From Phorcus lineatus (Eukaryota > Mollusca > Gastropoda > Trochida > Trochidae), in contig OV121081.1 in assembly GCA_921293015.1 (NCBI GenBank), positions 52,539,877 to 52,603,876 on the forward strand: DNA of 64,000 nt, written 5' to 3'. Positions within the stretch are counted from its first letter, which is position 1. The number at the start of each line of letters is the position of its first letter. A program made the position numbers and the translations under genes. Below, piece by piece: positions 1-64,000 of the stretch. The notes under the pieces were generated by a model that did no database searches, was not told where the DNA came from, and saw only the letters and a list, made by a program, of their open reading frames with translations.

Positions 1-267
1 AGGCAAACCTGACGGCTCACGTAACGGAGCCTGGTGATATATAGTGGAGCATGTAGATTTCATTGCAATGAGATTGATACATAAGAGAAAGGCGCTCCGT
101 ATCATTCGAATGTTCTTCATGTCAAGTGATAAAAGCAAAACCGTTGTCCATTGGATAAAACAGATACAAACGGGTGTATCTAGATTAACAGGCTACGACT
201 ATCTGGGACGTAAGTGTATATCACTGATAGTTTGTCTACGGCTTTTGTTTCATCAGGTGTTACAGGT

Positions 268-489
268 TTAGATCACGCTTTCGCAATTGTTGCAATGATT
301 TCCTTTGTTGAAAGTGTAGGCGTATTCGCCGACACAGTACACCTTCATTGTACACCTACATTTGTTCTTGTATACCTTGGTTCGTATCCCGCCAGGGGCT
401 CGGCAACTTTGTCTGCAGTAGAGAACTGTTCTACACGCAGTCGGGTTTGGGTGCAATGCTACACTGAAATTCAGCGTAGTATCACCCAT
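268..489 (-). CDS. possible terminal exon or ORF of a small cysteine-rich protein
   Basis: A 73-residue minus-strand frame with nine cysteines (ACRTVLYCRQSCR near the middle, then CRC, YC, and HCNNC near the end), in a patch visibly GC-richer than its surroundings. A stop lies just upstream of its ATG, and a TTTCAG inside the frame could be an acceptor, so it might be the last exon of a secreted protein or a chance frame. I do not recognise the family. No poly(A) signal is evident before the window edge. Confidence 0.22.
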   Translation of the reverse strand: MGDTTLNFSVALHPNPTACRTVLYCRQSCRAPGGIRTKVYKNKCRCTMKVYCVGEYAYTFNKGNHCNNCESVI

Positions 490-957
490 GGTTCGCTAGT
501 TCCAGCCGATGCTCGCAGGTTTCACCGCAATGCATAGCCACAATGGTGTTGCGGGCTTTCTCCCTGCAATAATACTAGCAGCCGCGATATAAGTGAAATA
601 ATCTTGAAAGCGGCGTTAGACACCACTCACCTCACCTCTTGTATACCTACTATACTACCTAAACAACTATTATGAGGCTTTTATGAAATCAATTATGTAC
701 CTTACAAACTGTACTAATGAACCAACATGCATAGTGAGAGTAACTTAACATTAAAAGATACAAAGACCAAACTACAACATTAATGATAATAATAATTTTA
801 AAAAATCAATACTACTAATAATAATAATTATAAAAGTTATTTCGAAAATTCGTTTCGTACTCTAGGTACCCGGCAATGTAAGCGAAGTTCAATTCTTGTA
901 CTGCCGTGCGTCAAGCAAGAGATCTACATCGCCAGTCTTGTAACGTTTTTTGGGTTA

Positions 958-1021
958 GACTCAGTCAGGAATCGAACCCCGGCCTCCCGGTTGACGACCG
1001 GACACTCTATACAAATTAGTC
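958..1021 (-). pseudogene. degraded tRNA-Asp(GTC)-like element
   Basis: Read on the minus strand there is a B-box-like GGTTCGATTCC, an anticodon hairpin CCGG-TCGTCAA-CCGG with GTC at the anticodon position, and acceptor arms that pair at five of seven positions. The D arm is shortened (64 nt total), position 33 is C where T is expected, and the T stem is broken. It is therefore a tRNA pseudogene or the head of a tRNA-derived SINE. Confidence 0.5.
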
Positions 1022-4000
1022 TTTTACAAGGCAATGTCGACTTGCTTGAATTCATTCAGTGATTATTTAGGCTAGATATGAGACTCTACGATACACGAAA
1101 GTTGTTATTTTGATTTTTTACTGAATATTGTTGAGTGACATTACTGCGTAATCCTTTACAACATATGTAAGAACCGTCCAGGAAAAAGAATGAAATATAT
1201 GTAATTGAATAATAGAATGAAGAGAAAGTAAATGATACGACAGACGGTCGGCCGCTGTTTGAAATAAGTGTAAGGAAACAAAACGTTTCGTTTCGTCAAA
1301 TAAGACATGTTTTAGGTTTGTTAATAGCTTAGCTAATCAAGAACAACAATCTTGAAAATGAAAAGTATATTTTGTTACTTTGCCAGAGTGTCTGGTGTTT
1401 TTTCATATGAGACAGGCTCTTCAGTAGTAACCATTGTAGTAATTTCCATTATTGATTCGAATATTTTTGCTGCTCGACTCTCATCTGCTATCGTCGTCTA
1501 CATCCTGTAAAATGGGCTTGATATCCACGTCAGTTATCTGCGAAAACCTTTTGGGCCATTTGAAATAATTCTTTTGCCCTTGAAATGTATTGACAAATTG
1601 TTTGCTTGTGCATGTGCATTGCATGAGCGCCATGTTGATATTAACACGTACAAGATAAACAAGATGAGGGTTTAATCACTGAATGTGATTATAAAGTTGA
1701 AAGTAATTATATAATCGCTGTACATGTTCTTTTCAAAATAAACTCGACAAATCATATGAACCGACACCTTCTAGGTGTATTGCTCCATAATTCCTCCTGT
1801 TTTCAAGACTCTTGGACTCATAAGCCCAACGATTCTTGACAACAGAAGAAATATAAAGCAATACATCTCGAAATGTGCACATGTGTGTTTATTTCATACT
1901 TACCGGGCATCGGTATGCATGGCTATTGTTACTGGCCATCGTTTGCAGCGTACTGTCTTAATTCAGATGCCTATAGTGTGCAATTTTATGAACAAAAGTC
2001 TTGATAAGTGTTAAGAATAACTCCTCGTCCAATTAATGGAGTTTACGGCTTTTGTATTCTCACTCACGATTCAAGTGAATGAATTGAAAGACAACGAGCT
2101 TGATACAAAACCAAGCGTAATTGTTTGTGCTCCAGTTCATATTAATGACCATCATGAAGATTTTAATATTAAAAACGATATTTACATATTTTCATGCTAT
2201 CAACAATTTTATAGCGCCGATAACCAGCTACGCTGCGCAATACGCTTCAATACATTTGTACATACTTTCCCAACATTAACTCCTTTTGGAGCTTGCAACT
2301 TTTGCAGCCATTTTTGCGCACTGAGTTTACTCACTATGCTCCATGCTTTCATCGGTCTTCTGTTGTCTATTAAGTAAGAATGATACATGAATTGTAAATG
2401 GTAAGTTTCCTGTGAATTGTTTGGAAAATATGCCAGATATGGTTATACTTTCTGTCAGTTGATGAAGAACATTAACAGGTTTCCCTTTGTTCAGTTACTT
2501 CAACACGCCAGAGTGATGTATGACGTCAAAGTTTCTTTGAAATTCTTATCTGAATCTAAGATCAGTTTCATTGCCAGCGCAGACAACAGAAGACGTTTTT
2601 GCTTTCAAAAGACTCAACGTTTAGACATCCAGAATCGATATAAAGTTGACATTTACTTTTTTATTTGAAAATGTTACCTACATATTGTATACGATTCCAA
2701 GATGTTCTTTACAGTTACAGTGAAATTAATTACCAATTTTCAATAAACTGCCAATTAGTAACGAGTTTAAATCGTGATTACATGGACTGATAATCTACCG
2801 AAATCACTTTCCTCCATGTTGTACTTATCCAATTCATCAGCATATTGTAAAGAGCATTTTGCACATTACAAATAACCGCACAACAACTAAGCAATCAACA
2901 CCTAGACCGCTTAGGGATTTATACGAATATCAGACCGGGTTAGGTCGTATATCATATCGATGATACACTGTTTAGCATGTTTTCCCCAATTTCCTTTTGT
3001 TAGGGCCATATTCATCCTGACGACTGTAGCGCCACCAGTCAAGTCCCACAAAAGGCTAATAGAGCGCTATTATGAGGGGTAAGTCGCAGGGGATATTCCG
3101 CTTTCACTGCTGTAAGGTTTAGAGGATGTATACATCACATTCCAGGCTGTCAATCGAAGACGGCTCCGCCAATCAATAGCTCTGCTGAAGCCTGGTCGCA
3201 AGCAGGCAGTCACTTCTACAGCACTGGCAAGGCAGGTACTACAGTGGTTAAGAATACAGCACGGACAAGGCTCGTTAATCAATGACAATTCAAGGATTAT
3301 GCTTGTTTAGATAGGACAATGAGAAATATTACTAAACAAATATTTGAGTGTGTTTTTCCAATGTTCCTTGATTAGTTTTCATTCCGGGAGAGGAGAGAAG
3401 CGTCCATGTGATTACTACTGGTACGGAACGGCCTTCCAAATCTCGCAGCTTTAAAATTCTGAGCATAAGGTGAGTTTTGCAATGCTCTCATATTTTTTTA
3501 ACATTTTGTTAAAAAAAGGTAATCTGCTATGTTTTCATTTGGAGTGTTTTATCGATTGTGTGCGAACTTCCCAATATAGAAAGATTCATAGATGCTTGAC
3601 AATACCGAGAGGCGTGACTGTGTGATCTAACCAATTTACGGCTTTCGTTTACAAACCCTGTTTGACATTAATGATTGAGACAGGTAAAACACTTTGATTT
3701 AATACATTACGACGATGTCTGTAATTATTCGTATTAAATGAAAAATTCTAAATATTTTGTGACACGTTGCGCTCCTACAGCTTTGATTTTAATTCCTATT
3801 TAATATGCCACTTTTTGTCGCTTGAACTTGAAGGTAGGTATCGATTTCTTGATTCTTGGTGAAATAGAGCGTCTACTTTAAAAAATGAACTTTCTGCTTT
3901 GAAGAAATTTTGGCTCAAGAATATGAAGATTTCTTTAGTGCGACAGGGGTAACAGAACTACTGGCAAATATCAACGTTTGCATAATATATTCATAGCCCA

Positions 4001-6269
4001 AACCATAGTTATTGTAATCCCAGATTTCATACATCAGTGGCACTTGCTAGCTCTTACTATAATATGTAGAATAACAAACATTGATGTATATATACGACGC
4101 AGTTTATTATCGTTGTAAATTTTCTTTAATGTAGTTATAGTTTCATTTCAGTATTCAGTGTGACGTGGGAGGGGATTATATTTGACGGTGTTTTAACGCA
4201 TATTGGTTTTTTTTGGAAATGCTTTTTTAAAATATTGATTGTTTTTTTATTACCATTAGATGAAATTTAATATAGATAATAGTATCATTGTAAAAAGTCT
4301 TGAATCGCGTTATACAAGCCAATCTTTTTCGTTTTTGACAAAACATAAAACAGGAAGGAAGATTGATCGGATGTGACTCATACTAGTTTCTTAATGACTT
4401 TATGATATACATAATACATTATGTTAAGCATAAAGTAGATCGTTGTAGATCTGTATTCTGCTTTTGATTTTAATTCAGGGAACCTGTGTAGTAAAACCTA
4501 TATTTCATTTTGAAAAGATATTAAAGTTGTAATTTAATCGTTTACTTTGTGTTAATCCATGGAATTCCATATCCGCTGTGAATAAGATATGGTACTACAA
4601 GTTTATGATATTGATCTTGCTTAAACTTTTTTTAATGCAACGTTGTTTTTTGTAACCCATCTCTTGTAGTTATCATCAACCTTACATATTATTCTCTTCG
4701 AATTTGTGAATTTGATATTTATTAACTCCCATTTATGGTATGTGAAGATGAAGTTTAAGTCTATAAAACCTGCTTACTCATCAGTTGAACAAGGAAGTAC
4801 TGAACTTATTTAATACAGTCTGATAGGAGATAGAGTTACTTTAAGACTAATATCTTCAACATCATCAATTTGATATATGTGAGGTTTCATCAAAGACTAT
4901 GTGATGCGCTATCTTGTCTTCACTAATTCATGATTCGCTTTAATTTAGGGAGGGAGGGAAATGCCGACAAAGTTACTGATTGGTCGATGTCAGTACTTTG
5001 AACAGGCAATATGACACTGATCAGTGAGGTATATGATTATTGTAATCAAGACTCGATAGACGGTATGTAATTTGGTGCTATCAGACAATACAACTTGATA
5101 CCACGGACAGGACAAAGTAACTTGATGCCTCTGTCTAAATGATGATAAACTGCATGGTCCCTGTGACGGTATCATTTTATAGGGTAGACTCCTCTGATTA
5201 CATAGAGTTATACCTTGATCCTCTGTCTCATAATACACAGAGCCGTCTTACCATAAACCCATCGAGAGATGTGGAGCCTTCAAAAGAATTTCGTAATGAA
5301 TTCTCTTCAGACGTCAAGTCGTTTATGGTAATGAAAATATTAACTGTTGATTTCCTGCTTGCAATTAAATTGTATCAGCTTAACGCAAAAATGTGTAGTT
5401 AACAATTTTAAATATTACTTTAGAAAACGTATGACATTTTATAACCTGTTTGAGAGACAAAACACTATAGAAACTCATCTCCCGGAGATATTGTGTATTT
5501 CTTGTTCAGAACTTACCTCATGTCTTTTTCAGAAAAAAAGTGTAAGTTTGCAAGAGCATGAAACTAAATAAGGACAAAAATATTTCATCACAAATTTACA
5601 AGCACATACTTAGCAAATCAATTTTAAGGAACTCTGCAAGAATATGAAGTACATAATGGAATAGCATTTCAAAAGAAGCAGACTATGTTTCAATCTGGCT
5701 CGTTGGAGTGATACTTACATTTACTACAGACTAAACTGTCAGAAGAAATTGCTCTCATATTGACAGGTGCCCGATTCCATCTCTTTAACCACTAAAACCA
5801 TCCATCCTTTTAAACCATAGTACTACGTTAACCTTATAAGCACGACAGGTATAGGGCTGTTAAGCTAAATTGATCGTTGGAAACATTCGATGGTCTATGT
5901 TAGTAATTTAGTCTTTGTATCATATCATTTCGTTTCTCAGTAATGATTGATTTCCACGATGTTCCCTCTAATAAACCAGGAATATGCCTATAATCATGTT
6001 TCATTACAGATTAGATGGTTTTCGTAGCATAAATCTGTTTGAAGTTATGAATAATTTTTTTATCTTCAGTAAACGGTGTTTTACGTTAGTGGAAACAATT
6101 AAAAGCTAATTTGAGGAGAGTTTTTCTAAGGGTACCGTACAGGATATTGCCAAATACTTCGAAAACAAAAAGAACTGTATGGATAACATGAACACGTGAA
6201 GAATTTCCAAGTTGTGAAAACTGACAGTTATTTTCTACTGGCCGTTGTCTAATAGGTTTGCTTACTGAT
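1022..6269. other. AT-rich intergenic DNA
   Basis: No gene supported. A GC-richer patch at about 3010-3290 has a 72-residue minus frame without recognisable domains. The remaining short frames look random. Confidence 0.5.
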
Positions 6270-6550
6270 AATACCTAGACCTGTCAGTGAAGATAAACCG
6301 TGTTATCATTCACTGGTGAAAATACTATTGAAACGTGTTATCAATCGCCACTTGACAAATATGACCTTGAGATCGAGGTTTGATGACTGAAAATAGCCTG
6401 CCATAAGTTTTGACGAATCAATAAGGAGAAATACGATATTTTTTTATTGTGTGATTGCCGGTGAAATACCTAGATCTGTCAGTGAAAATAAACCGTGTTA
6501 TCATTCACTACTGAAAATAATATTGAAACGTGTTATCAGTCCCCAGTGAC
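6270..6550. repeat. two diverged direct repeats of about 85 bp, period 195
   Basis: Copies at about 6270-6355 and 6465-6550 share ATACCTAGA-CTGTCAGTGA, TAAACCGTGTTATCATTCAC and TTGAAACGTGTTATCA. Roughly nine in ten bases agree. Confidence 0.75.
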
Positions 6551-6715
6551 TGATAACAACGATTACCTGAAGTCATCAAACAATGCCCTGACGTTATGAC
6601 ACGCTCATGACGTCATGTTGTTGCTGAGGTGACGGGCTGCTTCAGAGGCCGAGTCAACATAAATGTGCTTCGATTTCCGTAAAAATACAACGTTTAAATA
6701 ATAAAATAATAGAAA

Positions 6716-6863
6716 ATTTGTCTTTTCTTGACGTATACAATGTTTATCTCAGTGAGGAAGAAAATTCAAATCATCACGCGTGGCGTAGCCATAAGTGATC
6801 ATTTATATTTGTTCTGCCTTACTCGATGAGATAAACATGGTGGTATTCGTCAAGAAAACAAAT
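6716..6863. repeat. foldback (inverted repeat with about 45-bp arms)
   Basis: Left arm around TTTTCTTGACGTATAC and GTTTATCTCA (6716-6760) is repeated in reverse complement at about 6825-6863 (TGAGATAAAC, then TTCGTCAAGAAAAC). It is probably a small MITE remnant. ATGACGTCAT lies upstream at 6607. Confidence 0.6.
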
Positions 6864-7937
6864 ATCCTCTTTGTATATTAATTTCGTATTTATTTAATAC
6901 GTAGCCTGTCAAAATCTATGTCAATCTATTTTGCTTTTTTTAAACAAAACAAGTGTGAAATTGAAGGATTTGGAGAAAGGAAAGATACAATAGCAGCTTC
7001 GAAAAAACACCATTTTGATATTGCACAACTATCTTCGAAAATCTCTGAAATACTCAACGGATATACAATTATGTATTGGTTGGTGTCATGCCTAACCTGC
7101 TTTAACTAAAAAAACGCAAATAAACATTTGTACTAGCATTCCACTGTCTAATTTTAACAGTGATATGTGTCGATTTCACTGCCCATTTTAAATTGCTATA
7201 TATATTGCCTGTGAGTTTTCTCTAAGATTTTTTTTTGTAACTCGACTGGGTTCACTACTACAGTCACTTGTATGGATATACATCGCAATTAAATAAACGC
7301 AGCTGTCATACAGATTACCATAGATGCAATTATCTGTAAAGAAATATCCTTAACTTGAGTCATTATTCCTATGAAATATTCTTTCATCACAACCATTTTG
7401 CTTCGTTACTATCGAGAAACACAGAAATATTTGTATTCGTTTGGTGACCTTTAATACGTAAACCAGCCATTTCTGGCGCGCAAATTCATCGTGACAAGTA
7501 AACCGATTTCCTTAAGATACATGGACATGCAATACATTCATATCGCATTGAATAATATATAATATATAATATATATTATCTGTATCATACAACATCATGA
7601 TTCATGTTGAAATAAAGCTATTTTGAGTATATGGACGTGCTGTATAATTCATAGGATGCGTTCCTCACTCCCATCAAATCGATGGGAGTCAATGGCATTA
7701 AATTAGATTTATAATGAATATTTTCAACATCTGATTATGATAAAAAGCATTGGTAATTGTATTTGTCGCAATGAAAGCATTACATTCACCTTATCGGACC
7801 AGTACTTTTTATTATTAGGACCTGATAGCAGAGATTTAATCTTGACGAGTGTCCACTGTTGAATGAAGCAAGGCGATTCCATCTATCAAGTCTCTTCAAC
7901 CTAGATTAGGATCTGACCTAAATCTTTTGTATTTCAG
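6864..7937. other. upstream flank of the nAChR gene
   Basis: AT-rich, with a short AT palindrome at about 7550-7580. No promoter motif can be called with confidence. Confidence 0.4.
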
Positions 7938-8109
7938 AAGTCTGTCAACACGTATCGGAAATCTGAAACAGAAGTTCTTTTTGTGATTCATCTGACTGAG
8001 AACTGCAGCGCCATTGCACATGAGCGCTGGAGAGAGATGACAGATAAACCAGCCTGACCGGAAGTGGACTTTTACAGTCTGCGCATCAAATGGGTGAAGA
8101 CTCCTTAGG
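7938..8109 (+). promoter_or_regulatory. 5' leader of the nAChR mRNA with three short uORFs
   Basis: A plausible acceptor (GTATTTCAG, ending 7937) suggests the leader of exon 1 begins at 7938. Three short reading frames precede the start: 8020-8040 (7 codons with stop), 8037-8057 (7) and 8090-8113 (8). The first ends in the ATGA that starts the second; the third ends in the ATGA containing the main start at 8110. The transcript boundary is inferred; the ORFs are read directly. Confidence 0.4.
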
Positions 8110-8170
8110 ATGAGTGCTGATAACCTTTGCTTTTGGATTAGTTTCGCCAGCGCCTTCTTATTGCACGGAG
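8110..8170 (+). CDS. nAChR coding exon 1 (start codon and signal peptide)
   Basis: ATG at 8110 with A at -3 opens 20 codons plus one base, followed by a strong donor (G|GTAAGA at 8171). The peptide MSADNLCFWISFASAFLLHG is a credible signal peptide with a hydrophobic LCFWISFASAFLL core. The phase-1 end matches exon 2, and a phase-1 first intron after the signal peptide is usual in nAChR genes. The link across a 14.5-kb intron is inferred from phase and content only. The alternative is a start at 22571, upstream of and in frame with exon 2. Confidence 0.6.
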
Positions 8171-11100
8171 GTAAGAATCATTTGACCTTTACCAAAATAG
8201 CAATTTAGGAGTGCAATATACAACCGTCTAGAATTAAAAAGCTTTTATGCCCACTTTTGGAAAATACTCAATCTTGGTTAAAGGAGAAAGTGAAATGAAT
8301 GAAATTGTAACAAGATAAACATTAATGTTATTAAAAGGATCGTATTTGGAATAATCAAATTAGATTTTGTTCCACTTATTTCAAGTATTTTCAAAACATT
8401 TGGCGAAAACTATTGGCATTAGTAGATTAAACATGTAATCATCTTTAAATGATAATATAGAGTTTTTTTACGTGCAGATGAACCTCAATAAAAACTTAAA
8501 ATTGTAAAATCTACTGCTTTTTTAGAGGACAATATTCCTTCAGAAAATGTACTTGAGATCGGGCTTTAATAAGGACTTTAAGGATTATTTTCCATTACGA
8601 ACCTACGGTAAGATCACGCAGAGCAATGGAAGATTTTCAGCTATTGTTGTCAGTATAAGCAAGCTTTTTAGGAAATGAGGAAAAAGTATCCCCTGGTACA
8701 TTTTAATCAATTCAATCTTGGCTTACGTTGGTTAGGCAAAAATAATTCAGGGAGTGCTTCACAACATTCAGATTAAGTTAGATAAAAAAGGAAAGAAAAA
8801 TCTTTTTATAACAGCAAAGAGAATGGCCCTAGAGAATACGAGAAGGCAAGAAATGATATGTTACATTGAAAATGAACTTTATTCCGTATATTCCAAGTAA
8901 ATCGGTTATGATATCTGAAAACAAATTCATATAAAGAAATTGGATTCATTTTTAAAATCTTTGTGATGTATAGTTTGATATCACATTCTATCGAAGGAAA
9001 CACTTTATAGTTGTATAAATTTAAATTTGATTTGCTTTACTTCAATTATAAAAATGTTTTTCAATGCATAGTACATTGTGTAACGCGCAGGATCAAACAA
9101 AGATCTATACCATTTTCATCAATAATTACTCCATCTGTTAGAGTGTATATTATATGTCACGTACAATTACAATTTCTGTCTGGAACCCACACAGACTGGT
9201 TGTGTTGTCTATACAATTTAACAGCTTCACTCTAACCTTTTAAAGACGTATTCATGTCTCGATACGATACAATTAAGTAAAACACAAATTGAATAATCGA
9301 TTTGCTTTTCCACACATGTAAGAGATGCAATACTTCGCTCATTTTACTAAACATCACAATATTCATAGTATTGTCGTCATGTATACATAGGCACATAAAT
9401 AGTTTTGAAAGGAAAGTTAATAATACCGCCTCCGGTTACTACATATTTACAAGTTCCATTTTTCATTATGTGCTTGCTTCGAACAGATTGATAATTAGAT
9501 GCCATGCGATGCGATTCGATGCGATGATAATTAAATAGTATGCAACATACGAAAACCGAATCAGGCAAACCCACTGTCACAAGGCAGATCATGGATGGTC
9601 CGTCCTTGCATCAGTGCGTGCGTCTTTGCTTTCGTCATAGCAATAACTCAACATATTGATCATTATGTTTACATGAAAGTTGATATAGTAATCAAACAGG
9701 CAGTGTTTGGTTTTCTCCTTTAAACTTTGAACGTTGGAAGTTGTAATAAAGTTGGAAGTTGTAATATAAAAACACAGATCAAACTTGGTATTCCAAACAA
9801 ATATCATATACAGAAGACACTAGCATATTAAGGCATTTGTATGTTTGGCTGTAGCAACGCACTTACATGTTTGTTTCAAGTTAGGACTCGAAAACATTTT
9901 GGCTTTGTTCAATCAAACCTTAGACTCGGAAACTCTAAATGCATCACTCTCTAGCACTTGTTAATTTAAACCTTGCTTACAACCAGTAAAACATCATGTT
10001 TGGGTGCAGCGCCCTCTTCGGCGAAAAGTTGCAATTCTTGATTTCTATGATTTCTCATTCCACTATCATGATCCGTCGCAGCAGCACTTGGCGACAGGCG
10101 CAAAAACTTACGGGAAATACGGCAAGACCTATCTAAGCAAGTCATTAGGGCTGGCCTAAGGCCATGCGTGAGAAGATGGGAGAAAACCAATATGTTTGTT
10201 GAATCTATTTCCAATGATTTGGAAGCGGATACATGAAGGTTTCGAAGTGATGAAAAAATGATAAGCCATTAGCCAGGGAAACAAGGGAACAATGGGGAAA
10301 CTATGTGTTAACAAAAATGAATAGAAAGACATTTTGGCGGTATTTAAGTTTAATTGCGTTTGAATATGAAAAAATATTTTGATGTTTATTGATTAATTGA
10401 TTATTATTACAAAGTGACTACCAAACTATTTGGCAAAGTTTGTCTTGAAAACGAATTGAACATGTCGAAAAATGTAAACATCCATGTCGCACCTACGAAG
10501 AAAACGCATTCTGACATTGCTTTTTACCATACACAAAAAAAGATAGAATGCTTCTCAGCCATAAACGTGATACACTGTAAATACGAAGTTATGTAACGTG
10601 CATGGTATGCAAAAGTGAAAATTAACCCTCTGTTTACAATGTTTAATTGAACAATCGGCAAACAACTGTAATCATTATTAATCATCGATAATAATTACAT
10701 AGTCTGTAATCAGTTGTACATGAATGAGTTGAATAACCTCTCAAAATGGATATTTTAAAGAAAATGTTAGCAAACAAATTTTGTTAGGCTGGTTAAATAT
10801 ATTTCACGGTAGTCAGGTTCATTATAAAGTCACTACACAACGTTGTGTACTTTAGAGTAACGACTGTCTGTTGAGAGCATCCAAAAGTGTTTTCTCACTG
10901 CGTATACAGTTGAAAGCATTTGTTTGAAAAATGTAAAAACCTGAAATATAGCTTATTACCCTGAAATAATTTATTTAGATTCCACGAAGGTTATTGCATG
11001 CTGAATTAAATACATACAGATTATGAGAGCAATTGCTCAACATTCGAATCGATTGACCAAATAAACCAAGCATATAATTACATGTGCACATCATACACGC

Positions 11101-12321
11101 GGGCGTCAAATGCATGGTAAACACTGCAGCTTTTCATGGTTTTTCTGAAAAGTGATGAGAAGTAACTTTATCAAGTAGCCATTATTAGCGTTCATCCTGG
11201 CATGTGTTTGCATGTCCCCTCTCAATCAATCAAATAATTAGTCCTCATTCTGATACAGTGTTTGATAAACGTTGGGAATCGGCTTTATTGTATTGATTCG
11301 CTGGACTGTGTCCTTATCTTGTCCGGTGGGAAGTTTGTCTAAGCTCAGCCCACGAGTTGACCCACTGTTTCAGAGAGCAGAGAGGATTATGGAATGTGTA
11401 ACTAGTAATAAGGACTCCTTCAAGTAGTTCCTGACTCATGAGGACACTGTTGCACTGACCTGTACTTAAATCTTGGACGTTGGCTGCCAACGATATAAAT
11501 TTGCTTTGTCCGATTGCCAACCCAAAACTTACAATGTAGTTTGATTCTCTACCAATATGTATCGTAGTAATGAACAGATACGTTTTCTTTAACTGTTATT
11601 GAGTTAGAAGCTCCTATTTTAACGCGAGTTTCATTCATTTGTCAGCCTCGTCGTGTTATTGCACTGAAGCAGTTTCGTCCAATACTTGCTTGTGGCCAGT
11701 TAGAGTCACATGATCATCACAAATTTATACTCCTCAAATTCTTTCTCGAGTAACATCAGATGTTGAACTAAGCAAAATGTCGAACAAAGCCATGTCTGTT
11801 GAGGAGTCAGCTACTAATTTGATTGAGAATAAAAGCAGCAAAACTTTATTGTAAGTGGGTGTAGTTATGAAGACTTTGAGGATTACTGTCAACGAGAACG
11901 ACCAATGTTTTCCTCTCACTGAATGACTACATGTCGACAAACCACAGGGGGTTAATAATTGTAGATTTGAAAGGCTATGTATGTATGGCTTTTAATGAAG
12001 GAACAGTTTTGTTTTTTCTCTCGAGAACATAAAGCCTTCACGTCATATGGTCAACTTAAAGGGCTACAGAGTATGTTGTTTGAGTCACATATGTCAAACT
12101 TCATAAATGGTCATATTTTATCGAGTGTAGTGGTTGGATCTTAAATTCATCATGTTAGTGATTATAAATTCAGTTAACTGACAATAAACAGGTTAAAGTC
12201 GTGATTTGTGTTCGAAAACTGGACAATGGGGCGCGCCATTGACTCAAACGTAATTTTTGAAATATATTTGCAAACGACACAAAGACAAATATTGATTGGT
12301 AGTGTTTAGTAGGTCATTTAA

Positions 12322-12395
<74 letters not shown>

Positions 12396-14435
12396 AACAT
12401 GACTCTTATTTCAGCCAAAGAAAAAATCATCAACCTACTCTGTGTCATTGTAAGGTATTGGGGATTGTAAATGTATCGATATAGGTATCTTCAATAACGG
12501 CCAACCTGGTTTTGTCGAAAAACTGTCGTGTCTATGTCTAATTTTTTAAAAACTTAAATTATTTTTACAAATATTGACCGATGAGGCCTATGAAATAGTA
12601 AATTTGTTGATTTCATGGAGTATAAGACGGGGGACACGAACATAAAGATACTGAATGCTTGCACGCTGACACTTCGGTTTATGTATGAAAATAATGTTGA
12701 ACCTTATACAATGTAAACCATGAAAAGTGATTACCTACACAACAAACAAAACAAAACAAACAAACAAACAAGTGTTTCTTTTTACTGCCAGTTTAAAACT
12801 CAATGTTGTAGCACTATTGCCAATATGTGGAACATTTTTTTTAAATACAAGTGATATTACTACGAGATAAGTCGTTGTGGAAAATTCTGCTAAATACCTA
12901 TAACAAGTATACTCGTGGTCGGCAGGCAACGTGTTAAGAAGTGGTACATGGATGAGTCATTTGTATATTTGATCGATATAATCACAGATGTAGCAAGTTG
13001 GTGTTTTGTACATCGAAACTATCTGTAAGACCTTCCACAAACTTTCGTAGATCTCCATCAACAGTCACTCGCTTTTCTCCTCACTCATTGTAAGGAAAAC
13101 GAAATGGCGTCCTTCCTTCCACGTATAAAGAACAAGGTTGGTAGATGACATCAGCATTAATTTTTCTTAAGACCTCACGTAACATCATTACTATCGTGTT
13201 CGACAAAATAGACCGTCTTTCTAATAAATGATACTAATTGTAAATCTCACTCAAAACTCAAATCGTTCCATTCTTCAAGTAGCAGTGTGATATTGTCACA
13301 ACTCCGTCTAGCCTTTAAGAGACTGATACTGAGTGATGATAAGCTCTTCTGCTGATATGATAGATCTTTTATTAACTATGCCATTTGTAGACAAAGAACA
13401 GCTGGGTTTTTCAACGTTTGTGATAAAAATTTGAATTGTTCAGCATCTATCAGTTCATTTCAAACTCTCTGTTTAAACGTAGGTATAATAAAAAAAAAAT
13501 TTAATTAAATTTTACTAGAGACTCAAAGGGACGTGTTGGTTTTTTCTTATATTAGTATTGATAATTGTTTATTTACCAGAATGTGTAAAGCTATCAATAC
13601 AGTTGCGGAACAAAAGTTTGTAACACAGTCTATTATGTCCCCTGTGAGATCACCTTTTATTAAATTTGTAGTTGCCACGAATTCTTAACAGAACATTTTG
13701 CAGACTATACTTTTGGTTTAATGTAGGGCTCTTATCTTCACTACACATACTAAGTACATTTAAAACATACTATTGATAAGATACATTCCAGTCCTTCAAT
13801 ATTCTTTAGTATAGTTAGATTCCCGTTTTTAAACAGAGGTTCAGATTGTTCAGAGCTGGTTTCCTGGTTACAGTTTTCTTACCTCACAATCTATGATTGA
13901 GTCGTATGTCAGGTAATACGGTATATTCGGTTAACCTGAATATTGTCTTAAATATTCATCCCACGACTATGGTTAGTAAATCTTTCTAGATCTCATTAGT
14001 TTAGTCTGAGCCTCTGGGAGTCATTCTATGTAGTGAATCCAGATTAGTCACAAATACACATGTAATTATATGTTATCATCTGTTCGAACGTAAGTAAGGG
14101 ACATCACTATCAGTGTGTCACCCCGGGGATCATATACATATAAGCAGCTTATAGTCTCTGACCATCTAAACAATATATAGAGGACAAGGTTAAGTGTCTG
14201 GGTTCAACTAGGTCTAGAGACAATGGTTTACATCTACGACAATGGTTGCCATTCCATTCCAGAAATCGGATCCTGTTTCTACGAATTTTGCTTGTGCCTA
14301 AGAACACATTCAATATTTAGGTGAAAAATGCTTATTTTTGTAACAGTGGCTTTTCATTTCTGACAAATGTTAGTACCTACAATCAGCGGCTACTCTTATG
14401 TTTAGTTTTGCTTATTGTCACTATTCTCTTCACAC

Positions 14436-14480
<45 letters not shown>

Positions 14481-17400
14481 CATTTATAATGCGCCTGCTT
14501 TCCAGCTTCCAGCTGTTCAACGGCGCTACAAAGATCTAGTGAAGATAGACTTCAAAAAAAGGATATGAAAAACTCATGTTAACCACGAAAATAAATGGTC
14601 TTCATTTTTCGTGATTTATACGGATTATGTCAGTATGCGACTCCTTAAATAATATATCGGTCATATGGTTAACAATAAGGGGGTCTTGGTTCTCTCTCCA
14701 TTATATATTCTCCAAATAATATTTAAGACTTGATTAACCTAAGTGTGAAAAATCCATGCATAATTGCTGAAAATCGATGAAAAACATCAATGGCTAATAC
14801 CCTTTTCTCCAAAAATATGCATCACGCGGATACTTCAGTGAGAAAATCCTGTTATTTTATTGACACTTTGTAATAGCTAGTCTGGAAATCAAAGATTTGC
14901 CAATGCTATCAGGCGCATTACAGCTTGAAACACTGTGTCAGAATAGAAAGTGCGGCAAATAGGCATCTCCCTCTATGGGATACTTTACTGTTAGGGCATG
15001 TTTGCTGTTTCCTGAAAGTGGGGTGCATTATGCCAGAGTTGACGTGATGCACTATATGTTGTCAGCAGCTATCTACGCATGATACTGGAGCAATAGGCGA
15101 ATTCTCCACGGTAACACAAAAAGCTTGCCCCTAGGATAACGGTGAAAATGTATTATTCTCTTGTGCTAAGCATGGCTTTCATGTTGCATTTGCACATTTT
15201 ATCGAGCATCGGTGATCAGAGGTTATGACGAAACGAATGAATAATGTATTGAAATACCACTCCTGCTTTTTGAAGCTTCTTGAAAGAAATTAATTCACAT
15301 TTTACCCTGGTTATCAACTGACTAATAAGACATTAAGATTGTCCTAATGCAGGATTCATTACGAGCCTTTCTTGAATCTGCGGTCCTGCCACAGAGCGTT
15401 TTATCTGAGAATTCGACCTTTTATTCCACTGTTACTCCCATTGAAATCTGGCATTAGATTGTGTGAATATGTTTCTAGGCATTTTGGTGATAAATGTTCA
15501 CACTTACAAAAAGAGCGAAAACTACCCAGAATTATTCTTCTTCTGAAAATGTAAATGACTTTAAAAAAAGTGTTGGGATTTTAAATCAAAGATGAGTACA
15601 TTGACGATTTATTGAAGAAAGATCTTCATGATTATCATGTTTTTATTAACGATATGTTCTTCTTGGTTGATCTTGTTTACTTTAAATTTGATGTCATATG
15701 TGTACATGTATTCCAATCTCATACATGCCATGGCAAGTTCTTGTTGTGAACACGTAAAGTAAGTCACTTATGGTGTTTCGATATTGGTCAACTTTACCAT
15801 TTAATACTTGGAAGATAATCTTGTTTTGTTAGCACAATGAATTGAAAAGAGCCAATGGGGATTTGTGTCTTAGTTTATATGTATCTTGGTTTCCTTATAC
15901 AATGTTTTTTTGCTTGTATCACAAAAGATGGGGAGAAATTAAAAATAAAAATGTCACAATACGAGCAATAAGTGAAATAATAATACAATCAAACATATCA
16001 ATAGAGGTTGTCATGCGAGTGTGTTTTGGGACGGTAAATATCCTACATTAGTAATACACAAATTGTTTTGCCAGCCTTTGAGAGCTAAATACAAAATGTT
16101 TATTCCTAATGCAAGATATTTCCCATCCCGAAACACACGATTACGATTACCTCTTCATCACACAGTGTCATTTTGCAATTATCATGCAGACAAATGGCTG
16201 ACATATGTATTAGAATAGTTGAAGTTATGTTCTAATTCACGCAGTAATGTATTCAAGTGAACAGTGTGATGACCCTAACAGAGAATTGAAATGAAATAAT
16301 TTCTCCTTAGTGTTGCTTTTAGTTAAAGTTTAAGTTATTATGGTATGACTCAGACTTCATATTTTGTAATGCTTTGGTTTTCACATGAACGACATTTCAA
16401 CGTTCAGTTTGCACTTGCGTTCTCATGCCTTCATGTAATTAAGTGGGCGAGCCCATCTTACGTTGGGGCTAGAGTTGCTTCCCTTCGACTCGAATGCAAA
16501 TGACAGCTTGCGTAAAAACAACGCATGTTAACGGAGAGCTAAACTAGAAGTTAGCCTGATGATTCTCCAATCCAAACTCAACAAACCTAACAAAAGAACT
16601 TTGAAGGTCTATTAAAAACTGTATGACCATGTGACAAACTGCCTTGGGGAACTGTGAGTATAATGTTTGGTCGATTTCATTAAACATGTTTTGGGAGGTT
16701 TTGACACTGCTTGATTACGAAATTGCAAAACATAAACCGGTTTTCTGGTAATTTCTTAAATTGAATAATGTCTTTATGATGCATTATGTGATATATATTT
16801 TGATAAAGATACCAGTTAGTAAAGGCTTTCAAAATGTTAACGGGTGTGACGTCATCGGAATTTTTGACCTCGATCTTTATCATTTACAATCTTTATCCGT
16901 ATATGACCTAAACAAATACCGGGTAAATCCGTTGGCCTTATCCTGCCGAGGATACTATCCATTGTATGATAAAATTAATTCATTGGAATCGTTAAAATTT
17001 GAAATTGTCAAAATGATATTGTAACAGATTTATGTAATTAATGCACAGAAGCTGTTACATAATGAGATGGAGATTTAGAAAGATATAAAAGAAGTAAACC
17101 AATTAATTATTGATAAAAATGGAGAAACATTTTACTCCGAAAATAACACTTTTTATACAGCTGTCACAGCTTCCTCAAATCTAATTTGAAAGACGCAAAA
17201 CAACAACCGAATTGCCTAAAAAATTGCTTTTATCAAGAAAGTTCCATCAACGATTTGACTTGAAAATGAGATTTGTCTAAAGTAAATTTGCGAATCTCAG
17301 ATTTCTAACAATTCTAACATTTCGACAAGTCAGTTCCGAGCAAAGTGCTTATCCTATTGATTATCCTTGTCTAGGAAACGAATTTCGAATTAGGTGTTCC

Positions 17401-20400
17401 AAATGTGAAAAAAAACAAATGACGCAAAAGGACGCTATTTCATTCGAAACACCAGTAGCATTAGTTCCTATTCAGATGAGCGAATTTTGTTGAAACAAGC
17501 TGTAATGATCTGAAAGATATGCTTAATTATTTCTAAATCCATAAAACTAAACACATTCTAGCGCAACGATTCGTCTTCGATGCAACAACGATTACGCGAT
17601 TTTAAAAAGCGATGGCTTGGACAACGGCTCCAAGGACTTTATGGACCTCTTTTCCATTCTGTTTCATAGTACGTGCGCAGCAATAGGTTAAACGTGCACA
17701 ACCAATAGTCTCCTCGTTGTAAGATGAATTTATACACACAAAAAAAATCGATATTTCATTTTGATATTTTTCAATTTACATAATTCAAATCTCTTAACTA
17801 TTAACGAAGACCTATTGAATAACTAAAATGGATCAAATCAGGAACGTTTACAATGATTTTTAGCCTTTGGGTTTCTTTCAGAAAAAAAAAGTTTTTAATT
17901 TATGTTAACAAATGGCTGTAAAGTACAAGTACAAATGTAACGCAAACTAGGCGGAATGCACCCAAAACGTCAATTTCTTGTACTAATGTAGCTTGCCCAA
18001 TTACACCCCTCATTGAAGTTATAAAATGAATGCAATTTGCCCGAGGCTGTGATTGGCCATCATATGCCGTCACATAGATCAGCCAAGCCAGACATCGATT
18101 CCGGTGAGGATGTTCATCAGGCTAAGAAGAGGCAGGTTTACACCAATTGACTCGTATTAACCTTGTCAATCTACTGCTTGTACGTAACTTAACTGCAAAG
18201 GGATTTCTGCGGGGATATTGTGTGTTCTGCTTGGCCAACGTTTCCCCTTGAAGTGTTATAATTATCCGCCGTGAGCTGAATATTATTTGGACTCTTTCAA
18301 TTCGCTCATTATTCAGACCGAGATTTTGTGTGGTTTGAATAATCATTTCAATTTGGAGAAATTGACGTGTTTTGTTCAGTGACAAATTACTTTATCAGCT
18401 GTAATGTAAAAATGTTCAAGATTGTAATTTCAAACATGGATTCATAGAGTGTTCTGTGTTGTCCTCATTTAAAGAAACCAATTAAAATTCACGTTGCGTT
18501 AGATAATATAACCTTTGTGTCAGGTAATTAGTTGTGAAATAACCAATTATTGGTGAAGACATTTCTTTAGTATTGGTTTATTGAGAAAATTATCACATGT
18601 CCAGTCCCTTGCAAGTAATGTGGTACGAGAAGCAAACTGAGCAGGAAACTCTGAAATTGACTAGTCCAAGACGAGCTGATTTGATGAGGAGACTGATTTG
18701 ATGGGTTAACTATTAACGCAGCGGCAGTAAATGGCGCTATTGTCACCGTGCTTCAGACTTCACGCGATGTTAGCATGCTTAAACAGACGCTGCAGGATTA
18801 TAAAACTAAGTAACGACAAACGGAAGTAGTTTCTTCTCTATAACTCAAATAAATCCCCTATTGGAATCTTAAATGCGGAGTCCGTCTGACCTTTGTACTC
18901 GCAATGTGGTAATCAATTCCATTTCTCAGGCAGTAAAGAGGGGATCTGAGTTTATTCAATGCATTTGGTATTAAACGAGTATTTATTTTCCAAAACGTCG
19001 TCCCTATTTGGCCAAGGAAAGCCCCACAGCTTTTCAATTGGCTAATAAAAGAAATTCAGCAGATATGCCTCATTTAAGAGACAACGAGTTAGTAAACATG
19101 TCTATTTTGACGTACTCAATTTGTGCAAATTACGTTTAAATATCTATGTATTTGTTCAATAGCCATAATCATAAATCTTCAGCTACTTACCTTTGTCAAC
19201 TGTTTTATGGCAAAGTTTCAAACCTAAAGTAAGCAGATCACATATAATGCTTCGGGTTAAATATGACATTAAACATTAAATTAATAAATCAATCAATGTT
19301 TTGTATTTTTCAAAAGCATTTTATAAAAGTCCATATAAGGCATACTCATGTATTGTTTACAAGCTCAACCACGGCATCTATTCCAGCACAGAATCTGTCA
19401 TCCTGGCCTTAACTTTCATAAAAGTAAAAAAGCATAAAATCGATGTTAGTTTGTTTTGTGGGTGTGAATGCGATACGTTGATAACGATTGACTGCAATAT
19501 ATATAAGTGTGTCTGTGCTTATCTCGGTCCACAAGCCCCAAGCAATCAATATTAGAGCAGTAGGTAAATGCCATAACTTCAGGGATGACGTGGGTAAAGC
19601 AACGTCGTCCTCATTAGACTTCACATTCTCGAGCATTCTCACTTGTGGTGGTTAGCAATACAATCCAAATATTGACATCCTTCTTCCCACAAGCCAAGGT
19701 ATTCACGTACTACAAATATTAATAGTTGGCGACACGTACTATGATACTATGTAAAATCAATGTGGTACGACTAACAGGGTGGTGAATGATAAATCATATA
19801 AATATATCGTTTCATAGTTTGATGGTTTGACCTTTAACGAGTGTTTTGTAGAATGTTGGTAAAATGTTACGAAAGCAATGGCATATTTTGTAATTGCTTA
19901 CTCATAAAATAGATATATTAATTCAGAACTTCAGAATAAGTCAGAACTCTTTTCATAAAATATCAACGTGTCTTTTAAAACATCGTTTGCTGAAGTGGCA
20001 AACGCAATAGCACATACACACATGGTGTGTATCCATCTTTGCATGTGGTTAGCTTTGTCGAACCATTTGAGTACTATTGAATATCTGAAAAGCCTCAAAT
20101 GAATGAGATCAAGACTCATTTTCCTATTTCAAATCAATTTTATTATTCTGATTTAAGTCAAATCAATAAATGTACTTATCTAAACATCAGTACGCTTAAA
20201 TATTATAATCCGACCAAAAGGCATCTCTTTGAATTATTCATATCCAAGCTTTTACTTGACAGTATATCCTATCATGGCAAATCCTAACATACTTTTTTAA
20301 CTAATGAACTCCAAAACCAAAACTACTATCCTTAACCGGTTACCAAGGCATTCACATCTTCCTACAATATTCTATAAGAAGTTCATGTGTACTTCTTTCC

Positions 20401-23400
20401 TTTAAAAGCTTTTGATAACATTCTATCACGACCTAATTGGTAGCACTGCTGGGGGATCTCAAAAAGACCATAAAGAGTTCATCTAGTGGACAGTTTCGAA
20501 TTGTCTCTTTGAGCCTGATGAGGCACGTGAAACTCGATGTTTGCCTAGATGGAAATATGAGCGCCTGGAGTAGGCCTATGTTATTGTTAGGAGTACCTCC
20601 CAAGAGTTTCCCAACCTCGTAACCCTCCTCGTTAACACAAGAAGCTCCCAATGCCTGTTGTAACGGAACGAGATGTTTTGGGTCTTCTATCAAGTGTGGC
20701 ACTTAACTAGGTGATTGAGACGGTGACGCTTTGGACAGGATTTTCATTATCCAGCGTTTTTTTACAAACCATAGGAGAATAGGAACGTGCAGTTGAATCT
20801 TCTTCACGTCTTTACATATTGTTCTTCAGTATTCCTGCACATGGGGCCAGCGTCGTTATGGCTACTCTCACATCGATCTCTATGTTTTCCCAATTTTAAA
20901 TATTATTTCTGTATCATGAGACGTTTATCTTGAAAACATTTTAACTGAACAAGAGTTTATTCTATTCGGAATGAAAGTGGTTGCGCATCGATTTGATGTA
21001 AGTGGTTAACATTTTTTGATGCTTTTATGCCAACAGAAACTAGATCTTCCAAACCTTAAGGCCATATCAAGAAGCAATGTTTTTGAAATTTTGAAACTTT
21101 ATGAGAGGTTATTTTTTATATGACCAAGTAATTCAAACTTTAATATTCTTTTTAATGCTTTAGAGTCTCAGTGTTTCTGGTGATTGATAACAGAATTCTA
21201 AAAGAACAGTTGAAATTGATTGAATTTATCTTTTTTAAGAGATGAAGAGATCTGCTTATTTGTCTGTTTTATCATTAAGATTTTGATGTTTTAACAAATA
21301 TTATTTGAAGAAGAGGTTGTAACGGCAACGGTGACGTTTCTTCTATTGTCGTATGCATTCACCTTAAGACTTCCAATCGATTTTTTTCAGAGACCTAAAT
21401 GTTCGGAAGTTGGATATTTGTCAACTTTTATCTCTAAAATGCACCTTAATGACTTGTCATACCTTACATTAGAGTAATATCATTCTCCCATGCTGAAAAG
21501 AAGCAGACAAGATCATGGATAGCAGATCGTCTACCGTGACATGTGTGGATAAATGTTTCTGATTGCAAATTAAAAAGGGGTCAATTTACCATTGAACGTA
21601 TTGCTTATAGGAAGGAATTTTACTATGCATTGACCCAGAGACTGACATTTTGCCTACCCCTGAGATTATGTGCAACCGGTTTTCACTTTCAGTGAGATTA
21701 TATTTTTTTAAGGTATCGCAAAAATGTTCTAATTTGTGTTGACACAAAAAGAGTAGTTTGTGTTCGTTGAGATACCAATCACTGTAAACTGAGGTAGCCC
21801 CCAATGCAATCAACGGACAACGTTGCGTATACGGCAACAAAACAATGATGCCATGACGCGAGCGACTCTAAAGTCACAATACCTTAATGCGTCATAGTAC
21901 CTTTCATTCAACTATAAACCCCTAGAGGAAAAGCCTTTGTCAATGTCTTATCAAAACATTTGTAGATAAAAAGGATTTGTGAACATAGAGCATAACGTTT
22001 AGATACAATGTATCTTCATACCTAAAATTAAAATCTCAGCAGATCAGGCTACGCGTATATGTTGTCCTTTTATTTTAAAATACATTAAATTTATCTCTAC
22101 TTTACCCTGAATTGTTTTAAGTGGCTGCTTCCATACTGAATAAAGCCCTTGAGAAGACATATTCCAACCAAAACTCCTATGATTTAATGTAAACAGAAAT
22201 GTACCAACTCCATGTGAAATGTGTAATGTAATATTTGTGTCGAATAATGTCAACTATATGTTGTACAGTGAGTATATTAACATAATCGTGAACGGTGAAC
22301 AAACGCAACATTTCTGAAACTGCAATTTCTTACAATGTTATACATATGTTAACTATACCAATATATTTTGTTTTACATAAGGGAGACCCTTTGTTTAGCT
22401 CTGCTTACTTTCACACTTGTTTCAGAATGTCAATTATTTGTGTATTTTTGTAAAAGTTAAAAAATTATGCACAGTCCAAATTTTTATTAGATTTTGAACA
22501 TACATGTACGTTAACAAACAGAAATAGCTGTGCCTCTTGACTTTTGCATTCTTAACCTAAAGGTCAAGTCATGTTGTCGATGTATATTTATGTCAAGATT
22601 TTACATGGAGTCCATGTTCTAACATTCATATCAGTTTCAGGATGCGGTGGCAAGGGCACCAACGTGGTAGAGATAAAGCTCGTAGACATCCCCCGGACCC
22701 CGGAAGAAGAAGCCAACATCCCCGATGAGCAGCGATTGATGAACTACCTCACTAGGGGGTACGAGAAGTCGGTCCGTCCGGTCAGGAATGCTACGACCCC
22801 TGTGGTCATCAGGATGGGTCTCACGCTCACACAGATATTCGACATGGTAACTTAGTTTGCTTCACACTCGTTGCCTTAAATCTCATGATGTGTACATTGA
22901 TTCACTGAATTTCTTCATGTTCCATTACAAGGTCGATTTCACATTTAAGGCTAGAAACAACAATTTCTCTGTGAAAGCTATTCGAATTATGTGTTGCGTT
23001 ATGTTGTATACTGATAAAAACGATAAGCTACAAATAATGTTTTGTAAAGAATTTATTTTGCAGACTGAATCCAATGTGCATTAAGAAAATATTGTGGCTT
23101 ATAAGGTGGATGAATAGCGAATGAACTAATGGCATATTTCAATTCAGTAATTAAGATCTCTACTATCCCCTCTCATGTGTCATTATTGTCAACGTTTCTG
23201 TCAAAGCACTTCTGTTTATATCTGCCATGAAATTAGTCACATTTCATATCCTTTCAATGGGTGTGTAATGAAGCGAAATGGAGAGCCAATGAAAGATGAA
23301 GTCCTCCTTTCATCGGACAAAGTATCAGGGGTGCGTTATGTCCGGTTTCGCAGGAAGTTATCTGCCAATTCAGAGCCATGTCATATGAGTTTCTCATAAC

Positions 23401-24689
23401 TCTATATTATATGCGAAAGGCGTTAAAAGCCTGCTTTCGAGAATCTTCTCTGTAACCTGGATATCTTTCATCATATTGATATCGTTTCTTCTGTACAAAG
23501 TTGGGATTATTGAATGCCAGACAAAAGCGTTGACTAAATAATCAATGCCAAGTAAGTTTGCTTGTATTGTTTAAAGGGGGTCCTCTATCCACTAATACGA
23601 AATGATACGTTTCGAAATCAATCAATTGTGTTCTTTACGGATGTTGTGCAATGTAAATAGTGGGAAACTCTCACGAAACTAGGTTTGAAGTGGCCCGTGT
23701 GATTATTCCTTATAAATCCATAAATTCCAATAGACACTCATTGCTACATCTAATGGAAGTTATGACTCAAGTTGACAGTCTGATTCAAGAAGTCAATAAA
23801 ATCTAACGGTTGTGGAGGTTGGACTTTATTGAAAACGTGAATGAATCACATTGTGAGATTGTTATAATAATTTCAAATTAGAAGTTTTTCGGATACATAT
23901 TGCAGGGAACCATTGTGACTGTCTATACAAAATCCGATGCTCTCCTTCCCGGGCTTAATAGTATTTCTGATAATGATTGGTCATCTTGGAATTGCTGGTA
24001 AGGGTCTAGAGTATTACTGTCAACCATACATCGTGTTCGGAATTACTGATCCAGTTGCCTTACTAGAATCAACAGGAAAGTAGACGTGTTTGTGAATACA
24101 ATTGCACTCATTACTTGCACAAACAAATCCTTCAGGGAGAAAGGGACATCATCTCCCATTCATTCTTAAATACAATTCTGTAGATCCAAGATTGATCCGC
24201 CTTGGCTAGAGAAAGAGCATGGAATAACCAGTGTCCGCATCCTCCACTCTTCTTTTACATAGTTTTCCAATTAGAGGTATTAGCTAGCCATCAAGGAATC
24301 TTGTACTTCAAATTTGTCTACTCTCGAAGCTGAGACAGACATTGAGCAACACAATGTTAACAATGGTACATTATGTCTTGGTTTTGCATCCATTATAGAA
24401 AGAGAAATTACACGGTTATAATGACATGTGTACCTTACATTTAAAGAGTATTTCAGAGTACTGAAACCGCTATGTGTACATAGGCCGTCTGTAATATTAT
24501 TTGACGAATTAAAAACGCTTATAGTCCACACTGTCGTTATGGTGTAAGCGATCACCATCACCTAGTTCACTACGTTCCAGCAATGAACTGTGCTTGTCTG
24601 AATGATGCCAAATCAGAAGTGAATGTGTAAACGTGCATACGTATGGCTTATAACTTGAATCAGACGTCGTTAAATAGAAAATACAGTGT

Positions 24690-24727
<38 letters not shown>

Positions 24728-27700
24728 CCATAGACAGTTTCATTTGTCGATATTTGCATGAACGTGTTTTATCATTAGTACTTTGATTGCTTTTCCTATC
24801 ATTATCCTTTATCAACCATCATTAATCCAGTCTTTTCAGAATTGCCAGATGAAATGTAAAGATTATTATTTGGTTAATTATGAGTCATGTTGATTTATAT
24901 GTCTTGGTGATAACCTTTTTGAATTAGTCTGTGAACCAATAGCCACATAAGCAAAGTTCAATATACTCAAATAACTTATTCATGTTATCTATATTATGTC
25001 TTGCAGGATGAAAAGAACCAGGTTCTTGTTACTAACGTGTGGCTTGACCAGGTAAATATATATTCCCAAACTTGTTACTTTCAGGATGTAAAGAATCAAG
25101 TACTAATAACTAACGCGTGGTTAGATCAGGTAACTATGCATAGATCAATGTTGTACCCCTTATTGTAACTGTCGTAATAACATGTGTGCATAAGGCGTGT
25201 CTGCGTAAATCTTGTCATTGTGGCCTGGAGAGCACTAACTATCTAAGTGCAGATTTAATAATATTGAAAATATCAATAAATTCTCACTCAATTATCTTAA
25301 ACTACAAGCAAGCCAGTAAAATCGCTTTTTGGAACAAGTGCTTGTAAGTGCAGTAAATATTAAAGGTCTCTTAAAATTCAACTCTTTTCAAATGGTGAAT
25401 GAGTAAGGAACGTTCATTAAGTGTCATACTTAGTTGCCTATGAACATTTTGTAGACAGGAAGTAGTTCATTATCTAATAAACTAAGTGTTTCTTGAAAAC
25501 GTACAGACATGCGCAAACGCAACACGTTAGTACATTGTATTACTATATGTATACAATTCCGGGTGTAACAAAGTCATTGTGTTGTATTTAAAAGCACTTG
25601 TTTAAAATAAACGTCAACATTCCTAAATTGTTCCACTGGTAACTTGCACGAATCCTTTTCCTCATATGATAATGATCTTTACCAATAGCCCAGATCTCAG
25701 AAGAAAAAAAGAGCATATCATCCAAACCTACATTCCAATACCTTCATATTATACTCCTATTGTAAGCATTGTAACGTTGATCCTCGAAGTAATATATGTC
25801 ATGAGATCAGGACTCTTTTCTTGTGCACGTTTGCTGCTTTGCAGTGCTGTGAGCATGGGTCCATGTATAGTACCATGTCATGTAATCATGTACTATTGTC
25901 ACAGGAATGGGTAGATGAGTTCCTAGTCTGGGATCCACGGAATTTCAACAATATATCCATGCTAAGGATACCTTGCCACAAACTTTGGTTACCAGACATT
26001 GTCCTCTACAACAAGTAAGTACATTAGCTCATGTTTTCACCTCCTGAAACAGCCTTTCGTTTTCATAAGAAGACGATATTCTCGTAATTTTGATAAAAAC
26101 CAACCGGATAATTACCAATGTCATTGGCGATCATGTTTTTAGATATGTATAAATATAATATCTTATATGTCATTTCATTTAATATCTTATTTTAATATTT
26201 TCTCAAATAAAGGCCTGAATAAAATACCCAAACTGAATTTAGACAGTCTGAATAGTTTCTAAAATGTGATGTAAATGAAACATTTTACAGAGAGCACTAG
26301 AATACATGAACACGGACTGTTAATTGAAGGCGATAGGTAATCGAAGTTCTTTCCCACTGCTAATGGTTTCGCCTTGTAAACGAAGCTCCTCTTATGCTTG
26401 ACACGTCTGTCTTGTAGCCTCTTAAAGTATGCTGTTATTTGCTTAAGCACTATCTAATAATACCGCACATTTATATGTTGGGTTTAGATATTCATCCATA
26501 AACTTAACATAGTCGTTTGACACGTACATGATTTGATGGACGAGTAAATTCTACTTCTCTTCTCATCTCTTCCCAATAAGGAAGCTCAAGTCGTATCTAC
26601 CTGTGCTAAGCTTTGTAACCGTGGGGAATCCTGACTGGATGTATTCAAAATTAGATTTGCAATAAGAAAGCGATTTCAAAAGTTATCACTCAAAAAGCCT
26701 CCGTAAACTATAATTAGTTTGAATGTTCACAACGCATGCAGGTTTCTTGTCGAACACGGTCAAGTAATATGCGACTGAATTTGGTATAGGTCTCGCAGCC
26801 AACAAGAAGTTTTCAATATTCATTAGTTGCACATGTTTGGCCGCGAGGGGAATCTACTGAAATGTCAGATGTGCTTGAATTTAAAGAGAGGTTAGCGTAG
26901 GAACATATGACTTGAGCTGCATCTGTGGGGAGATAGTGTTAGCATTGATGATTTTGATGACGGCTGGGTCTGTACATGTAGGTTGGTTCATCTAATTAAG
27001 TTGACATGAAGTAGTGACATTTAAACAAATATGTCAACGCCTAACTTAAATACATAATTCATATAACCCCTAATCATAAAACATTTGTGATATTTCCTTT
27101 GGTCATTGCATCGTTATAAAAGGTTCGTGTTTAAGCCAAAGTATTCGAAGTTTAAAGTTTTATTCTTAGAATCTTCAAACATACATAAGTAGTGATACCA
27201 TCGTTGATAGCCATGCGTCAACATCGTTTTGTTTGCTCTTCAGTGCTGCTGAATATACCGACGGTCTCATGCCTGCAAATGCTATGGTAGCAGCTGACGG
27301 AAATGTGTTCTGGCCTGTACCAACTAAACTCCAAAGTTCATGTAAAGTTGACGTCACTTACTTCCCCTTCGACATACAACGATGCCGACTTAAATTCGGC
27401 TCCTGGACTTATGACGGTTACCAAGTAGATATAACTAATAGAACAACAGAAGTTGACCTCAGCAACTATGTTGTGAATGGTGAATGGGAACTTCTTAGAA
27501 TTCAAATCGTCCGCAATGTTGTTCGTTATGCATGCTGTGACGAACCGTTTCCTGACGTGACCTTCTACGTCACTATACGGCGACGGACGCTGTACTACAT
27601 GTACAATGTGGTGTTCCCTTGTGTGATGATGTCCGCTTTAACACTGCTGGTCTTCTGTCTGCCACCCGACTCCGGAGAGAAAATAGCCCTAGGTATAACG

Positions 27701-29927
27701 GTGCTGCTCGCCTTCTCAGTCTTCATGCTGGCTGTTGCAGAAAACCTACCGGAAACCTCGGAGTTTGTACCTTTGATTAGTGAGTATGACTGTTTATACT
27801 TTTATTAGCTTGAATGATGACATACAAACTGAACATACAGAGCTATTAAATTAACAAAAATGTTCGGATCTTACCATTCCCTTTTCTTGGCATGGACAGT
27901 TTCAGACTTTGCCATAAAATATATAGTGGATTAATTGAATGTCTTTGAGATTTGTGTGTCGTGAAAACAATCGTATTCTGATCGTGAGAGTGTCTTTATT
28001 GTGTAACTGTGTGTTGAAACAACTATATTCTAAAGCTGAAAGTATCTCCCTTTCCGTGTTTAATGATAGAGACAATTTACTTTTCGAATGCAACGTGCAA
28101 AATATAATAACTTTCATGAACGACAAACCTAATATGAGCTAAGGAAGATGGAACAAATTCTTTGCATTCATTATATCATAGAAAATTACTTTTTTTTGTA
28201 TAAGAAGAAATCTTAATCCTTGTCACTAATAATTCCGGAGTGCTTTTCAAAGAAAACACTGACTGAAGAATTGTTAACTGTTTAGATAAACATATTCATA
28301 TTTCATCTCACGAGTGACGAGTCTAAAGATTTTTTTATTTGGCTTTTTTCAACTAATTTTTTACACTGATATATATGTTTTTGAAAATATTTGATATTAC
28401 AATATGCCTGTCACAAATGTAAACGAAGGGTTATGCGATAGATATTGCTTTCAATGCATGTGTAAATGGCCGACGTGTAAACACTATATTGTGCTATTCT
28501 TTAGCTATTTCGTTCAAAGTGTTTAGTCTATTCATAATAAGTAGTTATTAATTCCGTTATATGTTGTACTTTTGGAAAGAATTAGTGGCGAATAGAAATG
28601 CCCATAAATATCGAGCGATAAACGAAATGACTTGACATCCTTAAAGTTATGTTCGTCGATCCTCTTTACTTTGTTATGCACCGATGTCTTGTACATTAAG
28701 AAATCAGATTAAATGCAATTGCATGATGACATTAAAAACGAATTATCAGTATTGACAATAAAAGTATTTTCAGGTATTATTTCAGCAAATTAATCAAGAC
28801 AAACCGATAATGACCTGTATTTATTAGTCTTCTGAGTGCAAGGGATTTCCGTAATGTTACATGTTAGATCTTTTAATTACTGCCGGAAATTTTCGACAAG
28901 TAGGAAATCGATTTCTTGTTTTCTGACCACGCAGCCATTTCCCATGTGCGATATAAACGAATATCGACTCGCATCTTCACGTTATTTTCGCCCCGTGGTA
29001 ATAAAACATGCCCTTACGGTATTAATACAGCGGCATCTAGAAATAATTGCAAAACTGCTATTAAGGTTCTGGTTTACAACGTTTTTAGAATCCTGACAAT
29101 CTTCTGCCTTAGGTGCCTTTAATGTAATTACTGCGCCAGCATAGAGAGTTTGATTTGACGGAGTTAGCAGTTTTACCCTGTTAGATGTTCTCACGATATG
29201 GCTTCAGTCCACAATGTACTCCATCAAATAGCTTAGTCCTTCTAGCTTTACCAAATGAGTTCATTTTAGACTTCTAGTCTCTTTTCTTGCAGGCATCTAC
29301 CTGACAATTGTAATGTCCTTAACATCTGTGTCCGTCATCATGACTGTGTTTGTACTGAATCTCCATCATCGAGGTCCTGACAAGAGGGCTATCCCTGGCT
29401 GGCTCAGACGGCTCTTCTTGGGTAGCTACAGACACCCAAGTATCTTCTTATCTAACAACGATAGGTGCTTCCTAAACCATTGTTCGTCCAACGAGGGCAA
29501 CTTCATGAGAAATCTCTCTCTGAAACTCACGCTAGAGAACATTGCACAGGAGCTTAAGGATGAACTGAACCTTGATAACGGTATGAACGACTCTGTCGCT
29601 AACGATACCCATGGTCAAAACACTTCGACTGACAGGCGTGATAGAGCCTACCCGAATATGTCATCTGCACAAGGGGACCATAGTCATGGACATTCCAAAC
29701 AAACCAACTCTAGGGGGAAGTTTGCACGGTCCTATGAGGACATATTGTTTTCTTTGACTCGTATTTTGGATAAGCATGAAAAAGAGGAGAAGGATTATGA
29801 AGTGATGCAGGACTGGAGGCGTCTAGCCCAGACTGTGGATAAGATACTGTTTTGTATATTCCTTGGTGGAACAGTTATTTCAACGTTAGCTATTTTAGTA
29901 ATTGCACCAGCCACTCAGCCCATGTAA
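8110..29927 (+). CDS. alpha7-like nicotinic acetylcholine receptor subunit (whole gene, spliced)
   Basis: Spliced gene model: 8110-8170, 22641-22846, 25007-25051 or 25085-25129, 25905-26014, 27244-27779, 29293-29927. With either exon 3 it gives 1593 nt, or 530 residues plus stop. Seen: a hydrophobic N-terminus; loop D Trp101; loop A WLPD with Tyr139; a Cys-loop C174-C188 with 13 residues between; loop B GSWTYDG (Trp195); loop C YACC (Y236, C238-C239); M1 about 258-280; M2 about 286-307 beginning GEK; M3 about 320-342; M4 about 504-523. The vicinal Cys pair marks an alpha-type subunit, and Glu286 at M2 position -1' is typical of cation-selective channels. The closest known type is alpha7-like, which can form homopentamers at the plasma membrane and conduct Na+/Ca2+ on acetylcholine binding. 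Family and fold are certain to me; the ortholog group and ligand are inferred. Codon phases join cleanly at every junction. Confidence 0.93.
12056..12324 (+). mobile_element. diverged copy of the TTAA MITE family, in intron 1
   Basis: It begins TTAAAGGGCTAC and follows the 40046 element in order: GTTGTTTGAGTCA-ATATG-CAAACTT, ATAAATGG, GTTCGAAAACTGGACA, GGGGCGCGCC, CAAACGTAATTTTTGA, then TGGTAGTGTTTAGTAGGTCA and AACTA. The match stops at the (AT)n tract, so the 3' half is missing or replaced. Confidence 0.7.
12325..12392. repeat. (AT)n microsatellite
   Basis: 68 bp of uninterrupted AT dinucleotide. It begins where the MITE family has an AT-rich segment, so it may have grown from that seed. 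Confidence 0.97.
14437..14479. repeat. (TAA)n microsatellite
   Basis: 43 bp of TAA repeats without interruption. Confidence 0.97.
22641..22846 (+). CDS. nAChR coding exon 2 (N-terminal helix and first strands)
   Basis: Acceptor TTTCAG ends at 22640 and donor GTAACT starts at 22847. The exon is 206 nt, enters in phase 1 and leaves in phase 0. It encodes residues 21-89: an unusually long acidic leader (about residues 25-48) before the conserved helix, read as DEQRLMNYLTRGYEKSVRPV, then the strand ending in LTQIFDM, as in other nAChR subunits. N70 in NAT is a likely glycosylation sequon. Vertebrate alpha7 exon 2 is shorter (140 nt); the extra length lies in the leader. Confidence 0.92.
22847..25006 (+). 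other. nAChR intron 2
   Basis: 2160 bp between GTAACT and TTGCAG. Apart from an (AT)n microsatellite at 24693-24725 I see nothing distinct. Confidence 0.85.
24693..24725. repeat. (AT)n microsatellite
   Basis: 33 bp of AT dinucleotide, about 280 bp before exon 3a. Confidence 0.95.
25007..25051 (+). CDS. nAChR exon 3a (loop D, first alternative)
   Basis: The acceptor TCTTGCAG ends at 25006 and the donor CAG|GTAAAT begins at 25052. The exon is 45 nt, phase 0 to 0, and encodes DEKNQVLVTNVWLDQ (residues 90-104). Trp101 is the conserved loop D tryptophan on the complementary face of the agonist site. The 45-nt length is the standard nAChR exon 3 length. This copy keeps the family-typical DEKNQ start. 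It is probably used in place of exon 3b, not together with it. Confidence 0.93.
25052..25084 (+). other. 33-bp micro-intron between exons 3a and 3b
   Basis: It begins GTAAAT and ends TTTCAG, so it has both intron ends, but at 33 bp it is shorter than metazoan spliceosomes normally remove. Donor and branch region would collide. It is 11 codons long and has no stop in the receptor frame, so retention of the whole 25007-25129 block would still be translatable. Confidence 0.8.
25085..25129 (+). CDS. nAChR exon 3b (loop D, second alternative, mutually exclusive)
   Basis: The acceptor TACTTTCAG ends at 25084 and the donor CAG|GTAACT begins at 25130. The exon is 45 nt, phase 0 to 0, and encodes DVKNQVLITNAWLDQ. 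I count 34 of 45 bases and 12 of 15 residues identical to exon 3a. Six of the nine differing codons are synonymous, so the copy looks selected for protein and is not decaying. Changes are E91V, V97I and V100A; the last sits next to the loop D tryptophan. The spacer to exon 3a is 33 bp, which should prevent joining the two. Confidence 0.88.
25130..25904 (+). other. nAChR intron 3 (after exon 3b)
   Basis: 775 bp from GTAACT to CACAG. When exon 3a is used, the intron runs from 25052 and contains exon 3b. No third copy of the loop D exon is visible. Confidence 0.85.
25905..26014 (+). CDS. nAChR coding exon 4 (loop A)
   Basis: The acceptor TTGTCACAG ends at 25904 and the donor GTAAGT begins at 26015. 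The exon is 110 nt, the classic length of nAChR exon 4. It encodes residues 105-140 plus two bases of codon 141: EWVDEFLVWDPRNF, then the loop A segment LWLPDIVLYN with Tyr139. N120 in NIS is a sequon. Cys128, just before loop A in RIPCHKLW, is not expected in vertebrate alpha7 and may be unpaired. Confidence 0.95.
26015..27243 (+). other. nAChR intron 4
   Basis: 1229 bp, GTAAGT to CTTCAG. No further feature seen. Confidence 0.88.
27244..27779 (+). CDS. nAChR coding exon 5 (Cys-loop, loops E, B, C, M1 and M2)
   Basis: The acceptor TTGCTCTTCAG ends at 27243; the donor A|GTGAGT starts at 27780. The exon is 536 nt and covers residues 141-319. It holds the Cys-loop (C174-C188 with FPFD), loop B W195, sequon N206-R-T, loop C Y236-A-C-C, M1 and all of M2. 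M2 reads GEKIALGITVLLAFSVFMLA, with Leu296 at the 9' gate and Glu307 at 20'. The usual second loop C Tyr is Phe243, and the 2' residue is Ala289 where vertebrate alpha7 has Ser. One exon here spans what vertebrate alpha7 splits among about four. Confidence 0.97.
27780..29292 (+). other. nAChR intron 5
   Basis: 1513 bp, GTGAGT to TTGCAG, located at the start of M3. Short ORFs around 28836-29194 show no recognisable domain. Confidence 0.88.
29293..29927 (+). CDS. nAChR coding exon 6 (M3, cytoplasmic loop, M4, stop)
   Basis: The acceptor TTTTCTTGCAG ends at 29292. The exon completes Ser320 and runs to TAA at 29925-29927. It encodes M3 (about 320-342, ending FVLNLHHRGPDKRAIPGW), a long cytoplasmic loop rich in Asn, Ser and charged residues with an HSHGHS patch, the amphipathic pre-M4 helix around DKHEKEEKDYEVMQDWRRL, and M4 (about 504-523). 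The protein ends only seven residues after M4. The final ATG and stop lie within a donor-like GTAAGT at 29924. Confidence 0.95.
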
Positions 29928-31769
29928 GTTATATGGGATTGTGAAACACTGTATATACGTACTTGTAGTTTTAGATAACTCTATAAACTAAACATACATA
30001 CAATCTCTTTTCAAGCTATTCCAGAGTAAGTTTAAGCTAAGTTTCAGCTGAAATAACTTTATCATAATCTGTTTATCGTTATTTCTTCCAATATTGTCAT
30101 GTATTAATCAAATGATGAACCTTTCTCTTCAGAATGCCGAGCTATTGTTCCTGATTGTTCATTAACAAACACGAGTATGCTTAAGTAGTAATTAGGTAAA
30201 TATCTAGATAATGATGAATTGATAGATTTGAAGGTTTTAATTTCAACGTTGATTCATCCTTTGATAGATTTACAAACTTAAAAATAAATAAGTCATACGA
30301 AGTATCAGAACTGCTTTTCTCGTCAACTTTTATTATATTTCTGCAAGAACGTCTTTGTTATACGACCTGGACATTTATAATATCAAATTGACCTCTTTTC
30401 AGTTTTGAGTCATAACATTAAACAATTCCAGGATAAATACGTCAAGCGGAATACGCTTATTCACCGTAATGATTGTTCTGTCCCATTTTTCATAACAAAT
30501 TAGCACTGTGTATATTTACGACTTTCAACAGGACATTTCTTATCAGCTATCATTACACGAGCCACTGCAACAGTCATTTTGTGCAATATAGGCGCGCTGG
30601 TGCGGACCGATGTACTGCATAGAAAGTCAAGTATAAGACTTCAATTCTAACCTGTCAGAAAATGAGAGATCGATTCCCATTTAAACACAGCGCTTTCAAA
30701 TTGCTGAATATTCACTATCCACTGGAATGAAACTCAATAAATTAGGTAATTTCGGAAAATATGAGAACGGGCTACAAGTTCATTTTATCCTTGTCCTGTT
30801 AAATATCGAGTTATGCAAATTTTTCTCCATGAATTTCGAATTTTCTGTAACTGTTTGATTCGTATTGGCTCATCGGCAGGTGGGGAGAATATTAAGCATC
30901 ATAAGCCAGTAGTTAGGAGAATAATTCCGGATAGAAAGATCTCACATTACAAGCTGTGGTGCTTTTCATTAGCATGAAATAACAGATGCGGAAAGGCTAT
31001 ATGTAGAAGCTATCTGTCTTTCCCTGACAGATACTATGATTATTTCAAAGGATGTGAAAGACAGTTTCCGTTTAGACAGCCACAAATATAAAATTTCTAT
31101 ATCACGAGATGAGATAAACATTGGTACCGCCAAAAAAAGGTGAAATGATCACATTTTGCAAATCAGAATTTCTTTTGTGAATATGCTGCCCTTTGGTGGC
31201 TGCTAAGAGAATACCAAGTGACGTCATAGCGTTGACGTCACGCAAAAAACGACACATTCTTATCGCTAATTATTTGTTATAATTAACTTGGTTGTAGCTT
31301 TATAGTTTTATCTCAACAAACACACCTTAATGTATCTGCTTTATCTATCGTACTCATTGCTTACCATGAAAGTAATGATAATATTTTATGACTCATGTCG
31401 CAAATGTGCATACTGATTAATCAAAGGTTTAATAGCAAGCTTTGGTACACTTGTTTCATATGAATGTCCACATTTCTGACTGCACATTGGTAAACTTTGC
31501 TTTCCTGCTGTAGACCACACTTTCTGATTTCCCAAGTCATGGTAAAATATGTACATAAATAATGTGACGTAGATATTAGAGAAAAGTCTTTTTGCAGAAT
31601 TCTCAATTTTCAACGAGGCATCATTACTATATTGAAAAACAAGATGGTATCTCTCGTTAAACTGGCGCGCTTTCGTTTCTACACTAAGGTGTTCTCCATC
31701 AAATACTGTAGTCATTTCTGCTTATTTATAATATTTCTCTAGTATGTATCCAACCAATGAGTTTGGTAA
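29928..31769. other. 3' flank of the nAChR gene
   Basis: Contains the presumed 3' UTR. A pair of TGACGTCA palindromes lies at about 31220-31241. Otherwise AT-rich with no gene supported. Confidence 0.5.
30283..30288 (+). promoter_or_regulatory. possible poly(A) signal of the nAChR gene
   Basis: First AATAAA after the stop, about 355 bp downstream. Others occur at 30736 and near 32463. In AT-rich DNA the hexamer is common by chance, so the true 3' end cannot be set from sequence. Confidence 0.3.
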
Positions 31770-31961
31770 CAGTGACGAATCCAGGGTTGTGGGTAATGGG
31801 TTCAGGGGTTGAAACCAATCCGCCTTGAAGCTCATTCAAAATCGCCTTCAGAATTGATGAGCCCGCTGATTGATACCCCTTCTTTTTCGACAAGTACCCG
31901 TTCCCCCAAAAGTCTACCAATGATCCCCGATCCCCTTTCAGAATTCCTGGATACGCCACTG
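31770..31961. mobile_element. small hAT-like MITE
   Basis: The left end CAGTGACGAATCCAGGGTT and the reverse complement of the right end, CAGTGGCGTATCCAGGAATT, form imperfect terminal inverted repeats. CAGTG-type ends are typical of hAT elements. GGTAA flanks both sides; the 8-bp duplication expected of hAT is not clear. The GC-richer frames inside are by-products. Confidence 0.55.
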
Positions 31962-34245
31962 GGTAAGGTACCCCCGCCCTCATGCAGCTATGTATTTGCT
32001 TCTAAAATATTTCGTTGTTATATGCTATTCATGTTTGTATGTTTTCAAAAATGAGAAGAACTTTTCATTACAATTTTGACAGGCTATCATATTTAACAAT
32101 TGAGACCCAGGACGCAACACATTTGAAGACAATGGTATGAAGACAACTTCTTTATTTATCTCACACAATGTTCCTTGGCAAATTCTTGCCCGTTCTTCTG
32201 GTGGATGCAACACCTTTTGTCTCTAATCACATAAGATATCAATTATGGTCTTTTTCAATATGTTTGTTTTCTATTAAACGTAATGTTGTTTCTCAATATT
32301 AATGTTCTCTTCAAGAACAGGGTGTTCATGGAAAAGGTTTTCCCTTCATATTCTATATGCTATTTGTACTGCATGAATTGTATTCTACCATATGTAACGT
32401 TTTGCATGTATATAGATCCATGAATTAAAGTCATACTGTAAAAATGTAAATACTAACTGTGAAATAAACTAAAGGTTAAACGATTTTTATGTAAATCCTT
32501 TTAGTGTGTTTCAGAATTTTGCAGTATTAGTAATGGTTGAAAGGAAGTACCATTATTTAGACAAACTATGTGTACATTCAGATTTTGACTACTCTAATTC
32601 ATACATAAATCATTTCAAAACGCTTTTTCAGAATAAGGTCACTAATATGCGATTGTACTTGAGTACTTGAGTGTTTTTATAAGCTGCTATTTGAAAACAA
32701 TGAAATTTTCAATTGAGATTTGAATAAGCTTTGAATTGGAAACTGTTCGTATGTATGTGAGAAGATCGTTGACTCGGACGTCATGCCACTTCAAGGAGCG
32801 TAGTGCGGAGCGTGGGATAATTACTCAACAGCTTCTCGTAACTACGTAAGACGTACGTACGAATTGAAACCTCCCAAGAACAATCAACTGTATTCTTATA
32901 TATATCTATATACCTGAAATAAACTGGACAAATGAGTTAAAGATAATGGACGTGTTGATGAAATATATCTTATTTCTGTGTGAAGAAATAATTCTATCAT
33001 TATTCAAATATTTAAAAAAATATTCAAAACTATTTTTATCAAGTATACTTTGCTGCGTAACAACCTAATCCATATCAAGAAATCAAGCTCGAATTCATTT
33101 TTCTTTACACCTTTACTTTGACCTCTTCCAATTTATGGAGAGATTACTTATCATGAACTTAACTTGTTATGTATTTTATATTTTGTTGATCAGTCTAAAT
33201 ATCATAAAGTTTGTATCCCTGTCCACAAACTACTAAATGCGACGACAATGCGTACAATAATTTTATTAAGAGTGCCGTTTTATCCATAGTTTTCACAAAA
33301 AGTCAAAATTCGTTAGTTATGCACATGTTATTCAATGCTAATCATTAATCATTTTGGTTTTTAATTGCACGTTCACCTTAAGAAAACGAAGTTGATGACT
33401 TTGTTTATCATAGGACGTTTGAGGTATACTTCAATATACCAATAGGAAAATTCTGGCGAAGTTAAAAAATGTCAGGGTTTTCAATTTTAATCAGTCAGTA
33501 TTGACATGGCAGAGAGTTATTAGGGCATCATTCAGTATAATAAAATATAGCAAATGACAAAAAAAGAAAATCCGAAGGTTTTGATTAAGATATTTTGTTA
33601 TTAACATGAAATTCAATGCGGATTGCGCTACAGTATATCATTTTAATCAGCATAGCCTTTCATAGCTGATTCAAAGAAAGAATGCCATGACTATTTGCCT
33701 CCGATTTCGCCTTAATGAAACTTGTGTCATCTTGGCTATGTAAACTTCCATGTTCAACATCAATGCGTGACAAAACTACTCGAGGAATTGCGAGTTAGTT
33801 AGATGAACATTCTATTCACGATGACCTTTAGTCACCGTATTGATGTGGGAGACTTGCATCGTGCCTGTGTTGTAAGCACTTATTTCACACATGTCCTGAG
33901 CGTCATGCTGAGGCCATTATGAGGAGACGCCTGCCTGAGAGTAGTCGTTATTGACTGGCCTGGGTAATATAATTGTCTTGAACTATCGCCGAGCCTTTTG
34001 CCCTATCACTTGAATATATTGCTTTCTCATTCGATTCGATTTCTTAGAAATAATGTTAGCTTGAGCAATTACCTTGCGTGATTTATGATAATTACGTTTA
34101 CATGAAGTTAGAAGGATATATACAGTTTGTCAGCCTTGGTGAGACATGTTGTTAGTTTTATTGATTTGGTTATGTCATTTTGAATAGACTTACAGAGCAA
34201 ACAATTCACGCAGGCGATTGATTAGAAAAAACGCTTTACGGGCGC
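31962..34245. other. AT-rich intergenic DNA
   Basis: No gene, RNA gene or structured repeat recognised. Confidence 0.5.
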
Positions 34246-34639
34246 AATTATAAGTATGTAATATTCTACATAGAAGTAAGTATGTAATATTCTACTTAGA
34301 AGTATGAATAACTTTGGTAAGCGAAAAACAAAATAGATTTTTTTACAAGTGATGTGTTTGTGAGATTAATGTACTGAAAACTATGGACTTCATGTCACTA
34401 GTGGATGTGACCTGACAGGACGAAACAAATAATGTTGGTGAAAATTATAAGTATGTAATATTCTACATAGAAGTAAGTATGTAATATTCTACTTAGAAGT
34501 ATGAATAACTTTGGTAAGCGAAAAACAAAATAGATTTTTTTACAAGTGATGTGTTTGTGAGATTAATGTACTGAAAACTATGGACTTCATGTCACTAGTG
34601 GATGTGACCTGACAGGACGAAACAAATAATGTTGGTGAA
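34246..34639. repeat. exact tandem duplication, 2 x 197 bp
   Basis: Copies 34246-34442 and 34443-34639 agree at every position I compared. Each copy contains a 26-bp subrepeat twice (AAGTATGTAATATTCTAC followed by A or T, then TAGAAGT), so the duplication is nested. The lack of divergence means it is recent, or an assembly duplication. Confidence 0.93.
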
Positions 34640-34740
34640 AAAGCATTTATGATACAAATATTCTTGCTTTTCAATCTTAGTCTTAAGAGTACAATTACGA
34701 AGGACCACATTACCCACAATCACGACCTTTCTGCTTGCAG

Positions 34741-35071
34741 TGAGCGCCCTAAACTGGCCTACACTCTCAACGGTCCAAGATTATTTTAGTGTAACTGCTA
34801 CTTGTGTTCCATGTCCATCGCTTTGCGTCCCTTTAACTGAAACGTTGACAGAAATACAAAACGCACCTTATAAGGGAGAGAAGGCAGAAGTAACAGCATC
34901 GTTGCCGAAGACACTTTTAGTCTGCTGGTTTACACTGATGGGTTGCCGTGAATGCACAAGTGGGCGATGCTTAATTCGTATCGGGTTTTCGGGGGATATA
35001 GAAATGACCTCCGTCCGTCCGTGTATACTCAGTTTTAGTCCAGAACTAAAATATCACAAGGCCTATAGCTA
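34741..35071 (+). other. GC-richer ORF region after a strong acceptor-like site
   Basis: A good pyrimidine tract plus CTTGCAG ends at 34740, followed by about 110 open codons with several Cys. The 3' part runs into CCGTCCGTCCG repeat-like DNA, there is no ATG near the start, and I do not recognise the product. It is either a lone exon or part of a repeat. Confidence 0.15.
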
Positions 35072-35690
35072 GCTGATTGAAACTTGGTATATGGAACAAT
35101 CATGAACGAACTGTTACCCTTTTGGGCTTTCATCTTCTTCTTTTCTGCTGTTTTCAAGGAAATCCAACTTATATTTTTGTTTCCAGACCAGAAGGCAAAA
35201 ACAATAAGGCCTTGCTCACTGAAACTTCGTATATGAAATGATCATAGGATATAGTGGTTCCTTTTTGGGTTTTCAACGTTATTTGGTCGTTTCCATGGAA
35301 TAAGAACTTCGAATGCAGTTGCCCTACGAACTCAAAAGCCATAAGCCCTTGCTCATCAAAACTTTTAAAGTGGAATAATGATATTGTAAAGTGGTGCCAT
35401 TTAGGGTTTTCAACGCGTTCTTTTTTTACTTTTAGCCTTTTCCATGGAAATACTGGTAAGAATTTTGTTTCCGTACCAATATCTAAAAATAATAAGATCT
35501 GGCTCATTGAAACTTTGTTTGTAGAACAATTATAATGTTTAGTGGTGTCTTTCGGGTATTTTACGTCTTCAGAAGTTTTTGGGCCGTTTCCATGGAAACT
35601 AAATTCCCAATGGATGTGCCAAGGTAAATGTTTTAAACCGTAACGCTAAGCATAATGAAACTAGGGTTCTTAATCAATCATCAAGATTTA
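35072..35690. repeat. degenerate ~140-bp tandem array, four to five copies
   Basis: Units begin at about 35072, 35214, 35351, 35502 and perhaps 35649. Each has a GCTCA-TGAAACTT start, a GGGTTTTCAACG-like middle and a TTTCCATGGAAA palindrome. Spacings of 142, 137 and 151 are not multiples of three, so the 112-residue minus frame across it is not a conserved repeat protein. Confidence 0.75.
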
Positions 35691-35897
35691 TGAAAAAATA
35701 AAGCTTCTCAACTAATGTTCAATATATTTCACAGTTTGCCGCATGGCGGGGGATATAGCAGACAAGAGTCTGAATGTTGCTTCCTCTTTATAGCATATAT
35801 GAACGGACATCTGCCTTCCTTCTGCATTCACAACAACGCCCCTGCTTTCTTTCCTCATTCTTTTCTAAAATGGAAAGCAATCTCTTATATACGCTTT

Positions 35898-36160
35898 TAG
35901 CTCATCTTGTCCGCCTGTCCGTCCGTCGGAAAACTTTTTACTATTTCTAAGCAAAATGCCGAGAAGGCTGTAATATCGTGTACATGCTCCCTAGCTGATG
36001 GGAATTCTAATTCATATATTCAGCCCAAAACGCGTTGGAATGTTATACCTTTTGTACAGACTCTTGTGCTGATGGGTATTATTATTTTTATATTTCGTGA
36101 ACCTGTGATCCCTTCTAACCTTTTTCGTCTTCTTGTCCAAGATCAAAACAGATTTCTCAC
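35898..36160. repeat. probable dispersed molluscan-type repeat
   Basis: The TTAGCTCATCTTGTCCGCC start, followed by CCGTCCGTCGGAAAACTTT, resembles the TAGCTCA...CCGTCCGTCG repeats I know from mollusc genomes. The match is from memory and not searched. Confidence 0.35.
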
Positions 36161-36369
36161 TTGAAGAGGATTATGATTTATAACAAATGGATTTGATGAT
36201 CCTGTGGCAGCTCATATGTTAATCCGGTGACCATTATAAGATAAAATAAAGTATACAAAGCCTGATGACCTACAGAATCAATGGCACGATTTCTAAATGG
36301 TTTGCTAGCCGCTTCAACCTGCCGTTTTATGATATTCATGTTCAGGAATGTCCCTTGAAAAACGTGATC

Positions 36370-39299
36370 TTAAAGTGGGGCTCCCGGGTAAAATCACTTT
36401 ATTTAACCAAGCCAAATTGTACACTTATGTGCATATTTTCATAATATATCCTTCTTGAATTGATTTTACGTCAGGTTTTAACAAGTTTAGATAACTTGAT
36501 TATGTAAATAATTTCGATTGAAAAAAGGATAGTAAATTGCCTTTCCGATCGTGTTGTTCCGTGGAAAACACACGTGACGTAGCCGCCATAACAAATGTAA
36601 ACAACACCACATTTCATAATTAGGTGATCGTGTTCTCGTAGCTACTGAAAACTCAGAACGTTTTAGGGTGATGTTTTTTAAATATAAGTGCTGTACGTAA
36701 ATTTAGAAAAAAGGAAAAAGCCTTTTGATGACTTTTACACGTTATTATGGAAACAATTCGTATGATAAATTCGCGGTCTCAAACCACTGCATTGTAAACA
36801 CTGTGTCTACACGGGTAATGCACTCAATTAAAAACACCGGTGAGTGACTCCTTGTTATAATTTTCCTAAATCTTCAAAATAATTCTTTTCTTCGTCAGTT
36901 TACTGTCGAATGTATCAATATCACTTCTTTTTCAGCCTCAATGAAACAGACGATTTGTAATTGTAAGTCTCTCGAACGCAGCTCTCGTCAGTCGCCGAGT
37001 TTTGTTTTTATTTCGCTGCCGTGACTTTCGAAAGGCGGCCTCAATCTACATCAGTACACGTGTATGAAAAAAAACATTTGAACAATCGGTGAAGTTAAAT
37101 TTGTTGTACTGGGGATTTTGATTAAATTACAAAATCATATTTATGATATGAACACAAGATAATTTGTTGTTGATATTAGAATTTTCAAAGGGGTGAAGAA
37201 TAACCAAATGACCCCATTTACATTTTAGTCTTTCAACTCTAAATTTCAAAATGATATATACTTTAATTATTTCAACATTTTTTGTAAATGAACTATAAAA
37301 TACAAAGCAAAATAAAGTGAATCAAATAAATTTTATTATTATTTAAACAGAAGTGATTTATAAAATTTAATTTATTCAATCAGATTCAATATCAAACATT
37401 GCTTAAATTATTCTCCTAAATCAGGAAATTAAATGTAATTTTGTGCAAAGCTTTGAAATTATGTCAAGCCAAATAATTCTGTGTGCCAAACTTGACTTTC
37501 AAAATTAGGTCAATCATCTCAATGCATTTTTCCCCCTTAATTTCGAATAACATAACATTAAGACTGATAAACACAAATATATGGTTTATTCTATTTTTGT
37601 AATATGAATCTTATCACATGCATTTATAATCTATATTTTATTAATGTGTCAAAATAGTATTCACTTGAGCAATATTTTAATGCTGTGACAGAATATGATG
37701 ACAGTTTATGATATTTGGGGTGGAGGGTCTGGAAACAAAAACACTTTTTTGTACACAGAAGATGTCTTTAGATGACTGAACAAAAAAAATTTATTTTTTT
37801 TATTGAATATGCAATATCATTAGTTAAATATCTTGGTTATAGACATCAATGCATGACTTTATTCAGCATTCATAGCAGTTTATTTTATTGTATAAGGCAA
37901 TGCTTAGTTAAAGTTAATATTTAGAAGAAAAATAGCAATTAAAGCAAACAAGGGAATTTTGTGTGCTGTCAATATGCAAGTAAATAACATCACAAACAAA
38001 ACACTGTGCTTGAGAATTCTTATTTTTTTATTTGTAAACTTTAAATAATAATTTATCTATTTTTATTGCAACACCAAAAAAGAAAGAAAATTTAATTGCA
38101 CCAATTTTTTTAACATTATTTCACTGTATTTCTTTTGTCAATACATTGTTTGTTGTATCATATATTTTGATAGACTTATTTAAAAAAAGTGTTATCCTAA
38201 TTCCTAGTGAATATATGAAGGGCGATTGATCAGCTTATTTCCAATTCTAACAAAGGTAATATGAAAAATGGACGAATGAATGAATGAAGGTTCAGAATAT
38301 TTGATAATTTTTGTATTTGGTCAGAAAAAAATAAAGACTTGTCATGGATTTTAAAACATGGAAAGCTTACAATAAAAATTCCATATCGAACATCGGCCAT
38401 GCACAAATAAATCATTTAGCGAAATCAGCAAATAATTGAATAAAATTGCCAGATTCAACCACCACAAGTTATTATGTTTTTACTATTCATTCGTAAAATG
38501 TTATCATAATTTTCAATTTTATAATAAGTAAAAAGTATGCAGCTGGTAATTTCATTTTGAATCTGTCCACGATACATTGAATGGTATTTCACACTCGTGT
38601 ATATTGCTGCGTTGTACGTACGTGCAAGTTGACTTACGTAACGAGCGGCATTTCGCTAAATCAAACGACAAAAATACAGTTACACAACATATGTTTGTTT
38701 AAATCATCATTTGTCCTTACATTGGCAAGGGTATTTGTAAAAACACGTACGTTACCCGATGTCTTTTCGACCGAAATTAGTACTGTTTTGACGTTCGAGT
38801 TCAATGTATGAAGAGACTCACTTCCGGGTTATGTAATGGACATTAATTCAACTTAATCGTCATTTTTATTTTATTTCCTTTTTACTATTGCGTCAGAAGT
38901 TCATAAGGAGATATCTTACCAATCTTTATATGAATTGGTCGACTGGTATGGCTCCTACAATCCGCGCTATTTCATTGTCTGACAGTGTAAAGATACGACA
39001 GAGGCCATCTGTTTTACACAGGTGAAGTCACACTTTCCATAGGACGAAATCGAGGTTTTCCCGGTGTTTTCCGTAAAGTAAGATGGCCGATACGTCAAAA
39101 CAGCGACGTAAACGCTAGAGTTTTCAACTTCTTTTACGATTTGCTAAAAACATCCTTCATTCGAATAGCTAAGGTATTTGTGATATTGATGACATTTAAC
39201 TAATGAATGTGTTTTTCACTTCTATTAGATGTACATGCGAAGCAAAGTGTATATAGACGGACAATTTTGGAGCAAAATCACCCGGGAGTTGCACTTTAA
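36370..39299. mobile_element. 2.93-kb TTAA-ended non-autonomous DNA transposon
   Basis: The left end TTAAAGTGGGGCTCCCGGGT and the reverse-complemented right end TTAAAGTGCAACTCCCGGGT match at 17 of 20 bases, and both ends sit on TTAA. Subterminal CpG-bearing stretches also look mirrored (TTCCGTGGAAAACAC near 36557 against a mirrored match near 39070). The interior, about 37050-38570, is very AT-rich with no long frame, so no transposase is present. Ends of the form TTAAAG with TTAA targets fit T2/Kolobok-type elements; that assignment is inference. Confidence 0.6.
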
Positions 39300-40045
39300 T
39301 GCCCTTCTGTCTCTTGCATAAGTGTATTAAATGTATTTTGATAACACACAAGACACCTTGACCGATCGCCTTAAGTATAATATATATATTAATTGAAAGT
39401 ATGAATGTGTGTAGAGTAACATGCAAAATATATTGTCTCGAACTTTGTCTTTGAATTAATGGAGACTTAATTAAATGAGGTATCACTTACATATTATAAT
39501 ATTTAGTGTCATTTGCAAAGAGCAAGGATACAAAATGCAAGTAATTTATAAAAATCTCAAGTACAAAAGGTCAATGGCCTGGAGCGGTTAATAAAGTTTT
39601 TCTTTCATAGAGGTTATATTGAGCACAGTCTTTCCAAACTAAATATAAGGACCGAGAGTGAATGAGCTCATCAAAAGTTGAATTATTGGCATGTCAATGA
39701 TTACCTCTTTTTTGTACTTAGCATATTAATATGACACAATATTTTGAAGCAATGGATTGTCAATTAATTTTATAAAAACCAAATTCATTCATCAAATGCC
39801 TTTCTGCAATACTTCATTACACTTATGATTAAAGAGGTGTCATTGATATTAAAGTGAAATTATTTTGCAATTATTTTGGTTGAAAATCTTTTGGTTTGGG
39901 GTCAAATGAAAAGCTATCTTGGTAATCAACGCTTGTGAGTTTAATTTAAGAGCTTTAGCCAGTTTACTGATACATTCGTTGATAAAGCTCATGGTTCCTA
40001 AATGAATACTAAAATTAGGTACAGGTACTCCTTGATCCACAGCAA
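39300..40045. other. AT-rich spacer between two TTAA elements
   Basis: Short frames only. TTAAAGAGG near 39829 and TTAAAGTG near 39849 could be further remnants of TTAA-element ends. Confidence 0.35.
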
Positions 40046-40522
40046 TTAAAGAGCCACTCCGTGAATTGTTGGAGTCATATATGCCAAACTTAATAAATGA
40101 TGTCATTTAATCGCGAGGTATATACTGTTACCAAAAAGACACATTTTAAAGCTTATTGTTTTTTTACAGTGACAATATGAAGGTAGAACGTCGCAATTAT
40201 GATCGAAAACCGGACAGTGGCGCGCGTCAAATAGGCAAACGTAATTTTGGAGACTTATCTAAAACAGCTAGGAGGGCAGTTGGGAGTTGATAGTGTTTGT
40301 TAGGTTATATAACTAGTATCCATGTATATGGGAATTGATATCTACAGCTCTGTGCATTTATAAGGCTGTTTTTAGATTTTCATGGAAAACCAGCATTTGT
40401 CATATATATGTCTTTTGGATATGAAAAGTTCAGATGTTTTGATTTTATATCACCACATATGACATTTAGGTTCGTATCAAAGGTAAATGATATGTTATGA
40501 AAATCACGGAGTGGCTCTTTAA
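40046..40522 (+). mobile_element. full-length TTAA MITE, copy A
   Basis: 477 bp bounded by a perfect 19-bp terminal inverted repeat, TTAAAGAGCCACTCCGTGA, in both directions. TTAA at each edge is consistent with a TTAA target duplication. There is no coding capacity. It is an inverted partner of the element at 41077. Confidence 0.88.
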
Positions 40523-41076
40523 GTAACCTTTCAACTGCTAAAGGATGCTTAGGTATTCGATTGGATCCTGTGTAGCTTGGAAGACTAGAATCCAGTGCCG
40601 GATACATAACTGGATCCTTGATTCCTGTGGAACATCTGTATTTCTGAGAATATTTGGATCCTGTACTTGGTCCTCACTTGAGAGAATAACACAAGAACCT
40701 CCTTGTTGTGAGAAGTGTTTAACATTAATTGATAACAAAACCTTTTCAATAATAACGTAATATCTAATACTGGTGTATTTTTTAAAGGATATAATTTCTG
40801 TATTATAGTTCTTAAGTTTGCTGTTTACTGAACACACACATATAACAGATGTATGTTTCTCACACAATAAACTTACTCCTTTCAAGGTCATACTATCTTA
40901 GTTTGTTATAACCTTGAAAAAAGTCTCACATTACCTTGTACAGTGACCTTCATTATTTTGTTTTGTGTTTTTCATTTGTTGTGCCTCAAATTGCGTAACG
41001 TTTGAGGTATGACTAACAAAACCCATCTCTGTCTTCCTAAGGCAGATCATCTCTGTGCATTGTCGCTCAATGAACA
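40523..41076. other. 554-bp spacer between inverted MITE copies
   Basis: Contains several GGATCCTG-like motifs at about 40563-40670 and a minus frame without a recognisable domain. Confidence 0.4.
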
Positions 41077-41538
41077 TTAAAGAGCAACTCTCTGTTATTT
41101 TCATAACATATTATTTACCTTTGATACGAACCTAAATGTCATATGTGGTGATATAAAATCAAAACATCTTAACTTTTCATGTCCACAAGACATATATATG
41201 ACAAATACTGGTTTTCCATGAAAATCTAAAAACAGCCTTATACATGCACAGAGGTGTAGATATCACGTCCAATATACATGGGCACTAGTTATATAACTTA
41301 ACAAACACTATCAACTCCTAGGTGCCCTCCTGGCTGTTTTAGATAAGTCTCGAAAATTACGTTTGACTATTTGATTTTCGATCATAATTGCGACGTTCTA
41401 CCATCATATTGTCACTGTAAAAATCCAACAAGCTTTAAAATGTTTCTTTTTGGTAACAGTCGACACGTCGCGATCAAATGACACCATTGATTAAGTTTGG
41501 CATATATGACTCAAACAACTCACGGAGTGGCTCTTTAA
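41077..41538 (-). mobile_element. full-length TTAA MITE, copy B, inverted
   Basis: 462 bp. In reverse complement it follows copy A throughout, lacking about 16 bp around the GGACAGTGGCGCGCG segment. One end keeps TTAAAGAGCCACTCCGTGA; the other has drifted to TTAAAGAGCAACTCTCTG. Overall identity looks near 90% by eye. Confidence 0.88.
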
Positions 41539-44445
41539 GTATCATTGGGACTTACTACCAGTAGAGTGAGTGAGCTGTAGTTAAGCCCTACTTTGGAAAT
41601 CATCTCTGTGTTTTGCCAATGATTCTACTTGGCACACATTTTAAAACTCATTTTACACACCTTTTAGAAAGTAACATTAATAGTAAAACCAATCTGAATC
41701 TAAATGGGATTCGAAATTGAACTTCATTTATGTAGAATATAGAACGACAGCATTTAGCTGTAACACGTGAATGAATTTCAAATCATTTCATAATCAATAT
41801 GATTTAGGAAATACACCCTATTTGCTCCATTTTACTTTCATATAACTAAGCTTAGAACGCCCTTGAATCAGCAAATATTTTTTTATCTACATGGACAATT
41901 GATAATTGTTCGTATCGTTAATAAATCGTGACTCTATGTTATAATATATGTTTTTTTAGTTTACGACTCATTACTGAATCTGATGTCATAGTTCATTATA
42001 TAGGCTTTTGAACTAATTCTTTAAAAATATGTGTCGTGTTCTAATAAATCATAATGATTTTCCCTAATCAAGGACAGATTGTGTATGTTGCATTGATTTG
42101 TACTTCTAAAGTTCACGTGTAGAAAGAAATCGATTTTTATTAATTACGTGTAGATGGGTTAATGAGTAAATGAGAAACGTGCAAACTGCTCATTTGTTAA
42201 AAAGGCTGTCATGAAAAAACCTATAATTACTTATTGAGAATGCTTTATACAGTGGTACTGTCACTAAAGTATTCTATGTTTTTTAGGTTAAATTTTCGAT
42301 CGTAATGATTCGGAACCATTGGTTTTTAAGATCACAAAAAAAAAGTTGTTTAAGCCAAGGTAAAATAACTTCATCTGTCATTAATTTGTTGACATCATTA
42401 TCAGATTGTTTTGGGGATAAACTAGTAATATTTGAAATTTATTTGATCAAATAAACATAATAGAAGTATTGACAAATATCACGAATCTTCAAATTTATCA
42501 TTTTGTTGTCATTCGGAGAATACAAAGGCGTGAATTCACCAATTGTAGTTACTATATTTCCTAAACATTAGTTAGTGGCAATCCTTGTATATTTGCGCAT
42601 TTAGATGCACAGTATATATTCGTGATATTATGCAGTGAACCATATAGCATCCATGAAACCTCACATACGTACATGTGCGTTATGCTGATAATCAATTGGA
42701 ATGTATGGTAGAGATTTTAAAGTATTCGCTTCAAACTAGATTCTTTATACAAATGTTGTTTTGCAATTCCCAATTTAATACTTCAAAGTACCGGGGAGGC
42801 TTGAGACATTCATTGAATTTGTTTACCCCGTGCACAGCATTGGTAGAAATGCAAATCTGAACATTATTAACTGTTTCGTAAGCACATTTACAAATTTACA
42901 CATAGCTTATTTATGAAGATAAAATGTAAGAACTATTTACTGCCAAATCAAGCAGACCAATTTAAAAAACAACATCGGTATGTGAAAATGTGAGGAGTTA
43001 GATTGAAAGTTTTGAAAAATACCTATGTGACCACTTCAGAGTTCGATGTGCAACGTTCAGTTACATTGTCTAACAAGCCAAACTTTCTTCAAATACTCTG
43101 CAAAGGTAAAACAGCTCCTTTCCCATTGCAACGGAAAGTTAATTATATCTTAGACGCGATATACGTGGTGGACGCGATATACGTGGAAAATATTATTATG
43201 TGTAGGCGTAGTTTATTAGTCATATATCTTTACACATTTTACAGTGTATAAATGGTAAAGAGTTCGATTTCAAAAGATCTTGTCAGCTATGTAACCTTCA
43301 CATTTATATTATAATAAAAATAAAGGATTACGATTATTCATATTATTGTAGTGGTCAATAGTCTTTAAATCGACACGTTAATCTTTACAAATGGTAGCAA
43401 ATTTGTTTGCGCTATTAATTATTTCATAATCACAAAATCACGGTTAACACAAATAAATAATTCGATTCCACTACGAGCCAGAGTCAGAGGTCAATGTTTG
43501 ACATGCCATCGATACTTCAACTTCAATCAATAGGGATTTTCTCTTTCTATTTGTTTATGTTATTTCGTGTTACCTCATTTGGCTAAAATTGATTTAATAG
43601 AATTTCTACTAAGGGCTTGAAAATTTCTTACCTTCCAAACATTTCATATTTTTAACAAGCGTCACTACATTTTCTACTTTAAAAGGGATGATCATTTCTG
43701 ATAACTGCGTGGTCTTGCAGTGACCTGACATTTTATTAACACCATAAAAGGGCTTTGAACGAAAGCACCTTATGAAGTATGACTCAGTGTAATCTAGATT
43801 GGTTAATAATCTATTGGGCATAATCATAATGAGAAAAAGAGGCGTCTCTTTTACATTAACTTGTTCATATTGTAAATTTCAAATAATGTTTTCACTAAGA
43901 ATCATATACACACAAACATGATTTGAAAAACGTATGTACTGTCCTGAATGCGAAGTTTGATGAACTGATGTTTCAAGTCTAAAAATCTGTTGTTTTGAAA
44001 ATCATAACTTAAGTGTGAACATTTTAAAGTAGCACTTTATTTAAACGTCTTTGTAGCAGATACAGCGATCATACAATTTCCTTTTAAAATAGATATCCAA
44101 AAACAGGAGCTAACACAAAGGTATTGAAGTTGTCCATAAGGATTTTACAAAAACATTTTTATAAAAGGATTACAGTAGGTCAAGTTGAGCAAAATTGCAT
44201 AAATTCGGATGTTTAAAAGATAATTTTCCTTTCAATCATTTTTTCAATTAATGTAAAACATGCCGGTTTATCCTTATTACAAAAAAACGTAAATTCTCTG
44301 TATTCCACAAATGATGCATGGCTATTCCCTTTCGATAATTCAAATTTGTCTTATCATTTTGTCTTCTGATTGAGTTGTCAGGTAAAGACATGTTTGATTA
44401 CTAATTACATATATTTTTCACGTTTTGCAATCCTTAGGAATCTCT
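41539..44445. other. AT-rich intergenic DNA
   Basis: Only a short direct repeat GACGCGATATACGTGG (twice, about 43153-43188) stands out. Confidence 0.45.
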
Positions 44446-44645
44446 NNNNNNNNNNNNNNNNNNNNNNNNNNNNNNNNNNNNNNNNNNNNNNNNNNNNNNN
44501 NNNNNNNNNNNNNNNNNNNNNNNNNNNNNNNNNNNNNNNNNNNNNNNNNNNNNNNNNNNNNNNNNNNNNNNNNNNNNNNNNNNNNNNNNNNNNNNNNNNN
44601 NNNNNNNNNNNNNNNNNNNNNNNNNNNNNNNNNNNNNNNNNNNNN
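44446..44645. other. assembly gap (200 N)
   Basis: Exactly 200 ambiguous bases, so the length is probably nominal. The gap adjoins a (GA)n tract, a usual cause of assembly failure. Confidence 0.99.
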
Positions 44646-46673
<2,028 letters not shown>

Positions 46674-46749
46674 CAATTATGGACTGGTGAATTCGGTCGA
46701 TACCTGTTTTTATAGAACAGGTATTGACCTCATCACCAGTCTATAATTG
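46674..46749. repeat. hairpin with about 34-bp arms
   Basis: CAATTATGGACTGGTGA...GATACCTGTT is followed after a 7-base loop by its near-exact reverse complement, AACAGGTATTGACC...TCACCAGTCTATAATTG. A few mismatches and one bulge only. Confidence 0.85.
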
Positions 46750-47094
46750 TATGATATTAAGACCGGAGTTATAAAGAAATTGTATCAACTTAGATGTACA
46801 TTCACTTACAAACATCAGATGGACCTTGATTAAGAATGTATTTGTTGCATTTTTAAGCTAATCTATAAAGTAAAATCAATGATAAGACCAGTTTGATGAA
46901 ATATGGCAGTGATTGTCATGTCTTATGGCTATAATATCTCTTTTTATGTGACCTTCACTGGTGATTGTTTACCTTAGTAATTCAAGATTAATGTAACCAC
47001 AATTCGACCCCCATAAACGTGTGAAACATATGATCGTACCTTATGATTGGAATACGTCTTCCAGTATGACTACTAAATTGCCATTGCGGCTTCC

Positions 47095-47345
47095 TTGAAA
47101 TGATTTATATTATGCAGTGGCTGTCCGACAGAAATATTTTGATTTCGTAATAAAGCACCCTTTGATTTCTTTTGGACCAATGATCTCTTACTCGAATCAT
47201 TTGCTTTTATACCCATTGCAATATAAACTTGCAAGCATATTGATTGGTTTGTTATGTTCAGAAAGAAATGTAATGTACTTACGTATATCATCTTTAAATT
47301 GTTTGAGACGATCTGATATAAATTGTTTTCGTTTGAATTGACCTT
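47095..47345 (-). repeat. dispersed repeat copy 1 (possible decayed transposon ORF)
   Basis: On the minus strand it shares ACATTACATTTCT-TCTGAA, CATAACAAACCAATCAATATG and further scattered identity with 55430-55632 on the plus strand. One minus frame reads protein-like (FLSEHNKPINMLASLYCNGY) but has stops. Family unknown. Confidence 0.5.
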
Positions 47346-49500
47346 CAAACAAAGCGTTTTCTTAATCATTTGCAGCAATAACCACGGGCATTTTCAAGTT
47401 AATACACTGAAATTAAATCAACTTTTGAAAACTGAAACACTTAACTGAAAATAGTAAAAAGGTCGGAATACATATGTCAATGTGGGCGGTACAGTAACGC
47501 AACGTAAATCTTGAACTTAATGATTATTTGAGACAAAATAACATTATTTTATTTCCTGAAATAAAATGTAGTGTAAAGAATTATAACGAAAAATAAACAA
47601 AATACAAAAATATAATAGATTGTACTTAAAATCCTCATGTTAATCTTATATAGTTGCTGTCCCGATGTCTACTTTTATTTCGCAAAACATGTGTGATGGT
47701 ATCACTTGGGAACGCCTCAGATTTCTCTCTCATGAGATCCGCCCACTTAATCAATGAACAGTCCAGACAACAACTGCTCTTTACAAGGACAGAATGATAA
47801 TCTATCATATCGATTTACTTAATAACCATGAAAGAAATCATCATACCATACGTGGGCTCATCATTTATTGGTGATTATCTAGTCTGGCCCCATAACGTGC
47901 TGTTGTATTACGTGTAAGAATACATGAAATACATGAGTGGCAAATGGTAATCGGTACCACTGCATTGTATAACTGGCCTCTCTCTGTGTAATTATTGAAA
48001 TGTTCTGCTTTTAAACTCATTATATGATCTCTTTGTATCTTACCTTTTGTACATTTGTTTCTGTTTAAATACTTGCTTCTGTAACTTTTACCATAAAGTT
48101 TTAATTTTATAAAACTCATTAGTAAAATCAATAACGAAGCTCATTATTAAAACCAGAATTTTCTCTTCAGATTTAATCATTTGATTGTTTACATAATCAA
48201 CCTCTACAAATATTTTAAGTGTTATGGGAAAATTAAAGATTTTTACAGATAAGATATTTCAATGAAAATGTTTCAAACCAGAGACCACAAGAAACTTAAG
48301 CAACTTAAGCGATTTTGTTCGAAGTAAGTATAGGATATTAATTCATTTGACACTTAATGTTCCTCAATAAAATGATCCCTTTGAAGATTTGAGTACCAAT
48401 CTTAAGACGTTAGTTCTTTAAAACTGCTGTCAAAAAGAGTTGTCAGCCAATTGAATAGCTTGATCGTGCATCAATAGGACACTTCGTCCAATATGTCTTT
48501 ATCTATCTTCAGCAGGCAATTCCGAGTAATCGATACCATTTGATTCAAACTCAAACGTTTACACTAATGTCTGTTCAATAATATTGAAAGCACACGAAGT
48601 TCAACAAAGACCAATAATACAATTGACATCGGTCTATCGTTACCATACTTAACTCTATTTCAAGTTTCAATGATCGTTTTAATAGTCTTTTCAATGATGG
48701 AATCACATTTGTAAAATAAATAAAACAGCAGTTGTTACATTGCGAATTTGGCAGTAGCTATGGTGTAATGTAAGTTTTAGATTTAAATTCCGCCCACCAC
48801 TGTACCACTATATGTGAATGTGTTCTACTTGTCAACGCATAACTATCAGTTATAAACATTAACAATCAAGTAGTACCTAATGTTTTTGCTTATCATATCG
48901 TATGTGCATGATGGTGAAGCCGATAAAGCTGATGTCGTTCATTGATGTATGACAGCAGACAGTTCTCTAAATTCTAATCAAAATCTTATTCCTCTCTAAT
49001 TCAAGTAATCTGCCAGTCTGACTTAGTGTCTTAATGATTATTTGTTTCCAAAAAAATCAATTCAACATCTGTTTCCAAAAGCACTTTCAGTTTTACCTCA
49101 CTAACTGGATATTCAACACTAATTTTTTTTATCAAAATCAATTATTTGCTTTCCATCAAAATAACTTATGTCATTGTTATGAACAACATAAAGGACTGTT
49201 AATCACAACAATATTTTTCTAAATCAAATGTCAGTATGTCCATCACAATTTCTTATTTCTGTATTATGCAATACAGAGAGTTATAAACTGTTTGTTAAAG
49301 GCTGAAGTGATACAATTTTCTTTACAACATAAGACAATGTAGCTGTCACACGTACAGTATAAACATAATTTGTATGTGAGCGATAACATTTACCTTTTTA
49401 TCTACCATCTGCTACCAGAATAAATGTAATATTTTCGGCACCACCTATACCACGCGTTAATCCTTTTGGCAATTTGGTCAGAGAGCATCAAACTCGATTC
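47346..49500. other. AT-rich intergenic DNA
   Basis: No gene recognised. A 69-residue minus frame at 49402-49611 overlaps the start of the direct duplication and may be transposon-derived. Confidence 0.4.
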
Positions 49501-50023
49501 GAAAACATCATTGACACATCTTGAGCAATGTAGCCTTCTTTTGAATAGACCAGCAGAAAATGTGTTAGATTCTTTCAATTTATCAATCATACATGTATAC
49601 CCAAAAAACATTACTGTTTATTCATTTCGCATTTACAGATCTTTTTCACAGGGATGTAGAGAACATGTATATACTTATATCATAATCACATAATTCAATT
49701 TTTATGTTTACCTTCACTTTAACCCAAATTATCAGAAATGAGTCCTTGATAGAAATACTAATAATTTATCCTAATTTTCATACATCACTTCGTAACACTT
49801 AACACTTGTTTAAGCATCGAAATTAATAACACTAGATAGGATTCTAGTTATGAAATAATATTTAATATGACATGCTTCAACCCTAAAACTAAATACTATT
49901 TGTTATAGGGAAAAAGACCCAGTCGACACCAATTTGCAATTCGAATAGAAAGTAAGTCTGTACTAAACGTCTAGGTCAATTACACAAACTTTGTTGATGA
50001 GTCTGGTATAGACCACACCAACG
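49501..50023. repeat. direct duplication, copy A
   Basis: About 520 bp. It shares a colinear run of matches with 51189-51629, including ACATTTACAGATCTTTTT-like blocks, TCTAGTTATGAAATAATATT and TGATGAGTCTGGTATAGACC. Identity is roughly 85% outside indels. Confidence 0.88.
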
Positions 50024-50109
50024 AAATAGATAGATTGCCTTTATTTCCTCCAAGTTTGAAGATTACAAGCAGGTACATGTAGGGGTAAGGAACTACATAT
50101 ATTCAATAC

Positions 50110-51155
50110 TTACAATAGAAAATGATGTGAAAATAAATGTTTACATTTATAGATGAAGTTTGAGGTGTACATCAATATTGAATACCATATTTGTAATTCT
50201 ATAGATGTCATACATTCGGGAAGTCCCCCACGAAGGGTTGAATCTATAAAGTCATCATCTTGTGACCAGAGGTCAACAAAGCTATCTACAGGCATAATAT
50301 CACATATATTTTCAAAGAGTACATTTCGCAATTGCATGTTGAGAGTACAAAACATAAAAAGATGTATTACAATATCATTGGCAACAATACCGCATATACA
50401 TTCTCAGATTGGATTCGTGATGTACTAAGCTTAACAATATTAGCAAGTGATTTTGTTTTATCTGGATAGATAACACACTTTTTCCAAATTCGATTTGGAC
50501 TGTTTGATCGTATAGCTCTGTATCTAAGCATGCCATGTCTTAAGAGCTGCTGTTTCTCTTGCATACAAGATTCATATTTCCTCATTCGTTCATTTACAAT
50601 GGAGGACCAAGCAGAGTTAGACGGCAAAGTGGATTTAAAAACATAATCATACAATAAATGTGACATGTCATATTAATGTACAGTTCTAATCAAATCATAA
50701 AAAGGAGACAAAAAACATTTCTTGTTACTGTAAGTGTCATACATCTGTAGAATACGGCCAATAAATACTTGTTTGAAATAAAAATCATTTCCTGATCTAC
50801 ACTATTTACCAGCAAAAGAACTTGCTTATCGATATATATGTACAGAGAGAAGATTGAGAGTATCTATACAGGCAGGCCTTGGTGTATGTTTAGGTAGACC
50901 TTGAACTCTTCTGCTAAAATATCATTGGACAATTTCGAGCTTTTCATATTTTTTTTGTTTTAACTGACCCAATACATTACATCCAAATAGGCAACAAGGT
51001 AAAATAACCCTTTCCCAGATAAGTACAGACACTAGAGTATTTAACCCACCAAGGAACAAACCAGAACTAATGTTGCTATGAATTAGCTTCTTAAGTGTTT
51101 CACAAGCACGTTCAATACGGTCATCAGGTGATAATGAATTGGATAAATATACATT
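50110..51155 (-). pseudogene. decayed non-LTR retrotransposon, RT C-terminal part
   Basis: Reading the minus strand from about 51155 there is a fragmentary frame: ERACETLKKLI, then VILPCCLFGCNVLGQL (the ILYGCE-like motif after the RT palm), RRVQGLPKHTPRP, FIGRILQMYDTY, the WSSIVNERM helix, and a zinc-like C..C-H-C segment ending IHLFMFCTLN. It finishes with LRNVLFENI and IYKCKHLF. This order is that of the region downstream of the RT catalytic core in CR1-like elements. At least two stops and one or two frameshifts break it. The 5' part, with endonuclease and catalytic RT motifs, is absent. Confidence 0.75.
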
Positions 51156-51188
51156 TCATATATACATACATTTTGGTCATTCCATCAT

Positions 51189-51629
51189 GAAAACATCATT
51201 GACACATCTTCAGCAATATAGCCTTGTTTTGAATAGACCCGCAGTATATATTTCGCAAAAATACTGTCTATTCATTTCGCATTTACAGATCTTTTTTACA
51301 GGGATGTATTGAACATGTATATACTTTTATCATAATCACATAACTCAATTTTTCAAAGTTTACTTTCATTCAACCCCAATTATTAGAATAAGTCCTTAAA
51401 CAATTGTTTAAGTATCGCAATTATTAACACCAGATAGGGTTCTAGTTATGAAATAATATTTAATATCACAGGCTTCAACACTGAAACTAAATACTATGTC
51501 TTATAGGGAAAGAGTCCTGATAGACACCAATTTTCAATTCGAATAGAACTTATTAAAAGTAAGTCTATATTAACGTCTAGGTCAATTACACAAACTCTGT
51601 TGATGAGTCTGGTATAGACCACACCAACG
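51189..51629. repeat. direct duplication, copy B
   Basis: About 440 bp in the same orientation as copy A. It has internal deletions relative to it and lies on the other side of the retrotransposon remnant. Confidence 0.88.
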
Positions 51630-52568
51630 TGTTCGAGGACAGAGGCAGTCACTTATCAAGGTATTTTAGGACATCCAATTGATAAGACGTGCAAAACAGC
51701 GTATCCAGCGGATTCTACTAGGGAGGGAAAAGCTGTTTGAGAATGTGTTTCTCCAATGCAATTAATCATATTATATGAATGTCCTTTTGCATCGGTAACA
51801 AAACAAGATGAACAAACGTAAGAGATGGTAAATCAGAAATGATGATCTAATGAAATAGGTATTCAAATTGTAAGTCACATGAACTTACTTGCACAAAGAC
51901 TCTAAGCCAACGGTGATTTTAAGATGATGTTAAAAAATCTACCAAGAGAATTGTTTATGTTTATTTGCCATCATACAAGCGTCGTCCCTCAATCGGTACT
52001 TTAGTACGAGCAACGTTTTTCACCCGGAATCTAATCTAACTTAAGTCTAATTGTGCCCAAGACGAATAGCCGATCACATGACTTCGAACAGCAATTGTTG
52101 TACAAGCGATTCTGAACTAAGGCTACATGATGACTCAACGATGTATTATTGTGAGCAGGATACAAATTATGTTTAAAGGACATTAAAATGAATATCAAAT
52201 TTTTTATCTAAATTTAAATTTTGTTTGAGTTGAATGAATAAAGAAAGAATTACGTATACAGTCATTTCTTCAGTAACGAGGTCACATTTCCTGCAAACCG
52301 ATTTGCGATCTCAAACACTCGGTTTCGATCCAAATAATTTGTCACTGAATGTTAAATAGTCTCATAATCTTTTACTTTGCATATCTAAATATACTGCCCT
52401 TATGGTGTAATTATCAACATTTGCTAAACAAAACGCACAATCAGTTGCAGTTTATTTCATGCTGAAAATGTAAGTGAATCTGAATATGATTGATTAGGAA
52501 AAACACGGTTTCTTTCAACAATCTACATGCCTGAAGTAGCATTTGATATATTCAGATTTCATTAATCG
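51630..52568. other. AT-rich intergenic DNA
   Basis: Nothing recognised. Confidence 0.45.
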
Positions 52569-52650
52569 TTAAAGGGAGTTGTTTATGTTATATATGACAA
52601 TTGTTATCAATGGTGTCATTTAATCGAGAAGAACTGACTGTTGAGTGAAA
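52569..52650 (+). mobile_element. terminal fragment of the TTAA MITE family
   Basis: It begins TTAAAGGGAGTTGTTTATG and continues with TATATATGACAA, ATCAATGGTGTCATTTAATCG and a CTGACTGTTG that correspond in order to the first ~90 bp of copies A and B. The rest of the element is not found. Confidence 0.6.
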
Positions 52651-55429
52651 CGCAACAATAGAATCATCCAGGGAATGCGAAATCTTTAGCGGATGAGAAT
52701 GTGCGACACTTGCAAAACTCTGAAAATAGGCAATTCCGGAAATTGGGCACGACATATTCCATGAAAAACTGTTCAACGCATGAAATAAACACTGCGGTAG
52801 AGTGAGTATTTGAGATTGCCAATTCGTTGGCAAGGAAAAAACCCCGACTAAACCTTTCGTGAACTCATTAATGAAGAGATAACATTCTTTCACTTATTGC
52901 ACGCTAACCCCTTTTGAATGCAAAACTTTATCAATGAAGAGGGTAAATATAAGTTTGTCTTGTGGAATTTTAAAATAAGTTGTGAATTGGAAGGAGTTAA
53001 TTCAATAATGTGTTTAACCTGTTTTAGACCAGAACAATTATAAAACATTGTTTATCTAAAATGCGCTATGATTCCTGAAAGATAACTTTTATTCTATTAT
53101 TAGTGAATTTATTCCGAGTTTTACAATGATATTTACAACAGCAGTTATATGCTGTTTCTCGAGCACATTAATTTTTCTTGCACTCAAATGGAATATTTAA
53201 TATTTGTTTTATCCGATTAAATGGTACTGAATCGCAAAAGAAACTGGGAAATTCCCAAAAGCAAACTCATATCGACAAAATAATCAAAGATGACATTTGA
53301 GTTTTTAATTTTCATATTATACGTTTACCTTTAAGTTTAAGGGGGTGACAATATTTGATACAATTTGATCTTACAAATATCAACAGGGCATTACGTTTTG
53401 ATATCAGTATATAGAAAAGTCTTAACCTCCATTTCAAAAATACACATTCCGTCATTGTTGAGGGCATTTAATATCATTTGATAGATACACATTTGAAAAA
53501 TTACATAACAAGTATAGACTGTCCTAACATCTTGCAGTGACCACAGTCTGACAATCTTTCTTATGCTTCTACTCTGGTTATATCCTTCGAAAAAAATCTA
53601 AATAAACCGTATTAACTGCTTAACTAACTTCAGATCAAAGAAAATAAGTTTTAAAACTGCAAGATAATTGCATATTAAGTGCCCTTGTCAGCTTTCTATT
53701 ATATCATTAAAGTAAATCAAATTTGCGTTTAAATCTATTGGAAAGTTGAAGTTTGAAACTTTCTTAATGCAAAAAAACTGTGCCATCAAATGGCATAACA
53801 AATGACAATAATTTTAATTCCGTCGCTTTTAGGTTAAAGAGGGACAATATTTTAAAGGATTTCATCGTTTTTATTGACACATGATGTAAATTATGACAAA
53901 GTAATTGGAGGGTTTTACACCGTTGGAACGGTTGCTGGTTATAAAATTATTTTAGTGCGCATGAAGCTGTATTATGGACGCTATGAAAGTTTGACATCAG
54001 TTTACGCTTGACTGACCATTTAATTCCAATTTAATGACGTCCTGAAATACGGATATGTAATTCTGTATGACTTTATAAGTATATGTAACACCGGATAAGA
54101 AACAATACACTGCTTCTTTTGTCATATAAATTTTGGTCACATTGAAATAAACTCGATTCATTCAGTCACAGGAGTTCAGTCTGTAGGCAACTGCAACCAA
54201 ATTCTTGAAACCATCAAAATACGCGTTTTCATAGAACAGAAGTGTCTTGACATAATTTGGTTTCAGAGAGAAACTTAACGATGATATCGCAAATGTTGGA
54301 ACTTTATCTGGCTGTTTATTTACATTTTAATGAAACATCGGCAACTTGCTCAAAGCTACCGAGTTGAATTTAACATTCTGTATAGTTTATCATGTATTGG
54401 TAAGTATTTATGACATTCCTTGACCAAATTATTCCTAAATTGCCATTTGTTTTCACAACGTGGCCCCTAGACGAATTCGAATTGTTGTCAAATCTCAACA
54501 CAATTCTCATTGACTGTAATGTTATGGACATCAAATGCTATAGGTAACAGGAGACGACGAACAGGTGGAACAAACTTATCCAAATGCCCAGGTACTGACC
54601 ACTTATTTTTGACAAATGGAAAATTTGGCAGGCAAAACCTTCAACGCTTAAAGTTATAACTGATTATATAGTTCAAATGGCTTGTCACCGATTGACCAAT
54701 TAACGAAAAACTCATGTTGGAGTCAAAAAACATCCTAACATGTGTGACCACGCGTCGATCCAGGTTTTACTAAAACAATGAAACAGTCACCCTGATTACG
54801 GTATAAACGTTTCAATGTTTGCTTAGACAGTTTTCGATTTTATGTTTTCACTCGATTTAGCCATATCTGTTCTATTGTAAAACCATTTAATACATAATTT
54901 TTAAGAGCGCAAAGAGTATCAACATAAGAAACTTGATTTTTTTATGGACCCTTATTGACCGTACAATTATAAAGCGAAAAACTGTCGATGACAATTTTTA
55001 GTGGTTCACTGTAAAGGAGTTGATTGATCTATTAGCCTTACTTTATCTCAAACTTTTAACGGTTTTCATCTTTTCACAAATGTCATTGCCAGCTGTGATA
55101 CTTTTCGTTTAGTTTTATGATGAGGAACTTTTTTTGTTTAAAACATATTCTTAATGCTTACATCTCACTACATGTATTGGTCTTCTTCAAATAAGTTATT
55201 CACAATGATTTTACATCTTACTTTTCAAAATACAAAACAATTATCTATAACGACATGTCGTGAAATTGTTGTTCTGTGAAACAAAAGAAAAGGATAAAGT
55301 TGACGTCCACATTCCTAATTGCGGTAATCAACCCCGACCACAAATACTGTTTTCAAACATCCAATAAGATTGCAACGTGTAATTATGAAGTTGATTAAGA
55401 AATGATGTACGTCGAAATGAAAAAGAGCT
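52651..55429. other. AT-rich intergenic DNA
   Basis: A 101-residue minus frame (52588-52893) partly overlaps the MITE fragment and shows no domain. Nothing else seen. Confidence 0.45.
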
Positions 55430-55632
55430 GATTGAAGATTCTTTCAAACAACATACAGACAATAAATGGGACGACATTACATTTCTCTCTGAAACATAAC
55501 AAACCAATCAATATGCTGACAAGTCGTTATTGTAGTGGGTTCAAAGGGAAGGATTCGAGACAGAAGATTGATCCTAGGCCTTCAAAGGGTTCTTCTTTGA
55601 GAAAACAATATTCCCAACTTTCAAAGCAATAA
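55430..55632 (+). repeat. dispersed repeat copy 2
   Basis: Plus-strand relative of the element at 47095-47345, with near-identical AACAAACCAATCAATATG and a matching order of flanking blocks. The frame here ends GFKGKDSRQKIDPRPSKG, which lines up with GYKSK and GPKEIKG in the other copy. Confidence 0.5.
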
Positions 55633-58600
55633 TTCTGTCTGCGTTAGTTGTAAACGAAACATCTTGAATAATGTTGTCTTTTTGCTAGAAAACATTTTGG
55701 CTGATTATTCACAAAATGATATGAGCTGATATGCATAGAATGTGATCGCTTTAAGAAAAACTCAGAACTGTAAAAGAAAGCATACATTCATACATAGCAT
55801 TCTAATTTACTTCATAAGAATATATATTGTGTTTGAATTTTTCCTTGTCCGTAATTAAGATGAGACTTAATGTCGAAGGTTCTTTAATCTTGAAATCCAG
55901 TAAAGCTTAAACTTTTTTAATTCTGGTAATGATGACATTATGCAAATTATGCTAAAGGTCGTGGAATCATTCACATCTATTGAATTATTTATAAAATTCA
56001 TCATGGTATGAACGGTCAAAGTGAATTCGATAATGTTGTAGCATTCTAATATTCAAGAATTAATTATGGCAACAAGCTATAACCTTTATAATGTGTTATC
56101 AAACAGGTATAAACATACATGTTCGTCTATCAAAAACATGTGACAACCAGAAATTCCCTTGTCTCAGTGACTTTGATACATTTTCCCTTCGCAACAAATA
56201 ATGTCAAATATTCTTTATCAGTCTTTGACATGGTCGCAATTTTAAATAATCAAAAAACTCATGTATAAATATTATCCATATTATGTTATGATATTTTCAA
56301 TATATTAAAACGATTCAAAGATTTATGGAGATTGCGTGCTTCTTATCAAGTACTTTTATATCGATTTCGTGGTAGAAATTTTATCAAAATTTGTTTTGTC
56401 GGGTTATACACAGAAAATGGCATTATTTTAAGGTTGGAACTGACATACTTGTCCCTTAAATCCATTGTTTAATTCCAATCAGAGGATAATTTGTTTCTCA
56501 CATTTAAAAAATGGGTGATCGTAAAGTGTGAATGTTATAAATGATAAAATGCACAGCCTCAATCAATACTTGACATGATAATGCATTAATAATACAATGT
56601 TCTTAATGAAGACATGCAATGCCGCATACAATTTTTTGATAATGTCAAGTTAGTTCATTGTGAAATTCTTATTATATATCATATGCAGCCTCTAAGCTGT
56701 AAATATCTCATCAGTTTTCATATTTTCTGAATGATCATTGCTACATATTTAACACTATATTTATAACAAGAACTTGTGATCAAATGTGCTGTAAATTTAT
56801 TATTAAATTTAATCTAGAGGTTTAAGACTTGAAAACTCCAAGTTACATGTACAGGTGAATCTTGTCACTAAACTTAATATTATAGATAGAACTGTCATCA
56901 TTGTTATATAATTGAACATATATTTTTGACATTAAATTGATTTATATAAACATTTGATAAACTTACAGTTTTGTATTTATTCATTGGACTACCTATTGAT
57001 GTATTTTAGAAGACTATACATTTTGAACACGTATTGAAAACGAACAAAGAAAAAAGCACTTTCCGACTAGTACTTGAAACATTACTCTGCTTTTACGTTA
57101 CTGTACTAAAAAGGATATTGCTTTTATCCATATAATGAATATCATAAACAAATAATAAAAAGCGAGCATTTGGCGAACATATAACATACATAATTATTAC
57201 AAATATGCATTTATGATATTTATGATACAGAAAGCTGTTCGTATATATTGGTTTTCTGAAAATAACCTCAAATAAAATAAACAAACACTTACAAAATAAT
57301 ACAACAGGAAGAACACATAAGGAATGAATACTACGAAAAATGTGAACATGTAAATTGTGCAAAGCTAAGTACACTAGAAAACAAGAACAGTATCAATAAC
57401 AAAAGGTAACTGATAAAAGTCATCTTTTATAGTATTATATCTTGCATTTGTTGTATACAATGTGTATTTGTGATTTGCGTATATACCTTTGTATATAAAT
57501 ATATAATTGTTTGATTGATTGATCATAAAAGTTTATGACTTTGTCAAATAGCAATCTACATAGAATAGAAAAATAACATCACTGTCAGTTGAAAGTAGGA
57601 TTATGTCATATCAAAACTACTTAATAACAAATCGGACTGTCAAATTTGTAACCAAGTCCAATGAATTTAAAAGTTCAATATTTTCAATAATTTCCCTGTC
57701 CATTTCCGTTCCGTTCCGCATCACTTCGTTTAAGCAAATATAAGACATTCAGATGAATACAAGGAAAATGAGGCTTAATGATTAATGAACTAATTCTTTC
57801 TTCGTAAATGAGCTGTTCATAGATTCCTATGCACACGTCTTTATCCAGTTCAAGCTGCAAGACATTTGAAGGACATGCGGTGTATATATTGGTTTGTTCC
57901 AAATATTTTCTCCTGAAAGACATTTTAGTAGGTGAGACTACTTGCCTTAAATAATCCTCTTGACTTAACTACTCCTTCAATATTTTTTCATTCATTGGTA
58001 TAAACCTTTAAATTATCAATGATTTTCATTATTATCACTGGGCCTAATTTTTCACACTTTAATTATCGGATAATGTAATTTAGCTCGGCAAAACATAATT
58101 CTTGCAAATTAATTGAGAGATATCATCGTATTATTCAGATAAACGTTTCTTGAAGTCGATCATGCTGATTTATGTTAGATGTTTCACAGAATGAGGAATG
58201 TATAAAGTAAACTATTTATATTGATAACTAATTCTTAGCTAAATTCACGCCCATGCACGTTTGGGTATTTCATTGTTTCGATAAATTAATGCTACATTAA
58301 TGTAGAAACACACAACTTACCTTAAACAAGTTATATACAACAGGTTTTCAATTAATATCAATACCATTCAATTCATTTTGTCTCGAACGTTCCCTGGCTT
58401 TTGATATGTGGTGCACAAAGACTTTTAAACGACGCTTGGTATGAATAACATTGAAAGTTAAGAATGATAAACATGTAACCGACTGATTGCACTGTGCAAA
58501 CGTGCAAAGTACCTTTGATATACTTTTCACTTTCAATATATTCTTTCATTATAATCCAAGGCTCCACTACTTCTAGTTTTCCCCAATAAATAATACATAA

Positions 58601-61600
58601 AGAAAGCATGGTAGCCTAAGAGAGTATAGAGAGTTTATAAATATAGAAAATCATAGTAACTCACATTTGTGTCACGGAATGACCTTCAAAGATATATATA
58701 CATGATATAACCGTTTTGTTAGAAGAGGAAAATATCTTCAGATTTTATTCGAAAAATAACTTTCGAATTCCTTAAGCACAAATCCTTTTTTTTAAAAACA
58801 TACACTGCCAGATTTATTCAACCTTGTTCTATAGGCGTGTTTAGTCGTGATATGATAAATGTTTTTGTGTACAATATATGAACTTTAATCACGTTTATTA
58901 GTATGGATCAAGATTAAACAAACACTTTAAAACCAGTGTTAAGTTAGATTTTAGTGGCAATTCTTTTATAAATATCATTGTGGAATTACATGGAAATCGT
59001 TTTGATGAAACGTTGAAATAGCAGTGGAAATGGAAAGCATTAGGCCCCAACAAGTGGCTTTACAGTCCATTTGAGGGTTCAGTACTAGTTATTCGTGAAT
59101 TATATATTCTACAAATAAAAAATTAATAAATAACATATTTCATGAACATATGCAAAGAGTGTGATTATATTTCTTTAAAATTACCAATGTTCCAGGACGC
59201 AAAAGGTCTCAGTTATATTTGACTCATTCTTGTATATTACAACCCTGTTTTTTAATAGCTGTATTTCTTTGAATGATTTAATCACATACATCATCAAAAC
59301 TACACACAAATGAACCTGTTACAACAGATTTTTTTAGTTTTACTTACTTTGATTTAAACACCAGAATCAAAGTGTATTTTAGAAGACAAATGAGAAGTGA
59401 GACCTTGACTCTTGTACCCTATTTTCACAATTCTCTCTATCTTGACGGATGCTTAGTGTCATAGAATTTACTGAATAAACTTCAAAACAGTCTGGGTACG
59501 ATCTAAGATAGCATTTTACATATTGGTCTCATCTGGAAATTGTGAATCTCTAAATGTCTACACGTGAGGAAAGAATTATTTTTGCATTCTCTAACACACT
59601 ATACAATGTATATGCTATAATCACAGCCATGATTTCACCTTCAATTTTAAATATTTCGATGGTGTTAAAAATGTAAGAATGTGGAATTCAAAAAGTAAAT
59701 TAAAATTGAATCTATAACCTTTCTGTCCCAGAATTTTTAAAAAACACTTTCTCTTTTCTCATTCTTATTAGGAAAAAATGGAATGCTGCAAAGTGTTTTT
59801 TCCTTTGAAAGCCAAGTTGTTAAACGTCTTTATTCTTTTCAAATTTCATATGAAGTATTTTCTAAAAAGACGAAAAAATAATATGCATGCAATTGAATTC
59901 GTAAATAGACAATTCGTTACTGACTATACTGACTACTGTTAATTGCACGTCTTGACTTGATGGCTCTTCAATGCTCTACCTGGAAATGAAAGACAAAATG
60001 AAATCTCGTTACGCGAGAATCGCCATTCGGTATTTTATGCAGGGTCGTTGCACGTGTGTTTTAAATCTTAAACATTAACATCCAGTTAACGTTTATATAT
60101 TTATTTCATCAGTTTCAAAATACAAAGTAAAACAGGAATATTAATATTGTAGACTAAAAAGTAATAGATGCACGATCGTAAATGTTTTGACATTTTATCT
60201 TACTAAAAATCTTTAATGTCTAATGCTGTATAGATATTTCATGTTTTGTTACATGAAATTTTAACAAAACTTTTTCTTGCATAAAATGTCAATATCACTT
60301 GATTATGTACATGGATATACAATACGATAGGGACGGTAAATTGTTATATTTATTCATAAACATTCAAACTTTAATATACTTGTTTCAAAGTTAAAGAATC
60401 AAGTATATCAAAGTGATCAATATTGGCTTTACACAAATGGATGCAGGAGTCATAATGTAGTCTTATAATAAGTGACGAATTGGGGGAGTCGGAGTCGAAA
60501 AATCAGTTCATAGAGGTAACGATATGGGTATCAATGGCATGCTATTTTTACGACACAAGTGCCTAAATATTAGTATTTCCCGAGCGAGAGCGACGAATAT
60601 ACTCATATATAGGCACGAGTGTCGTGCATATTGTATGTCATGGGATATGATATTCAAGGGAAATATCCAAGGATTACCCGTATTAGGTGGAACAGGTCAT
60701 AGTTTAACTGTAACGTCAAAATATTGTTTATGATGTAGCGTAACAGTGAAAAAATATGATAATCAATATGTTTGCTCTTGTAGGTAATAAACTTAGATAT
60801 ACATTTATGATTAACATATATGATTAAGGGGATTACAATTATTTGGAACGTCAGAAATGTTCAAGACCTCCTAAGAAGGAAATGTTTGAAATTAGATAGA
60901 TGTCAGTTTTATGATATGTTATCATAAATGAAGTAATCATCAAAACAGTTGCTCAAATAACAAGAAATGACTTAAACCAAACAAATCCACAGATAAATTC
61001 AATGTTCTCAAACTGAATTAAGAAGATTATAACATATACAAAAAAATAATTTCTCCAGTGATTCAAGTATCGATTGATTATCAAGCCATTTGTTTTGAAG
61101 ATTGATTACAACAAAACACTGTGACAATGCGTCATTCTACAAAGGCAAAATACAAAATACACATGCCGATCAAAAGGACTTAATTTGCTGCGGTGTTATA
61201 TTTGTATAGTTATTACAGATATACATGTATTCAAAATGTGAAACACGAACTTTTTTTTTGCAGTTGTTGATGTCTTATCAGCTTTACCCTTGTGTATTTA
61301 CAGACACAGCGAGCTTAATAGTTAGAAACTATTTATTTATCTGACACAATAAGTTGAACATGATTTTGAAAACTTATCTCAATAGGATAAAAAAGAAAAA
61401 GGTTAAGAAAACCACCGGAATTCGCGTTGCCAGATCCTTTCCAGCTCCCATCGCATTCTTACCCATCCGGGGATTCGTTAATGAAGCCTCGTCAGATCTT
61501 AAATGATTCTGTATATGATTCTGTGTTGATTATTCACTTTATGCTTCACCCTATCCTAAGTTTTTGGGTAAATCCCATCTGATGGTTCATACAGCTAAAT

Positions 61601-62817
61601 AATAAGGTGAGGTATACGGTACTGTCTAGAGTAGCTCATGGGTATTGGGTTAGGTATTACATAAACAGCAGACAGATTCCACTGCTTTCACAGAAGAAAC
61701 AAACCAGATTGAATTGATGGTGTTTATAATTCATATGTATTAATGTCTCCCTTATTCAATAAAATATTATGTAAAAAGGAGATGTACTCGTAGATTTAGA
61801 CTATCGGTACCCTCCCTCGAGGAAATACAAGGTGACTAGGCCTGTACAAAGTGTCCAGTTCTATTTATTGAATGATATCGCCTAACCTATGATATTGAGG
61901 GATATACGGGATACGTCCTACTGTAACACTATCCTTTTGGAATTTTGAAACTTCGGAAATCAACTTGTAAAATCATTGCCCTGGGTAACTTGGTAGAGTA
62001 ACAAACAAAAACAACAACTTTAACAACAAAAGCTGTGAAACACTGATGTTGACTTCTCTAACTATAGATTATCAAAACAACGCTATTACAGGCTGTTATC
62101 ACTATATAATGTCGATCGCAATTTATGAGCATACATTTACATGTGTTTAGTATAAACGATTTAAATATTTATTAGATATAGAAGGCAACCAATTAATAAT
62201 ATTCCTCAATGTCTACAAAATCATATTTGCAAGATTTCGATCATCTTTAGATTAGCGGTAACAAGTGGTAGACACACAGACTCCATAGTTTAGTTTGTAA
62301 ATGAAAAGGTATCTCTGTTGATAAGGATGAATGTATATATTTTATGTTTGCGATACATACTCAGATATATGAACAATCGAATACCTCTTTAAATACCCGA
62401 CTATGATTAATTTCTATCCCTCTGCCGGAGTAGTAATATAAATATCACGCAGGATGTATACCTATATCGATGCAAGAAACAAAACACCAAACACAAATGT
62501 CAATGAAACTACATTTTTATTTGTGAATTTTATTTAACGAGTTGTGTATATCTTGGACCGGAGGCCCGTGCTAACTAAAATGACAGTCTGCGTGTATGTC
62601 TGAATAAACTCTGTTGATGAATAGAGCATCAACGAGTTTGCGACTGTTAACAACAAAAGGCAATTCAGAAGATTTTTACGGAAGATCGTTCCGTTGATTA
62701 TGCTTATATAAAAGCTCATAAAGAAAGATAATAAATGTAAGTTATTTAAAAATACATGTTCATAGTCCGAATAACATTTGTAACTTAGAAGATTCATTCA
62801 TCTACTTGTGTACTTCA
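55633..62817. other. AT-rich intergenic DNA
   Basis: Many short frames of 60-93 codons, none with recognisable domains. No long repeat noticed. Confidence 0.4.
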
Positions 62818-62996
62818 CAGGCGTAGGAACTGGGGTTTGGGAGAGTGTGTCATTTCTTTCAATGCCAGAAGACGTTCCTACTTTTCAAGCTTAAGTTTCA
62901 AGACATCCTCTTCTTTTGTCCTTCCAATATGCATGTACATACACACCCCTACGTCACCCCTTCCCCCGAAAATGCGAAATCCCCCCTTCCTAAGCC
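62818..62996. mobile_element. possible small inverted-repeat element
   Basis: CAGGCGTAGGAACTGGGG at the left and TTCCTAAGCCA at the right (reverse complement TGGCTTAGGAA) form weak inverted ends around GC-richer, C-run-bearing DNA. It could be a hAT-like MITE. Confidence 0.25.
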
Positions 62997-64000
62997 AAAG
63001 CACTTGTCGTTTGCTTTAATAAATTATGGTAGAAATTTACGTGGAAGTTTTTTCTTAAATGGATTATGGTTTAAGAAGCAGAATGAAACTTTATATTATA
63101 AAAATTGTGCACGATTATTTCGAAAGCGATTAATTTCGTGGTTATCAAATTAGGTAATTTTTAGTCAAACTTGCTCTAGCTCTGGTAACTTCTGGAAACA
63201 TCATGTATTACCGGTTCAATGCCAGATGATGTCAGTGATGGATAGTCAGTAACGAAATCGATACTTTTGGCCATTCTCCATGATTATGTAATCATCATTC
63301 CTAATTTACTTTGATTAATGGTATTGAAGCCTGTTTGGTATTAAACATGATTTCATTCCAAACCATGATTCAAGGTGTTTTTTTCGTAGACGTTTTAAAG
63401 ACTGGAATTTAGATTAATCAAGGTGCATTCATTTATCCTCATATCTGTTTTCAATTTACACAATGTGTTTACTATCCTTATATGTGACCCACAATGTATA
63501 TTGCTTGTTTTACCTCTCTTGTTGTCCATGCAAAGAGGATTTGAAAATGATATGCTATCATAAAGGTGTTAAATCTCGTAATGAGAGATGAGTGTTATCG
63601 TCACAATAAAGCGTCTTGATGAAAATGCAATTTTATGACTTTTTTTCATTTCATTTCCTACCTAAAATCATTACCATTTTTTGTCATCATATATGGTTGT
63701 TTCAGTACTCATGTTAAACCTGCTTCAAGGCTTTATCAGGAAGAGGGGAGGCTTTGGATTGACTCTTATCAGTTGCCCATCTGGTTGTTCAATCTTGTTC
63801 AAGCAATGTTGGATTTACGATGACTTTAGATATCAAATGTTGAAGGATGTTCCTGTCTTGTGGCAGTTGCTATTTTCAACATCTAGTTGTCATTGTCACT
63901 TAGCAATGAAAAGGTAATGTCCCACCTCTTCTAGATGTTTAACGCATCAACGATCTATTCTATTGTCGATGGCGGCACTTACAGAAAGTGTTGACGGTGG
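62997..64000. other. right edge, no gene supported
   Basis: A plus frame at 63635-63823 follows a TTTCAG and contains a Trp-rich tail (EEGRLWIDSYQLPIWLFN). It could be an exon of a gene running off the window, but I see no supporting domain. Confidence 0.3.

Follow-up and report, generated by a model that had tools for sequence, protein, structure and literature searches.

Tandem loop-D exon copies 33 nt apart in an nAChR subunit gene of the gastropod Phorcus lineatus

Background

In the insect nAChR subunit alpha6, a 45-nt loop-D exon (exon 3) is present as a tandem duplicate, the two copies of which, 3a and 3b, are alternatively spliced (PMC1919356, PMC5111602, PMC6393475, PMC2045683). The duplication is described for most insects examined, though not for the honeybee, and the silkworm also makes transcripts containing both exons (PMC1919356). 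Transcripts with neither exon 3 occur as well (PMC5111602, PMC2045683), and changed exon 3 use accompanies spinosad resistance (PMC5111602, PMC6393475). In insect RDL and GluCl, which are anion channels and not nAChRs, exon 3, the region near loop D, is likewise duplicated (PMC2064938), and the loop-D exon therefore appears to be a repeated target of tandem duplication. Among the matches listed in the open-licence literature, no case of loop-D exon switching in molluscan nAChRs was found, and in the main text of a lophotrochozoan nAChR survey the string "alternative splic" has no occurrence (PMC6896357).

A 64,000-nt stretch of the Phorcus lineatus genome (GenBank:GCA_921293015.1, contig OV121081.1, bp 52,539,877–52,603,876), hereafter the window, raises the question of whether a gastropod nAChR gene possesses such a switch, and what the switch would change. 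An earlier note, made from the letters of this stretch, had described a pair of adjacent loop-D exons in it.

Results and discussion

Structure of the window gene

A complete and intact nAChR subunit gene was located at bp 8110–29927 on the + strand (Table 1), and its reading frame to the same stop is kept with 3a alone, 3b alone, both, or neither. The joined protein matched Pfam Neur_chan_LBD with 225.4 bits (cut-off 26) and Neur_chan_memb with 155.3 bits (cut-off 28.1). The vicinal Cys pair YACCDEP in loop C, encoded by exon 5, marks the subunit as alpha-type, and the same constitutive exon encodes both the Arg (RRRTLYY) and the Cys-loop aspartate (FPFD). When the Haliotis rufescens orthologue was used as the tblastn query (E up to 1), every exon had one place in the window gene except for 3a/3b, and no further duplicated exons were seen; the part encoding M1-M2 had one place as well, unlike insect alpha6, in which exon 8 also comes in alternative forms. 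A direct-repeat search of bp 22500–30000, a weak test by which 3a and 3b themselves were not picked up, returned one unrelated 27-nt pair, and Rfam at gathering thresholds gave no match within the window. A TA microsatellite lies at about bp 24694–24725 in the intron 5′ of exon 3a, and a run of Ns beside a GA/CT microsatellite at about bp 44440–44830 (200 Ns in the window) resembles a scaffold gap.

Table 1. Features of the window gene and of the second exon-3 pair (window positions, except for the second pair, which is numbered within the scanned stretch L016)
Feature	Position	Strand	Description	Evidence
Exon 1	8110-8170	+	signal peptide, MSADNLCFWISFASAFLLHG, donor gtaaga	H. rufescens orthologue, tblastn E 0.098 (weak), and phase
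Exon 2	22641-22846	+	N-terminal extracellular domain up to ...TQIFDM	tblastn E 1.4e-34, splice sites
Exon 3a	25007-25051	+	DEKNQVLVTNVWLDQ; usual loop-D form of the family	tblastn, alignment
Candidate branch point for 3b	25035	+	CTAAC adenosine within exon 3a, 50 nt upstream of 3b	motif scan
Spacer	25052-25084	+	33 nt, without yUnAy, in-frame, open (VNIYSQTCYFQ)	
Exon 3b	25085-25129	+	DVKNQVLITNAWLDQ; E45V, V51I, V54A (alpha7 mature numbering)	
Exon 4	25905-26014	+		tblastn, sequence
Exon 5	27244-27779	+	Cys loop, vicinal Cys pair YACCDEP, beta10 Arg, M1-M2	tblastn, Pfam of joined protein
Exon 6	29293-29927	+	M3, cytoplasmic loop, M4, stop	tblastn
Second pair, copy 1	L016 7573-7617		EERRQILHSNLWLKV; score 47	exon scan
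Second pair, copy 2	L016 8687-8731		DEKNQIVHTNLWLQM; score 67	exon scan

Exons 3a and 3b as a pair

Both exon-3 copies are 45 nt long and of phase 0, preceded by AG and followed by GT, with 33 nt between them; 11 of their 45 bases and 3 of their 15 residues are different. When all six frames of the 64-kb window were scanned with 3a, BLOSUM62 scores were 80 for 3a itself and 68 for 3b, as against 32 for the next-best 15-residue stretch, so 3b is not a chance match. Both donors match the consensus at 8 of 9 positions (6–8 in the gene's other donors), and the acceptors carry 10 (3a) and 9 (3b) pyrimidines in 14 positions (9–12 in the other acceptors). When the 958-Mb assembly of 74 contigs was searched with a 32-base degenerate exon-3 pattern allowing 1 mismatch, 18 matches were obtained (2 with the reversed control pattern), among which 3a/3b were the sole neighbouring pair, the pattern being blind to strongly diverged copies such as the first copy of the second pair described below. 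The two exons are thus homologous, adjacent, equal in length and phase and provided with their own splice sites, as is expected structurally of a mutually exclusive pair. The coordinates, phases and splice sites of the earlier note all hold, and the presence of two real, intact, in-phase loop-D exon copies is confirmed.

Class and relatives of the window gene

The closest relative, the best of 3,659 matches of which 120 were listed, was a Haliotis rufescens "alpha-10-like" protein, identical at 467 of 509 residues (92%) over exons 2–6; next among the matches listed were Patella (75% identity) and Gigantopelta (74%). In trees of 35 and 15 proteins, midpoint-rooted, the window gene grouped with subunits of molluscs, annelids, arthropods and nematodes named "alpha-10-like", a label that is the sources' own, the trees comprising no vertebrate alpha9/10 rows. 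Its split from fish alpha7 plus a beetle alpha7-class sequence was supported at 100/100 and 100/98, the beetle row, which covers residues 1–420 of a fused gene model, having a long branch. The description of the gene as alpha7-like in the earlier note could therefore not be upheld, and, as far as the beetle row represents that class, the window gene is a paralogue and not an orthologue of insect alpha6. Among the 120 matches listed, the sole insect name was the fused beetle model, a springtail also being present. Two loop-D copies about 400 residues apart were noticed in the models P0030 (Diabrotica) and P0092, which are probably annotation joins of neighbouring receptor genes, and the Silurus model P0126 also appears to be fused.

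Residues changed by the exon swap

In alpha7 mature numbering, counted on our alignment and agreeing at Glu45 with the published numbering (PMC1584325), the exon spans residues 44–58, and 3b differs from 3a by the substitutions E45V, V51I and V54A; the loop-D Trp and the next two residues are identical in both. Loop D was alignable in 114 of the first 120 listed relatives (6 without loop D coverage), and one with an insertion was dropped, leaving 113. In these aligned relatives, among the 120 matches listed, Glu at position 45 and Trp55 were each found in 113/113, position 51 was T, V or I in 111, position 54 was Val in 105, Ile in 4, Ala in 3 and Thr in 1, and the exact 3a peptide was present in 11. 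The set was extended to 147 retrieved proteins, comprising the 120 listed of 3,659 from the first search and matches from loop-D-centred searches with 3b and with the 3a+3b tandem (8 and 73 matches, respectively). A window-score scan of this set found Glu45 in all 141 proteins having loop D, the other 6 being without a recognisable loop D, and the other exon-3 copies found in the same genome with scores >30 had Glu45 in 12 of 12 cases. The combination of I51 and A54 was seen in 17 of the 147, most of them fish alpha7 proteins and one an octopus paralogue, in a count that favours such matches because one search query contained that stretch. Since I51 and A54 recur in relatives, V51I and V54A are regarded as ordinary variants, and Val45 as the outlier.

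Two scallop orthologues (Mizuhopecten P0008 and Pecten P0009) have Ala54 as in 3b and retain Glu45. It was also noticed that five orthologues (Nucella, Mya, Mactra, Pomacea and Batillaria; P0004, P0019, P0020, P0021 and P0031) read DEKDQ where the window reads DEKNQ; this Asn-to-Asp difference, recurring in three gastropods and two bivalves, is a change of the type that A-to-I RNA editing would make.

In the muscle receptor, alphaArg209, at the base of beta10, has as its partner alphaGlu45, which forms part of the beta1-beta2 loop tip (PMC10899235), and the equivalent pair in alpha7 is Arg206-Glu45 (PMC1584325). Substitutions of Glu45 are described as causing large functional changes, and mutating the corresponding pair in homomers, alpha7 included, as profound in effect, while changes at the corresponding positions of non-alpha muscle subunits are well tolerated and in some heteromeric receptors mutation has almost no effect (PMC10899235). 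The effect thus depends on the role of the subunit, and E45V in the window subunit may have a large effect or a small one.

Residues 53, 55 and 57, not 54, face the ligand, and all three are identical in 3a and 3b. With the ligand-facing residues unchanged and Glu45 lost in 3b, we infer that the swap would be a switch of coupling more than of ligand recognition. Isoform 3a would act as an ordinary subunit; a 3b subunit would keep the beta10 Arg but lose Glu45, one of the three acids binding it, and would mainly shift gating efficacy, or take an accessory-like role in mixed pentamers, rather than alter ligand choice. The earlier note had proposed that the choice of exon could change ligand sensitivity. 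This proposal is weakened: the exons do differ, but not at the Trp and its two following residues, and the standout change, Glu45Val, falls in the beta1-beta2 coupling loop. If the coupling reading is true, the same transmitter would be sensed by subunits with two coupling strengths, and 3b, if expressed, would be a natural swap at a much-studied coupling residue, offering a ready in vivo test of Glu45.

Age and constraint of the two copies

By the Nei-Gojobori method, 3a and 3b have 7.0 synonymous differences in 8.8 sites, which is saturation, and 4.0 nonsynonymous differences in 36.2 sites; 3b is therefore an old copy. The pair taken together evolved under purifying selection: neutral simulation of the 11 differences produced a mean of 7.2 amino-acid changes, and no more than 3 changes without a stop in 0.00075 of 20,000 runs. 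When drift was assigned to 3b only (20,000 runs each), the proportion with no more than 3 amino-acid changes and no stop was 0.060 for 4 synonymous events (about half), 0.149 for 3 and 0.326 for 2, falling to 0.033, 0.094 and 0.234, respectively, when AG/GT had also to be kept. Constraint on 3b by itself is thus only suggestive, and 3b is probably, not provably, functional.

These values bear on the reading that 3b is a silent or decaying copy, surviving by recency or hitchhiking while 3a alone is spliced in. Such a reading would account for Val45 at a site that is otherwise invariant in all 141 loop-D proteins, and the simulations of drift in 3b only do not firmly reject neutrality on that branch (0.033 to 0.234, depending on the age assumed); ascertainment also counts for it, the pair having been picked for being intact. 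Nevertheless, the synonymous saturation denotes an old copy, and yet no damage is seen in its frame, its length or either splice site, and 12 of its 15 residues agree with those of 3a, the residues I51 and A54 being tolerated ones, as their joint presence in 17/147 proteins indicates. We consider a silent 3b unlikely. The explanation that we favour, and hold to be probable as a whole, is that the 45-nt loop-D/beta1-beta2 exon was duplicated in tandem long ago, and that 3a and 3b are the two alternative forms that resulted.

Predicted splicing of 3a and 3b

A minimum of about 50 nt between donor and branch point has been proposed (PMC5740500, PMC7969005), and in OGDH 4a/4b, alpha-tropomyosin and alpha-actinin a distance below this is described as blocking exon joining (PMC7969005, PMC5740500). 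OGDH has distant branch points in a longer intron; the window pair differs in having no more than 33 nt between its exons and its candidate branch sites in the upstream one. Any branch point inside the spacer would be less than 50 nt from the 3a donor. A motif scan of the 33 nt found no yUnAy, a loose branch-point motif, and the nearest such motifs upstream of 3b, CTAAC (A at bp 25035) and TTGAC (A at bp 25047), are both inside exon 3a. Given a spacer below the 50-nt limit and without yUnAy, joining of 3a to 3b is unlikely; and since a 3a-to-3b intron cannot use a branch point that lies upstream of its own donor, recognition of 3b would thereby use up 3a. By this arrangement, the 3a donor and the 3b branch site could not be used together: the latter would sit in exon 3a, and defining 3b would consume 3a, so that splicing of the two would be mutually exclusive. 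Control of the choice by RNA structure was also considered and rejected as unsupported, the fold of bp 24950–25190 being no better than that of shuffled sequences (z 1.34; equalled or bettered by 184 of 200 shuffles).

The short spacer had been offered in the earlier note as a simple mechanism of exclusion, and it is indeed too short for ordinary 3a-to-3b splicing, but a fused exon had been missed. The spacer, a multiple of 3, is stop-free in frame, so that a single 123-nt exon from the 3a acceptor to the 3b donor (bp 25007–25129, reading DEKNQVLVTNVWLDQVNIYSQTCYFQDVKNQVLITNAWLDQ) would also be translated, adding to the subunit a 26-residue insert made up of VNIYSQTCYFQ and a second loop D, either alone or beside the single-exon forms. 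Steric exclusion is no bar to this composite, and exons of 123 nt are commoner than exons of 45 nt. Nevertheless, an insert in the middle of the beta2 strand and loop D would be expected to break the fold, the internal donor, which would have to be passed over, matches the consensus at 8/9 positions, an open spacer of 33 nt is not improbable by chance, and two loop-D copies within 60 residues of each other were found in 0 of the 147 retrieved proteins; use of the composite exon is judged quite improbable. Inclusion of 3a and then 3b with the spacer spliced out, the form made by silkworm alpha6 (PMC1919356, PMC2045683), would be in frame too. It would need a 33-nt intron without yUnAy downstream of the 3a donor, the corresponding intron being 899 bp in Tuta absoluta (PMC5111602), and it is very improbable here. 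Mutually exclusive use of 3a and 3b remains our preferred reading.

A second exon-3 pair in the same genome

On the same contig, 8.5 Mb from the window gene, a gene of the alpha7/insect-alpha6 class was found to have an exon-3 pair of its own (C1, bp 61,094,872–61,096,030; Table 1). As in the window, two 45-nt phase-0 copies lie between exon 2 and exon 4; they are 1,069 nt apart, however, share 8 of 15 residues and both keep Glu45, the first copy being more diverged. Synonymous differences were 6.0 in 7.5 sites and nonsynonymous differences 10.0 in 37.5. No other receptor exon was found between the copies by tblastn with six queries (E up to 0.01). Copy 1 escaped tblastn even with the threshold relaxed to E 5, and its identification comes from a scan for loop-D-like exons of the form AG-45 nt-GT over about 10 kb upstream of exon 4. 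The scan took 20 of the 61 other receptor matches, mostly stronger ones with short open frames. Exons scoring at least 26 were present in 11 of the 20 stretches and absent from 9, although for L009, among these 9, an exon came to light further upstream (L029); only L016, among the 20 scanned, had two. Read in reverse, the 397,580 bases of these stretches contained no exon with a score of at least 15; read forwards, they had only three between 15 and 33, so the score of 47 for copy 1 is not due to chance.

The second gene grouped with the beetle alpha7-class sequence (87/85) within the alpha7 group (99/97), and a SKSL-ANVL cytoplasmic motif is common to the two. By class and spacing, this pair, more than that of the window, looks like the counterpart of insect alpha6 3a/3b. 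The parallel with insect alpha6 drawn in the earlier note stands as a likeness of loop-D exon pairs and is better transferred to the second gene, insect alpha6 differing from the window gene in subunit class and in spacing (899 bp in Tuta absoluta against 33 nt; PMC5111602). Deep conservation of the window pair, which that note had set beside convergence, was not borne out: none of the 147 retrieved proteins has a 3b-type loop D, and this is absence of evidence only, the database being clustered at 90% identity with isoforms within a cluster invisible. Loop-D exon switching is already documented in insect nAChRs, and the window pair would be a variant of it, real and probably functional, with a 33-nt spacing and Val45. 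Tentatively, and with more doubt than confidence, it may be supposed that the splice switch turns a binding-to-gating coupler on or off via Glu45, hard-wired by the 33-nt spacer with the 3b branch site in 3a, and that, taken with the second pair, loop-D switching is ancient or repeatedly evolved across animal nAChRs. The presence of two separate pairs in one genome makes convergence and deep conservation directly testable.

The nAChR family of this genome is very large: a single 116-residue query had 149 matches, counted as exons or genes, at E up to 0.001. Single open frames of 300–470 codons hold many of these, as described for molluscs; gene expansion and intronless copies are reported in the lophotrochozoan survey (PMC6896357).
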